NCBI GenBank assembly: GCA_018340805.1
Contig: JACMZG010001914.1
Location: 45,633,463 to 45,697,462 of the forward strand
DNA from: Microvelia longipes
Lineage: Eukaryota; Arthropoda; Insecta; Hemiptera; Veliidae
Direction: 5' to 3'
DNA: 64,000 nucleotides
Shown here: piece by piece, positions 1 to 64,000 of the stretch
How positions within the stretch are numbered: the first letter of the stretch is position 1
How the letters are laid out: each line of letters opens with the position of its first letter
Program-made: the position numbers and the translations under genes
Notes under the pieces: generated by a model
Seen by the model: only the letters and a program-made list of their open reading frames with translations
Databases searched by the model: none
Told to the model about the DNA's origin: nothing

Positions 1-980
1 TTATAAACTTGAGGGACCTTTAAAAGGAGTAGCGGTGTTACACGCTTAGAGATTTGCACACTCTTGGGCTTGCGAGTCTGACCTCCTTTGCGAATTTAAT
101 CTTACTGAAATTCGCTAAAAGCGAAGGCAGAAGTTATTAAATAGATTGTTTATACAAGATAAAGTTAAACCCTGTAAAATAATCGATCATAATATCAGAT
201 ATAGTGACTCTCTCCCTTAGTAATCCTTTGCCTAATACTTACAACTTTAAATATGGACTTCCGACAGCTCTACATGTCAAAGGATAAAATGTGAAAATTG
301 GCATGTTTTTAAACTTTCAACTTGATATCATTACAGCGTAAGTAAAATTATTTCTACAAAGTATAGTAATAAATGACAATGCTAAATTTAATAATATATA
401 TAGATTGACATTTATAATTTTTTAAATACCAATATCTTTGGTTGTAATTTATAAAGTTTTTTAACTTTATCCCGAGTTTTATATTAAAGTTTATACTTTC
501 GAAGTCCTAATTTAAGTAAAATATTAAAATAAATTTATATTACAGTAATTTATGAAAATAGGTTTTGCTAATTTGCCTGGTTTATGTAATGCTCAATAAT
601 ATTGCTGCGTAAAAATTGAGTAAGAACGAGGCGTTCTTATTGGTCAACGATCAAACGATAACCCGGCATCCATATTGGGTATGTACCCATTTATGAATAT
701 TTCAATTTAGAATAATAATATAAAACCACACACCACAACTATTTTTGGATACTAAGGGTTGAATAATTAATAATAAATAAGATATATACCCTCCACAAGC
801 AAGTAATATACTTATTAACCTACCAAGGAGAAACCGCAAGTTTTTGCTCCCTGGTCAGAAGAGTTGGCTCTTGAAAAGAAAGTCGAAGGGACCATAATAT
901 TTAAATGCCAAGGCTTGCCGGGGAATTCATGTAGTTATCTCTTGAGTTAAAGCAAGGGTAGTTAATTGCTGCTCATGAGC
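1..980. other. AT-rich intergenic DNA, no gene seen
   Basis: No reading frame of coding character, RNA gene or clear element terminus was found. The stretch is strongly AT-rich with a few GC-richer patches near 640-680 and 830-930. I see no internal repeat of note. Confidence 0.6.
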
Positions 981-983
981 AAG

Positions 984-1170
984 GACTTATTTTTCACTTT
1001 ATTGTCGCCTTATTTATCTCTTCATAACTTATTTATTCACGTCGACATAAGTCGACTTATTTTTCACTTTATTGTCGACTTATTTTTCACTTTATAACTT
1101 ATTTTTCACTTTATTGTCGACTTATTTTTCACTTTATAATGGCCTTATTTTTCACTTTATTGTTGATTCA
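984..1170. repeat. Minisatellite, ~23-bp unit
   Basis: Direct repeats of a unit reading TTATTTTTCACTTTATTG plus GTCGAC, in about six to seven copies with small deletions. The short reading frame crossing it is repeat-derived and not a gene. Confidence 0.8.
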
Positions 1171-1289
1171 TTTTTAGCGAATTTCCTTTGGAAATTCATC
1201 GCGGTGGTCCGCATGTCGGGCGAATTTCCTTTGGATGTGTGTTTCCGTGCTAAACAACCCATTTCTTGCTTATGCAAGAACCATGCCCA

Positions 1290-1400
1290 TTGCGTGGTTC
1301 CGGTTCATGCTTTAGAACCTAAGCAGTTACTCAATTGTCAAGCACTGCTCGTAACTCTTTTTGTATGTATTTTCTAAAGGAAAAGCGCATAATCGTCCAG
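1290..1400 (+). repeat. Dispersed repeat, shared with 14285-14400
   Basis: The stretch around GGTTCCGGTTCATGCTTTAG, followed by CTCAATTGTCAAGC, recurs in diverged form on the minus strand at about 14285-14400. A weaker relative lies near 20630-20720. No termini could be placed, so the element class is unknown. Confidence 0.5.
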
Positions 1401-1440
1401 TTGTTGTATAAAACTATGCCTCTAAAATTAGGAGTACGCA

Positions 1441-2000
1441 CTATATGCTTGTACTTACGGACAATATGTCGTAAATACAAGCAATGGGCTGCAAAGAACA
1501 TACCGTGAACACAACCAATGGTCCATAGGATAGCCAATGGGTCAATGGGCTAGAGGACAACATGGCGTAAGCACAAGCAATGGGCTGCAAAGAACATACC
1601 GTGAACACAACCATGGTCCATAGGATAGCCAATGGTCAATGGGCTAGAGGACAACATGGCGTAGCACAAGCAATGGGCTGCAATACCGTGAACACAACCA
1701 ATGGTCCATAGGATAGCCAATGGGTCAATGGGCCAGAGGACAACATGGCGTAAGCACAAGCAATGGGCTGCAAAGAACATACCGTGAACACAACCAATGG
1801 TCCATAGGATAGCCAATGGGTCAATGGGCTAGAGGACAACATGGCGTAAGCACAAGCAATGGGCTGCAAAGAACATACCGTGAACACAACCAATGGCTAT
1901 AGGATAGCAATGGGTCAATGGGCCAGAGGACAACATGGCGTAAGCACAAGCATTGGGCTGCAAAGAACATACCGTGAACACAACCAATGGGTCATCAAAC
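1441..2000. repeat. Tandem array, ~93-bp unit, ~6 copies
   Basis: The phrase CAAGCAATGGGCTGCAAAG recurs about every 89-99 bp, each time followed by a CGTGAACACAACCAATGG segment and a GGGTCAATGGGC segment. Copies differ by small indels. Several overlapping minus-strand reading frames here are produced by the repeat and are not genes. Confidence 0.9.
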
Positions 2001-2371
2001 AACATGCTTTGAGTACTACTAGTCAGCATATGCAAACCCAACATATCGAGGCTACAAGGCTACCAACCTAATATTTTCAATCTCGCTATTGGCAAGTTGT
2101 GTACTGCACTAATTAAATAAGCTTATCTGCATATGCGGCAACTTTAATTTAAATTTAAGTCTTAAGTTTGCTCTATATTGCATATAATACTGTCACAATA
2201 CATTTGAATACGTTTTTATTACTTTATAGTCTTGAAACCAGAGAGTAAAGATTAGATAATAAGTTCCTTTTTGATATTATAGAAAGGAAATACAAGTTTG
2301 AAATAATTTTAACTATATTCCTGTAATCTGTTACAATCTAATGTAAATGTAACATATTTTTGTCTACTCCT

Positions 2372-2806
2372 TGTATCGGAAAATATCTATTCCAATGTTG
2401 TTCGAAGATTGGGAAATCACTTTTCCGCCTGGGGAAAACGAAGTTTTTATTATTATAACAACGATTGGTTAACTGCCAAACGATTAACCGTAATCCATAT
2501 GGGATGTATCGGAAAATATCTATTCCAATGTTGTTCGAAGGATGAGAACATCACTTTCCCGCCCTGGGGAAAACTAAGTTTTTATTATTATAACAACGAT
2601 TGGTTAACTGCCAAACGATTAACCGTAATCCATATGGATGTATCGGAAAATATCTATTCCAATGTTGTTCGAAGGATGGGAAAATCACTTTCCCGCCTTG
2701 GGGAAAACTAAGTTTTTATTATTATAACAACGATTGGTTAACTGCCAAACGATTAACCGTAATCCATATGGGATGTATCGGAAAATATCTATTCCAATGT
2801 AGGGTA
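2372..2806. repeat. Tandem array, ~133-bp unit, ~3.3 copies
   Basis: ATCGGAAAATATCTATTCC starts a unit at about 2376, 2508, 2641 and 2778. The units are nearly identical, which suggests recent amplification. The plus-strand reading frames across it are repeat-derived. Confidence 0.9.
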
Positions 2807-3295
2807 GGAAAATAATTTTTTTCACACGAATTGTATTAAGGTATATTTTTAGGTGCATTTATTTAGGTAAGATCCATGGCATGCCTCGGGAGCCATTGAG
2901 AAAAACATGGTTGATCCTTTGTTGCATAAATAAATATTGCACCAAAATAAGAAACTTGGCAAAATTCTTGGGATGTGTCGAAGCTTTTTGTTGGTGTAAG
3001 GTGACAGTGGAAGGACTGAAAGTCCTCTATTATTTTATTATGTTTACCTAGTATGCGCGCATAGTAAGTAGTATAATAAGTAATATAATATTAACTACAC
3101 ATATCTATTTTCGTTTTACCAAAATTTGAATGTTACTTTTCCTCATTTATGCAGTTTAGGTAGGAAAAGTATTGCGTTAGCACTAAAATTCTAAACCAAG
3201 ATTCGGCATAAACACCTGAATTATCCGTTTCAAGTGTTTGTGAGACCTCCTGAGTGGATTTCACAAAGTCCGTCTGTATATGTTTGTCATAGGAG

Positions 3296-3545
3296 TCACC
3301 CGTGGTGTAGTGGTTAAGGTACGCGGCCAATACACAGAATGAATGGACTTTAGTCATGGGTTCAATCCTAGCACGGGCCTCTAGGATTTTTATGAGAGGG
3401 ATATCAATTCTGCGTACTACGTCCTTCAGAAGGGACGCAAAGCCGGTGGTCTCGAGCTTGTGCGTTGTCAGGTACTCGTTAAAAGATCCCTTACCCTAAA
3501 TGAAACTGGGTATAGCAAATTTAGGACCCTCATTGTAGATTCATT
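3296..3545 (+). mobile_element. tRNA-headed SINE (probable)
   Basis: The 5' part carries an A-box-like segment (TAGTGGTTAAGGTACGCG, about 3309) and a B-box-like segment (GGGTTCAATCC, about 3358) at pol III spacing. About 170 bp of non-tRNA body follows. The cloverleaf is too poor for a working tRNA. I could not identify flanking target duplications. Confidence 0.6.
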
Positions 3546-3829
3546 ATAATACTATACTGTTTCTGCCTTGTAGTTTAAAGTGTGTGGAGGTTTGGTTTAA
3601 CAGTGTGAGAGCACGTGTTGTTCCCAGTTTTCACTAGACTATAAGTGTCAGTGAAATATGTATGGTTGCATGAAAAAGCATGAAAGGAACCATAGAAATT
3701 CACGGCTCTTCTGTCTAGGATTAAATGAAATATACCTACACTTGAAATTAAAAGGGAGTAGAACACTAGGCCCCAACAACGCGGCCTACTTGCCTGGTAG
3801 TACTACCACTCCCCTCCTTATCACTATCA

Positions 3830-4075
3830 CTATGTCTGTTATAATCGTAGCTCCCAATCTATTTATGCAACAGAGCTGAAACTTGGCACTAGATAGTAAA
3901 ACTATAAATATATTTTTTATGACATCATATATGACTCCATAAAAAATTTTAAAATTCATAAAATGCTTAAAAATTCTTTGATGTTTGAGACATTGACCAC
4001 ACATTTAGTACTTTGTAAGACCAACAAATGCACTAATTTCATTTCTTATATAGTTTGAAATGTATACGCTTATTA
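3830..4075 (+). repeat. Dispersed repeat family X
   Basis: This block (ATAATCGTAGCTCCCA, then an ATTTATGC...GAGCTGAAA segment, then an AT-flanked TGACATCAT segment) matches 40185-40450 in the same orientation. It matches 15890-16165, 30990-31180 and 35220-35480 in the opposite orientation. Copies are well diverged, so this is an old family of unknown class. Confidence 0.55.
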
Positions 4076-4389
4076 AAATCATTAAAAATTGAAAAATAAA
4101 TAGGGATGAAGTAATTAGACAGCACAGTTATGGCAGCAAAGCTTTAAATTTATTATTAATTTTAATCCATTAATGCATTGACTTTCATAGCACATTCTAT
4201 AACAATACAGACTAAATTGCAAATAAAAGAAAAGGAGTTATGTTACAACAATAAATTATGCTAACACTGTAAATCTCAATTTTATTAACAATTTGAATTT
4301 TTTATCTTTATAAAGAGATCTTTTTTTTGTTGTTAAAAAGCTTTTATAACGTAGTGGCAATCTGAAGCACAAGTACCTCTAACAACTAT

Positions 4390-4800
4390 TCTGGATTATA
4401 ACTTGAAGAAAATAGGGAGTAAAGTTAAAGATTTCTCCCTCTCTTTTTATATCCTTGAATTATAACTCTGAGAAATAAAGAGAGAGTAATTCTAAACATC
4501 TCTCTCTAATTTTTTACATGTCTTTCTAGTAGGTTTCGAAACTCGAAAACTCTCAGATATTGAGAAGGTTTTAAAAAGAGAGTCGGGAATAATACAATAT
4601 TTCTCCCTCTCTCTATTTTTTATATATTTAGTCCTCTCGTCTCTTTTTACTTCCATATTCACTTTCCAAAATAAAAGAGAGTCGGGAATAATACAAAAGA
4701 TTTCTCCTTCTGTCACTTTCTTCATTTGTACTACTCTTGAATTAGACATCTCTAAAATAAAAAGAGAGGGAGTAATGTAAGAGATTTTTCCCTTGCTCTT
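4390..4800. repeat. Degenerate tandem repeat, AGAGAGGGAGTAAT-type
   Basis: Four or five imperfect copies of a unit that pairs an AGAGAG-rich segment with a GATTTCTCCCTCTCT segment. Each unit can form a weak hairpin. The minus-strand frame at 4492-4749 lies inside and is not supported as a gene. Confidence 0.6.
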
Positions 4801-5439
4801 TCATTTATATATAAAATACCCTACTGCTCCAGATAGGGATGACTGCTCTGCTCAGCCTTCTACAAACTAAGGCTCTAAGATTTTTTACCAAAGCTCTCTT
4901 AAAACTAAAAAGGATTGTCATCAATCTTTTTTTTTAGAAAATCTATATTTTTATATAACAAACATTTTTACTTGCTTTTGCAGCAACTTAAAATGTAAGT
5001 CATATAATATTAATGATATATTTTAGTTATTCATACATATTTTTCTTCAAAGGTTTAATGTTATTTTAAGCACAAGAAAGAATTCTCATAAAATTTGTAT
5101 GAGGGCAATAAAAATAGTGTCAGAATAAAATATATAGTTCTTTGATAAAGACTTATATATTTATGTAAATCATACACATATTTGCAAATCAAATTTAATC
5201 CCCGTTTAAGTTTTTTTTTATTTTAAAATTTAATTATTTAAATTTTTAATTATTTTTATTTTATTTTTATTATTATTTAATTTAATTATTTTAAAATTTG
5301 ATTTTAAAAAGACGTATTAAGTGTTACCGGTATTAGGCAATATATTTTTTATGCTCTTTGTTTGTTTGGACTTAAATTTATAAATGTATACTTTTTATAT
5401 ACTTTTTACTTTATTTAATTAGATATAGGAGTAGATATA

Positions 5440-5556
5440 AGCATTAGATATAAGGAGTAGACTCGTGTCGCGCACAAGCCTTGAGCTTATGCGACACAAA
5501 TGGTCAATATATATTATTTTATTTATACATAATTTGTAATAATAATCTTTGTAAAC

Positions 5557-5616
<60 letters not shown>

Positions 5617-5790
5617 CAATTTATTTATTTATTTAGATATAAGAAGTAGACTCGTGTCGCACAAGCCTTGAGCTTATGCGACACAAATGGTCAATTTATT
5701 TTATTTTATTTATACATAATTTTGTAATAATAATCTTTGTAAACAGGTATTTATATATATATATAAATAAACAATTTATTTATTTATTTA
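5440..5790. repeat. ~200-bp tandem duplication with TA expansion
   Basis: A unit containing GTAGACTCGTGTCGC and the hairpin-forming CAAGCCTTGAGCTTATGCG occurs twice, at about 5455 and 5647. The first copy contains a long TA run (about 5561-5613). The second has only a short TA tract at the matching place, so the microsatellite grew after the duplication. Confidence 0.85.
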
Positions 5791-5799
5791 CCCCGGAGA

Positions 5800-6250
5800 A
5801 ATAAATCGATGTATTTTTTTAAAACCGCTCGACTATTTATTCATTGTTAAATACATTTAAATTTTAAAAGCCGTAGAGAAGGAAATAATTGATGAGATGC
5901 ATATGAAATAGGTTAAAAAAAATCACCAAATATGGCATCTTATAAATTTTTTCTGTAAAAAAACTAAATATTTGATATCTCTGGTTTTGAGATTTTGTAC
6001 GCATGCTTACAAACACACATTCATATTCTAGACCAAAATATATGACTATGAAATGAATGGGTGACCGCTGAGAATGAAACGGATGTATTTAAGATTCTAG
6101 ACTCAGAGACAAAATTGAAAGATATGCTATACTTATTGAACGATCAAAATTTGAATAGTCTTCATTTGTACATTACTAAATCTTTCTTTAAAAGATCAAT
6201 AATGAGTGACTAAAACCTTTTCTCCATGTTTCCTCAAAGACGTTTTTTCT
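5800..6250. other. Intergenic, nothing recognised
   Basis: AT-rich single-copy-looking DNA with no reading frame or repeat terminus that I can support. Confidence 0.5.
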
Positions 6251-6251
6251 T

Positions 6252-6629
6252 CAGTGGCGGTTTCAGGGGGGCACGTGCCCCCTCCCCCCCCCAAACCCAA
6301 GAAGAAAAAAAAACATCACTAAAACAATGAATTTTGAATGTGGGTATTGTTTAAGAATAAAATATATTAGCTTCAGTGAAGAGATAAGATAATGGATAGA
6401 TGAATATATTATATTTTTGCTTGTAATATTAATTTCATTTCTTTATGATTATAATTAAAATTAAAGATTGCTTATTCATCAATATTTAGAAATTAAAACT
6501 TGACATATGGCTTTATATGCATTTCTAAGTAGAGGGAGAGTTTAACAGAAAATCGGCCCCCTCCCTATTAACTTTTGACTATGAAAAAGTGCCCCCCCCC
6601 CCAATCTGGGTCTGCTGGAACCGCCACTG
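6252..6629. mobile_element. hAT-type MITE with target duplication
   Basis: The element begins CAGTGGCGGTTTCAG and ends with the complement, CTGGAACCGCCACTG. This is the terminal sequence type of hAT DNA transposons. It is flanked by TTTTTTCTT on both sides (6243-6251 and 6630-6638), consistent with an 8-bp duplication plus one matching base. G-runs and C-runs lie just inside both ends. There is no coding capacity, so it would depend on a transposase encoded elsewhere. Confidence 0.85.
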
Positions 6630-6824
6630 TTTTTTCTTTACTATTTTTATTTAATAACTTTAAGTTACATTTTCTTTTTCTGTGATGCAATGTTCACTTT
6701 TAATTATTTTTTCATCTTTTTTTTTTTCTTTGTATGAGGTAATTTTAAACAACTCCTTTGTATGAGAATTTTATTATCTTAAATAATAAAACATAGTATT
6801 CTTATTTAATAATAAAATTATGTG

Positions 6825-7385
6825 GACCTTAATCGGCCTTGGCCGTTGTGTGAATTTAAAAAATAAATAATTAATAAGACGCGGTCGAATATCCAACGGC
6901 CTTCTAGAACATTGGATACCAACAAACTTTTTTTTTAACTTTTTTTTTCAAAATTTTTTCAAAAGTAATTAGCCGGATTTGTGATAAATGAAGCCTATTT
7001 CCGTAATCTGCACGCTCTTTGGTTAATGTCAAAGAGTATTTACATTCACTCAACGATTTATTTTTAATTTAACTTGGTACATACATAACTACTGTTAGAC
7101 GTCAATGTTATCTACCTGATTTGTGTTATACTTGACATGTCATATTGTTGACATTGAGTCTAACAGTAGTTATGTATGTACCAAGTTAGATTAAAAATAA
7201 ATCGTTGAGTGAATGTAAATACTCTTTGAGAATTAACCCAAAGAGCTCGCAGACCACGGAAATAGCCTTCATTATATACAAATCCGGCTAATTACTGAAA
7301 ATTTTGAAAAAAATTTGTTGGTGATCCAATGTTTTAGAAGGCCGTGAATATTCGACCGCGCCTTATTAATGCCGGTTAATATCGT
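6825..7385. mobile_element. Foldback element, ~220-bp arms
   Basis: The left arm (6830-7105) and right arm (7150-7378) are inverted copies. For example, AACTTGGTACATACATAAC at 7071 is matched inverted at about 7165. Both outer ends carry GACGCGGTCGAAT or its variant and a CGGCC segment. The spacer is about 50 bp. No coding sequence was seen. It resembles an arm-only MITE. Confidence 0.8.
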
Positions 7386-7389
7386 CATT

Positions 7390-7580
7390 TTCTGGATTGC
7401 ACAACTAGACCTCAAGTTTGATTTTCGTATTAAGTTTCACCTCTCTAGCATAAATTCTTTGCCTGACATATGCAGACAGATTTTGAAAACCACTAAGGAG
7501 GTCTGAAAACACCTAAAATGGTGTTTAATCCTGTTGAAATATCTGTTTCGGATTTTTTTCGCAAATAAATTTACGGTATA
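7390..7580 (-). repeat. Possible relative of repeat family X
   Basis: A segment with CACTAAGGAGGTCTGAAAAC, then CACCTAAAA, then a GTTTCGGATTTTTT-like stretch recurs at 16090-16165 and 35405-35475, where it lies at one edge of family X copies. Confidence 0.45.
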
Positions 7581-8847
7581 AATAAGGAAAAGTAAAAAAG
7601 CGATTAATAATACAGAATTATATTTTTTGAGGTAGTACGTAATTGAGCACTTTTATTGGACCGTTTTTAGGATGAGAAGCCAATCATTATTGTTATAGGA
7701 GGTTATTTAGTACTTTTCACCTCGAGGACAATAATGAATGTAAAAAAAACTCCATAGGACGTAAAAGTAATTCAATATATTGCCCGCCATTACTGTAATG
7801 TACGTGTTCAAAAAACAATCTGTGTTAAACCTTTATGAGTTTTCTTTAAAAACGTTCATTTTGTTTTTTTTTTTTGTTCGTAGACTAATTTTTTTTTTTT
7901 CGTTTTTAAAAAGGTGTTTTAATTGACAATTTTTTGTGTGTTTATTTGTAAAGCTTTTACATTTTTCAGTAAAAGTGTGAAGCTATGGATGAATTTAATG
8001 ACGGCGATAATATGGAGTTAATAATAATTGACGTTTGTTTTTTTTCAATTAAGTATATAGCGCAGTTTAATGAGTGCTATTGTTTGATTTTTTTAATGAG
8101 GCTTTATTTAATAAGTGCTACCTCAAAAAAAAAAAAATAGGTGTATGCCATCCGGCTGAGAATGTCTTTATGTCTTGGCAATTTTCCCGACTCGCTTCGC
8201 TCTCGTCGGTAAATCTAATTGCCATGACATAAAAGACACACTTCTCAGCCTTATGGCATAAATAACTATTATAGGACTTCGTTAATTATTTTAAGAAACT
8301 ATAATAATTAATGAGTATTATTGTAATAAAAAAAGCTTCTCGATTCCTTAAAAAAAAACTTAAATCTGAACGCAATTGGCACAAAATCAAGTTGAGGATG
8401 TGAAGGAACTAATAGTGTATTGGAGCGGGCCAAATTGTAAGAATCTTTCTGAATCCTGAAAAATTACGGAGGATAAAATTTTGACAGCAAAAATGATGAG
8501 AAATTAAGAGAATAAATTAGTTTCATGACGATAGTGAGGTGATAACAGGTTTGATTATTATTATTTTATTCATATACATTTTTACGTGTTTTCCCCTTTT
8601 TATACAAAAACAATTATAATAATGAATACAAAATTTATACTTTTTGTATTTATTATTTGATTTTATAATCAATTTGTAAAAAAGAAAGAAAATTTAAAAA
8701 TTTAGAGAACAACCTGCTTATTAATTCACATACAAATTGCTTTATAAGTTTCTCATAAATATTAATAATTTATTTTTCTGTCTCGTCTCTGGTAAGTACT
8801 TTCACATATTCTTCGGAAGAATTAATGAAGGTCAGAGTGAGTTCAGG

Positions 8848-8889
8848 CTCTGTCGGCGCCCTGATGAGTTAGCGACTAACGAAACAGAG
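8848..8889 (+). ncRNA. Hammerhead ribozyme, copy A
   Basis: Layout: CTCTGT (helix III, 5' strand), C17 at 8854 as cleavage base, GGCGCC, the core CTGATGA (8861-8867), helix II GTTAG-CGA-CTAAC, GAAA, then the rest of ACAGAG closing helix III. All conserved core positions are present, with A15.1-U16.1 and G10.1-C11.1 pairs. Helix II differs from the other copies yet still pairs, by 5 bp with a 3-nt loop. Helix I is the palindrome GGCGCC with no loop, so it should pair with another unit rather than with itself. Confidence 0.88.
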
Positions 8890-9165
8890 TGGTACATGAC
8901 ATTATGTCGAGCCATCAATGATGACGAATGTCGAATGATGGAACAGTTCCCAGATGTAGCATTGCATTTTGCTTGTTACATTTCCTAGGTGTCTCTCGCA
9001 CAATTATATTGTGTCAACTATTCATGTTTTGCAAAACTCGGTAGTATCAAATGATAATATGTTTTGCTTGCCATGCATGATGGCGGTAAGAGAGCACCGC
9101 TCGTCTCTGGTAAGTACTTCACATTATATTTCTTTGGAATAATTGAAGGTCAGAGTGAGTTCAGG

Positions 9166-9207
9166 CTCTGTTGGGCGCCCTGATGAGTTAGACGTAACGA
9201 AACAGAG
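9166..9207 (+). ncRNA. Hammerhead ribozyme, copy B
   Basis: Same architecture as copy A. The cleavage triplet is GTT (9172 is position 17, still an allowed H). Helix I reads GGGCGCC plus the core C. Helix II is GTTA-GACG-TAAC. Core CTGATGA and GAAA are intact. It lies 318 bp downstream of copy A in the same orientation, so the two palindromic helix I strands could pair with each other. Confidence 0.85.
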
Positions 9208-9214
9208 TAAATTA

Positions 9215-9750
9215 AATTTATAATTCCCGGTTTGATGTTTGTTTATAAACATTTTTGATGTTTTGTTTACAAACATTTTGATGTTTGTCTACAAATCATG
9301 GTTATCACGATATCAGATCTACTTAAAAATTAACACAGCGTTTTATATTTTTTATAACATTTTTATGAATTACACCCTTATAAAATAATTAATACAATTT
9401 GTAACATTGGTTAAAGACCCTTTAAATAATTTTGATATCTTGGAATTGAAGAAATAATTATTTTATATATGGGTACAAGGTGAACCGACCTGCCACTAGT
9501 GGAGAAAGGGTGAACTTAAGGCAGGTCTATCTAAACCAGTTTATTCAGGGGGAGTTAGACCACTGTGCCCCGCGCCCCCACCCCTACTGTATGAATTTCT
9601 ACATCACTTTAATGTAAATATTTATATTTACTTTTGTTGTGATGGTGAGAAATAAATAATGACGCTTTGTTTATTTATTTAAAAAAAATAAATTATAATA
9701 AGCTTTGTTAATTTATTTTTTTAGTATGTCATATTTTTCACAGATGTAAT
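9215..9750. other. Spacer between array and right foldback arm
   Basis: A short run of TTTGATGTTTGT-like repeats (9230-9290), then AT-rich DNA with a GC-rich patch at 9480-9590. No gene was recognised. Confidence 0.5.
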
Positions 9751-10359
9751 AGTTATTTATGCCATAAGGCTGAGAAGTGTGTCTTTATGTCACGGCAATT
9801 AGATTTACCGACGAGCGAAGCGAGTCGGGAAAAATTGCCAAGACATAAAGACATTCTCAGCCGGATGGCATACACTATTTTTTGAGGTAGCACTCATTAA
9901 ATAAGCACTCATTAAAAAAATCAAAAAATAGCACTCATTAAACTGCGCTCCAACTTAATTGAAAAAAAAACAAACGTCCCAATTAACTCCATATTATCGT
10001 CGTCATTAAAATTCATCCATAGCTTCACACTTTACTCAAAAATGTAAAAGCTTTACAAATAAAACACACAAAAATTGTCAATTAGAACACCTTTTAAAAA
10101 CGAAAACAGAAACAAAATGAACGTTTTTAAAGAAAACTCTAAAGGTTTTAACGTAGATTGTTTTTTGAACACGCTACACATTACAGTAATGGCGCAACAT
10201 ATGAATTACTTTTTACGTCCTAGGAGTTTTTTTTACATTCATTATTGTTCCTCGGAGGTGAAAAGTACTAAATAACCTCCTATAACAATAATGATTGACT
10301 TCTCATCCTAAAAACGGTCCAATAAAGTGCTCAACTACGTACTACCTCAAAAAAACAAA

Positions 10360-11275
10360 CTTTTTTCATATAATAATTTAAGTATCGTACCGATTAATAT
10401 ATTTTCGCCAATAACTTACGAATTAAAAATTAAGTATTCTAAACACTAGTATAGAAACACTTTTAATCAAACAAATATTTTTTTTCGTAATTTTTTTCAT
10501 TTGGTTTTTAAAAAGTAAAGTCGCTTTGATACGCTGAGTTGGATTAATACCGAAATCTATTCAGTTGTTTCTCTTATAGAGTTTGATTTGTATGCCAAGT
10601 TTCATTGAAATAGGAATCAGCCGTTTGATCAGCAGCAGTGTTTTCAAGAAATGTGTACATACATACATGCACCAATTTGGTCGAAATCTATAGGTTTTAA
10701 AATATCGACATTGATGAAAAAGTGGGAGTTCTGTTTATTGCTAATCCAACACTTTCCTGTTCTCTTTGGAGGTTTGGAGGTTAGGAAGCAATATATTAGT
10801 TTAAACTATTATAGGGTACAAAGGGCAAAATCGTTATTTTTGGTTGGACTCGATATAACTCACTTGGACCCACCCAAAGCTTTAAAGCCAATTTTGGCAT
10901 TGTTCCAATGTCACGTTCCCACGGCCGTTCCTTATGTATTGTAAAGCACACAACCTGAAGATAATGTGCGATTTTTGGTGAATGTTAAAACTCTAAAACA
11001 TGCGGTCATATTTAATATTCGGTTGAATCGAGAAAAACAATGATTGTTTTAAATAATGATATCTGACTGTAATATTGGTCAGCAAAAAGAATTGAAATTA
11101 ATCGAATAGCAATAACAGAGGTGGTATATCGTGGAACAAAATGTTACCTTAAATCATGAAAACCCCTTCATCAAGTGTATCTCTATCTCTTCACGTATTA
11201 AATAAAACCCCTAAATTTTTATTTCAATGCTGCTAGTCTATCTACGGTTTTAGATGCATCACTAATGCTAAGCTA
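10360..11275. other. Intergenic, no supported gene
   Basis: Contains a 97-codon plus-strand frame (10651-10944) with no recognisable domain and ordinary AT-rich composition, which I do not call a gene. A phrase near 10580-10660 (GTTTGATTTGTATGCCAAG...TACATACATACATG) resembles text seen near 19890-19985, suggesting an old dispersed repeat. Confidence 0.5.
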
Positions 11276-11280
11276 CATCA

Positions 11281-11420
11281 TTGCTGGGTGACCACTGGAA
11301 TAAAGCGGATGTTGATCTTGTGTGAAGACGAGCAAAGCGAGTCCGAAGACGTACAGCTATATAATTTGGCGTTGTTCATATTCTGAGGGCGAGCGATGCG
11401 GATCCATTTGATAGCGGATA
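11281..11420 (-). repeat. Dispersed repeat family Y
   Basis: Contains GACGAGCAAAGCGAGTCCGAAG, the signature of a family also seen at 30815-30935, 37385-37470 and 40600-40800 (GACGAGCGAAGCGAGTCCG, followed by a CCGAGGTAC-type segment in the fuller copies). The signature is partly self-complementary. Confidence 0.55.
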
Positions 11421-11424
11421 AATT

Positions 11425-11810
11425 AGTACTTGGTGGAACGAGGTAGTATAAGTAGTTCATGGTGGAACACCAGGCAGTATAAGATTGTACATGGTGGAAC
11501 ACCAGGTAGTATAAGATAGTACATGGTGGAACTCGAGGTAGTATAATAAGTTAGTATATGGTGGAAATCGAGTGAAGTAAAAGATAGTATAAGGTGGAAC
11601 ACAAGGTAGTATAAGATAGTACATGGTGGAACACAAGGTAGTATAATATAGTACATGGTGGAACACAAGGTAGTATAAGATGTACATGGTGGAACTCGAG
11701 GATAGTATAAGATAGTACATGGTGGAACACGGGTAGTATATTAGTACATGGTGTAAACACAGGTAGTATAGATAACATGGTGAAACGTTGTGGAATACTA
11801 GTATAAGAAA
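11425..11810. repeat. Minisatellite, ~32-bp unit, ~11 copies
   Basis: The unit is built on ACATGGTGGAACACAAGG plus TAGTATAAGATAGT. Copies vary by substitutions and short deletions. Four overlapping minus-strand frames rich in CSTMYYL-like text come from it and are not proteins. Confidence 0.9.
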
Positions 11811-12384
11811 GTGAACGTTATATTATTTCAGTCCCTTTTCAAATTAAAAAAATTGACTTAAAACTCGAAAGTTACGGATAAGACTTTAACGCATAATCGT
11901 GTTAAATCATGCAAGAACGGACAGTTGAGTATGTAATAAGATATTCGTCCGACTAGTGGAACCCACGCCAGAATTTATTTCCAGAATTACTCTCAGGAAA
12001 AAGAGATGAATAAAGGAAAAGAAAGAGAAGGTACTATTGGGTAGGTTTCAGGTGGCTCTATTTTAGGGTAAGTTTTCTCCGACTGACCCTGGACCCTGTG
12101 AGATCAATAATAAACACCTTTCCACATACCCTTTTCTACACAATCTATTGTTTCCACAACACGTTTACTTTTTTTTACCGCATATTTGTCCCTTTAACCG
12201 TGATATTGTGCATTTTGAATAATGCTTTAGAATTTTATGTAAATGAGATTAAAAACAATATCTTCTTAAAGGCACTTTAAAAAAGTGTTAAAAAGCCAAA
12301 TCTTACAGAAAAGATCAGAGATGTTTAGGTAAACGTTCCTAACGCAGCGTATCACAAAGAAATTTTATATATTATTCACTCTCC

Positions 12385-12700
12385 CCAGTACTGCGCAGTG
12401 TATTGTATAGAACTGCTGTGCAGTATTCGCTCTCCCCAGTGCTGCGCAGTGTATTGTATAGAAACTGCTGTGCAGTATTCGCTCTCCCAAGTGCTGCGCA
12501 GTGTATTGTATAGAACTGCTGTGCAGTATTCGCTCTCCCGAGTGCTGCGCAGTGTATTATATAAAACTGCTGTGCAGTATTCGCTTTCCCGAGTGCTGCG
12601 CAGTGTATTATAAAGAACTGCTGTGCAGTATTCGCTCTCCCGAGTGCTGCGCAGTGTATTGTATAGAACTGCTGTGCAGTATTCGCTTTCCCGAGATGCA
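12385..12700. repeat. Minisatellite, 51-bp unit, 6 copies
   Basis: GCTGCGCAGTGTATTGTATA begins a unit at about 51-52-bp intervals from 12391 to 12648. Each unit holds GCGCAGT and TGTGCAGT, which are partly self-complementary. Units are over 90 percent alike. The reading frames through it are artefacts of the repeat. Confidence 0.92.
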
Positions 12701-12939
12701 GAGTCTCAAAAGTTATTAAAAAAGCATCACTGTGTCAAAATCAATCAATATCTCATACGAAAGCTAATTATACACTAACATTAATTAACTTTAACATAAT
12801 TCATGCTAATTTATAGAAACATCAAATAAAGTAGCTGTTGTTATTGAGTTAAATTGATGAAGACTTAACACTGAATACATGACGTTGTATTACCAATAAA
12901 GGAGTCATCGTTTCGCTGACCCACCCCGTACTATTTGCA

Positions 12940-13945
12940 GTATATATTAAACAATACACTACATTGGTATTGACCTTGATATTTATCTATATCAGTTTCA
13001 CATTACTTATTTACATTTATTTATTGTACTATATACATATTCAGAAAATTAAGAGACTTTTCTACTATAAATCAAATAAAAGCTGTATATTACGGATTAG
13101 TAGAATCAATGATACAGTACGGATTGTGGATGGGGAGCAGCCACAGACACAGCAAAAAAACAGGTCATTATAGCACAAAAATAATAAAACCATGCTAAAA
13201 AAGAAAATAACAGAACATAGTGCTCCACTCTTCAAAAGACTGAAAATACTGCGATTCAACAACTATTTGACTACTTGCCTGAACAGAATACAGACCGGAA
13301 AACACACATTATCGACTGTAGAACGGACGGAACAACTAGAACGAAACTCAAAGACTTTACGGACTGCCATATAGAAAGACGACAGCAGGACAGAGACTGG
13401 ATGTATCAGGCAGCACTACTACCACAAAACCTACCTACACAACTTAAACAAATAACCAAAACTGACCATTTTAAAAAAATAATTAAGGAATACTTAGTGG
13501 ACAGTATAGAATAATTTACAAAATACTCATACTCACCAAAAATTCTTCAATGTTTAAAATATTTTAATGTACATATTTAACACACTACAAAATATAACCC
13601 ACTAACCTTACTAACCACATTGTAAATAATAACTAACTCCTTAACCATATCATTTTGTTTTTAAATTTTTATTTTATTCATTATAATAATACGGTAACCC
13701 ACTTCAAATTCACTCCTTATATTATTTTAACCTATTTTCTAATTTATTAAAAATGTAAAAATATTTCCTTATTAATACATTAACAGTTAAGTTTGTATTA
13801 CAAGCGCAGATCTCCCCTCTGCAGCGCAGTTCTTTTTTAAGAACTAAAGCAGAGGTACTTTATTGTAAAATTAGTATAACTCTTTTGTAAATAAATTTTT
13901 AAATAAGGAATTTAAAAAAAAAAAAAAAAAAAAAAAAACTTCATA
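12940..13945 (+). pseudogene. LINE remnant: reverse transcriptase C-terminal part, poly(A)
   Basis: Three frames in succession give text typical of the region after the catalytic core in non-LTR reverse transcriptases: YYGLVESMIQYGLWMGSS (from about 13082), then HSAPLFKRLKIL (13210s), then NLPTQLKQITKTDHFKKII ending near 13514. The frames do not join, so there are at least two frameshifts and probably an internal deletion. A 3' untranslated stretch of about 400 bp follows and ends in a run of about 24 A (13915-13940), as expected for a retroposed copy. The catalytic motif is absent, so the copy is 5'-truncated and dead. The exact 5' end is uncertain. Confidence 0.65.
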
Positions 13946-13949
13946 ATTT

Positions 13950-14095
13950 ATGCCCCATTTATTCTATGTATTCACCATTTACTTCTAATGTATTCACCAT
14001 TTACTTCATAATGTATGCCACCATTTCTTCTATGTATGGACCATTTGCTCATAAAGAAAGCCACCATTTACTTCATAATGTATGCCACCATTTGA
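13950..14095. repeat. Short imperfect tandem repeat
   Basis: Repeats of an ACTTCATAATGTATGCCACC-like unit just after the LINE poly(A), about five copies with substitutions. Confidence 0.7.
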
Positions 14096-14284
14096 TTTTT
14101 TATTGCTTTAGTCCCAATTTTGAATCATCTTTTTCAGCCAATTAAATTACATTCTTAGAGAAATCAATATATATAACTGCGATAAAGCCAAGATAATAGA
14201 CGTTATAAGGCATTCAATCTGATAAATGTACCAAACGATGTCGCATGTTATAAACTGACATTTCATGAATGTCGTGACGTTGGT

Positions 14285-14410
14285 TGGTTTCTTTAAAATT
14301 TTTAGCACATTTTCTTTGAAAAATGCAAGTAGGGCTTGATAATTGAGTATCTGCTCAAGTGATAAAACATAAACCGGAACCTTAAGCGAAAAATTGATTG
14401 TTCGTAAAAA
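14285..14410 (-). repeat. Second copy of the 1290-1400 repeat
   Basis: On the minus strand it reads GGTTCCGGTTTATGTTTTATC and then CTCAATTATCAAGCCC, matching 1290-1400 in diverged form. It lies in a 90-codon minus-strand frame that I do not call as a gene. Confidence 0.5.
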
Positions 14411-14639
14411 TAAAAGCAAGAAATGATCGAAGAAATACGTAAAATTGAATTAATTTAAGAATAACAAATTTCATCACAATTGTCTAATTTTAGAGGTAAA
14501 AAAACGAGAGAAATGCACTGGTCTGATAAATATCTATCATTGATTGACACGCGTGGTATGAAATGCGGAGTTTCAAACGCTTTTTGAAAAAAAACAAACA
14601 ATTTTAAAAATTGGGTACGTGGTTCGTGGAGTTTTTCTT

Positions 14640-15060
14640 AACCATCGGATTAATCGGATTCGCATACGGGATCGGTACGCTTATTCGGATCGCTACGCTT
14701 ATCTCCTACTTCGGATCGCTATCGCTTATTCGATCGCTCGTTATCTTCCTACTTCGGATCGCTACGTTATCCTCCTACTTCGGATCGCTACGCTTATCTT
14801 CCTACTTTCGGATCCCTACCTTATCCTCCTACTTCGGATCCTACACTTATCCTCCTACTTCGATCCTACGGTTATCTCCTACTTCAGATCACTACGCTTA
14901 TCTTCCTACTTCGGATTGCTACGCTTATCTTCCTACTTCGGCTCGCTTCGCTTATCTTTACTCGGTCCTACGTTTCCTCTACTTCAACTTGCCTAGCTCC
15001 TCTCCGATACATAAATCGGAAATGTATACTGCAACACGTCTTTTGACTTGCTTCGCTCGT
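14640..15060 (+). repeat. Minisatellite, ~27-bp unit, ~12 copies
   Basis: The unit is TCGGATCGCTACGCTTATC followed by TTCCTACT, with copies that drift towards GGATTGCTACGC and GGCTCGCTTCGC. The same text occurs once in repeat family Y (GGATTTGCTACGCTCATCC at 30882), so the array appears to be amplified from a family Y element. The 176-codon frame across it is a repeat artefact. Confidence 0.88.
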
Positions 15061-15270
15061 CCTCAGACAGTAAGTACATTTGGTTTATTCCAGCGGTCAC
15101 TCATCCAGGAACTGACCTCGTTCGATGTACTAGCCGTATGACACGAAACCTAAGTACTCCCTCTTTACTTCACTGCTTACCAAATTGTACAAATTTCAAC
15201 TCAATTGAATTATTTTCAATTTTTTACAACTTTTAAAAAAATGTTAGGACGCTTCGATAATAGTTATTTT

Positions 15271-15413
15271 GCACCAAGGAAGAAAGAATGCTATTATTTC
15301 CCTGAGCAGTTAGTTGGTTCCTAGGCGTAAGCCGAGGTAACACAGTATTTAACTCTGAGGCGAAGCCAAGGAAGGTAATTGCGAGGGGAAAATAGCATTT
15401 TACTCCAAGGTGC
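15271..15413. mobile_element. Small MITE-like element
   Basis: GCACCAAGGAAG... at 15271 and its imperfect inverted partner ending CCAAGGTGC at 15413 form terminal repeats of about 30 bp, including GAATGCTATTATTTCCC and its complement. The interior contains CGTAAGCCGAGG and GGCGAAGCCAAGG segments. Too short to encode anything. Confidence 0.55.
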
Positions 15414-15454
15414 ATACAATTTTATCTCAAGACGATTTTATTTTAAACATGTTT

Positions 15455-15890
15455 TGTTGTATTTTTTTGGGGTCGGACTCCCTTATAATTTAGGGGGCTG
15501 CCACCAAAAAAAAAAAATATTGCTTCAAACAACTTCTATTGCCCTGAAACAGATTTTGAGCCAATAAAACGGATTTTGGTCGGGGTCCCCCTTATAAATT
15601 TTGGGGTGTCACCTCCGGAATATTACAAAAAATTGATTGGTCCCCTGCATAAATTTGAAGAATACCACTCCCTAAAAAAATGGTATAATTGGCGCTAATA
15701 CCAATATAGGAAATACTTTCATTCCCAAAGGAGTGAAAGTGCTTCTTTACTCCTAAAATCTAGTTAATAACTTTACATTAATACACTGTTCTGGTGATAA
15801 AAATGAATTAATTGTGATAGTGAAATGAAACATGACACATATGTTGGCTATGTGACTGCACGTGTGCCGATCTCTAACAATCGACTGATT
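15455..15890. other. Low-complexity stretch, no gene
   Basis: Two related GGTCGG...CCCTTATAAATTT...GGGG segments (15470-15505 and 15580-15620) suggest a diverged duplication. Nothing else was recognised. Confidence 0.45.
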
Positions 15891-16170
15891 TTATTATCCG
15901 CGATAATACATTTTATGGAGTCATTATTGCGGGTTAATGTCTCAGAAAAATATATTGATAGCACAACTGGACCCAAAGATTGATTTTTATTCCAACTTTC
16001 AACTCGGCATAAATAACTAGGAGATACAATGCTAATAGACACACACACATACACCCACACACACGCAAATACACATACACAGACAACTTTATGAAAACAC
16101 TTAGGAGGACTTAATCACCTAAAACCGATAATTCAGGTTTCCTCTGGTTCGGATTTTTTGCAGACTCAAT
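15890..16170 (-). repeat. Repeat family X copy
   Basis: Reverse-oriented copy of family X, with AGTCATTATTGCGGGTTAATG, a CA-rich simple stretch (16040-16080) and an AACACTTAGGAGGACTTAATC edge. Confidence 0.5.
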
Positions 16171-16741
16171 GCTTTTCTTTTATTCCAACTGTATAAATTT
16201 TAAAAGTAAAAAAATTATTTTTATTTTCAATTTTGTCTTCAATCTCGTCGTCCAATCTTGGTGTTTAAGCTGTGAACTTTATTTTTGTATTTCAAATTTG
16301 ATATCGAATTTAAGATTTTTTTATGATAAAGATGCAGTTCTTATGCTGTCTATGAAAATACACCTTGCCAACCCTACTTTCCCGGAAAACTCGTAACAAC
16401 TGTATCTTTCGTACCGTCAAGTTATAACAATTCAAGCCAGGTTTTAGGTGACAATTTTTTGAGTAGGTTACTTTACGGTTTTGATTTTATTATTATTTTT
16501 TTTAAGTTTTAAACAATAAATATTAAAGATTTAAGTATTTTAGACAGTATATTTTTTAATTGAAACTAGCAGTGATACCGGAGCTTGACTCGGCAAATAT
16601 TTCATTTATCAATCAACAAATTATTTTTTTTTTAAACAAGTTCTTTATTGGGCAAACAAATTATTATAATTCCTTTGAGGACTATAAAAAAAAAGTTGTT
16701 AACAGCTGTAACAGCAAAAATCTTGTTAAAGATGTTTCTGC

Positions 16742-16985
16742 CATCCGGTGATTCTCAGCCTTGCTTTGTGATTGAAGATTTAGGTCTTCCGCTGGTGACC
16801 GCGTCAATGTAGATGAAGAATCCGACGTTTGGCTTCCACTGTGGGAGGCATCTTCAGGGATATAGGACATCGTGGATACACGATGTCCTATATCCCTGAA
16901 GATGCCTCACAGTGGAAGCCAAACGTCGGATTCTTCATCTACATTGACGCGGTCACCACCGGAAGACCTAAATCTTCATGACAAT
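16742..16985. mobile_element. Snapback (palindrome) family, near-perfect copy
   Basis: Two arms of about 115 bp (16755-16870 and 16877-16980) are almost exactly complementary and meet at CATCGTG-GATA-CACGATG, a 4-nt loop. Relatives at 24474-24735 and 57533-57828 have diverged arms and a longer unpaired centre. Each arm holds a hammerhead-like block, but here both arms read CCAAACGTC where the other copies read CGAAACGTC, so the ribozyme core is dead in both. Confidence 0.85.
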
Positions 16986-17209
16986 AACCACGGAAGCCTA
17001 CGCAGTTAATTGCTTTATGATTGCTTGGTAAGTTGCTAATTTTGATAAGTTGACGATCAAAAATGGAATTCTTAAATCATGTGTTTTGACTTTTAATGAG
17101 AATACAATAATATCCTTAACAAAATAGGCAACGAATTTAACAATTCAATAAATGCCTATTGTTATTAGTGAAGGAATTTCATTAAGACATATAATGTGTT
17201 CAATATGAT

Positions 17210-17430
17210 CTATGAGTCGTATAAGTGTAGAGTTTAGTCAAGATCCACCGATTAGATTCCAATCCGTAAGCACTTAAAATTTAGTGTTTTACTAAACCCA
17301 TATCATTTTTGAACGGATCCCGATAAGAATTAAAAGGTGACTACTCAGACATATGAGCATTCTAAGTTTAAAGTTTAGTCAAGATCTATCAATTAGATTC
17401 CGAGCTGTAAGCGCTCAAAACATGAATTTC
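17210..17430. repeat. Diverged tandem duplication, ~130 bp
   Basis: GTTTAGTCAAGATCCACCGATTAGATTCC at 17233 recurs as GTTTAGTCAAGATCTATC and ATTAGATTCCGAGC at 17370. Both copies continue into GTAAGC and ACTAA-type text. Confidence 0.6.
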
Positions 17431-18440
17431 TACACTAATCCCCTACTTTCATGCCTTTATTGGAAAGCTAAGAAAATTTCCTATAGAAAAGATATGGATT
17501 CAATTCATAAAACAGTTTAATTGTTTATAAAAAACTAAAAAGAGTTTTAAAAAATGTTTAAAAAATGTTTTAAAAAAATGCTTAGAGAGACAGAATTTAT
17601 GAGAAAGGAGTCCGAGGTACCTCGTACCTTTTTTTATGTTTTTACTCTTACTTGTAATAATAATAACATTAAAATTTATAAAATGTTAACTGTTTTGCAC
17701 TTCATTTCATTGAATATAAATAGTTATCAAATAAGCATGTATAATAGAGTTAGTTGAGATAGAGGGATTTAAAGGCGTATATAGTTTCTCTCATGGAGTA
17801 AAAAGGGTTTTAAAGTGATGTAATTGGAGGAGTCTCTCAAGGCTTCATATGAAGACCTAGTTTGTTCTCTAGTGGAAATAATGTCGATTATGGTCCTATC
17901 ATGTCATCTTCTAACTCGCTTAAATACTCTCTGCTATAAACAATAGATTATGATATTAAAACCCTATTCTCATTGTAGAGATAAGACCTTAAAGATGTAG
18001 CCTGCTTATAAGGGTTTGTAACTGTAGTTCTCCCTATCCTTGTACTTAAATTATTTTAACAAAGATTGAACAATGAAATTTGCAGCAACAATGATTTGTA
18101 TTGTAATCGAATTTCCAAAGGAATCATGAGCTTCTGAAATCAAGTTTATAGAGGAGAGAAGGGAGGGGAGGTAATTGCTGATCGAGAATATAAATATATA
18201 AAGGTTGGTTAATTCCAATATATTACCCTGATTAACGTGATAAAATTAGAAACTACCAATAAGTTCAAATACCCAATCATTTGTTTGATATCGTCTGGCA
18301 TGTAAATTATACTTATAATTAACGTATAATTATTTATTAAATATACCTATAATTAACGTATAATTAATTATACTTGAGATTTATACTTGAGATTTTAATG
18401 ACAATACTAAGTAAAACAGCTGTTTGCTCAGTCATGCTAA
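17430..18440. other. Intergenic, no supported gene
   Basis: AT-rich. A 67-codon frame at 17554 begins in a Lys/Phe-rich simple stretch and has no recognisable feature. Short direct repeats of TATAATTAACGTATAATTA lie at 18310-18370. Confidence 0.5.
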
Positions 18441-18456
18441 AACAAAAGGCCTTCGG

Positions 18457-19403
18457 ACCGAGTCCGGTAGCTCAGTGGTAGAGCGCTCGCCTTTCGACCT
18501 GGAGGTCGAGGTTCAAATCCAGCCGGGGGGGACCTCAATATGAGGTTATCCCTTGTACCGTACACTCGGGAGGTCTTGAATTCAAGGCCGGCCAACCCAG
18601 CCAGGGTTTTACGTGTTTTCCTTGGCTACTAATACGCAAATGCGGGGTTGGATCTAGTTTCATCTGAGACAAGTCTGGATCCACGTTTCCGTTGTCTCCA
18701 GCTCACGAAAAGTTAATGTTCTGCGGGCTGGGGGAGATGAAGGTCGGAAAGATATACTGAGCCTTTGTATGTCCGAAAACTTAGTCAGTGAAAGTGATGG
18801 CGGCGACACGAGTAACGTAAGTGACTCGGAACAAAGTGCTCGGTTCTTGAAGACAGACGTCTCCTAATGGCACTGCGGAGCTTTGACTTTCAGGTCAGGG
18901 CTATAGAATGAGTTTGTGCACGCTGACATCTGGGTGCTGGGTTCTTTGTCGGGTGGCGCTGGACTGGCCAGAGCGGTGAGCTAGCTTAGAGTCTGGTGAT
19001 GCTAGTGGAACTGATGAGATTGGTGAGACTGGAAGTACGAGGTCAAGTGAGACTAATGTGTCAGAGGAGCTAGTAAGACTAGATGAAACAAGCACACAGT
19101 GAACTAGTAGTCGGCGCTAGCCAGAGCGGTGAGCCTAGCCAGAGTCTAGCTGGTCTAGATGAACTAGGCACACAGTGAACTAGTCGCAGACACTAGCCAG
19201 AGCAGTGAGTTTGGATAGAATCTGGGTTGGGCTGGATGAACTGGACACACTGTGAACTGGTCATATGTGCCACCATGTACGGAGGGGGTGCTTCCTAGAT
19301 GATTGGATGTGTACAAACTCAGGGGATAATGTTGAGTGAGATTTGAGTGAGGGGAAAACGCTAAATGACCCTACGGGTTAAAGCGTAAAAAAAAAAAAAA
19401 AAA
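18457..19403 (+). mobile_element. Unusually long tRNA-headed retroposon with poly(A)
   Basis: The 5' end carries a classical pol III A box (TAGCTCAGTGGTAGAGCG, 18469) and B box (GGTTCAAATCC, 18511). The T arm does not pair, so it is not a working tRNA. About 870 bp of body follows, including two or three imperfect ~75-bp tandem units with CTAGCCAGAGCGGTGAG and CACACAGTGAACTAGT (18970-19260). It ends in 17 A (19387-19403). AAAAGGCCTTCGG occurs immediately on both sides (18444-18456 and 19400-19412), which reads as a target duplication. At about 950 bp it is two to four times the usual SINE length, so it may be a composite. Confidence 0.7.
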
Positions 19404-19460
19404 GGCCTTCGGCCTCTTTACCGCTCTGCGGCATAGCGGGCCGCTTCGCAGCCACATGGT
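19404..19460. repeat. GGCC-rich partial palindrome, related to 39685-39755
   Basis: GGCCTTCGGCC, then GCGGCATA, then GGCCGCTTCGCAGCCACAT match the order GGCCTTAGGCC, GCGGCCATA, GGCCGCTTCGTGGCCACAT at 39685. A shorter relative (GGCCCGCGAAGCGGCCCAC) lies at 22046. This is a dispersed hairpin-forming repeat. Confidence 0.55.
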
Positions 19461-19589
19461 TGTTATCATATTATTGGTTTATAGTGTAAGTGGCATATTG
19501 CCGATGTAAACAAATTTTCAAATTTATTAGTGAAAAACTTGATTTGTTTACATTACGTCAATTAATGACAATTTGTTTGTTTAATATAT

Positions 19590-19690
19590 ATATATATAAT
19601 TATTATATTATATATATATATATATTATATTATATATAATATATATATATATATTATTGTGTGTGTGTGTGTGTGTGTGTTGTGTGTGTG
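19590..19690. repeat. TA then TG microsatellite
   Basis: Interrupted TA repeats followed by (TG)n up to about 19690. Confidence 0.95.
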
Positions 19691-19750
19691 TTAATAAACC
19701 AGAGCTTATACTGATTATATAATGGAACTCCGCATTTTTGTAGACCATTC
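19690..19750 (+). repeat. Dispersed repeat, second copy at 27790-27850
   Basis: TTAATAAACCAGAGCTTATACTGATTATATAATGG-type text directly after the (TG)n tract recurs after a TA/TG tract at 27790. The simple repeat and this segment therefore travel together, and the microsatellite is probably the internal or terminal part of an element. Confidence 0.6.
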
Positions 19751-19989
19751 TTGTAACCATGTAAGCATTTCATCAATCTAAACACTATATGGAAGTGTGT
19801 GATTTTTTTAAATGTTTGTGGGGTCGTTTTTGTGGGTTAATGACGTCCCCATACTTCATAAACAATAGGTTCGGGAAAGTAACAAGGTTGATTTTGTACT
19901 AAGTTTGATTTCGATCCGATGAAGCTTTCGAAAGTTATCGTGTCCCATAGAAACGTCTAGACGCAAAAAAACCCGTACATACATAAATA

Positions 19990-20019
19990 AATAAATAAAT
20001 AAATATAAAATATATATAA

Positions 20020-20096
<77 letters not shown>
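19990..20096. repeat. AAAT and TA microsatellite
   Basis: (AAAT)n at 19985-20010 followed by a long, nearly pure TA tract to 20092. Confidence 0.95.
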
Positions 20097-20097
<1 letters not shown>

Positions 20098-20099
20098 CT

Positions 20100-21530
20100 A
20101 GATCAGGGATACCCCTTTTTAAAAAACACCTCCGCCCACTCCCCACTTTATGAACCCAATCTCATAAGCTTATTTTTTTGAAAATTCGTTAATATGGAGA
20201 TGTCAGCATGTTTCGGTTTGTATTAATCATAAAAATACGCGATTAAATCAAATGGGAGAGTGAATGGGTGTAAGAGATGTATAGACAGGACTCGTTGATC
20301 TATGCAAGCAATTGTATTTAAAAAAGTCTTTGACTTAGGCCCGGGTGGGTAAATAAGACAAGAATCCCGCATATGTTGCTGCATAGATGTATCGGGTTAT
20401 AACTGAATTGCTTCATTCATGCCTACAGGGCTTGTGATATTACAGAAAAGAAGAGCCAAATAAAAATCGAGGAAAATGCTCTATATTTTCATTGCTACAA
20501 TAAGAGAATTTGTGGACTGGTAATTTATAGTTAGAATTCTATGAAGGTTTTTGGAGCGGAGGTCCGTAAGCCAAGCGAGTTTTCCTTGATATGCATGCTT
20601 TTAACAATTACTTAAGTATCTGCTATGTCCTGAGCAGTTAGTTGACGTAAGTTGTGACGTTAAATTTGTAATTTTTTGGCATTTTCAATGAAAATTCACC
20701 AACAATTATCACAAACAGAGCTTTGAATTGGTACGAATAATGCCGACTTTGGATGAGCATAGATTTGTATAATCTATGGGATAGGTATGCGCGTAGCAAG
20801 AACTGGGTTGCAAGAGAGCAAGAAATGCTGAGCATGGAAGCAATAAACCTAAAATTGATTCGGCAGTAGTGCGGAACTACGCTTTAGAAATTTTAAACCT
20901 TCATAGAAATCTAACTAAAGATTACAAGTCCATTAATATCTTTATTGTTACAATGAACACTTACAAAGTGATTAAGTAGGCTTGCTTCAGAAAAGAAAAC
21001 TTTAAAAAGCACTTTCCTCAATTTTTCTTTCTTTATTGTAATAACTTCCTGTAAGCATGAATGGAGCTATTCAATAGGCTCCTTTATCGTCTCGATTTTT
21101 ATCTTTCTTTGACGCTTTAGGAAAAATTGTAAAATATAATTTCGTAAGATGATTATGATGACGGTTTTATCTATTAACTTGATATTACGATACATAAAGT
21201 TGCTTTTTTGTATTTTCCTTATTTACTGTCAATGATGGTTATTAGCTAAGAGATATAGCACTTAGAGATGGCAATCATGCGGAATGTGCGAAAGTCCCTC
21301 TAGGGATCAGATTCAGGTTTTATCCTTCTATTCTGGTTTGATGGGCAAAACTAAGTTTGTTTAGAACTTTAATAAATTTAATAATATTATAACAAATTAA
21401 GAAGACAAGTTAAAGCTGATGAAAGAAGTTGGAAGTCGAAAGATAAATTAAAAGTTTCAAGAAAGATAGTCTTGAGCAACTTTATGATTATAAGCTTAAT
21501 TTAAAATACCAAGTATGGTACCAATATTTT
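20100..21530. other. Intergenic, no supported gene
   Basis: Mixed AT-rich DNA. The 65-codon minus-strand frame at 20638-20835 lies over a weak relative of the 14285 repeat and is not called. GTTATATTTT-like and GCTACAATAAGAG segments near 20490 and 20940 look like a diverged inverted pair (20425-20555 against 20860-21080), hinting at an old foldback element. Confidence 0.45.
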
Positions 21531-21584
21531 ATGATTTACAATTCACAGCAAAGTGTCTACGGTAAATCTCCTAACAAACGCATG

Positions 21585-21690
21585 TATACATATACATATT
21601 CATGTATACATATACACACATACATGTATACATATACACATACACGTATACACACACATACATGTATACAACATATACATATACACACAT
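21585..21690. repeat. ACATATACAC simple repeat
   Basis: Irregular repeats of CATGTATACATATACACA. The 82-codon frame spanning it is repeat-derived. Confidence 0.9.
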
Positions 21691-21789
21691 TCAGAAATCA
21701 AATTTATTTAATCGAATTTTTATCTGAAAACATAATTATCGAGATGCCATACCGTGACATTGTATGGCGCTTAGAGTAACTCTCCATGA

Positions 21790-23340
21790 TTTTTTTAAAT
21801 TAAAGCTCTAAAGCCCGTTGTTACAGGAAAAGTTTGACATCACTAACTCAACTTGATAACTTTATATAATTTTAAAATGGTGTTTAAGTTGCTGCCTTTC
21901 CGAATCTAAAGACCATCCAAAAATCTAAAATATAATATTAACATATTTCGTGTAGGTATTTATATACCACTAAGACACTGTGTCCTAGATGTAAAGAACC
22001 TTGGGGCCACAATAAATGGATTTAAGGAACCAAGGCGAGCTCAATAGGCCCGCGAAGCGGCCCACATAATAATAACTTGCTAAATGCATGCTAAAATGCA
22101 TTACAAAACAACGACAGTGGGGCACAGGAAGGCCCCTGGCATCTATGCGGCCCAAGAGCCGAAACCTTGTAGTGACTAAGGGCCCAAGGCCTGTATCTGA
22201 TGTTAAGGATCTGTTCTGTAAATGTGCTGAGATTTGATGAAAATAATGACTGGCACATTATTGCCGTCTTAATGTTTTCCCTTTTACTTTTGGGAAAAGA
22301 GCTTTAAAATAAAGACAGCAATGCGTGATGTTTAAGCTTTTTTCAAAGTTAGAATTAAATGAATTAATGATAACTTTAAATTAAAATTAATAATGCAAAA
22401 ACACATGTAACAAACATTATAAATAAATGAAACAAACCATGTAAATACATGTAAATTAAATACAAACAAACATGTAAAAATATATATAAATAATAAAAAA
22501 CTATTAATAAATACAAAAATGTAAATATAAATAATGCAAAATGTAACAAATGCATATAAATAAATACTTGCGAACAAACAAATTTTAATTAATTTAAAAT
22601 TAAAATATAGTTCTTCAATTTATTAAGCTTAAAATTAACATTCTTTCTCTATAAGCATAATGTATGTATTTGCATACATTTAAGATTTTAATACAATATT
22701 CATTATATATTATTATGTATTATAGAGAGATTCTGTTTAGAATAGGTCTACATCACTAGAATAGACCTCCATGCGGCTTTTGCATTGATCCTTGCACGGT
22801 AATGATTTCGTTATCTATTCAAAGGATTCAATTCACTGTCCTTCCAAACATCTCTCCCACTCTGTGTGAAATTTGAACCTCTCACACTTACTATAAAGTA
22901 ATTTTGATAAAGATATCTTTTTTTAAACTTGACCTTTTTTTTAAAGAAAAATGGTATATTACGTTTTCAAGGGATGACCTTGAAACCTCCCTTAACTTCG
23001 ATCCTTTCATTCATTCCACGAAATAAAAATCTTTTTTAATCTCGATTCTCTGATAAACTATGTAGGATTTTTTAACTTTCTAAGAAAATCGTAAATTTCA
23101 CACGCTAATCATCAAATAAAAAAATATATATTTTGATTTAAATATGTTCAAATAACAGAAGAATGGAGTTGTACGACTTAAAATACATTTAAATTTATAA
23201 ATAATTTATTTTGAAATTCCTTTACGTTTTAAAAACTCATTAAATTAATCTTGGATACATAATTTAAAATATAAATAATAGGATACATAGAGCAATCAAA
23301 TTATTTAAATGATCTCTTACGGTATAAAGTTAACATTAAA
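21790..23340. other. Intergenic with degenerate AT-rich repeats
   Basis: The 22430-22600 part is a decayed tandem repeat of AACATGTAAATA-like text, the complement of the 24755-25165 minisatellite theme. The 81-codon minus-strand frame in it is repeat-derived. A GC-richer patch lies at 22030-22200. No gene was recognised. Confidence 0.5.
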
Positions 23341-23344
23341 TGCG

Positions 23345-23345
23345 G

Positions 23346-23408
<63 letters not shown>
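23345..23408. repeat. (TA)n microsatellite
   Basis: Pure TA repeat, about 30 units. Confidence 0.97.
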
Positions 23409-23409
<1 letters not shown>

Positions 23410-23765
23410 CAATTTTATTAAAATTACATTTCTTATATAACATTCAATTCGAAGATTTTTCGAAAGCTTGAATTTAACAGATTATATACATTAAGGCCAT
23501 AGAATTAAATATCAGTTAAATTATATTACTTGCAATTAAACTTACGGTTCATTCACAGCATCCAAATAGCTGCAACTCTTTGTTTAGTATGATTAATTGA
23601 ATTCGTATTAAAATTTACGAATCAATTAAATATTTTTTCGTTTAAAATATGATTAGGTTTTTATGAAGTAAAATAAATCACTAGGTGAAAAAACTGCAGT
23701 GTTTAGAAAAGGTTCTACGTCAAATAAGCTGTTATTAAGTTAGGAAAGTTGTTAGAAAGACTTAC

Positions 23766-24063
23766 CATGAGTAAATATATTGATGGTTTCATTATGAAAG
23801 TAGAAAAGAGATGAAAGTGACTGTCTGAATGAAAGCATGGGCCTGTAGCCTGTGAGTATGTACGGGTTGAACTGTAGGTGAGGCGGCATGTCGTGCCATT
23901 TCAATAGCTTTTCGTTTTTCTGAATCGAATTATCCATGGTATCGCTATTGACGAAACTATCATTCTCTTTCAGCCGGTGCCTGGCGCTGTTTTCTTGTGA
24001 ATTTGATACGAGCCCGGGGCCCGAGTCCCGGACGCTCCCGGGGCCGCCCTCCGCCGCCGCCAT
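23766..24063 (-). CDS. PAQR4: First coding exon of a PAQR4-like receptor
   Basis: PAQR proteins are seven-transmembrane proteins related to adiponectin and progestin receptors and to ceramidases. This exon encodes about 99 residues. Residues 1-57 are a low-complexity leader (MAAAEGGPG..., Ser/Asn-rich). Residues from about 59 read PPHLQFNPYILTGYRP, then SLSSLFYFHNETINIFTH, matching the conserved segment just before the first membrane span of the PAQR4 branch. The frame ends in a perfect donor: CATG followed by GTAAGT (minus strand, last exon base 23766), phase 1 inside a Gly codon. The remaining membrane segments are not in this window, so the intron runs beyond the left edge or the rest lies elsewhere. 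The ATG codon context is GC-rich, unlike its surroundings. An upstream ATG at 24069-24071 opens an overlapping out-of-frame frame of 33 codons. A possible 3' splice site (TTGCAG, about 24090) lies in the leader. Confidence 0.85.
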
Positions 24064-24130
24064 ACTGACATACTGGCCTCCCGCCTCCCTGCAACATCAG
24101 ACCGTTATATCGAGATTTGTATTTTACAAC
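24064..24130 (-). promoter_or_regulatory. 5' leader of the PAQR4-like exon with upstream ATG
   Basis: GC-rich leader (GGAGGCGGGAGGCC on the minus strand) just before the start codon. It holds an ATG 8 nt upstream whose frame overlaps the main start and stops after 33 codons, a layout that can lower translation. A TTGCAG at its outer edge could be an acceptor for a spliced 5' untranslated exon. No TATA-like motif can be assigned. Confidence 0.4.
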
Positions 24131-24473
24131 TATCGATACTTTATAAACTCATGCTATCGATGCATCGCTAATATCGATCAAGCATTGAAATACACTAAAC
24201 AAACACTTTACTACAAAATGATATTCAAAAAAACCTTTGAAACAAATAAATTAATACAATTTTCAAGGATTCCTTACGCTATTGTTGTAATATAATAAAA
24301 TATCACGTAGAATATTAATTAATATGATTCCATATATTTAGACTTGTTTAAATGAAAAAAACATAAGCAAAGTTAACAACTAAAGAGACCAAGCGTGGAT
24401 CTAGTAGACATAAATATAGTATGATAATAAAACAAGCATATTTAATTTTTTAGAGATAAAAATATCGTTTTAG

Positions 24474-24735
24474 CTGAGGCATCAGGTGTTGTCCTCGTCA
24501 ATGTAGGTTATGAATCCGACGTTTCACATCCACTGTGAGTGGCCATCCTCAGGGATGCAGAACGTCGTAGATTATCACACTAAGCTCTACAAAATTTAAC
24601 TTTGAACAATTCAGTTCAGTTTTGATAAATATTGTGTTTTATCTATCATGTCGTACATCCTTGAAGAAGCCTCACACAGTGGAAGCGAAAGGTCGTATTT
24701 ATCATCGACATTAACGCGGACGTTTCGTAAAGAGT
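24474..24735. mobile_element. Snapback family copy 2 (diverged arms)
   Basis: The arms (24485-24560 and 24640-24720) are inverted relatives of each other and of the copies at 16742 and 57533. They carry AATCCGACGTTTC and the matching CGAAAGGTCG-type text. The centre (24560-24640) is unpaired and contains CAGTTCAGTTTTG, as in the 57.6-kb copy. Confidence 0.75.
24514..24556 (-). ncRNA. Hammerhead ribozyme, Penelope-like minimal type
   Basis: On the minus strand: ATCC (helix I), core CTGAGGA (position 7 is free), helix II with CCACT-CAC-AGTGG, GAAA, then C-G-U-C so that helix III is only the palindrome ACGU, cleavage base C, and GGAT closing helix I. All strictly conserved core bases are present, but the 10.1-11.1 pair is U-U. 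Minimal helix III hammerheads of this form are known from Penelope-like elements and act as dimers. The opposite arm of this copy has lost C3. Confidence 0.55.
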
Positions 24736-24754
24736 TGATGGCTTTAACTACAAC

Positions 24755-25165
24755 ACTGTATTTATTTACATGTGTTTGTTTGCAAGTATTTTATATGTAT
24801 TTGTTTACATGCTTGTTTGCATGTATTTATTTATATGTATTTGTTTACATGCTTGTTCGTATTTTTTATATGTATTAGTTCACATGTTTGTTTGCATGTA
24901 TTTATTTATATGTATTTGTTTACATGTGTTTGGTTGCATGTATTTAGTTATATGTATTTGTTTACATGTGTTTGTTTGCATGTATTTATTAATATGTATT
25001 CGTTTACATGTGTTTGTTTGCATGTATTTTTTTATATGTATTTGTTCACATGTTTGTTTGCATGTATTTATTTATATGCGTTTGTTGCATGTATTTATTT
25101 ATATGTATTTGTTTACATGTGTTTGGTTGCAAGTATTTAGTTATATGTATTTGTTTACCTGTGTT
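24755..25165. repeat. Minisatellite, ~40-bp unit, ~9 copies
   Basis: Units of TGTTTGCATGTATTTATTTA followed by TATGTATTTGTTTACATG. It starts directly after the snapback copy. Three overlapping frames of 66-133 codons (CLHVFIYMYLF-type text) are artefacts of the repeat. Confidence 0.9.
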
Positions 25166-25169
25166 TGTT

Positions 25170-25830
25170 AAATACCCACAAAACCATGACCTCATAATTT
25201 ATCTTTAAAATAATTTTTAGTCCAAATTGATTCTTGTCTTGAACTTGAGTTTTCAAAACTCAGATATAAAAAATATTCTTTTATTGCCAAAACAGTAGAA
25301 AGATGTTTAAACTATTGTTTAGGCCTACAACAAGTTGAATGTAGAATACAATGTATTTTGTTTGTAGTACATACAATATGAAACTTGCCCCACCTTTTTC
25401 GATTCTAGAATCGTGAAAATGTCAAAAACCAAACAATTTAAGTGGTTAAACTAAGTGTCTCATTGAAATTAAATTGCAATTTGTTGTTTTGTTTCAGTTT
25501 AAAGGGAATCGATAACTTTGAATATTCATGGCTAAAACCAAATACATTAATTTAATTTAAGTACAAGATAAGGGAATAATCTAATGTAGAGCAGAAGATG
25601 CATGGAGTTGGGATAAAAACCTCTGCGTTTGCTAAGAATGAACCATTTTACCATAGATATAAACGTAGCGGCGTGACTCCCCCCCCTTTAAGTCTCGTGA
25701 ATATAGCCCTATAACTCCTTACTGTTTATAGAAGCTCTTCTACATTTTCTATACATTATTTTATCCTTATTTTACTTCTTTGCAGAACTACCGTGGAGGT
25801 AGTTCGATTGTGGAAATAGTTATCTTTATA
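25170..25830. other. Intergenic, nothing recognised
   Basis: AT-rich DNA with a C-run at 25681-25687. No gene or terminus was found. Confidence 0.5.
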
Positions 25831-25834
25831 AGAG

Positions 25835-26245
25835 AACCAAGCTTTAGCACCCGGGGTGCGGGGTTCGTAGCCCGGGTTATGTTCTTAGTTTTTATAAATA
25901 AATATTTACAGGTTGAGCTGGATTAAATTAACCCTTTGTTCAGTGTTAAGATTGAACTTGCGTATGGGGTTTTCAATGTTTGTTATATTTATAATCATGA
26001 AGTAGTTAAAATTGAGAGTTCGGAAAAGACAGATTGTTTCATACCATTAGGAGAATAGCTGCGTTTTTACAGCATGTACCGACCGGAGATATTAGAAATT
26101 AGTTTGGCTATCTGGGAGATTGTAAACCGACTATGAGCAAGCATAGTCGCTGCGTCTCAAGGAAAGTGGTTCCCCCAGGGTGAATACTTTTCCCCTGATT
26201 GATCGAAAGGTCCTAAATCTAAATTTATTTATTCTTATTTAACTC
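25835..26245 (+). mobile_element. tRNA-headed SINE, old copy
   Basis: GCACCCGGGGTGCGGGGTTCGTAGCCCGGG (B-box region, 25849) and GTGGTTCCCCCAGGGTGAATAC with ATCGAAAGGTCCTAAAT (26165-26220) match the 5' and 3' parts of the younger SINE at 52117-52364. The copy is diverged and longer in the middle, probably through insertions. Confidence 0.6.
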
Positions 26246-26451
26246 CAAATCTCATTACTGTATCCGCTTTTGTGGTGGATTGCTTATAAATAAGAATAAA
26301 TGAAACTAAATAACAAATTAAATAAAACACAATATAATTGTGCGAGAGACACCAAGGAAATGTAACAAGCAAAATGCAATGCTACATCTGGGAACTGTTC
26401 CATCATTCGACATTCGTCATACCTGATGGCTCGACATAATGTCATGTCCCA

Positions 26452-26492
26452 CTCTGTTTCGTTACGTCTAACTCATCAGGGCGCCGACAGAG
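26452..26492 (-). ncRNA. Hammerhead ribozyme, copy C
   Basis: Minus-strand reading: CTCTGT, C17, GGCGCC, CTGATGA, GTTA-GACG-TAAC, GAAA, CAGAG. Core and helices are complete and identical to copies D and E. Confidence 0.87.
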
Positions 26493-26785
26493 CCTGAACT
26501 CACTCTGACCTTCAATTAATTCCGAAGAATATAATGTGAAGTATTGCATATGATGATATGATGCAAGAATATGATGTAGCATTGCATTTTGCTTGTTACA
26601 TTTCCTTGGTGTCTCTCGCACAATTATATTGTGTCAACTATTCATGTTTTGCAAAACTCGGTAGTATCAAAATGATATATGTTTTGCTTGCCATGCATGA
26701 TGGCGGTAAGAGAGCACCGCTCGTCTCTGGTAAGTACTTCACATTATATTCTTCGGAATTAATTGAAGGTCAGAGTGAGTTCAGG

Positions 26786-26826
26786 CTCTGTCGGCGCCCT
26801 GATGAGTTAGACGTAACGAAACAGAG
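26786..26826 (+). ncRNA. Hammerhead ribozyme, copy D
   Basis: Complete motif identical to copy C but on the plus strand; the predicted cleavage is after C26792. The 92-codon plus frame (26558-26836) runs through it and is not a gene. Confidence 0.87.
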
Positions 26827-27029
26827 TGGGACATGACATTATGTCGAGCCATCAGGTATGACGAATGTCGAATGATGGAACAGTTCCCAGATGTAGCATT
26901 GCATTTTGCTTGTTACATTTCCTTGGTGTCTCTCGCACAATTATATTGTGTCAACTATTTATGTTTTGCAAAACTCGGTAGTATGAAAATGATATAAATT
27001 AAATAAAACTTTATTTTGTTTGTTATGTA

Positions 27030-27070
27030 GGCACTGATGATGACCGTTAACGGTTGAAAGTCGGCTTGGT
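27030..27070 (+). repeat. CTGATGATG...TTGAAAGTCGG motif
   Basis: GGCACTGATGATGACC-GTTAAC-GGTTGAAAGTCGG recurs in decayed form at 32343-32393 and 54899-54935, and inverted at 54597-54622. It has a CUGAUGA and GAAA pair around a short hairpin, as in a hammerhead, but I cannot fit helix I, so I list it as a structured repeat motif only. Confidence 0.45.
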
Positions 27071-27538
27071 TATTAGTAATTATAATGAGTGGAAAGACGA
27101 AAACTTGTTTAGTTTTATTTCTTCTAATCAGCACTCCACAGCTCAATCCATAATATACTTATAAATACTTTTTATCAGACTAAATCCATCAGCTCTCGTG
27201 TTTGCAAAAACGCTAACTCATAAAAATTTTCTCATGGTGATCAGTATGAGGTCATACAAACTTAATAATGGACCACTTTAGGCACAGCACAGTGGAGTTT
27301 TAGGGTCTTCGAAACATTTATGGTCAAGGCGGGTACTATCCTTTTGTGCCTATCGTTTGCTTTCTATGCAGTATATGTAAAAAAAATTCTAATGAACAAA
27401 TGATTTAATGAAATAAAGATATTTATTTACTTCTTTCTTTATTTATCCATGATTGATAATTAGCTTTTTCTGTTTAACCAATATCAAGTGTTGGCAAACC
27501 TTTACATCGTGGCTATAAATTATCTTAAAAATAGCCAA

Positions 27539-27540
<2 letters not shown>

Positions 27541-27586
<46 letters not shown>

Positions 27587-27625
27587 ATATATATATATAT
27601 ATATTATATATATATATATGTGTGT

Positions 27626-27682
<57 letters not shown>

Positions 27683-27790
27683 TGTATATATATGTATATA
27701 TATGTTATATATATATATATATTATATAACATATTATGTATATATATATATATATATAATATATATATATACATATATATGTGTGTGTGT
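27541..27790. repeat. Long compound TA/CA microsatellite
   Basis: TA tracts with interruptions, an ACACACACAC island and a final TG tract. The 104- and 66-codon frames of Ile/Tyr here are pure repeat. Confidence 0.96.
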
Positions 27791-27850
27791 GTTAATCAAT
27801 AAACCGAGCTTATACTGATTATTTAATGGAACTCCGGATTTTTGTAGTAT
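27790..27850 (+). repeat. Second copy of the 19690 repeat
   Basis: GAGCTTATACTGATTATTTAATGGAACTCC matches 19705-19735, again directly behind a TA/TG tract. Confidence 0.6.
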
Positions 27851-27859
27851 TTTTGTATA

Positions 27860-28540
27860 TTTTTGTATATATTTATATATATATATATATAAATTTGTAA
27901 AGTCCATTTCTCAAATTTAACTAGATTAGATGTGTAAAACATTGCAACATTGTTTATATTCTAAGAATTTGTTACAAACTGGGTGTAATTGTACTCACTC
28001 ATTATATAACAAATATCCAAGTTACTCAAAAATTAAATATCACTCTAACAGCCGTCTGGTCGCTCAAAATTGGATAAGAAGAGGTAAATTATAACTTTTG
28101 CCTAAAAAGCAGAATTTGGCCTGATGTTCTAATTAGTGATTGAAAAAACTTTTTATCTCCAATGCTTATTTCTCACATGAACCGTTAAAAATGATTTACC
28201 CCTCGTAAAGCGCAAAGGACATCTCGGGATCTTTTTATCTGAAGAGACACCTTTGTGATTGCTAGACTAACATTTTAATTTTTGCAATCGCAAAAAAAAC
28301 TCTACATGGTTTTCTGAGTATAGTTTAATTTCTTTTTATTACATCACCATCCTATACCATTTGAATGTAATGCGTGAATTCAATATTTCTCTTTAAATCA
28401 AACCCTTTAGAGGTATAATAAGGGAAAGATCTCCAATGAATGAATGAAAAGGTCGATATATACAGTTTTTATTTTCGATCTATAAGTTCAACTATCGATA
28501 GTATCGCAATAATTGTTGTGTATGAAAGGTAGAGAGTTTT
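27860..28540. other. Intergenic, nothing recognised
   Basis: AT-rich, no supported reading frame. CTATCGATAGTATCG at about 28492 is a short perfect palindrome around CTATCGATAG. Confidence 0.5.
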
Positions 28541-28544
28541 AAAG

Positions 28545-28978
28545 CGCAGGAAGAGAGGCGGGGGAGGCAGAGAGCTGCGCCGTCTCTATGGCAGCCCGGT
28601 ACTGCCTCTTCCCACCGTAAAGCACTGGTTGTTATCGATTGCTTAAAACTGTTCTCCTTGGGGGCCGTGGAGGTTCCTCTACCCCCTATTTACTCCCCTT
28701 TTATATACAAATGTATACATAAAGATCCGAGTCTTGGCCCTTCCTCCCCCAGATAGCCGGCGGACATGGAACGAGCCTGCCGGGGGAGGGGGTAACAACA
28801 AATTTCGCTAAGAAGAAATTTAAAGTTAACAAAATTAGTGCAATTTTTATTTTTAAATAAAAAAATTATAAAAGCAATCAATCGGTACAAAACGAATTTT
28901 AAATGTGTTAATTAGTTTATTTATCCAACGGAAGAGGAATTTTCCGACCTAACCTGCTTTGTGTTTTTACCCTAAACA
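28545..28978 (+). promoter_or_regulatory. GC-richer block upstream of a possible first exon
   Basis: Against the AT-rich background, 28555-28625 and 28735-28795 are distinctly GC-rich (GGCGGGGGAGGCAG, GCCGGCGGACATGG, GCCGGGGGAGGGGG). Such islands next to a start codon with a good context suggest a promoter and 5' leader. This is compositional inference only. No TATA or initiator can be fixed. Confidence 0.35.
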
Positions 28979-29008
28979 ATGGATCCTTTTACTAACATAA
29001 CGAACGAG
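28979..29008 (+). CDS. Possible ten-codon first coding exon
   Basis: AAACAATGG gives a strong start context. The frame reads MDPFTNITNE and stops exactly at a good donor, GAG followed by GTAAGA (29009), phase 0. An in-frame TAA lies two codons upstream, so this ATG is the first of its frame. Asn-Ile-Thr is a potential glycosylation site, as would suit an extracellular N-terminus, but ten residues do not identify a family. The next exon was not found nearby. The exon at 51163 has a compatible phase but I have no other link. Confidence 0.4.
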
Positions 29009-29009
29009 G

Positions 29010-30630
29010 TAAGAATTTATTTTAAATTAGCTATTTTTTATTTAAATTTTATAAATGATAAAAAAATATTAATTCCAATCTTTTAATTCATAAGGAATCC
29101 CTTTTTATGATCTTTAAATGTAGTGATTAAATTATACCTAATATTTTATAATAATAAATAATTATTTCTAGGAAAAGATGTTTTTATTTTTATTTTGATT
29201 ACACATATTTTCTCTTTTAAAATAAAAAGAATTCTAGTTCAAAAGGTATCACGTGTGAAGTTGGGTATATCTAACTCTTTCTTTCCTTCTAGTCTAGACT
29301 AGTTGTTTCTCTTTCATTTCTGGCGGGAAACATTACCCGCCTTGTACACCAGAGGGAGTAAGACATAGAAATCGTGCGCTCCTACAAACCCTTACCCCCC
29401 TCCCGCCTTACAACCAAAACAAAACATAAACATAACACAACACTGAGCAGCTACAACAAAAAATACCTACAACCTCCTTCCCTTCTTGTTTTAAATATTT
29501 TATTTATTTAATTTTTTTTCTATACTTTTTATATAAATAAACAATGGATAAGAATTGTAAATCTTTAAATGGCTTTTTCTTATAGATATTTTATTTTTAG
29601 GATTTCGTTTTCTTATTTTTAAACTTAAGGAAGGTTTTCGAGGACCCTGCTGTTAATAGATAGATAAAAACACGAACGAAGCAGGCGGTCCTTGGCAATC
29701 GATTGTTAAAGGCAATTTGCATGGCTATTGTATAGCGGCCGCGCCCTTTAGGTGTCTTTTCCGACCCCCCTTGGCCCCACCTTCACAATAAAACTATTTA
29801 CACAATTTCCACGCATACCCAATTTAATCTCTAATGTCTCAAATTAGCTTCTAAACACTTTCAAAGCCTCGATTATTTTTTTTTTTATTTTTATATATTT
29901 TTTATTTACTATTTACATTCATGTTAATGAAATAACTTTATTTATAAATATATATAAAATAAAATATACCTCAATTCCTTTATTTAGCTTTAAATAAATA
30001 ATTTTTCTTCCCGTTTAAATAAATAAATATGCTTAAATTGTTGTAAAAATTCTTTTAATTGTTGTATAAATACGTGTTAAAAATTAAAAATTGAATAATA
30101 TTATTTTGACTTTTAATGTTTAATCTATTATTTTAAATATAAATATTATATATTATGAAAAAATCATAATAAATTAATAATAATAATGACAAATAAATAA
30201 AAAAAATTGTAATTAGATAAGAAACAAAAACTATCAACTGCATTACATATGATTATATCATGCAACTTTATATAATGATTATACATAGGTATTTAAAATC
30301 ATTAAGGTTTATTATTATGTCATGATTAGCCTGAAAATGATCATTTATTAAACATGAAGTTATTGGACGTTATCGTCTGTTCTAGAACAGATATTTACCT
30401 ACTGCAACTTGTAGAACATTATATTCATCTTTTTTTCGTTTCTATCTAATTCAAATTAGACAAATGAGTGCGTATCATATTGCATACGACGCTATTATTT
30501 AGTACTTTTTTTTTGCTTTGGTTTATTGATAGGATAGATTGAGTATGAATATATGTATATATTTAATTTGTATATTTGTAACAAATGCAAAATAGATTGG
30601 AATGTATAGCAGTTATAAACAGTTATAACA
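29010..30630. other. Probable intron or intergenic DNA
   Basis: AT-rich with two GC-richer patches, 29320-29420 (GGCGGGAAACATTACCCGCC, a short palindrome) and 29700-29800 (ATAGCGGCCGCGCCC). If the exon at 28979 is real, this is first-intron sequence and the patches may be regulatory. No coding frame was seen. Confidence 0.45.
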
Positions 30631-30631
30631 T

Positions 30632-30635
<4 letters not shown>

Positions 30636-30700
<65 letters not shown>
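30636..30700. repeat. (TA)n microsatellite
   Basis: Pure TA, about 32 units. The overlapping minus frame is an artefact. Confidence 0.97.
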
Positions 30701-30702
<2 letters not shown>

Positions 30703-30814
30703 ATAGATGATTTTGGCCTTTTACTACAAGAAGTTATAAATAAGGTGATTATTTATTAGGTGTTAGTTGTTTAAAATTACATACAAAGAACACGCTAAAC
30801 ATAAATCTACTTAT

Positions 30815-30935
30815 CGTATGGGGCACAAACCCGATACGAAAATCGGGTACGATGTACCTCGGAACTTCTCTTCACCAGATCGGATTTGCTACGCTCATCC
30901 TTCTTACTGTGGACTCGCCTCGTTCGTCCGTAGAA
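30815..30935 (+). repeat. Repeat family Y copy
   Basis: GGTACGATGTACCTCGGAAC, GATCGGATTTGCTACGCTC and GGACTCGCCTCGTTCGTCC are the complement of the order seen at 40640-40790. Confidence 0.6.
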
Positions 30936-30989
30936 TAATTATATGTTACTGTGAGGCATATGGTAATGTTATATACAACTAAATGTGCG

Positions 30990-31180
30990 CTAAATTTCAA
31001 AGTATTTAAATAATTTATTTGTGTTTTATGAATTTTCGAAATGTTTGCTGAGTCATTATAGCAGGTTAATGATGTCAAATAAACATTCCGGATAGCTCAG
31101 CTAGACCCAAATATTAATCTTTTGTACTGTATATTAACTCTTTAGCGCACACTTAAAGCTACGATGATAACAGAAGCACA
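30990..31180 (-). repeat. Repeat family X copy
   Basis: GAGTCATTATAGCAGGTTAATG and GCTACGATGATAACAGAAGC match family X in the reverse orientation. Confidence 0.5.
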
Positions 31181-31184
31181 CACA

Positions 31185-32195
31185 TACAAGTCGGATAATA
31201 TTAAAAATAATAGAAACAGATAATAGAAAGCAGCTTTATCCACACTAATGTTATTTATAAAACAGAACAGATTCTGGTGATTCTTAAAGTTTTTTGTGAA
31301 GTTTAGCTTTTCTTCTGTCTTCATTGGATTATATGGATTTATTTTATATTTATTTATCTGAGGCTGGGATATTTTTGTTTTGTGTGTACCCTCAATTCAT
31401 TATAGTAGTCTTATTGTTAATTTTTACTATACACTTATTTACTTTTTGTTATATAGGTCCTTATTTATGTTTTTTAGTGCGTTAAATCGAAAAAAAACAA
31501 TTTTTATGTTGTTTTAGATCTATATTTTACTTGATTATATAATGTAGTAATTAATCGAATAACACAAATAAATAAAATTTAAATAATTCAAAAGTAAAAA
31601 GGTCGAATGATAAATTAAATAAAAAACAAAATAAGTGTAAGAAATGTTAGTAAAGATAATAACTTAAATATATATGATGGATAATAATAAAGATTAATAT
31701 TGAATATACCATATGATTCACTCAAAGAAAAGCTTGTGTATTAATATTATATTAACTATATGTATCTATGTTTTTTATTTTATATATAAATGTTTTGGAA
31801 ATACCCTTTGTATAAGACATTGTCTTTTGAAGCAAAATATATTTCTTATTCTCGTTATTCTTATTATTCTTAAATCGATAAAAAAACTATCGATACGACA
31901 ACTGTAAGTGACCAAAAATTCGAATAAAAACGGAATAAAGAATGGTCCATAAAAGGAAAACAAATAAAGAAAGGCAACGATGTATTTGTGTTTATCTAGT
32001 ATTAATAATAAAATAAAACCAGTTTATAAAAAAACAGGTAAATTTGGAAAATATTGGAAAACCAGGAAAACACATGGAAAATATAAAATACCAAAGTTTA
32101 ATGTAAGAGTTAAAAAATTAGTAGTGAGAGAGAATTACCTAAGTACTTAGAAGTGTACAAGGTGAATATCAAGGGTCAAGTGAAGCTGAGTTAAT
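31185..32195. other. Intergenic, nothing recognised
   Basis: Strongly AT-rich. Two 60-odd codon frames overlap on opposite strands at 31713-31963 and show no protein features. Confidence 0.5.
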
Positions 32196-32204
32196 TAAGT
32201 GCCG

Positions 32205-32405
32205 GAGTTTTGATCAAAAAGTTTCCGGGTTCGAGTTCTCAGAGAGAACGATTAATTTCTGCATCACTGGATGACAGACCAGATTTGAGTCTGCATCCAG
32301 TCTCAAATCTTGTAATAAGATTCAAGAGGAAAAATTAGCTTCTTCTCACCGGCACTGCATGAGGATGACCTGTATTAGGTTGAAAGCCGGTTTTTTCATC
32401 ATTAC
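32205..32405 (+). mobile_element. SINE-like element (weak)
   Basis: A B-box-like GGGTTCGAGTTC (about 32229) is preceded by an A-box-like GAGTTAATTAAGTGCCGG. The 3' part ends in CACCGGCACTGCATGAGGATG and GGTTGAAAGCCGGTTTTTT, where CCGGC and GCCGG can pair. The same 3' motif ends the block at 54550-54960. Confidence 0.45.
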
Positions 32406-32439
32406 ATTGGTTAAAATTTATTTGTGGATAAACTTTTAT

Positions 32440-32855
32440 TTACAATCTTATTCTATTAGTACCTGGCTCCCATAATTTGTAGGCTTTAGCTTCCTCTGAA
32501 TATCCTATTAGTATATACTCTTTTGATCGTAGAGCTAATTTAGGTTTACCTGGTCTTTCATCAAGAGCAAATGATTTAAAACCTAGGTCTCAGAGGTGAG
32601 AAACTGAAGGTTTTATTTGTCCAAATTTCCTCTGGAGTTCTATCGATTGCATTTGAAGGATATCTATTACGAATATATGCAGATGTAGATATTTTCTGAC
32701 CATAAGTTATTTGGTAAATCTGCGTGTAGTAATGCGTATCGAGTCATTTCGACTAACGTTCGATTCGCTCGCTCTACAAGTCCATTTTGTTGTGGAGTGC
32801 ATTTAATCGATAGTTGGTGAATAATTACTTTTAGCAGATAATTATTAAACTCCAA
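32440..32855 (-). pseudogene. Copia integrase, C-terminal half
   Basis: The minus-strand text TPQQNGLVERANRTLVEMTR followed by ALLHADLPNNLWSE is the conserved end of the Copia integrase core, including the glutamate of the DDE triad. After a frame break the C-terminal region follows (KLALRSKEYILIGYSEEAKA, about 32470-32530). At least one frameshift and a stop are present. The integrase would insert the retrotransposon cDNA; this copy cannot. Confidence 0.85.
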
Positions 32856-33195
32856 ATAAGAGTTTAATTATCGGTCCTTAAGCATCTAATTTGTTATTAG
32901 TTTGGTTCTCAACAAAATTTTAAATTTTTTAAAACAATTTAGTACTTCACTTTTATGTTTCATAAAAAAGAGAAGTTTTACGGGAGTAATCATCTATAAA
33001 GGAATAAAGTACTAATTGCCTCCGATCGAAGGTTATGTATATTAATTGTACGACGAGAATTTAAGTTATATTGATTATAAACTTATAAACCACAGCTTAG
33101 GCTGATTTAGATATTAGCTTTCTTATAAATATGAATTTATAAAATCTAAAAATATGTATAAATGTAAAGGTATTTAGATCTAATAAATGGTTCAT

Positions 33196-33516
33196 TCATT
33201 CACTGACGTCAGAATATATAAACTCTAAAATTAAATTTGTTTTAGGTTCGAACTTAGAGAATGGCAACCGAGACATTTTTCTCTTTAGGTAATTTTCACA
33301 CGTGTGTTTGTCATTCTCATTTATGCAATGACCATGAACTAATTCTTTCGAATTTAGAGTTTTTATGTCATTGAAATTTAAGTGACTTAGGTCACAATAA
33401 CAAAGATATTTTTTGTTATTGTTTATCCTGATTTGAGAAAGTTTTACCCTATGTTTGAGAATGAAACATCGTGAGAATTTGATTTCCGATTCTCGACGAT
33501 TCTCCTCCTCTAACAT
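33196..33516 (-). pseudogene. Copia GAG-pre-integrase and integrase start
   Basis: The open minus-strand stretch of 106 codons contains LSHLNFNDIKTLNSKELVHG and C-x-N-YLKRKMSRLPF text, then LILEFIYSDVSE. These match the order of the zinc-binding pre-integrase region and the first Asp region (HsDv) of Copia integrase. It lies upstream of, and in the same orientation as, the 32440-32855 piece; about 340 bp of unrecognised sequence separates them. Confidence 0.75.
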
Positions 33517-33559
33517 TTTTATTTAATGTTTACTATATCTGGGAGTGATTACTTTCAAT

Positions 33560-34010
33560 CGCACATCTAAATTCTCATAATCATCAGGTAGACCGCAAAT
33601 TAAAAGTATCAATTTCTCTTAAACTATCTATTAGCGAGAAAAATTTATAGGCATGGTCCTGCATGCTGACGTCCCCAGTATTTTTAAGGTTTAACAAATT
33701 TTTTATTAGTTTAACCCGCCTACTAGGCCCCCTGGGTTGATAGACCTTTTCCAGGGTGAATCAAGCATCTCTAGCATGTTTGCAAGGTCGAACATGGATT
33801 AACTTATTGGAGAGAATCCCTAGGATAATGGTTGCAAGAGCTTTCTGATCCATTTTCATCCAGTAAAGGAATTTTGATTTATCTTCTTCAGAATCAGGCA
33901 TCGGGATAGTATCATCCACATAAGCCCAAAGTTCCTTGTCTATTAGCATCATCTTCATTTGCATTTTCATGAATCGTAATTCTCTTTACCAACTTTTCAA
34001 TTTGATAAAA
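33560..34010 (-). pseudogene. Copia Gag fragment
   Basis: Minus-strand text with WMKMDQKALATIILGI, then PCKHARDAWFTLEKVYQPRG, then MQDHAYKFFSLIDSL in successive frames. This is the Gag pattern of Copia elements (UBN2-like). The frames are broken. Order and orientation fit one minus-strand element, 34010 down to 32440. Confidence 0.75.
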
Positions 34011-34080
34011 CCTGATGACATGTTTTGATTAAACATTCATAGGTTTTGATTATTTTTGAAAACTATTCAAGTTGTATTCA

Positions 34081-34205
34081 ATTAAAAAATTTCTGACCTT
34101 TCCGGATTTTTTCTTAACACTGAAATAACACTGTTCAGGTTATTTCAGTGAATGAGTCCCATAACCTCTTAAAATAATTATAACACAGTGCTAAACTCAA
34201 CTTTG
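34081..34205. repeat. Direct repeat flanking the Copia RT piece, left copy
   Basis: The ~120-bp segment containing GAATGAGTCCCATAACCTC and AATAATTATAACACAGTGC recurs at 34920-35050 in the same orientation. The two copies flank the plus-strand reverse transcriptase fragment. Whether they are LTR pieces or a local duplication is not clear. Confidence 0.6.
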
Positions 34206-34208
34206 ATG

Positions 34209-34740
34209 CATATGGTATACTAGAGCGCTACAAGGCATGGCTAGTTGCCGGAGGAGTCTCCCAGAAACCAGGCATAGACTACTACGAAACTTACTCTCCG
34301 GTTATACGATTCAGTTCACTCAGACTAATTCTAGCTATATCAGTCGAACTATAGCTAGTGCTGCTCCTGATGGATGTGACGACTAAATGGTGATTTGGAT
34401 GCCGAGGTGTACATGAACCAACCGAAGGGGTTCATAGTAAAAGGACAAGAACATAAAGTATGCAGACTAAAAAAATCACTTTATGGTTTGAGGCAATCTA
34501 GTAGAATGTGGAATATAAAGTCAGGTGAGAAACTGAAAGAAATGGGCTTTAAACAACTAGAATCAGAGCCAAGTTTATATTTAAGGCGAAAAGAAAACCA
34601 GTTCACGATAATAGCTGTTTTCGTGGATGATTTGACATTGGCATCAACATCTGAAGATGACAAAAACAAAACTAAAAAAGACCTGATGAATGTCTTCAAG
34701 ATGAAAGACCTTGGTAAAATGCAAAACCTATCAAGTGTAT
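34209..34740 (+). pseudogene. Copia reverse transcriptase fragment
   Basis: Plus strand: GIDYYETYSPVIRFSSLRLI (34270s), a broken stretch, then MNQPKGFIVKGQEHKVCRLK, SLYGLRQSSRMWN and VFVDDLTLAST. This is the order of the Copia reverse transcriptase with the catalytic YVDD box read here as FVDD. There is a stop and frame change near 34350-34385. It ends abruptly at 34735 in a minisatellite. It faces away from the Gag/integrase pieces, so either two insertions or an inversion is involved. Confidence 0.88.
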
Positions 34741-34918
34741 TCTGTTTAGTCTAACTATTCAAGTTGTATTCTGTTTAGTCTAATATTCAAGTATTCAAGT
34801 TGTTGTATTCTGTTTAGTCTAACTATTCAAGTTGTATTCTGTTTAGTCTAACTATTCAAGTTGTATTCTGGTATCAAGTTGTATTCTGAGTCTAACTATT
34901 CAAGTTGTAAACTATTTT
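34740..34918. repeat. Minisatellite, 29-bp unit, ~6 copies
   Basis: Units of TCTAACTATTCAAGTTGTAT plus TCTGTTTAG directly truncate the reverse transcriptase fragment. Confidence 0.85.
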
Positions 34919-34919
34919 A

Positions 34920-35050
34920 GTTGTATTCAAGTAAAAAATTCTGACTTTTTTCTTGAATTTTTCTTAATTCTGCTTTAGTTAAGGTTTTTTTCAATGAATG
35001 AGTCCCATAACCTCTTAAAATAATTATAACGCAGTGCTAAATTCAACTTT
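34920..35050. repeat. Direct repeat flanking the Copia RT piece, right copy
   Basis: Right-hand copy of 34081-34205, with small deletions. Confidence 0.6.
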
Positions 35051-35219
35051 TAATTTAATAGTTAACACAATATAAGATATGAATGGCTCTTGAAAATAGA
35101 CTGATACATGTCACATTACCACATTATAACATACGCCAAAGTTTTCATAACTTTTACTCCAACTATATGCATGCTTAATTTTAAATAAATCCAATAATTT
35201 GTACGTGTTTTATTATTTT

Positions 35220-35480
35220 TGATTTTTTTCTGATTCATTAAAGACCGTTAATGACGTCACAGAAAAAAATGCGAATTTAATAAATTAATTTAATTTTTGT
35301 GAAAGTTTTAACAAAGTTTGATCACTCTATGATAAACACAAGGGAGCTACGATAATAATGGACTCAAGCTCATGCACACACGCAAAGACAGAAAATAGGT
35401 AAAAACCATAAAGAAGGTCTTAAAAGCACCTACAACACATACTTCAGTCAGAATTCCGGTTTCGGGTTTATTGCAGAGTC
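35220..35480 (-). repeat. Repeat family X copy
   Basis: GTTAATGACGTCACAG, GGGAGCTACGATAATAATG and AAGGTCTTAAAAGCACCTAC match the family in reverse orientation. Confidence 0.5.
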
Positions 35481-35489
35481 ACAAAACTT

Positions 35490-36655
35490 TACCATACATA
35501 ACTATGTGAATGTGAATATTGATGTGATAAAGTATATACAGATATATATGTGAATCGGTATAAAGAGAGTAATAATAGTAAGTAATAAGTAGTAGTAAGT
35601 AATAGTAGTCTCATATCCTATGAGCTATTTTTGATATAAGTTAATAAGTAAATAAGTAAATAAGTTTCTGTTGCTTTATTGTTTGACATATCATTATAAA
35701 TAAAACTTGGTTTTATCGTACCTTGATTTCTACGTAAAGGCTAAAAGGAATTAGATGTTGTTTTTCGAGTCGTGTTTGAAAAGTAGGATTTTTAATCCGT
35801 TTATTTTTTTAGAATCAGGGAGTTATAAAGTAGTAGATCGCTAATGAGAAGGGAATTATGAAAAAGAGGGCAAAGATTTCCACGAAGGGAAATATCTTTC
35901 CCTCTAAAGGTACTGGAGGGGGAGGAATTAACGAAGTAACACTCCATCCTCTCGGAAACAAACCGAATCAATAAAGCACAACGGCATCACCGACACAAAT
36001 TACTATTTTCCAACTCTTTTATACATCTATAACCTTCTTGATTCTTCTTCATCTTCAGTAACCTTTTCTTATCTTATAACCTCTTCTCTCTTTGTTATTA
36101 TATATTAAACAGAGGATATCTTTGTAACTACTTTTCTTTAAATCTCGACATTAAAACAATTACTATTCGCTGACTCTTTTATCAATTTTTGATCTTATTT
36201 CTTCTCCTTTATCCTCTTAAGCCATATTGGTTGTTCCATAACTTCTTTTCTCTTTGTTATTATATTAAAAAGGATGAGTGACTTAGTCACTTTATTTTTT
36301 CCATTCAACTGGATATTTAAACAATATTTACTATTCTCTAACTCTTTTAAATACCAACCTACTTTATGATTCTCTTTCTAAGTTAGTTAGTATTTAATAA
36401 AATATACATTTCGAACTCTCTTTATACAGCCTCTAAATCCTTAGCATTTAAGCCCTTTCTACTTCTCTAAATGTTAGATTTATAGCTTTATTTCTTATTC
36501 TTAACCATAGCACTGTACTTGTATAACCTCACTCTCCATTGTAACAATAAATACAAGAAGACTTTTTATTCTATTGAAAGATTAGTTTCTTAATCCCTTT
36601 AATGAATTTTACTGTTTTACTAATCTGTTATAACTAACAACTTTCTGTAATAAAA
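35490..36655. other. Intergenic with degenerate CT-rich repeats
   Basis: AACCTCTTCTCTCTTTGTTATTATAT-type text recurs at 36080 and 36240, and TACTATTTTCCAACTCTTT-type text at 36002, 36160 and 36325, giving a decayed ~165-bp tandem repeat. No gene was seen. Confidence 0.5.
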
Positions 36656-36659
36656 TAAC

Positions 36660-37305
36660 CATAGAGATATATACTAGAGGTGTCATAGCCTATCTCAATA
36701 CATTAAGAGGCCTGAAACATCATTTTGGTGCTCTCAGGGGCTCTGTGTAACCTTATTGAATCCTCCTTTAAGAGTAAGTTAAGGTTATAATAAATCAATT
36801 TTTTCGGCTTCCCGCTCAATGTTTGTGTTTTGATTTGATTTTTAATGTTCTACTGTATGACTTACTATCATAGAGATATATACTAGAGGGGGCATAGCCT
36901 ATCTTAATTCATTGAGAGGCCTGAAACATTTTTAGTGGGGCTCTCAGGGGCTCTGTGTAACCTCATTGAAACCTCCTCCAAGAGGGAGTTAAAGTTATAA
37001 TTAATCAATTGTTTTCGGCTTCCCACAGATTGTTTGTGTTGTGATTTGTATTTTAAACATCCTACTATATAATTTACTGTTTTTTTGTTCAGTTTATTTG
37101 ATGATAATGATAATCGAATGTGGTCAGGTTACTTTTTCAATGTTTTAAAATTCAACCAATAGGGCCCCTCTAGTAATATATCTCTATGCTTACTATAGTT
37201 TTGTACTGATTATGTGATTATATTTATTAGCAAAGGTGGTCAGGTTACTTTGTCGATGTTTCAAAATTTAACCTGTAGAGCCTCTCTAGTAATAATATTT
37301 CTATG
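36660..37305. mobile_element. hAT-like MITE (outer copy, interrupted)
   Basis: Starts CATAGAGATATATACTAGAGG and ends with the complement, CCTCTCTAGTAATAATATTTCTATG. Flanks AAAATAAC and AAAATTAC make a 7/8 match for an 8-bp target duplication. It is interrupted at 36869-37188 by another member of the same family. Confidence 0.75.
36869..37188. mobile_element. hAT-like MITE (inner copy)
   Basis: 320-bp element with the same termini, flanked by an exact 8-bp duplication CTTACTAT (36861-36868 and 37189-37196). It sits inside the outer copy. A third family member is at 62382-62659. Non-coding. Confidence 0.9.
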
Positions 37306-37384
37306 AAAATTACACAATACTTTTCCTATACACCTACGGTATAAATGAGGAAAAGTAAAAAGAATATTGGTAATAATTATTAGT

Positions 37385-37470
37385 AAATCGAGTACAGGGA
37401 ACCCGAGTACCGAGGTACAGAGTACCTCGGCACTTTTTCGTACAACTTTGGACTCGCTACGGTCATCCTC
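37385..37470 (+). repeat. Repeat family Y copy (partial)
   Basis: AGTACCGAGGTACAGAGTACCTCGG (palindromic) followed by TTTGGACTCGCTACGGTCATCC. Confidence 0.5.
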
Positions 37471-37734
37471 AGAATATGAAGTGGGCGAAATGTTAAGGTA
37501 GTATAAATTTGGTCTTGCAGCGCTCGACCTAAGAGTGTAAAGTTAGACTAACGTCTAGAGCTAAGTAATTTTGGATTGATTTCACAAGTACTTAGAATTT
37601 AGTGATAGCCCTATGCCTAGTTGTTCTTCGGCCTTGCAACGCTCTACCTAAGAATACAAACATTACCTACTCTATAATCTAATCCTATTTAAAAAGTTAC
37701 ACTTGGTGTAATATACCTCGATTGTTACAGTAAT

Positions 37735-37861
37735 ATGTTTACATAAAACGTAGAATTCACTGGGGTGACCCCCGATGTCTCGACATAACGTTGACACACG
37801 TGTTGACCTTACGCAGAATCAGTACATGGGGAGTCACGTGACAAATTATTGTCCTAATATA
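37735..37861. repeat. 125-bp direct repeat, left copy
   Basis: GTTTACATAAAACGTAGAAT through GTGACAAATTATTGTCCT recurs at 38391-38515 in the same orientation. The two copies bracket a CTTAGAAT-family element. They look like short LTRs or a target-site duplication by recombination. Confidence 0.75.
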
Positions 37862-38390
37862 GAAGAACTATAGAAAGAGCACAGGACCGTAAACACAATG
37901 TAATTCTACTGATAATTCGAAGCCGGTTGACTGGTGGTCTTAAGTAGGGGTACCACCCTAACAACAAAAAAATATTTTAAATATGTGTCATAAAAATTCA
38001 TTAATAAAGAAAGATCGTAAAGAACAAATATAATAACTCAAAGCACCTGCTGAGTTTATAATAAAACCGGTCTTAGATGGCAAAATGATAGCAGAATACA
38101 AGAATCTACATTTAGTTGATGAGGACTACTTTTAATTTAATTTTAATTAAAAACGTTAAACTACAATTTAAAATGGTTAAAATATTGTATTGCACCGATA
38201 TTTATATTAGTATTTTATGAATATTCAAACATTAATTAATAATAGAACATAATAATTCACCAACCGAAAGTATTGTCAACTTTTTTATTAGAAAAATTTA
38301 TACTGTTTGGAGGCAGCAGTACTTAAGCCACCAGTGAACCGCCTTTCGTGTTATCAGTAGTGCTCCTTCTATATATAGTATTATTCTAAG
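37862..38390. mobile_element. CTTAGAAT foldback family, copy 1
   Basis: The right end reads GTGCTCCTTCTATATATAG then TATTATTCTAAG; the left end is a decayed complement. The interior is shared with 61263-61779 (for example AAACCGGTCTTAGATGGC, then GAATCTACATTTAGTTGA), and inverted with 62908-63378. Non-coding, about 530 bp. Confidence 0.75.
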
Positions 38391-38515
38391 TTTACATAAA
38401 ACGAAGAATGCACTGGGGTGACCCCCAATGTCTCGACATAACGATGACACATGAGTTGACTGATTCTGATCTTATGCAAAATCAGTACATTAGGAATCAC
38501 GTGACAAATTATTGT
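38391..38515. repeat. 125-bp direct repeat, right copy
   Basis: Right-hand copy of 37735-37861, about 85-90 percent alike by eye. Confidence 0.75.
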
Positions 38516-38867
38516 CCTGTACAATCTTTACGTTACACCGAACACATGTCATGGTTTAACTAGGCCTTGACATGGGAGGGAACTGCGGTAAAGTTCCTAG
38601 AAGAGTTACTAATAACAACTAAGTACTCAAGTTACTAACAAGAGTGTTATGAATTAAAACTAAGTTTAGTTATGTTAAACAAAACAAGTATGCAACGAAA
38701 TTAATTTGTACAATTTACGTACAAAATTTAAAGTATTAATTTATACAATATAATTGTGCGAGAGGCACCTAGGAAATGTAACAAGCAAAATGCAATGCTA
38801 CATCTGGGAACTGTTCCATCATTCGACATTCGTCATCATTGATGGCTCGACATAATGTCATGTCCCA

Positions 38868-38908
38868 CTCTGTTTCGTTACGTCTAACTCATCAGGGCGC
38901 CGACAGAG
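38868..38908 (-). ncRNA. Hammerhead ribozyme, copy E
   Basis: Complete motif on the minus strand, identical to copies C and D in core and helices. Confidence 0.87.
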
Positions 38909-39146
38909 CCTGAACTCACTCTGACCTTCAATTAATTCCGAAGAATATAATGTGAAGTACTTACCAGAGACGAGCGGTGCTCTCTTACCGACATCATGCA
39001 TGGCAAGCAAAACATATATCATTTGATACTACCGAGTTTTGCAAAACATGAATAGTTGACACAATATAATTGTGCGAGAGACACTTAGGAATGTAACAAG
39101 CAAAATGCAATGCTACATCTGGGAACTGTTCCATCATTTCGACTTC

Positions 39147-39171
39147 GTAGACGTAACGAAACTGAGTGGGA
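39147..39171 (+). ncRNA. Truncated hammerhead remnant
   Basis: Only GTAGACGTAAC-GAAAC and TGAG remain. The core CTGATGA and the cleavage site have been lost at the inversion junction, and helix III carries a mismatch (CTGAG for CAGAG). Confidence 0.7.
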
Positions 39172-39679
39172 CACGACATTATGTCGAGCCATCAATGATG
39201 ACGAATGTCGAATGATAGAACAGTTCCCAGATGTAGCATTGCATTTTGCTTGTTACATTTCCTAGGTGTCTCTTCGCACAATTATATTGTGTCAACTATT
39301 CATGTTTTGCAAAACTCGGTAGTATCAAATGATATATATTAATTTATACTTTAAATACAAAATAGTTATAACAAATTATCTGCAAGCTAATTTATCAGCA
39401 CCTGTTGAATTAATTAAAATATAATACAAAATAGACCAAACAATAAGTTGGTCTTGTCTAAACAAGTAATTAACCTTCATTATAATTCCTGTTACATTTT
39501 TAATTAATGCAGTAATTATAAAATAAATTGTTATAATTTGGATGAAAAGGGTTAGAAAAGTTAATTACAGGTCAGTTAACATATGAAAACTGGTAAGAAG
39601 GAAAATACTTATTAAATGTATTAACTTGACTCAGACTAAGTATGAATAATGTTATATTTGGGGATGATATAAAATAATA

Positions 39680-39760
39680 AAAACTAGGGGCCTTAGGCCC
39701 CTGAAAGATACGCGGCCATATTCCCGGTGGCATATGTGTGGCCGCTTCGTGGCCACATCG
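39680..39760. repeat. GGCC-rich palindromic repeat
   Basis: GGGGCCTTAGGCCCC is a near-palindrome. GTGGCCGCTTCGTGGCCAC follows. Related to 19404-19460. Confidence 0.6.
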
Positions 39761-39824
39761 GGCTTCCCTTTGTGTTGTGTGTGTGTGTGAGATTAACACA
39801 AATCCCGTAATTTTTAGTTAAATC

Positions 39825-40190
39825 ATATTAATAATGTTATTATGTTGACATGTTTATGAAATAACAATGTTATTATGTTGACATTGTTTATGAATAACAA
39901 TGTTATTATGTTGACATTGTTTATGAAATAACAATGTTATTATGTTGACATTGTTTATGAAATAACAATGTTATTATGTTGACATTGTTTATGAAATAAC
40001 AATGTTATTATGTTAACATTGTTTATGAAATAACAATGTTATTATGTTAACATTGTTTATGAAATAACAATGTTATTATGTTAACATTGTTTATGAAATA
40101 ACAATGTTATTATGTTGACATTGTTTATGAAATAACAATGTTATTATGTTAAAATTGTTTATGAAATAACAATGTTATTATGTGTGTGTG
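39825..40190. repeat. Minisatellite, 34-bp unit, ~10 copies
   Basis: Unit AATAACAATGTTATTATGTTG plus ACATTGTTTATGA, highly uniform. AACAATGTTATT and AACAATG/CATTGTT parts are self-complementary. It directly precedes a family X copy. Confidence 0.93.
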
Positions 40191-40450
40191 TTATAATCAT
40201 AGCGCCCAGTATATTTATGCTAAAGAGTTGAAATTTTGTATATAAATTAGTCTACCGCTGTAGTTGTGCTATTCGGAATTTTTTTTATGACGTCATTAAC
40301 TCGCAGTAACGACTCAGCAAAAATTTCGTAAAATCATTAAACACGGATAAATGATTGGTCTGATTGGAATTTAGCACGCATGTAGCCATGTATAAGACTA
40401 ATAAATGTGCAATTTCATCTCATTATCAACATTAGTTCAAAATAGAAATC
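40190..40450 (+). repeat. Repeat family X copy
   Basis: TTATAATCATAGCGCCCAG, TATTTATGC...AGTTGAAA and ATGACGTCATTAACTCGC follow the order of the 3830 copy. Confidence 0.55.
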
Positions 40451-40599
40451 AACTATAGAAATCAACTATATGTGAAAAATTGTAAAAAATCAGAAAATAT
40501 TCCAATTGAGTTGAAATTTTGTACAAATTTACCCCCTTGACGTAATAAATATGTGTACTTAGTTTTGTTATAATAAAACAAGTCCGAGCGTGGTCAGCG

Positions 40600-40800
40600 C
40601 CTGGATAAATGACCACTGCGAATAAAACGAATGTATTTACTATCTGAGGACGAGCGAAGCGAGTCCGAAGACGTGTTACAATAATAATTTAACGACTTGT
40701 ATTTCTGAGGACGAGCGAAGCGAGTCCGAAGTCGGAGGATGAGCGTAGCGAATCCGATGTAATGAGGAAAAGTTCCGAGGTACCCGTACCCAAGTTTTTA
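40600..40800 (-). repeat. Repeat family Y copy, internally duplicated
   Basis: GAGGACGAGCGAAGCGAGTCCGAAG occurs twice (40645, 40706), then GAGGATGAGCGTAGCGAATCCG, then TTCCGAGGTACCCGTACCC. Local amplification of the signature parallels the minisatellite at 14640. Confidence 0.6.
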
Positions 40801-42620
40801 AATTAAATTTATTTACACCTTGGCGACTATTAGTTATGACAGCTATTTTTATTTTAAAAATAAAACTCATTTTTTTATTATTACGAACAAAACGCTATTG
40901 ATGACATTTAATTAATTCATTTAATCGATTTAATAAGAAAATCACAAGTGCGCGACGCATCATATAATGATGTAATTAAAAGATGTTTTTTAAATTGACT
41001 TTATCTGGCTGCATTAAACACGTGGATAATTTATCTACTATTGTTCCTTATTACCTGATTAATTCGATTAACTTGTAAATTATTGAAAAAAATGTTAACT
41101 TATCTGCCATGACAAGCTTTTTTGTGGTTGTTCAACTATAAAGGACGCGTGAAGCTCTTCGGCTAAATTTAAGAATGTCTACATCACGTATAAAAAGTTA
41201 AATTTCAAACTTAATGTGGGCAAAATGTGGAAAATTAAGCCACGCCCTCTCAGTTAGGTCGTGCTAGCGTTTAGCGAAATCCAAATTTTCTCACCATTGA
41301 CTCTATTGTGAGAAAATTGTGAGAAAAAAATTACTCAACGGTTTTGCTAAAGTATCTATAGTTGCTGGTATAATAATATAATATAATACAATATTTTTTA
41401 TTTCACATTTTAAAAACAATGCCATTATATTATTTTTTGCACTTTGGTAGGAACTAAATATAAGGTAGAAACTTTAACAATACAAAATGAAACTCACGCC
41501 GGGATCCCAGATCTTTGGCCAGTCAGCCCGATGTTATTTCTTCACAAAGATCGCAACATTCCGACACACGTTCGCACGCATTGCAAAACTCTTTAAATTA
41601 TGTCAATCCGTGTATTGACGACTATGATGTAAATAATTATAAAAATTATGAGTTGCTAAGTTACGCTAATCTTAGACCAAGTCAGAGGGGGTAACTTAAA
41701 TAGGGAAAGTAATAAGCAGGGGGAGTTAACTTAAATGAGGAAAAATTTGGATTCGATTATCGCAAGCTACTAAAAATTGCGCTGCGGCGGACCGGTGCGG
41801 ACAACTCATAGACTAACTCGATAGCTTTCCAAAAATGACTGATTATATTTTTTTTATACCATTATTTCAATTTATGAATACCATGACAATATTTGGTTAT
41901 GACAGCTACATTATTGTTGTTATAAAATGATTATTTTCTTTATTTATTTTTCACAAAAAACGGTTCGCCGTTGTCATGCTCTGTATTACAAAAATTCAGA
42001 GACTAAATGTAAAAAAGAACGCTACTGATGGCAGGTAAGTGTAAAGTTCATTTAATTCATTTTATCGATTTAGTCAATTTTATCAGGTTATAATGTAATA
42101 TAATATTTCATCACATGTGCGCAGCATCTTGCCATTGCATTAATTAAATGCCAAATCTATCTTCTAGCACGTGTAAACGTCAGCTACTATTTCATTATTA
42201 CCTGATTGAATCAATTAAATTAATAAATTATTTGAATGAAAAACTTAAAAGTAATCAGAAGCGTTCTGTGTAAGTTTAAAGACGTCTAAGGATGTGCGAA
42301 GCGGTACGGCTAGTTAGAAGTATGACTATACAAAGTATAAAAATTCAATTACAACTGACTGTGGGCAAAAAAGCGGGAAATCAAGAACACGCCCACTCAA
42401 TTGAAAGGTAGGTCCCCCGCGCGCTAGTGTCGACTGGAATCCAAATTTTCCCACCATTGAGTCGACAGTCTTACTGTTTAAGTATCTATAGTCTCTGGTA
42501 ATAAGTAAATAATTCGATTATCCAAAACTACTAAAAGTCAGCGCTGAGGAGGACCGGCGCGGACAACTCATTAACTAACCCCGGTAGCTTCCCAAAAATA
42601 ACTGCTTAAATTTTAAATTT
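40800..42620. repeat. Diverged ~0.8-kb tandem duplication of unknown sequence
   Basis: The order TATGACAGCTA, TTTAATTCATTT, ATTACCTGATT, TGTGGGCAAAA, ACGCCC, AATCCAAATTTTC, AGTATCTATAG, CGGACCGG.GCGGACAACTCAT and AGCTTTCCAAAAAT.ACTG occurs first in 40820-41850 and again in 41880-42605. The first copy carries an extra ~250 bp (41390-41740). There is no open frame in either. Function and class are unknown; it may be an old non-autonomous element. Confidence 0.6.
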
Positions 42621-43065
42621 ATGTACACCAGGGGGGTGGCACTCGTATCTAACTGTATAGAGCAATGGGTTGCATGGGGCACCCGTAAGAATGCGCTAGT
42701 GTCGCATACTAACCCGCATCACATTAGGTTTTTAAAAAATAATATTTAAACCTGGGTTTTATTTAATTTTATTTGGTTGTTTTTGGACGATTGTTTATAT
42801 TTTGGATTGACAGCACGTGTTTTGTACAATTTTTCGCTTTGTTTCAATACTGTTATTGCTCCTTTTTCTACCTAAATTTCTTACTGTTCCTTTTCTTTAA
42901 TACCATGTACCAATTTCATTTAACTCCTTTTCCTAATTTTACCACTATACTTTATCTCTAACTTTTTTTCCTTAATTTCTTAATCTTCTTACAAATAATT
43001 ATAAATTTTTTGTTAATTTTCATCGTCTATTACACTTATTAATTTCCCTTCAATTATAATAATGG
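42620..43065. other. Intergenic, nothing recognised
   Basis: A Phe/Tyr-rich 62-codon frame (42773-42961) reflects T-richness only. A GCACCCGTAAGAATGCGC patch lies at 42680. Confidence 0.5.
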
Positions 43066-43071
43066 TAAGGA

Positions 43072-43810
43072 TGTGCAGTGTACCAGATTGTACAGAAAAA
43101 TAGGGCTCTGCGTAAGCATCATTACATTACATAATCTTATTAGTATAATTTAGTTCAAATATGGCAGAAATAATCACTATTGGGAGTATCAAAAATGTCA
43201 AAATTTGAGAAGGAGCGAATGGGTTCCATATAGGGTCTTTGCCAGTTTCAGCGACGAGAAAACCGAATACGACATGGGTAGTTCACTATGGCGGATGTTT
43301 AGGAACATGATAGTAAAGATCTAGGAAAATCCCGCTAGATTTAGGGGGTAGAACTCACTCGTTTTGGTTCCACAACGTTGAAACAGGTCTAATAATTAGC
43401 TGAACTAAACTTGGAAGTAATTAAGACTTAAAATTTTCCCATAGAACCAGACATATGTCTATTGAAGTGACTTTTTATACCTTCTCTCATAAGATAAAAC
43501 GTTAAATATTTTCGATTTTTTTAATAAGATTTTTGAGTTCTTATCAAAATAACTACATTTTTGACTTCATAATAAAGACTATTTAAAATGTTTCAGATTT
43601 CGCATCCAGAGCTGGTTCTCTCAATAGGTTCTACATATGGATAAAAAGCCATTGGCAATGCTCGTCTGCTTAGCATGAAGCCGGCAGATATATACAAATC
43701 TAAACGCATATGTAAAAAGCACTTTAAGTCGATGACTTTGTACCATCAACGAAAAAATTGAAAAGATCTGCCATACCTAGTATAGGTTCCTTTAAAACTT
43801 GTTTTAAATT
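43072..43810 (+). pseudogene. THAP-domain fragment (decayed, probably two exons)
   Basis: THAP domains are C2CH zinc-binding DNA-binding modules found in P-element-type transposases and cellular factors. At 43072 the frame reads MCSVPDCTEK and then stops, giving the first two cysteines. After about 490 bp and a TTTCAG acceptor (43594) text follows reading AIGNARLLSMKPADIYKSK and RICKKHFK, the C-x2-H-F part. After a one-base slip comes DDFVPSTKKLKRSAIPSIG, the typical end of the domain. A stop, a frameshift and a missing middle make it a pseudogene. Whether it derives from a transposase or a host gene cannot be told. Confidence 0.6.
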
Positions 43811-43814
43811 TTTT

Positions 43815-44410
43815 GTGAAACGTACTATGTTTAAATATAAAATATACAAGTGTTAATTACTTTTCTGACTCTTTATTATTCGTTATTTTGTAATTATTTC
43901 GCAACAAATATTATAAATCATAAATATTATAACTTCTATAATCCTTGCTTTTACTTTTTCATTGAATTAAGTTCAAAATCAACTTATTTAATAATTTTGA
44001 AAAACGAAGAAATGAAATTAACAGTTTGAAAAAGAGCGGGAAATTTTTTAAGAGTGTAGTTCGGGGGCACACCGCTAGAACGCGCTAGTTGTACACAAGA
44101 ATTAGCTTCGAGCTCTAGTGACCCATTTATATATACTCTCTCTTATCTATGATGTACACTGCGGCAAGGTTAGAGTATGATAAAGGGCCCACTCGCAAAA
44201 TCAAAACAAATAAATTTCCCTACATTTTTGTAATGAAGGATACCACCCTTCATTTAAAGTGAAACCTTGTTATTGGATACATTATTGTCTTAATCTCCCT
44301 CATATATGCCCTACTCTAAGCCTCAAAACATTTCTACAAACCCGATATGTATGTTTTTGTTTATTTGTTTGAATAATTTTTGTTACTACGAAATTTTTTT
44401 AACGCATTTT
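43815..44410. other. Intergenic, nothing recognised
   Basis: AT-rich. A GGGGGCACACCGCTAGAACGC patch at 44064 resembles GGGGCACCCGTAAGAATGCGC at 42676, a weak repeat link. Confidence 0.45.
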
Positions 44411-44414
44411 AGGG

Positions 44415-44700
44415 GTTAAAGGTTCTGCCTGGGACACCCATCCGATACGAGTCTGCAGAATTGCAGATCCTTGTTCAGGAAGGTATTTACGAAAAATTGA
44501 GACCCGGTTCCAGCCATTACAATGTTTGTTAACTTGGGTGGTAATTTGACCTGTAAAGTGCGTTCTGCCTGGGACACCCATCCGATACGAGTCGGCAAAA
44601 TTGCAGATCCTTGTTTAGGAAGGTATTTACGAAAAATTGAGACCGGTTCCAGCTATTACACTTTTTATACAAAACACCCCTGGGCTCTTGGACTATAATG
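44415..44700. mobile_element. Arms of the GACCAAGAGCCC foldback family in direct orientation
   Basis: GTTCTGCCTGGGACACCCATCC through GAAAAATTGAGACC occurs twice in the same direction (44430-44540 and 44561-44660), followed by the terminal CACCCCTGGGCTCTTGG. In the copy at 58750 the same two arms are inverted. So here one arm was flipped, or two solo arms lie in tandem. Confidence 0.7.
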
Positions 44701-44850
44701 ACTTAGCAGATATTTTTCAAGATTCATAAAATACAAAAAAATATAAATGATTAAATTTTCATTTTAATTTCATGGACCAAATTTCATTTCATTATCAGTA
44801 TTAGTTCAGTATCTTTAATGCTTTGTAAAAGTTTTTATAAGAATGATAAA
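44700..44850 (+). repeat. Possible repeat family X fragment
   Basis: CCAAATTTCATTTCATTATCAGTATTAG resembles text at 40420-40440. Weak. Confidence 0.35.
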
Positions 44851-44984
44851 ATTAGAAAATTTCCAACTGCGTTGAAATTTAGTTCAAGTGTATGTCTTTA
44901 GGTAATATAGTACATTAAGTTTAATTTTCAGATAACTTTTCGAATTCATCGCCAAGCAAGCACAGTCTACCCAACATAATTTGT

Positions 44985-46420
44985 GTATTTATTTATTTAT
45001 TAAATTACATGAGGTTACTTTCTAAGGAAGTATCTCAATTGTCAAAAATGCAACATACGAGGTCTGTCCCATAAATACGTATAAAAAAATCATTAACATT
45101 TTATTTCAATTAATCATCAAATAACATTTTGTCCCCCTCAAAGAACTCCCCCTCTGATAAAAACGCACTTGGTCTAACGCCGTTTCCATTGTTTGAAAAC
45201 ATCCTTCAAGTCCTCTACTTCGAGGTACTTTCAGCTGCCTCGTCGTCGCTCCTTTCATGTCATCTACGTCCCCTAAATCAACATTTTACATTTAGGAAAC
45301 AAAAAAAAAGTCACTCGGTGCCAAATCGGGTGAATATGGTGGCTGGTCAGTGACTGTGATTGAGTTGCGTGCTAAAAATTCGCGTACAACCAATGACGTG
45401 TGCGATGGAGCGTTGTCGTGATGAAGGATCCAATGTTTTTCGCGAGCCAATTCCGGGCGGACTCGAGCAACCCGTGCTTGTAGGTAACTTGTATTTTACA
45501 CAAATTTAGTTCATACGCCATTCTAACTGTCGATCGACAATTTTGACGACAATTGATCGAACACGATCCACATTCCGTCAGAAGACGAAGTGTTGGGGCG
45601 TCCGGGGCGAGGGTCATCCTTGAAGTCTTCTCGTCCTTCTCTAAACCGCTTTAACCACTTGTGGACCTTTGGTTCCTTCAAGGCATCTTCTCCGTACACT
45701 ATCACTAATGCTTCATGAATTTCTCGACCGTTCTTGTCGAGTTTAGCAAGAAATTAGATATTGATTCGCTGCTGATCGGTAAGAGAGATTTTTTCATGCC
45801 GACGAGTTATTAAGAAAGGGTTCGGACCAACTGACTGTAGATACTGACTGATGACTCATGAGGCGCTGTCCATCTAGCTCAGGCTTGCTTGAGTTTGTTA
45901 GTGGAGGGGGAAAGCTCACTGTCTCGTTCTCTCCAATTCCTGCTAAGATCTACATAATTATTTTATACGTATTTATGGGACAGACCTCGTAGATATACAA
46001 TAACAAATTAAAAGACGAGTACAATAGTAAATTAAAAAAAACATTATTACATAAAACTCACGTAAAATAAACAATCACAATTATTAAATAGGAGGAAACA
46101 CCAAATCATCTAATAAAATTGATTTATAGAATAATATGATTTCTGAAGCAGCATACATTTAAGCGTTTTCTTAAAAGTTTTGAGAGGTAGTTCAATTATA
46201 GATTCAGGTAATTTATTAAAGCATCTTATTCCATTAATAATGGGAGACTGGTCTGATTTTTGAAGTCTACAGGGAGGCATGCATTCGTGTATTCGTTAAT
46301 GCCTTCAGAATATCATATGTATAAAATTATATTAGAATATCTCGCAGCCATTAATCGGCGACTATATTTGCTATCAAATTTTTGATATTGCATACTGGCA
46401 CATTGGTTGTATTACTGCCA
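44985..46420 (-). pseudogene. LINE remnant, C-terminal coding part and 3' UTR
   Basis: On the minus strand from about 46300 to 46125 an open stretch reads INGIRCFNKLPESIIELPLK, then FKKTLKCMLLQKSYYSINQF. This is the pattern that ends many non-LTR reverse transcriptases. The untranslated tail continues to about 44985, ending in AATAAATAAATAAAT-type repeats. A mariner element (45058-45989) splits the tail. No catalytic motif remains. The assignment rests on the motif pattern only. Confidence 0.6.
45058..45989 (-). mobile_element. Mariner element, internally deleted
   Basis: Perfectly matched terminal inverted repeats (CGAGGTCTGTCCCATAAATA... and complement, about 28 bp) are flanked by TA (45056-45057 and 45990-45991), the mariner target. 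At 932 bp it is shorter than the usual 1.3 kb. On the minus strand the N-terminal DNA-binding part is present (VHKWLKRFREGREDFKDD, then PRPGRPNTSS). It is followed, after a central loss, by WILHHDNAPSHTS and YSPDLAPSDFF. The last two aspartates are 34 residues apart, the D34D signature. The region with the first catalytic Asp is missing, and several frames are needed, so the copy is dead but could still be moved in trans. Confidence 0.93.
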
Positions 46421-46424
46421 TTCG

Positions 46425-46905
46425 GTAACCTTATCTATCATAAGTAAGTAACCTCATATCATCTCATTCTATCATTGGTAACCTCATTGGTAACCTATCT
46501 ATCATTGGTAACCTCATCTATCATTGGTAACCTTAATCTTTCATTTGGTAACCTTATCTATCATTGGTAACTTATCTATCATCTATTTGGTAACCTTTAT
46601 CTTTCATTGGTAACCTTTATCTATCATTGGTAACCTTATCTATCTTGGTAACCTTATCTATCTTGGTAACTCTTATCTATCATTGGTAACCTTCTTCTTG
46701 GTAACCTATATCATTTGGAGACCTCATCTATCATTGGTAATCTCATCTATCATTGGTAATCTCATCTATCATTGGTAACCTTATATATCATAAGTAACCT
46801 CATCTATCATTGGTAACCTCATCTATCATTGGTAACCTTATCTATCATTGGTAACCTCATCTATCACTGGTAACCTTATCTATCATTGGTAACCTCATCT
46901 ACCCC
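46425..46905. repeat. Minisatellite, ~19-bp unit, ~25 copies
   Basis: Units of CATCTATCATTGGTAACCT with many one- to three-base deletions. It abuts the LINE remnant. Confidence 0.92.
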
Positions 46906-46909
46906 TTTA

Positions 46910-47310
46910 TAAGCTAGAATCCAGTATTAAGATTTGAATACAAACCTTTCATTAAGTTTTTCAGGGAAGATAAAAATTTGGATATTTTAAAAAATCAAGT
47001 GGTTAATAACGATCAGTAGCGTTATTCTGATTTCTTTTTCATGCCTAATAAACAATGACATGTATTCTTTAAAAATAGATCTTTTATTTACTATATATCA
47101 AACACATGTTTAAAATTTTACAAATAATGTTTAGTAATAAGTGGGCACACTTAATTACAAGTGATGAAAATAAAGTTTTTTGTCCACGTGAAAAAAGAAA
47201 ACTTTTGTGCTGTGTGGGCGTTTCTTAAGTATTTAAACAATTCGAAGCATGCAAGAAAAATCATAATTTATATAAAAAATAAAATATCATTTTAAATCAA
47301 TTCTACTGTG
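46910..47310. other. Intergenic, nothing recognised
   Basis: AT-rich, no frame of interest. Confidence 0.5.
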
Positions 47311-47324
47311 TTTTGCAAACACCA

Positions 47325-47513
47325 TGTATATATCTCTCTCACACAATAAATATATCTCTATCTCACAATATATATCTCTCCCTCACAATAAATATATATC
47401 TTCTCTCGCAATATATACCTCTCTCTCACAATATATCTCTCATCTCTCTTACACAAAAATTCCCCTCCTTCACAATATATATATATATATATTATAATAT
47501 ATATATATATTAT

Positions 47514-47586
<73 letters not shown>
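47325..47586. repeat. CT-rich then TA microsatellite
   Basis: CTCTCTCACAATATATA-type repeats (47325-47470) pass into a long TA tract up to the terminus of the next transposon. The 91-codon frame here is a repeat artefact. Confidence 0.93.
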
Positions 47587-47589
<3 letters not shown>

Positions 47590-48634
47590 TAGGGGTGGCC
47601 CTTAAAAATGAACTTTCATTTTTCTTTGCTCCCAACCCCTAATTTTTGTTCGAATACATGAAAAAAAATTCCATAAAAATTTTAGCCGATCGGAGGTGAT
47701 TAACAGGTGCCGCCGGGCCTTTGAAGTTTTACAGGTGTCAAAATTTCGTCCAAAATTGTGATTTTCGTGACAAATTTTTTCTGTGATTTTTTGCATTATT
47801 TTCTAAGTAAAAACAATGCTTATCCACTAATTAGACACTATGAACTTATCATTATGACCTGAAATCATCTTAGTTTGTACTTAATCTGACATTTAATGGT
47901 GGACATATATATTTTTTCTGAAATTTTTTTTAAAAAACATTTTTTTTTCTCTACACTGCAAAGTATAATCATATAATATGTTTTTTTTGTTATCAATTCA
48001 TTGGCATATTATGTTCTTGTATACTGTTTTCTATAATTTAAGACCAATAATTGGTTATTTATACCAAAATTAGCAGATCTAATGTGAAAACATACAAAAA
48101 CACTGTCATCCTATCTCGCAGTAGGTGAAAGCTAAGTAATGATAATAGTCCAATTCAGTTTCAAGAATTTTCAATTTTTTTGGTTTAAATTTATTTTTCA
48201 AACAAGCCATTATTGTGACATTTGAAATTTGTGTGTTACCCCCCCCCCCACCCTTTGCTTGACCTTCCCTCCTCTTCCCTATTATGAAATATAAAATTTT
48301 ATCCAATTTTCACAAAAAATGATAGAATAAAGAAAGGCAAGATAGGTTATAACTTTGAATAGAGTTATTAGTAATTGACACAAACTTGTTTACCAAAATA
48401 CTTTCAGGTAAAATAAACCTAGTGTCCACTTAAGGATTAAAGATGAGTCAAGGAAAATACCATGCAAGATGGAAGTGATCTAAGCAGGGGTACTATGAAT
48501 GAATCATTTTAATCCCTTTGACTTACTTAAAAAAAGTTCCAGTCTTAGATCAAACAACAAACTGTTACCATGAAATATTTTAATTTCTTTTTTAAATCAA
48601 GTGTTTGGTTTAAGTTGTTTGTTTAAGTTATAAA

Positions 48635-48830
48635 ATGACAAGTGAAAGAGTTCTTCGTTCTAACCATTGTTGTTGTCTTCAGAAAAAATCTTCTAAAACG
48701 ACTGAGTTTGCTATCAGTAGTTGTTTTGCTTTTACAGACAGGCTGGATGATTTATTTGATATTGCCCATAGTGACGCCGAAAATCAAATAAAAATCCAGG
48801 AGGACATAGAGTTTTGCGGATGCAAAGAAT
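48635..48830 (+). pseudogene. Transposase N-terminal piece (unassigned)
   Basis: A 65-codon frame starting MTSERVLRSNHCCCLQKK, with a Cys-rich start and end (FCGCKE). It precedes the recognised transposase fragments at a spacing that suits an N-terminal DNA-binding region. Two Cys clusters could be a zinc site, but this is inference. A frame change near 48830 separates it from the next piece. Confidence 0.5.
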
Positions 48831-48935
48831 GAAGGGGCGACCTGGTGTTATGCTGGGATTTGACATTAATTTACACAGGCAGAATAGAGAACAGCAGAGC
48901 GGAAGGAGGAAGAGGTCCGTTGAAGAACTCGATGC

Positions 48936-49484
48936 TTGGAGGATATTGATCGATCTAGTTTGTTTGCGGAATTGCTACCAAGCACCAGAAGCAGTAGTAG
49001 CACAGAAAACAGTGAGGGAGTTTCAGATGAGCTTGTCTCTGATGCAATTTTTCCTTCGTCGTTGGGTTTTAGAGGAACTGTTGATTTTTTTAATGATCGC
49101 CTAGCACCAACGTTAGATAGGTGCAAAGTTAGGGACAGAGATGCTGTTCATGTATTAGTTACCACAGCAGAAGCGTTAGGCCATGATGCAAAGGACTTGA
49201 TAATTAACAGAAAGTCAATAAGCCGTAAACGATCCCAGTTAAGGATTCTTAGATACAAGGAAATGTTAAAAACCTTTAGTATTGATAGAAATCAGTGTGC
49301 TGTTGTGCATTGGGATGGGAAGCTTCATCCTAATATTACAAAAGACAATAAGATAGAGAGGTTGGCAGTTCTTATTTCATATGGCGTAAAATACAAGTTG
49401 ATAGGAGCTCCGAGCATACCACAAGCCTGTGGTATGCTCGGAGCTCCTATCAATTCTGCTCCAGTAGCCACTGGAGCAGAATAA
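48936..49484 (+). pseudogene. Transposase core, first catalytic Asp region
   Basis: A 182-codon frame. Residues 75-105 read DRDAVHVLVTTAEALGHDAK, and residues 137-150 include VVHWDGK, followed by ERLAVLISYG and LIGAPSI. This order matches a large family of uncharacterised insect and cnidarian proteins that I take to be DDE-type transposases, with the Asp of HWDGK as the first acidic residue. After IPQA an in-frame 42-base insertion (49425-49466) forms two palindromes. The frame then reads TGAE and stops at TAA (CAA in an intact copy, by inference). Confidence 0.7.
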
Positions 49485-49486
49485 GC
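49399..49486. repeat. Two adjacent perfect palindromes with the same 4-nt loop
   Basis: A 26-bp arm (TTGATAGGAGCTCCGAGCAT... ) pairs perfectly with the next 26 bases across the loop AGCC. Immediately after, ATTCTGCTCCAGT pairs with ACTGGAGCAGAAT across a second AGCC. The layout is A-AGCC-A'B'-AGCC-B, where A-AGCC-B reads through as the uninterrupted transposase frame. Confidence 0.95.
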
Positions 49487-49489
49487 CGC

Positions 49490-49770
49490 ATTAGTCTATA
49501 AATGTCTTGAAGAATGAGGACTTCTTGATTCAGTCCAAGCGATGTGTTTTACACCACGGCATCGAACACCGGTAAGAACAATGGAGCTTGCAGAAATATT
49601 GAGAACCTCTTAGAAAAGGATTTTCTATACCTGCCTTGTAGGCACCACATATTTGAAGTGGTGTTAAAGGGTGTATTCAATGAATTGGTGGGACCGACTT
49701 TTGGGCCAGATGTTCCACTGTTTTCTAGGTTCAGAACTCATGGGTCAGATAGACCCAAAAAATAGTCTTC
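49490..49770 (+). pseudogene. Transposase core, second region with C-x2-H
   Basis: Continuing in the same order: ALVYKCLEE, a TGA in place of a Trp codon, GLLDSVQAMCF, then a single missing base, then TTASNTGKNNGACRNIENLL, DFLYLPCRHHIFEVVL and GPDVPLFSRFRTH. The lost base falls where relatives should have Asp (F-D-TTASNTG), so the second catalytic residue is gone. LPCRHH fits the C/D-x2-H motif of several eukaryotic DDE transposase superfamilies. Confidence 0.7.
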
Positions 49771-49810
49771 TGGTATTGAAGGAGAATGTCCTAAAGTTTA
49801 AGAAGAGTAT

Positions 49811-50150
49811 ATGCTTGACTTCGTAAAAAGTTTAAAAGAAAAACAATTAAGAGAAGATTACAGGGAGCTAATGGAGCTAGCAGTGATTTTTCTAGGAGAG
49901 ACCCCGCCTCGAGAAGTGTCATTTAGAAAGCCAGGTGCTATTAGCCATACAAGATGGAAGTCGAAGGCGATCTATTGTTTAAAATTTTATTTATTAGAAG
50001 TGAGTTCAAGTTGTCTACCAAAGAAAATCTTCGATGAGAGAATTTAACATTTTTCTTATTAGAGTGTATTTAAGAGCGTGGTATGGTGACACAAGTGCGA
50101 GTAAGGCCCAATGTCTGACTTGCACTTTATTCAATCATTAGTCAATAACG
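49811..50150 (+). pseudogene. Transposase C-terminal pieces
   Basis: MLDFVKSLKEKQLREDYREL, LAVIFLGETPPREVSFRKPG and SHTRWKSKAIYCLKFYLLE come from one frame; after a stop and frame change, SDLHFIQSL follows. The region would hold the last acidic residue. Order and spacing support one ancestral protein of roughly 500-600 residues from 48635 to about 50200. Confidence 0.65.
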
Positions 50151-50935
50151 AGGCTATAGATTTAAAAATTTGCAACGCTGTACTAAAAAAAAATATTAAC
50201 CATTTGTTAAAGGTTAATAAATTTGGTAAGGGAAGAGGGGGAAGGTCAAGCAAAGGGTGGGGGGGGGGTAACACACAAAGTTTCAAATGTCACAATAATG
50301 GCTTGTTTGAAAAAAATTTAAACCAAAAAAAAATTAAAAATTCTTGAAACTGAATTGGACTATTATACTCATTACTTAGCTTTCACCTACTGCGAGATAG
50401 GATGACAGTGTTTTGTATGTTTCACATTAGATCTGCTAATTTTGGTATAAATAACCAATTATTGGTCTTAAATTATAGAAAACAGTATACAAGAACATAA
50501 TATGCTAATGAATTGATAACAAAAAAACATATTATATGAGTTATACTTTGCAGTGTAGAGAAAAAAAAAAATGTTTTTTAAAAAAAATTTCAGAAAAAAT
50601 ATATATGTCCACCATTAAATGTCAGATTAAGTACAAACTAAGATGATTTCAGGTCATAATGATAAGTTCATAGTGTCTAATTAGTGGATTAAGCATTGTT
50701 TTTACTTAGAAAATAATGTAAAAAATCACAGAAAAAATTTGTCACGAAAATCACAATTTTGACGAATTTTGACACCTGTAAAACTTCAAAGGCCCGGCGG
50801 CACCTGTTAATCACCTCCGATCGGGCTAAAATTTTTATGGAATTTTTTTTTCATGTATTCGAACAAAATTAGGGGTTGGGAGCACAACATTTCTAACATT
50901 TTTTTTTCACCCCTATAGCTAAGGGCCACCCTAAT

Positions 50936-51162
50936 ATATATATATTATATATATATATGTCTCTTGAATAAGTATACTGAAACTGCTATATACTATATGT
51001 GATTGCAAAGCGCAAAATATAACGAAAAAAACTTTCTATGGCTTAATACTTGAATTGAAAAGAGTTTCTTGTATGTGCTTAAAGGGCAAAGATTCTACAA
51101 ATATGTCATGCCTGGCTTTCATCCACTCTTTCACCTATTTCATTTTTTTTTCTTTTTTTTAG
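50936..51162. other. TA tract and presumptive intron end
   Basis: A short TA tract continues the microsatellite beyond the transposon. The end of this stretch is an excellent pyrimidine tract (TTTTTTTTTCTTTTTTTT then AG at 51161-51162). Confidence 0.6.
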
Positions 51163-51462
51163 TGGAGACGAAGACTTAGCGGAGGATATAACTCGCCAGG
51201 ACCCAGCCAGAGTTACTTGAGACAGCCTCTTCCTGCTCATCTCCAGGAGACCATCTATGTAGCGGAACGAACAGCATCTCATTCTTCAGCGTCTTCTTCC
51301 TTAACGACACCTCAAGTAACGTATCGTTCTACATGTAATATTATTTATACTCAGGAAGACCTAACAACTCATACAACACGTTTAACGAACATTTTTTCCT
51401 CTGTGTATGAGGGAATCAGAGTTCACAACGTTACGTTGCCACTGTCAAAACGTCTTCAGTAG
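51163..51462 (+). CDS. Possible terminal coding exon, unknown protein
   Basis: Directly after a strong polypyrimidine tract and AG, an open frame of 99 codons runs to TAG at 51460. It begins WRRRLSGGYNSPGPSQSYL and continues with a Ser/Thr-rich stretch (ASHSSASSSLTTPQVTYR), ending LPLSKRLQ. Base composition is balanced and clearly less AT-rich than both sides, as expected for real coding DNA. There is no repeat signature. No hydrophobic segment is seen; it looks like a disordered or cytoplasmic tail. I recognise no family. No AATAAA was seen in the following 500 bp. The exon phase (0) suits the donor at 29008, but a link is speculation. Confidence 0.5.
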   Translation, partial: WRRRLSGGYNSPGPSQSYLRQPLPAHLQETIYVAERTASHSSASSSLTTPQVTYRSTCNIIYTQEDLTTHTTRLTNIFSSVYEGIRVHNVTLPLSKRLQ

Positions 51463-51464
51463 TG

Positions 51465-52100
51465 TAGAAAATCTTAATGTAACCGAGACGCAACACCTCT
51501 GTTTTTATACTCCACAAAATTATTTGGTTAACGCGGTATCCATCGGATCATTTTAAACTGATCAATATGATTTAAATATAACTTAGAGCTTAACCCCCTG
51601 AAGAATAGTTTTCTAAAATATAAAGTAGCAAACCAAGATGTTAGAAATGTATAGTGTGATTCAATTCGATGTCAACAAACCAAACGCATGACGTCATTGC
51701 AGGAATCGGTATAGGCGGTAAACATTGAGAATTTACTATTTATTCCGGCAATGGCGTCAATTCCACACTATAACCTAACATGTCAAAAAAACTGATTTTA
51801 CTCATCAAATCCCACGAATGGAATCACCTTATAAATTCTATCCGCTTGGTAGCGAACTTATTTCGAAAAGCTGAAAGTTTTTTCACAATTTTGTTTGACA
51901 ATATGTCAACAGTACTTCGTTTAATTGTTGAAGGTTTATCATCCTCACAAATATAGACGAGGCAAACCTGCTTGATCTGTAATTCAATACTTTATACATC
52001 AAATGTGATTTGCTATTGTTTTGTTGTAGTTAAAAATCTATTTTATTTAAAACATTAAACTTAAGTTTTAATGTTTGCAGCCCAATGTTTTTTTTCTGAT
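51465..52100. other. 3' flank of the possible exon, nothing recognised
   Basis: AT-rich. Contains ATGACGTCATTGC at 51688 and no clear polyadenylation signal. Confidence 0.45.
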
Positions 52101-52116
52101 TTGTTATCATTATTAG

Positions 52117-52364
52117 TCTGCCTCCGTGGCCGTGATCGTAAAGGCGTTTGATTTCGGCACCGGAGGTCTGGGTTCGCAGCCCGGGCTATGCTCTAAGATT
52201 TTATGAATAGTATTTGTATTAAAATGATTTCGCCAACTTTAATGAATTCTTAGAGTGTAGTAGATGCAACCCACCTGAGGTGGTTCCCGCAGGGTGAATA
52301 CCCTGCGGGCCGAAAGACCCGTTTTAGGGCCGAAAGGCCCTAAAACGGGCATTTATATATTTAT
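52117..52364 (+). mobile_element. Young tRNA-headed SINE with 13-bp target duplication
   Basis: The tRNA-like head TCTGCCTCCGTGGCCGTGATC and GGTCTGGGTTCGCAGCCCGG contains A- and B-box-like segments. The 13-bp direct repeat TTATCATTATTAG flanks it exactly (52104-52116 and 52365-52377). An older relative is at 25835-26245. The 3' half holds two hairpins with 4-nt loops: CCCGCAGGGT-GAAT-ACCCTGCGGG, then CCCGTTTTAGGGCC-GAAA-GGCCCTAAAACGGG. Confidence 0.88.
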
Positions 52365-52379
52365 TTATCATTATTAGAT

Positions 52380-53730
52380 AACTAACTCCGTCTTTATAAG
52401 AGTTTCACGTATATAAGTTTTATTATGAATATTTTAATCACAGTAGACAAAGGTATAATGGTGATAGCTTTTGAAATAACAAGTTTATTTACGCTAAATA
52501 TTAAGGGAAGACGGTCATTGTAGTTTAATTCTTCAAAACTCCTCGTAATTTATATTTAATTATCTCGTTTGCATAATGATTAATTTGATATTTCTATTCG
52601 TCCTTAGGTTGATTTTGTATTATGTTATTATGTGTTCCTTTAAGAGTGTGCCTGTGCCACGCATGAATCCCGCTGTGTTTTCTCAAGAGGATTGAATCTG
52701 CATACAAAATATAACCAGAGCTTCGTTGGGTTGCCCGTAAATGGAATCACGATGATCTATGTTGATCTATTTTTATGAGTTAGATGATCTGTTAGAGATG
52801 AATCAGTCCATTAAATTTCACCTATTAGGTACTTAAAATTCTGAAGTAAACATAGCGACCCAAAGTTATATTATACTTTTAGCTTTGGCTTAACATGGAA
52901 TTTAACAAGCAAGGAAGACAATGACAATGACATTGAAAACAAGCGAAGCTGTGAAAAAAAGTATTAAGTCACCTCGCTCCAATTTAATAAGTTTAATGGC
53001 AATGAAATTGATAAATTTATTTCATTTTTGCAATTTTACCACATTGTTAATTGAGTTGAAATCCGCATAAAATAGATCATATTAAAGCAAAAATAAATAT
53101 TTCAGTACCAAATTTATTGCTAAGTCGTGATACAAATAAAAGTTTCAGAGAGTTCTAAATCCTATATCTTATCTTTTGTTCTCAGTGTCCTCTTTATCTA
53201 TCACATGGTTTTCGCGACGTAAGAGCTGCCTCTTCACTACACTCGTTCTAATTTATTAAATTATCGCCATTGCTATAGCAGTCACATTTGATTTATAAAA
53301 TATTGATAAACACACATCAGAAAAAAGTCAAAAGCAAAACCAAATTTCTGTTAATTGTTCTTACTGTTACTAATTGTTAATGAGTTTATTACGTATTAAT
53401 TCGATGGGATATATTATGCATAATCCTCGAATTGAGAAATTAACAATTTGTACGTTCACACGAGGATTAAAATTGAGTTGTGAGTACGATTCGAGTTCTC
53501 ACGAAAATGCATCTGATACACTTGCCTTCTTCTGTTTTTAAAGGTTGTTTTAATTGACCCTAAATATAAACTCTACCTAGTGAACATGGTAAACCGAAAC
53601 TGTTTATAGAATCCTATTCTTTTATAAACCCGTGAGATGCATTAATTAAAAAAAGATGAGTACTAATTAAAGTTATTTGTATATAGTTATTTATTTTTTA
53701 GGGGATTCAGACTAAGAAATATGAGGTAGT
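52380..53730. other. Intergenic, nothing recognised
   Basis: AT-rich single-copy-looking DNA without a supported reading frame or terminus. Confidence 0.5.
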
Positions 53731-53734
53731 ATAT

Positions 53735-53980
53735 TGTTTATTTTAGGATTGATCATCATAATCACGAGGTAAAAGTAATTATGCCGCCATTACTGTAATA
53801 GCGTGTTCAAAATCTGTGTAAATGACTTTCACCGTCTGAAAAGGTAATTGACAAGAAAAATTTAAAATGTGACTATGGAAAATAACGAATATATAGCGCA
53901 ATTAAGTATGCGCAAACTACCTCAAAAAAAATGTGTATGCCATCAAATTTACCACTCATCTAATGGCATAAGGTACATGA
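53735..53980. mobile_element. Decayed single arm of the 7626-10350 foldback family
   Basis: GTAAAAGTAATTATGCCGCCATTACTGTAAT, TATAGCGCA, ACTACCTCAAAAAA and GTATGCCAT...ATGGCATAAGG occur in the order of the left arm at 7760-8270. Many segments are missing, shrinking about 510 bp to 245 bp. Confidence 0.7.
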
Positions 53981-54549
53981 TACTAGAGATATGTCCTGTA
54001 CAACATTTACTTACATAAGTAAAATAAAAAAAAGCATAATGACAGTTAACAAAATTAAATTTATTTAATTTGAATATTTACTGTAATAATTAGATGCTAT
54101 TCCACTCGATTTTTCGACTAGAATGCATTTAAAATAACAGTGTCTTATTATTATTTATTTTTTATTATAGTATGCATTATGAATACTTGCAGTATTCTTA
54201 TGAAATTATGTTACTGTTATATACTAATGTAATTTGGACTGATCTAAATTTTCGTATTTCACTTTTTTTCCTCCTTCCCCCTCCTCTAACTTATAGTCCG
54301 GCGAGACCAAATCTAGCAAATTTCTCCAATATTCTCCGTGGAACAGTCTTAAGGATCAGGTCTTAGTAATATTTATAAAATAAAATCCAGTCCTAGCATT
54401 ACTTGTATTGTGATGTACTATTATTACATTTTATTACTTTATTAATATTATTATATCTTAAAATGATATGTATATTAAGAATGAATTGTTATTACTATTA
54501 TTATTCAGTAATTCGTTACTCGGTGAAATTTTTTCTATCAAAAAAACAC

Positions 54550-54960
54550 AACTTTTCCTCAATATTTCCTTTTATTTCGACGAAACTAGCTTTTAGCTTA
54601 CGTCATCATCAGCTCCGGAGAGCTGATGTATAGACGTCAGCTGTCCAAGACCTCCCATTATTAGAACCTGAGGTTTGGAAAAACATTAGCTGTCCAAGAC
54701 CTCCCGTTATCAATACCGGAGAGATGTATAGACGTTAGCTGTCCAAGACCTCCCATTATCAGAATCTGAGGTTTGGAAAAACGATAGCTGTCCGAGATGT
54801 CTCCGTTAGCTGATCCCATTATCAATACCGGAGAGATGTATAGACGTCAGCTGTCCAGGGTCTTCACTAAGAGTTTAAGGACGACTCTTCATCCCTCTGG
54901 CACTGTCGATGGCGTAAGCTGAAAGCCGGTTTTACCATAATATAGCACGATTTTGCAGAA
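54550..54960. repeat. Compound repeat flanked by inverted CTGATGATG motifs
   Basis: Between an inverted (54597-54622) and a direct (54899-54935) GGC.TAAGCTGAAAGCC-type motif lie four to five imperfect units with AGCTGTCCAAGACCTCCC and GATGTATAGACGT. It could be a short element with local amplification inside. Confidence 0.55.
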
Positions 54961-57280
54961 AAACGAAGTTGTGTGTTTTTAAATTATTATTCGTGTATAA
55001 TTATTATTATTATTTTTGTAATTATTTAATTATTATATAAGTGTTTGCTAACACTCTCTATTACACATTTGCTCTCTATTTTTTATTGAATTAGAAAGTG
55101 CTCAATCCATATTTTTTTTCTATTACTTTGTAACTATCACAATGCAACATTTAAAAGTTTTCTTTTGTAACCCAGTAGCTATTGTTATTTAAATGCCCTT
55201 AGAATTGACCTTTGACTTCATACAGTGTGCTTAAAAGTTTTGAAATAAGGCATGCAAGTTATTACATGGTGCTTGCTAGTAAATAACCTTACATTTGTAA
55301 TATACATTAGAATTTGAGATAGGTTCAAATATAGCATGAATCTGGTCTTTTGTTTGGTCCAAATAAATGGCTGCAATGCATTATCCAATAATTTTGTAGA
55401 AATATTTCAAATAAACCACAAGTTTTTATCACGCTTATTAAAAAACTTTTTATGTAAAAACATTTTAAATAGAGCATAACAATCCAATAAGTTTAAACAA
55501 AAACGTTAGATTATTATTTCAGTAACTTTTTGCAGAAAATTTTAAATTAATGCATAAAAATGATCTCATATTTGCTAAGTTATGACATAAATATTAGATT
55601 TTCATTCTAAATATATAAAATATTTTCTAGTTAATTAGATAATTATTTATTTTACTATCCATTTGTTCCATTAGAAATATTTTTAATCAAACGTGAAAAA
55701 AATTATATAACTTATTAACGAATTTTCTTGATGAAACTGACGCTTATGATTTTTTTTCTTATTGGAATGACGCTCATGGTTCGGATGAGGTTGAGGGTGG
55801 AGTGTATTCCATATATATATATATATATATATATATTTCCAGGTAAATTCTTTAACTATTGTAGTTTGAAGTACAGTGAATTTATGAAGTATACATTAAA
55901 ACTAAAAAGTTACAACATTTATATTTTTAGTGTTGTTCAAGGAGTAGAAATTTACTTTTATGATAAATGTGAAGCCACATCGCATCTATCGTGAATTTAT
56001 CTTTCTATTCTTGAATTTCACTTTAGAAATTTATTTGTAATAAAATTTATTTATAAATAGGCAATTCGGAGTGAATCCAAACAATTTTTGACAAGACTGT
56101 AACAATTTTTTTACCAAAGAGACCAAAACCAGTAAAAACAAGAGTAACAGTATTCTCACTAAGAAGATCAATAACAATAATAACATAATTGTAACAATTT
56201 TCTTAATAAGGAACCAATACAAATTATAATAAGAGTGTAACAATTTTCTAAGTGAGCAGACAAATAAAAATAAATACTAAAGTGCAACAATTTTCTTTTT
56301 AAGTAAATCAATACCAATCAACAAACAATCAATTACTCTCTTGTCAATTTACTCTCTGACAAGAGTGTAAATTAGAAAATTTTAGAAAATTTGATTTGGA
56401 AAAATAAGAAAGAAAGAGAATTGTTTTGGAACAGTTTTCCAACATTGCATTACTTTTCTTAACAATTTCCCAACAAAATATTATTCAAGAAAATGTAATA
56501 TTTCCTGCATGCAATATTGTCTCTACAATTTATTATAATATCTTTTCTTTTTAATTTTTAATTAATATATTATACATTGTTTTTCTTTCCACATATATCG
56601 TAGGTATATAGGAAAATTAATGCTTTGGCACTAAATTCCAAAACCGAGATTCACCTACAATATCCGTTCTAGGCGTTTAAGACCTCAACAATATGATGAG
56701 GAAAAATTGCGAGGGGGTAACCGTTTGTTAAATATTTTTTATCATTTATTTGATCTGATATTAATTTTATTATATGTCTCAATACTTCTAATATAATCAT
56801 ATTTTTTTCTTATTAATATTTATCTCATTATAATTTTCTTTCTTTTTTTAGTGGCATGGTGAGATGCGTTTTGAATACTGATAATAATATCATTAACTTA
56901 TTGATGCAAGAAATAGAATTATTAGATTTATTTAAACTAGGCATGATAGGTAGGCATGATATAGAATTATTTGCATTTTTTTAGTGTGATATTTTTATAA
57001 TTTATTCATTAAGTTTTTGTCGTATGTGATAATAATATATTAGTTTTAAATCATTTATTTACTACTTATTTCTCTAAGTGGTGACCTGGATATTTATGAT
57101 TTTTTTTTAATTAAACTAATTGCTTGTTAGCTTTGTATATTTTTTTATTTTATAGAAATTAGTTTGATTAAATGCAGCAGATGAGAGAGGTATTTATATT
57201 TTATTTTATAGATGAATAAACATTAATATTATTTTATATTTTAATTGTATTTATTTTAGAGGTACAAGTAAAAAAACATT
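54960..57280. other. AT-rich intergenic DNA
   Basis: No gene was seen. Contains a TA tract at 55812-55836 and, at 56080-56320, about four imperfect units around GAGTGTAACAATTTTCT. The 88- and 70-codon frames here have no protein-like features. Confidence 0.5.
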
Positions 57281-57284
57281 GCCC

Positions 57285-57530
57285 CCATGTTGGCGGCTTC
57301 TATGTTATGAGTTACCTTCTAGTATGTTTGACCTCGCCGCCTTATCTCAATGTAATTATACCTTTATGAATAGTGTAAATTATAGAGTTATTTTAAATTA
57401 TTTTATCTCCAGACGGTATATGTGAAGTTTACTGACTAGTTTTTAGGGAGTAATAAAGCCCTTTTTACTCCCAAAGGGAAAAATTACTTTTTACTTCATT
57501 GGGACAAACAGGTAACTTTTTAATAAACTG
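57285..57530. other. Short GC-richer stretch, unassigned
   Basis: CCCCCATGTTGGCGGCTTC and GACCTCGCCGCC stand out, followed by AGGGAGTAATAAAG and CTTTTTACTCCCAAAGGG, a partial inverted pair. Unknown. Confidence 0.4.
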
Positions 57531-57532
57531 CG

Positions 57533-57828
57533 TAGGCTTCCGCGGTTATTGTCTTGAAAATTTAGGTCTTCCAGTGGTGACCCCGTCAATGTAGATGAAG
57601 AATCCGACATTTCGCTTCCACTATGGGATGCATGTTCAGGGATGTAGAACATCATGGATAAAAACATAATGCTGTTCAGTTCAGTTCTACAGTTCAGTTT
57701 TTCAGAGCATTGTGTTTCTATTCATGATGCCCTACATCCCTGAAGAGCCTTTCACAGTGGAAGCGAAACGTCGGATTCTTCATCTACATTGACGCGGTCA
57801 CCACCGGAAGACCTAAATCTTCAAGTAA
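57533..57828. mobile_element. Snapback family copy 3
   Basis: Arms 57545-57660 and 57720-57825 are inverted relatives. They share GGTCTTCC.GTGGTGACC.CGTC, GATGAAGAATCCGAC and CGCTTCCACT with the other two copies. The ~60-bp centre is unpaired. Terminal CTGCGTAGGCTTCCGCGGTTATTG also occurs inverted after the 16.8-kb copy (16983-17008), so the family extends a little beyond the arms. Confidence 0.8.
57736..57776 (+). ncRNA. Hammerhead ribozyme, Penelope-like minimal type
   Basis: ATCC (helix I), core CTGAAGA, helix II GC(C)TTTC-ACAGT-GGAA-GC with one bulge, GAAA, the palindromic ACGT as a 2-bp helix III, cleavage base C57772, then GGAT closing helix I. All conserved core bases and the 10.1 G-C 11.1 pair are present. 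The opposite arm of this snapback has G8 changed to C (CTGAACA), so only one arm keeps a potentially active core. Confidence 0.65.
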
Positions 57829-57829
57829 C

Positions 57830-58745
57830 TTTTTCTTCCTTGAGAGTAAAAACTAGGATCAGTACAGACTAATAGAAATTCTTTCCACTGAGATTATAGG
57901 CAACTGATAAAAACCTAATCTATCGCAAAGCTTTACAATAATTTTGATCTAAATGTATTAGTTCTACATGATTGTAAAGCAATTTGAACTTAACAATAAT
58001 TTTCAAGATGGCGCCAAAAATTTGATTACCATAAGTATAAGTCGCATAAATAATCACTTATGACAACTTAATCATTTACAGGTGTGTTAAGTGACACCTT
58101 TTTATTAAAAAAAAAAAATTATAATAAAAATATTAATTATTTATATAACATTTGATACTATCGAGTTTTGCAAAAAATGAATAGTTGACACAAAATAATT
58201 TTGTGTAAATTATTTATATTCAACAAAAATGCAAATTATATGTATTTAACGAAAATGCAAATTATTGCATTTAAAAAAAAAAGATGTAATGCAAATTATG
58301 TTCTCAATAAATCGCATAACTAGCATTAAGTAAACTTTTGATAAACGTACAAGTGTATAAAATTAAAAATGTTTTGATCGAATAATTACAAAATAATTGA
58401 ATTGTCATATTTTAATGAACTGATTGTCTTACTGGCGCAACTCATATGCTGAATCATTATCTGAGTTGTTATCAATTTTACCACTGTAAAATTATAGTAA
58501 CACTGATAAAATATTAATTAATGCAAAACAATAAAACAAAATAAATTAGTTAATGACATTTGTTGTTGTCGGTTAAAATTAATACTGTTTATTATATATT
58601 TAATACCATGAATATTTTAATGGATGATGGAAATTTAACTTGTTTTATTATATTTATTATAGAAAGAAATTCACATCGCCTCGGTGGACGGTCGAGGCGC
58701 GACGCGCTGATGGTCTATTTCTAGAGTGGCCACTTCAGAAAGGAA
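57830..58745. other. Intergenic with one hammerhead-repeat scrap
   Basis: 58148-58205 is a diverged minus-strand scrap of the hammerhead repeat unit (TTTGATACTATCGAGTTTTG, then ATGAATAGTTGACACAA) without the ribozyme. A GC-rich patch at 58675-58715 (CGGTCGAGGCGCGACGCG) is unexplained. Confidence 0.5.
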
Positions 58746-59069
58746 AATTATAGACCAAGAGCCCAGGGGTGCTTTGTTAATAAGTGTAATGGTGGAACCG
58801 GTCTCAATTTTTCGTAAATACTTCCTGAACAAGGATCTGCAATTCTGCTGACTCGTATCGGATGGGCGTCCCAGGCAGAACCTTTGACCCATAAAGTGCG
58901 TTCTGCCTGGGACACCTATCCGATACGAGTCGGCAGAATTGCAGATCCTTGTTCAGGAAGGTATTTAGGAAAAATTGAGACCGGTTCGAGCTATTACACT
59001 TTTTATTAACAAAACACCCCCTGGGCTCTTGGCTTAGAATAATACTATACAGGGTGGAACATTTCAGAT

Positions 59070-59650
59070 GCACACCCCCTGCTAAAATGGTTAAAAATGG
59101 AGATAGAGAGTCGGGAAAAACTCCACCCCAGGTAATCGACCTCAGTGACCTCAAATATGTCATTATTTTTTTGGTAACTATTTGGCAAATATGGTAATTT
59201 TATTACCGAAGTAGTAATTCCTCGGTAACTTTAAAAAGTTAAATTGGAGCATACCAAGATATGAACGTTTTTAAAAACTACATTGTGTTCTGAGAAATTT
59301 GATACCAATATCATAAAATTCCGGTAATTTTTCTACGACCTATTGTGTAACATACATACACACTTTTATACTTGAAAATTACCAAATTTTTGGAACAACA
59401 AAATGCACACCCCTGCTAAAATGGTTAAAAATGGAGATAGAGAGTCGGGAAAAAACTCCACCCCTAGGTAATCGACCTCAGTGACCTCAAATATGTCAAT
59501 ATTTTTTTGGTAACTATTTGGCAAATATGGTAATTTTATTACCCGAAATAGTAATTCCTCGGTAACTTTAAAAAGTTAAATTGGAGCATACCATGATATG
59601 AACGTTTTTAAAACTACATTGTGTTCTAAGACCTATTGTGTAACATACAT
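59070..59650 (+). repeat. ~334-bp satellite units, left arm (1.7 copies)
   Basis: Unit starts at 59070 and 59405 (GCACACCCC.TGCTAAAATGG). The second unit lost about 90 bp in its later half. Confidence 0.88.
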
Positions 59651-59884
59651 TCATAGCAGATAGAGTAATAGATTAGAGAGTTAGAAATAAGTTTTTGAAT
59701 AGATTATTTGGATGGAGGGAGGGGTTGTAGATAGATGTTAAATAAATAAATAAATATTTTAATAAATATCTTTTGACCTTTTTTCAGAAATTAAATAAAT
59801 GACAAATCGAATACATATTAAAAAAACTATACAATTACTTAAAGTGCTATTTACAAATACTAACAATGTATAACAAAATACTAC

Positions 59885-61240
59885 CATTTTAGCAGGGGTG
59901 TGCATTTTGTTGTTTCAAAAATTTGGTAATTTTTAAGTATAAAAGTGTGTATGTATGTTACACATAGGTTGTAGAAAAATTACCGGAATTTTATGATATT
60001 GGTATCAAATTTCTCAGAACACAATGTAGTTTTTTAAAAATGTTCATATCATGGTATGCTCCAATTTAACTTTTTAAAGTTACCGAGGAATTACTATTTC
60101 GGGTAATAAAATTACCATATTTGCCAAATAGTTACCAAAAAATAATGACATAATTGAGGTCACTGAGGTCGATTACCTGGGGGTGGAGTTTTCCCCGACT
60201 CTCTATCTTCATTTTTAACCATTTTAGCAGGGAGTGTGCATTTTGTTGTTCCAAAAATTGGTAATTTTCAAGTATAAAAGTGTGTATGTATGTTACACAA
60301 TAGGTTGTAGAAAAATTACCGGAATTTTATGATATTGGTATCAAATTTCTCAGAACATAATGTAGTTTTCAAAAATGTTCATATCATGGTATGCTCCAAT
60401 TTAACTTTTTAAAGTTACCGAGGAATTACTATTTCGGGTAATAAAATTACCATATTTGCAAATAGTTACCAAAAAATATTGACATATTTGAGGTCACTGA
60501 GGTCGATTACCTAGGGTGGAGTTTTTCCCGACTCTCTATCTCCATTTTTAACCATTTTAGCAGGGGGTGTGCATTTTGTTGTTCCAAAAATTTGGTAATT
60601 TTCAAGTATAAAAGTGTGTATGTATGTTACACAATAGGTCGTAGAAAAATTACCGGAATTTTTGATATTGGTATCAAATTCTCAGAACACAATGTAGTTT
60701 TTAAAAACGTTCATATCATGGTATGCTCCAATTTAACTTTTTAAAGTTACGAGGAATTACTATTTCGGGTAATAAAATTACCATATTTGCCAAATAGTTA
60801 CCAAAAAAAATAATGACATATTTGAGGTCACTGAGGTCGATTACCTAGGGGTGGAGTTTTTCCCGACTCTCTATCTCCATTTTTAACCATTTTAGCAGGG
60901 GGTGTGCATTTTGTTGTTCCAAAAATTTGGTAATTTTCAGTATAAAAGTGTGTATGTATGTTACACAATAGGTTGTAGAAATATTACCGGAATTTTATGA
61001 TATTGGTATCAAATTTCTCAGAACATAATGTAGTTTTTAAAAATGTTCATATCATGGTATGCTCCAATTTAACTTTTTAAAGTTACCGAGGAATTACTAT
61101 TCGGGTAATAAAATTACCATATTTGCCAAATAGTTACCAAAAAAATATGACATATTTGAGGTCACTGAGGTCGATTACCTGGGGGTGAGTTTTTCCCGAC
61201 TCTCTATCTCCATTTTTAACCATTTTAGCAGGGGGTGTGC
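59885..61240 (-). repeat. ~334-bp satellite units, right arm (4 copies)
   Basis: Unit edges AGCAGGGGGTGTGCATTTTG at 59891, 60226, 60560 and 60894, ending at 61226. Spacing is 332-335 bp and the copies are over 95 percent alike by eye. Confidence 0.9.
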
Positions 61241-61799
61241 ATCTGAAATGTTCCACCCTGTATATAGAAGGAGCACAGGACCGTAAACACAATGTAATTC
61301 ACTGATAAGAAAGCCGGTTGACGACTGGTGCACCTAAGTAATGCTGCCAACCTGACAACAAAACATTATTTTAAATATGTGTCACAAATATCTATTAATG
61401 AAGAAAGGTCGTAAAGAACAAATATTATAACTTAAAACACCTGCTGAGTATTTAATAAAACCGGTCTTAGATGGCAAAAGGGTGGCGGAATACAAGAATC
61501 TACATTTAGTTGACGAGGACTACTTTTAATATAATTTTTAATAAATACGTTATACTGCAATTTAAAATGCTTAAATATTGTAATGCACCGATATTTATAT
61601 TAGTATTTATAAAATCAATCATTTATTAATATAGAACATAATATTCAGCAACCGGAAGTATTGCCGACTTTTTTGTAGAAAATTGTATATTGTTAGGGTG
61701 GCAGCATTACTTAGGTGCACCAGTGAACCGGCTTTCGTGTTATCAGTAGTGCTCCTTCTATATATAGTATTATTCTAAGGCTCTTGGTCTATTAGAAGG

Positions 61800-62375
61800 A
61801 AATAGGACAACGTTGTTCTCTACTGAGTTAAAAAGTATTGGAGAACCTATAAAGTGTGTGTTTTTCACTCTTAATATCTAACACGCTTAATGTCAACATA
61901 CATTTTAGTAATTTTTTATTTTTAAAAATTCATAATAATCTCAAACAAGGTTTGAGAGATTGCATTAAATACGTTCAATCAACCACCACTCAATAATGAT
62001 TAATTGAAATTTGGCTAGACATGTTTATAACCTGACGCTAAGAAGGATGCAATTGAAGGACAAAGGGGGCTCCAGTAAGAAGGATGCGGGGGTTAGCGAC
62101 AGTTTTTACATTGGTAAAGTATGATACGCTCCTTCCCTTTGTATGAGTTCCTTTGTGAAAGCTCGACCTAGCGGCAGCACTTGCTGGGGTACTAGTACGA
62201 TATCATTGTACTTTTATTCTCACGTACATTTTTAACTAATTTATGTTTCGCGTTATATGAATGAAGAATTGTTTGCTTTCATTTACAAAGGTTGGATTTT
62301 TCATAATTAATTTTTATTATCTTTAACGTTTTTTAATGGACTCACTGTTTATTTAAAAAATGGTTTCCACGTTGA
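61800..62375. other. Intergenic, nothing firm
   Basis: A GC-richer patch at 62035-62190 (AAGAAGGATGC occurs twice; GACCTAGCGGCAGCACTTGCTGG) might be exon-like, but no frame or splice sites convince me. Confidence 0.4.
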
Positions 62376-62381
62376 TCAGCT

Positions 62382-62659
62382 CAAAGAGATATATACTAGA
62401 GGGGGCATAGCCTATCTTAATACATTGAGAGGCCTGAAACATTTTTAGTGGGGCTCTCAGGGGCTCTGTGTAACCTCATTGAAACCTCCTCCAAGAAGGA
62501 GTTAAGGTTATAATTAATCAATTGTTTTCGGCTTCTCGCAGATTGTTTGTGTTGTGATTTGTATTTTAAAAAATGTTAAATTTGTTATTTGTACCGTTTA
62601 TTTGATGATAACGATAATGAAATGTGGTCAGGTTACCTCTAGTAACATATATCTCTATG
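62382..62659. mobile_element. hAT-like MITE, third copy
   Basis: Starts CAAAGAGATATATACTAGAGG and ends CCTCTAGTAACATATATCTCTATG. Flanked by GATCAGCT and GATCAGAT (7/8 match). Same family as 36660 and 36869, with a deletion near the right end. Confidence 0.85.
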
Positions 62660-62907
62660 GATCAGATGGTTTCCGCGTAAACAAGGAATATTAATTTTAT
62701 TTGAAAACTAAACAAGGAGGACGATCTTGCTGGTTGTTTACCCAGGGAGCCGATGAACAACACGGACACCAAGTTTATAACGAATTATTACTTCGTTGTC
62801 CGTTATAATAAATATATAATTATCATTGATACATCTTTAGGTTACCTAGGTTACGTTGACAGTGTAATAATAAAACTTTGTTTTTATTGTCACTAATATG
62901 TTCTGAA

Positions 62908-63378
62908 CTTAGAATAATACTATATATAGAAGGAGCACTACTGATAACACGAAAGTCGGTTCACTGGTGCAACCAAGTAATGCTGCCACCCTAACAATAT
63001 ACAATTTTCTAAAAAAAAGTTGGCAATACTTCCGGTTGCTGAATTATTATGTTCTATTATTAATTAATGATGATTATTCATAAATACTAATATAATATCG
63101 GTGTATTACAATATTAAGCATTTTAAATTGTTGTTTAACGTATTTATTTAAAATTATATTTAAAAGTAGTCTATAATAAGTAGTCCTCGTCAACTAAATG
63201 TAGATTCTTGTATTCCGCCACCCTTTTGCCATCTAAGACCAGTTTTATTAAATACTCAGCAGGTGTTTTAAGTTATTATATTTGTTCTTTACGATCTTCT
63301 TCATTAATAGATATTTATGACAAATATTTAAAATAATGTTTTGTTGTCAGGTTGGCAGCATTACTTAGTTGCACAGAC
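62908..63378. mobile_element. CTTAGAAT foldback family, copy 3, end lost
   Basis: Starts CTTAGAATAATACTATATATAGAAGGAGCAC and reads inverted relative to copies 1 and 2. The far terminus is missing: after GTTGCACA at 63378 unrelated DNA follows. It supplies the empty-site sequence for the element at 59050. Confidence 0.85.
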
Positions 63379-63704
63379 AAATTCTGGGATTCATGGAAGG
63401 CTTTTTAAAAATTGTATATTAGGTATTTTAACCCAGGTTTACGTTTGTTATTTTTTGCATTTTTACTGAAATCATGCGGGTTTAATTTTTTACGGGTTGA
63501 TTTTGAGAAAATGTATCCATTTCATTTTCACAAATTCTACGGTTTTTATTAAATTTATTTTTATAGTATAAAAATATAAATGATTTTATTTAAATTTGAA
63601 TACATATTTTTAATTATTTAAATTATTCTCAAATTTTAGTTTCATTGTTTATTTTGTACTATTTTGTATTATGGCAATAAAGTTATTTTTTGATTTGATT
63701 TGAT
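63379..63704 (+). mobile_element. LINE 3' end (probable)
   Basis: A T-rich stretch ends ATGGCAATAAAGTTATTTTTTGATTTGATTTGATTT. A GCAATAAAG signal followed by short TGATT repeats is the typical 3' end of many arthropod non-LTR elements. Only untranslated sequence remains. It abuts the edge reading frame exactly at its last codon. Confidence 0.55.
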
Positions 63705-64000
63705 TTAAAATTTTTCGCTTTCAACAACGGTAAAGTCTGGTGCGCTAGCGATCTTGAGACTATGACATGTTCTCCTAAGCTGATGAAACTTTTTTGCTTT
63801 GTAATCGTTTATTCTCTTGCCTTTCGCCATTTCCTTTATAGGTTTAGGTCACTGTACAGCTAAAATGTCTTTGACCATCTCTTCTACAGGTTCGTGCGAT
63901 TTAGAGTGTACTCGTATATCCTCCACTCTTGTTGGGCATGAGTTTGAAATAGGAAGGATAACTTTAAGTAAGTCGGAGCGAGAAAAATTCGCCAAACAAA
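63705..64000 (-). pseudogene. Edge reading frame with one stop, unknown protein
   Basis: On the minus strand one frame runs from the window edge for about 98 codons: LANFSRSDLLKVILPISNSC, then PTRVEDIRVHSKSHEPVEEM, then VKDILAVQ, a TGA, and PKPIKEMAKGKRINDYKAKK, ending near FTVVESEKF. The composition is far less AT-rich than the surroundings. The single TGA may be a TGG mutated in a dead copy. The last codons and TAA are formed at the junction with the LINE end, so the original C-terminus was probably cut off. Charged Lys/Glu-rich text would suit a transposable-element or nuclear protein; I recognise no domain. Confidence 0.45.

Follow-up and report, generated by a model that had tools for sequence, protein, structure and literature searches.

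Repeat loci in the window

Four loci of one repeat family are present in the window, the whole 64-kb stretch of Microvelia longipes DNA that was analysed, and the statements on the element rest on these four: locus A (8782-9208), locus B (26329-26995), locus C (38747-39336) and locus D (58147-58207). An earlier reading of the sequence alone had counted three loci of the family in the window; these were borne out as A, B and C, and D is a fourth, a fragment without a ribozyme. The units are tandem and non-coding, with lengths of 318, 317 and 315 bp and a G+C content of 0.42 in units A, B and C. For the chance reading frame of a locus B unit, a search gave no homologue (six candidates, none scored).

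Locus A, on the forward strand, comprises 1.34 units by BLAST against a doubled unit, with one unit at 8782-9099 followed by a partial unit at 9100-9208. Its direct-repeat spacing is 318 bp and the units are 87% identical across their common part. Locus B has two arms. The left arm (26329-26543, reverse strand) is an inverted cDNA that starts at unit position ~233 and extends back to ~16, with a hammerhead at 26452-26492, and the right arm (26573-26995, forward strand) is a cDNA of ~423 nt that ends at unit position ~275 and includes a hammerhead at 26786-26826. The 29 bp joining these arms (26544-26572) have no match to the unit and form filler where the cDNAs meet. Locus C likewise has a left arm (38747-39148, reverse strand), an inverted cDNA of ~402 nt that starts at unit position ~231, reaches back into the previous turn as far as ~143 and includes a hammerhead at 38868-38908, and a right arm (39150-39336, forward strand), a cDNA of ~187 nt that ends at unit position ~277-279 and carries a partial ribozyme. 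Locus D is a reverse-strand fragment of ~61 nt covering unit positions ~218 to 278.

Several other features were recorded around these loci. Locus A is contained in an element (7618-10354) whose terminal inverted repeats are long and interrupted, with arms that match, for example, at 99% (7652-7723 with 10255-10326) and 86% (8030-8130 with 9878-9978); its two internal foldback hairpins (8144-8260 and 9758-9872) give a weak Rfam MIR2646 match, far under the cut-off. Another foldback at 7067-7191 on the reverse strand matches Rfam MIR4372 with 52.9 bits (E 1.4e-6, cut-off 100) and is possibly a small inverted-repeat transposon. A 34-bp tandem repeat (39829-40183, 10.5 copies, 97% matches) begins ~500 bp past locus C, and at 59883-61242 a 334-bp unit is repeated in tandem 4.1 times with 95% matches. 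A copia-type reverse transcriptase fragment was found at 34380-34754 on the forward strand (Pfam RVT_2, 2.9e-31), and a weak gag_pre-integrs match under the cut-off at 33196-33522 on the reverse strand. The 186-aa open frame at 48924-49484 (forward strand) has no Pfam match; its product shares 85% identity, across 91% of its length, with a protein from a public contig of 1.3 kb.

Insertion anatomy

Exact target-site duplications flank three of the four loci. They are AAATTAAATAAAAC of 14 bp at locus B (left copy 26315-26328, right copy 26996-27009), TATTAATTTATAC of 13 bp at locus C (38734-38746 and 39337-39349) and AATTATTTATAT of 12 bp at locus D (58135-58146 and 58208-58219). In a control with equal slack, duplications of at least 12 bp were obtained for 13 of 2000 random position pairs of the window. 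No target duplication was found at locus A, where the best candidate has 7 bp. The duplications of B, C and D are AT-rich and ATT is present in all three, which is weak evidence because the window is 68% A+T.

In B and C the two arms are oriented in opposite directions, head to head, with the RNA 3' sides outward. Their outer ends fall at unit positions 231-233 on the left and 275-279 on the right (about 232 and 277). The right end of D also lies at unit position ~278, and its left end (~218) is off start site 1 and was not counted; the ends of locus A match neither start site, and this locus is without the head-to-head anatomy. With starts placed at random on a circle of 317 nt, the probability of three right ends (B, C and D) falling within 5 nt is 0.00097 and that of two left ends (B and C) falling within 3 nt is 0.019, both tolerances having been fixed post hoc with the ends already seen. 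The two outer-end positions are ~44 nt apart, and one arm reaches that much further than the other.

Each start site has a predicted stem-loop, shown here in its locus A version. The 3' foot of the first (GCACAATTATATTGTGT, 8998-9014, forward strand) is start site 1 (unit ~231-233); its energy was -4.6 kcal/mol for an 18-mer that was picked with the ends known, and 2 of 200 shuffles were as good. The second (GTATCAAATGATA(A)T, 9044-9058, forward strand) likewise has its 3' foot at start site 2 (unit ~275-279); its B/C version, picked likewise, had -2.6 kcal/mol, with 6 of 200 shuffles as good. No unusual folding was found for the 73-nt region spanning both start sites (z -1.36, 21 of 200 shuffles as good).

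This anatomy can be set beside that of Penelope-like elements. A purified Penelope-like protein has been reported to cut and extend both DNA strands at AT-rich ATT targets, with cDNA that begins at two internal sites next to each other, most often within a stem-loop that bears no relation to the DNA being cut; the sequence separating these two sites is the genomic "tail" of 30-40 bp (PMC11167929). In rotifers, a Penelope copy is completed by a second, inverted one, mostly in head-to-head arrangement; one arm may carry a tail of 31 bp, and the target duplications measure 8-10 bp (PMC3846280). Head-to-head inverted copies and a tail on one arm are also found in B and C (~44 nt) and not in A. The AT-rich targets, the two internal cDNA starts in or beside stem-loops and the association with hammerheads described in the consulted parts of these sources are all as here, whereas the target duplications of the present family are longer (12-14 bp). 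The hammerheads of Penelope elements differ in being minimal type I (PMC7761336), while the present family has type III order and no reading frame. No Penelope gene was found among the 14 of the 52 open reading frames of at least 85 aa in the window that were scanned with Pfam. Judged from the anatomy of B and C, insertion by Penelope-type machinery is reasonably probable.

LINE-type reverse transcriptases that act by twin priming are also compatible with target duplications of 12-14 bp and with inverted cDNA arms, and both features were counted for such an origin. It is nevertheless unlikely here, as the arms of independent loci start at the same two internal positions, and one arm carries the ~44-nt extension that is seen in Penelope-like elements (PMC11167929, PMC3846280).

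The arms also bear on the nature of the template. One arm is longer than one unit in each of B and C, and the template was therefore circular or multimeric. In locus B, the arms are identical across 216 aligned bases (217 nt at 100% in a second comparison), and both unit passes and the inverted arm have private variants in common. This pattern fits one circle copied round in a recent event, and a circular RNA may quite likely have been the template for the cDNA. A linear multimer transcript in place of the circle is the less probable source, at about the same low level as twin priming. Transcription through a tandem array would likewise lead to cDNA of more than one unit with the same starts, and the two unit passes in B do differ at 2 of ~100 overlapping positions. 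Moreover, insertion by the Penelope-like element in vitro is independent of ribozyme cleavage and unprocessed RNA is its main substrate, which is a point for a linear template (PMC11167929). Against this stand the common private variants and identical arms of B, as from one molecule copied round, and the finding that published animal retrozymes accumulate as circles (PMC7229834). Locus C provides weaker counter-evidence, with 4 differences and one gap between its arms over 139 aligned bases.

The hammerhead motif

The two same-strand hammerhead cores 318 bp apart that the sequence-only reading had described in locus A were confirmed by direct reading and parsing. The first, A1 (8848-8889, forward strand), scores 32.7 bits with the Rfam type III model and consists of CTCTGT (8848-8853), the cleavage base C (8854), GGCGCC (8855-8860), CTGATGA (8861-8867), a helix II of 5 bp (GTTAG/CTAAC, 8868-8880), GAA (8881-8883) and ACAGAG (8884-8889). 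The second, A2 (9166-9207, forward strand; 31.3 bits), has a helix II of 4 bp (GTTA/TAAC) and the cleavage base T at 9172, followed by GGGCGCC at 9173-9179. The predicted cuts in locus A are thus after 8854 and after 9172. The three other copies, two in B and one in C on the strands of their arms, were obtained by descriptor scan and parsing, and the order within each copy is CTCTGT, cleavage base, GGCGCC, CTGATGA, helix II and GAAACAGAG. Helix III has 6-7 bp. Helix II has 5 bp in A1 and 4 bp in the other copies, with a 4-nt loop in these four of the five, and its pairing is preserved despite the changes in A1.

The block order is that of type III, which leaves helix III open and calls for hairpins at helices I and II. 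The whole interval from the cleavage base to CTGATGA is taken up by GGCGCC (GGGCGCC in A2), a 6-nt palindrome that is its own reverse complement. Because the 6-7 nt in the helix I position cannot form a hairpin, a single copy is not a complete ribozyme. The earlier claim of a complete hammerhead in each unit thus has to be amended, with helices II and III present and a helix I hairpin impossible within one copy. A type I reading within one copy was also tried and rejected, as the strand needed after GAAA (CTCTGT-H-GGCGCC) is not reached until the following unit. A non-circular permutation, as presented in the consulted part of PMC10085705, was rejected because the blocks follow the type III order.

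The descriptor used for scanning (CTGANGA, helix II of at least 3 bp, GAAA, UH, 0-39 nt for helix I and helix III of at least 5 bp) was written post hoc with the motif already known; it gave five matches in the window, every one of this element family, and 8 matches in 100 simulations of 64-kb sequence with matching dinucleotide composition, or 0.08 per window. Rfam RF00008, the type III hammerhead model, gave 37 bits for each of the three copies in B and C in addition to the scores of A1 and A2 (E 0.00024 to 0.0097), and all five fall under its gathering score of 48.5. At the gathering threshold, Rfam had no matches in the window, and its listing of the window up to E 3 contained no further hammerhead matches. 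Events per aligned base numbered 2/56 for the core, 3/126 for the remaining ribozyme and 37/1071 for the body, so that among the window copies, with the C left arm omitted from the counts as the reference, no measurable excess of core conservation above the body was found.

A predicted two-copy ribozyme

As GGCGCC is self-complementary, two copies can pair through it. Pairing between copies sets each CTCTGT against the ACAGAG of its partner, with the result of two cores and one common 6-bp helix I. In most type III hammerheads helix I is 6 bp long, and helix II typically has 4 bp and a loop of 4 nt (PMC7936874); these lengths are equalled in four of the five copies given an inter-copy helix I. 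When two 45-nt motifs were co-folded, the minimum for copy A1 was the double hammerhead, and for copies A2 and B a different fold that lies 9.6 and 2.5 kcal/mol under the scored double form.

Longer RNAs were folded as well. The partition function of the locus A RNA (8782-9225) gave a probability of 0.98 for inter-copy GGCGCC pairing, 0.92 for one inter-copy helix III and 0.22 for the other, and 0.0 for helix III within a copy. The form of minimum energy (-130.3) has one assembled inter-copy core; the full double form is 5.6 above this minimum and two single motifs are 15.1 above it. When units A, B and C were made into tandems in silico, GGCGCC pairing was 0.87-0.95 and inter-copy helix III 0.0-0.38, and the double form was 7.1, 3.8 and 7.2 kcal/mol above the minimum, respectively. 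The C tandem with a non-palindromic hexamer had an unchanged minimum (-119.0 against -118.5), and the palindrome is therefore not the driver of the overall fold. The one-unit circle surpasses shuffles in folding by a modest margin (z -2.2; 70% of bases paired, against 64%), hence rod-likeness is not claimed.

Upstream of the motif, a hairpin CAGAG...CTCTG (8833-8852, forward strand, with a second one in locus A at 9151-9170) competes with helix III. Its letters are identical in five full copies. For the RNA of locus A the model gave this hairpin pair probabilities of 0.02 and 0.07, and for the in-silico tandems values from 0.07 to 0.99; in the folding model the hairpin could serve as an off state of the ribozyme.

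Taken as predictions, these folds make an inter-copy helix I likely and the active two-copy state reachable. Action as a dimer is the better reading than a single-copy ribozyme, and we lean, with modest confidence, towards cutting by the dimer only through a shared helix I. A type III hammerhead that works alone, with helix I collapsed to 1-2 bp or replaced by core stacking, is doubtful. The intact core, the 31-37 bits with a single-motif Rfam model and the strong helix III of 6-7 bp speak for it, but GGCGCC is too short for a hairpin, the single motif was the minimum-energy fold in none of the three copies tested, and in all three the two single motifs without helix I were 15.3-15.5 kcal/mol worse than the double hammerhead.

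Double hammerheads of the newt and of avocado sunblotch viroid are likewise expected to form the active structure only from two copies (PMC6466107). In those systems stems III merge, through a short helix III with a palindromic loop, whereas here helix III has 6-7 bp, the palindrome takes the helix I position and stems I would merge. Neither a hammerhead that merges stems I nor an analysis of head-to-head insertion in retrozymes was found in the literature consulted, and no claim is made that either is absent from print. Sequence searches for analogues used a fixed pattern; for a helix I segment of 6 nt they yielded 100 stretches in viral contigs and 85 in contigs of prokaryote genomes, and for an 8-nt segment 48 stretches in viral contigs. 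A rescan covered 230 loci from these searches, whose listings for the 6-nt pattern included 80 of the 100 viral and 80 of the 85 prokaryote stretches. It returned 200 matches with the 6-nt segment, of which three had a helix III of at least 5 bp together with a helix II of at least 3 bp and none had a palindromic segment. With the 8-nt segment, 2 of 50 matches passed the helix test, palindromes being counted for the 6-nt set only. Thus no analogue of the same architecture was found among the matches listed from viral and prokaryote contigs, and the remaining pattern matches presumably stem from chance or from hammerheads of other types. The exact 26-base pattern of the element family had no match in viral contigs.

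Relation to known retrozymes

Animal retrozymes are circle-forming repeats of ~170-400 nt with type I hammerheads (PMC7229834). The metazoan non-LTR retrozymes of Cervera and de la Pena (2020, PMC7229834) resemble the present family in their non-coding units of ~150-450 bp with a hammerhead in each. Their G+C content is below ~45-50%, and the 42% found here agrees with this (PMC7229834). Target duplications of more than 4 bp, when present, are likewise shared at B, C and D, and locus A has none (PMC7229834). The hammerheads differ, those of metazoan retrozymes being type I and those found here having type III order with a helix I that cannot be closed (PMC7229834). Dimers of metazoan retrozymes are described with a weak helix III and a palindromic loop, whereas here helix III has its 6-7 bp and the palindrome is in the helix I position (PMC7229834). 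Head-to-head arms with fixed start sites are not described for metazoan retrozymes in the consulted part of that source (PMC7229834).

In block order and core the present family agrees with the type III hammerhead of plant LTR retrozymes, of which the helix I hairpin is absent here. They have LTRs of ~350 bp with a spacing of 600-1000 bp, against a unit of 317 bp here, and 4-bp duplications with more than 55% G+C, against 12-14 bp and 42% (PMC7761336, PMC7229834).

The sequence-only reading was upheld in part, and the retrozyme-like retroposon that it had proposed is well supported. The support comes from the target duplications of 14, 13 and 12 bp, by the non-coding units of ~317 bp, by arms of more than one unit and by the identical arms of B. 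Less in keeping with it are the type III order with an incomplete single copy and the state of locus A, the locus that had been cited, which has no duplication and units that are 87% identical; the reading is thus supported more by loci B-D than by locus A. As the type I hammerhead of animal retrozymes is lacking, the element is classed as a retrozyme-like, variant form, and on its sequence features it is very likely a retrozyme-like retroelement.

Proposed life cycle

Taken as a whole, the data are best explained by a non-autonomous retrozyme-like element of ~317 bp that is cut as a dimer and inserted in the Penelope manner, an explanation that we consider probable. In the proposed cycle, GGCGCC segments of adjacent copies would pair in a read-through RNA of at least two units, forming a common helix I and inter-copy helices III. 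Cutting at both sites would then release a one-unit RNA, and a host ligase would close it to a circle. Such a one-unit circle would be unable to recut itself because it contains a single GGCGCC. A Penelope-type reverse transcriptase would nick both strands of AT-rich DNA, and cDNA from both nicks would begin at the two internal circle sites (unit ~232 and ~277) and run round the circle before the two cDNAs are joined head to head. The complete scheme, in which a dimer-only hammerhead with shared helix I, a locked circle and Penelope-type insertion from two fixed internal sites leave tailed head-to-head cDNA pairs, is put forward tentatively, as a possibility that falls somewhat short of an even chance.

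It is very unlikely that the family is a dead satellite or fossil repeat with a now functionless ribozyme and inverted copies from later rearrangement: the core change rate is not lower than that of the body and locus A has no target duplication and diverged units, but locus B is recent, as seen from its perfect 14-bp duplication and its arms identical over 216 bases, and B and C have both outer end positions in common at different target sites.

Two points stated in the retrozyme literature are touched by these results. The hammerhead in animal retrozyme circles is described as probably blocked by something besides self-pairing (PMC7229834). Penelope-like elements have been proposed as a strong candidate for the mobilisation of retrozymes (PMC7229834), and the consulted part of another source states that no conserved motif points to an autonomous partner (PMC7761336). 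A two-copy ribozyme, if true, would explain the closed one-unit circle for this element family. The common end positions and head-to-head arms provide a genomic footprint that can be sought wherever a genome carries retrozymes, so as to identify the enzyme. Both the block on the circle hammerhead and the mobilising enzyme would thereby become testable.
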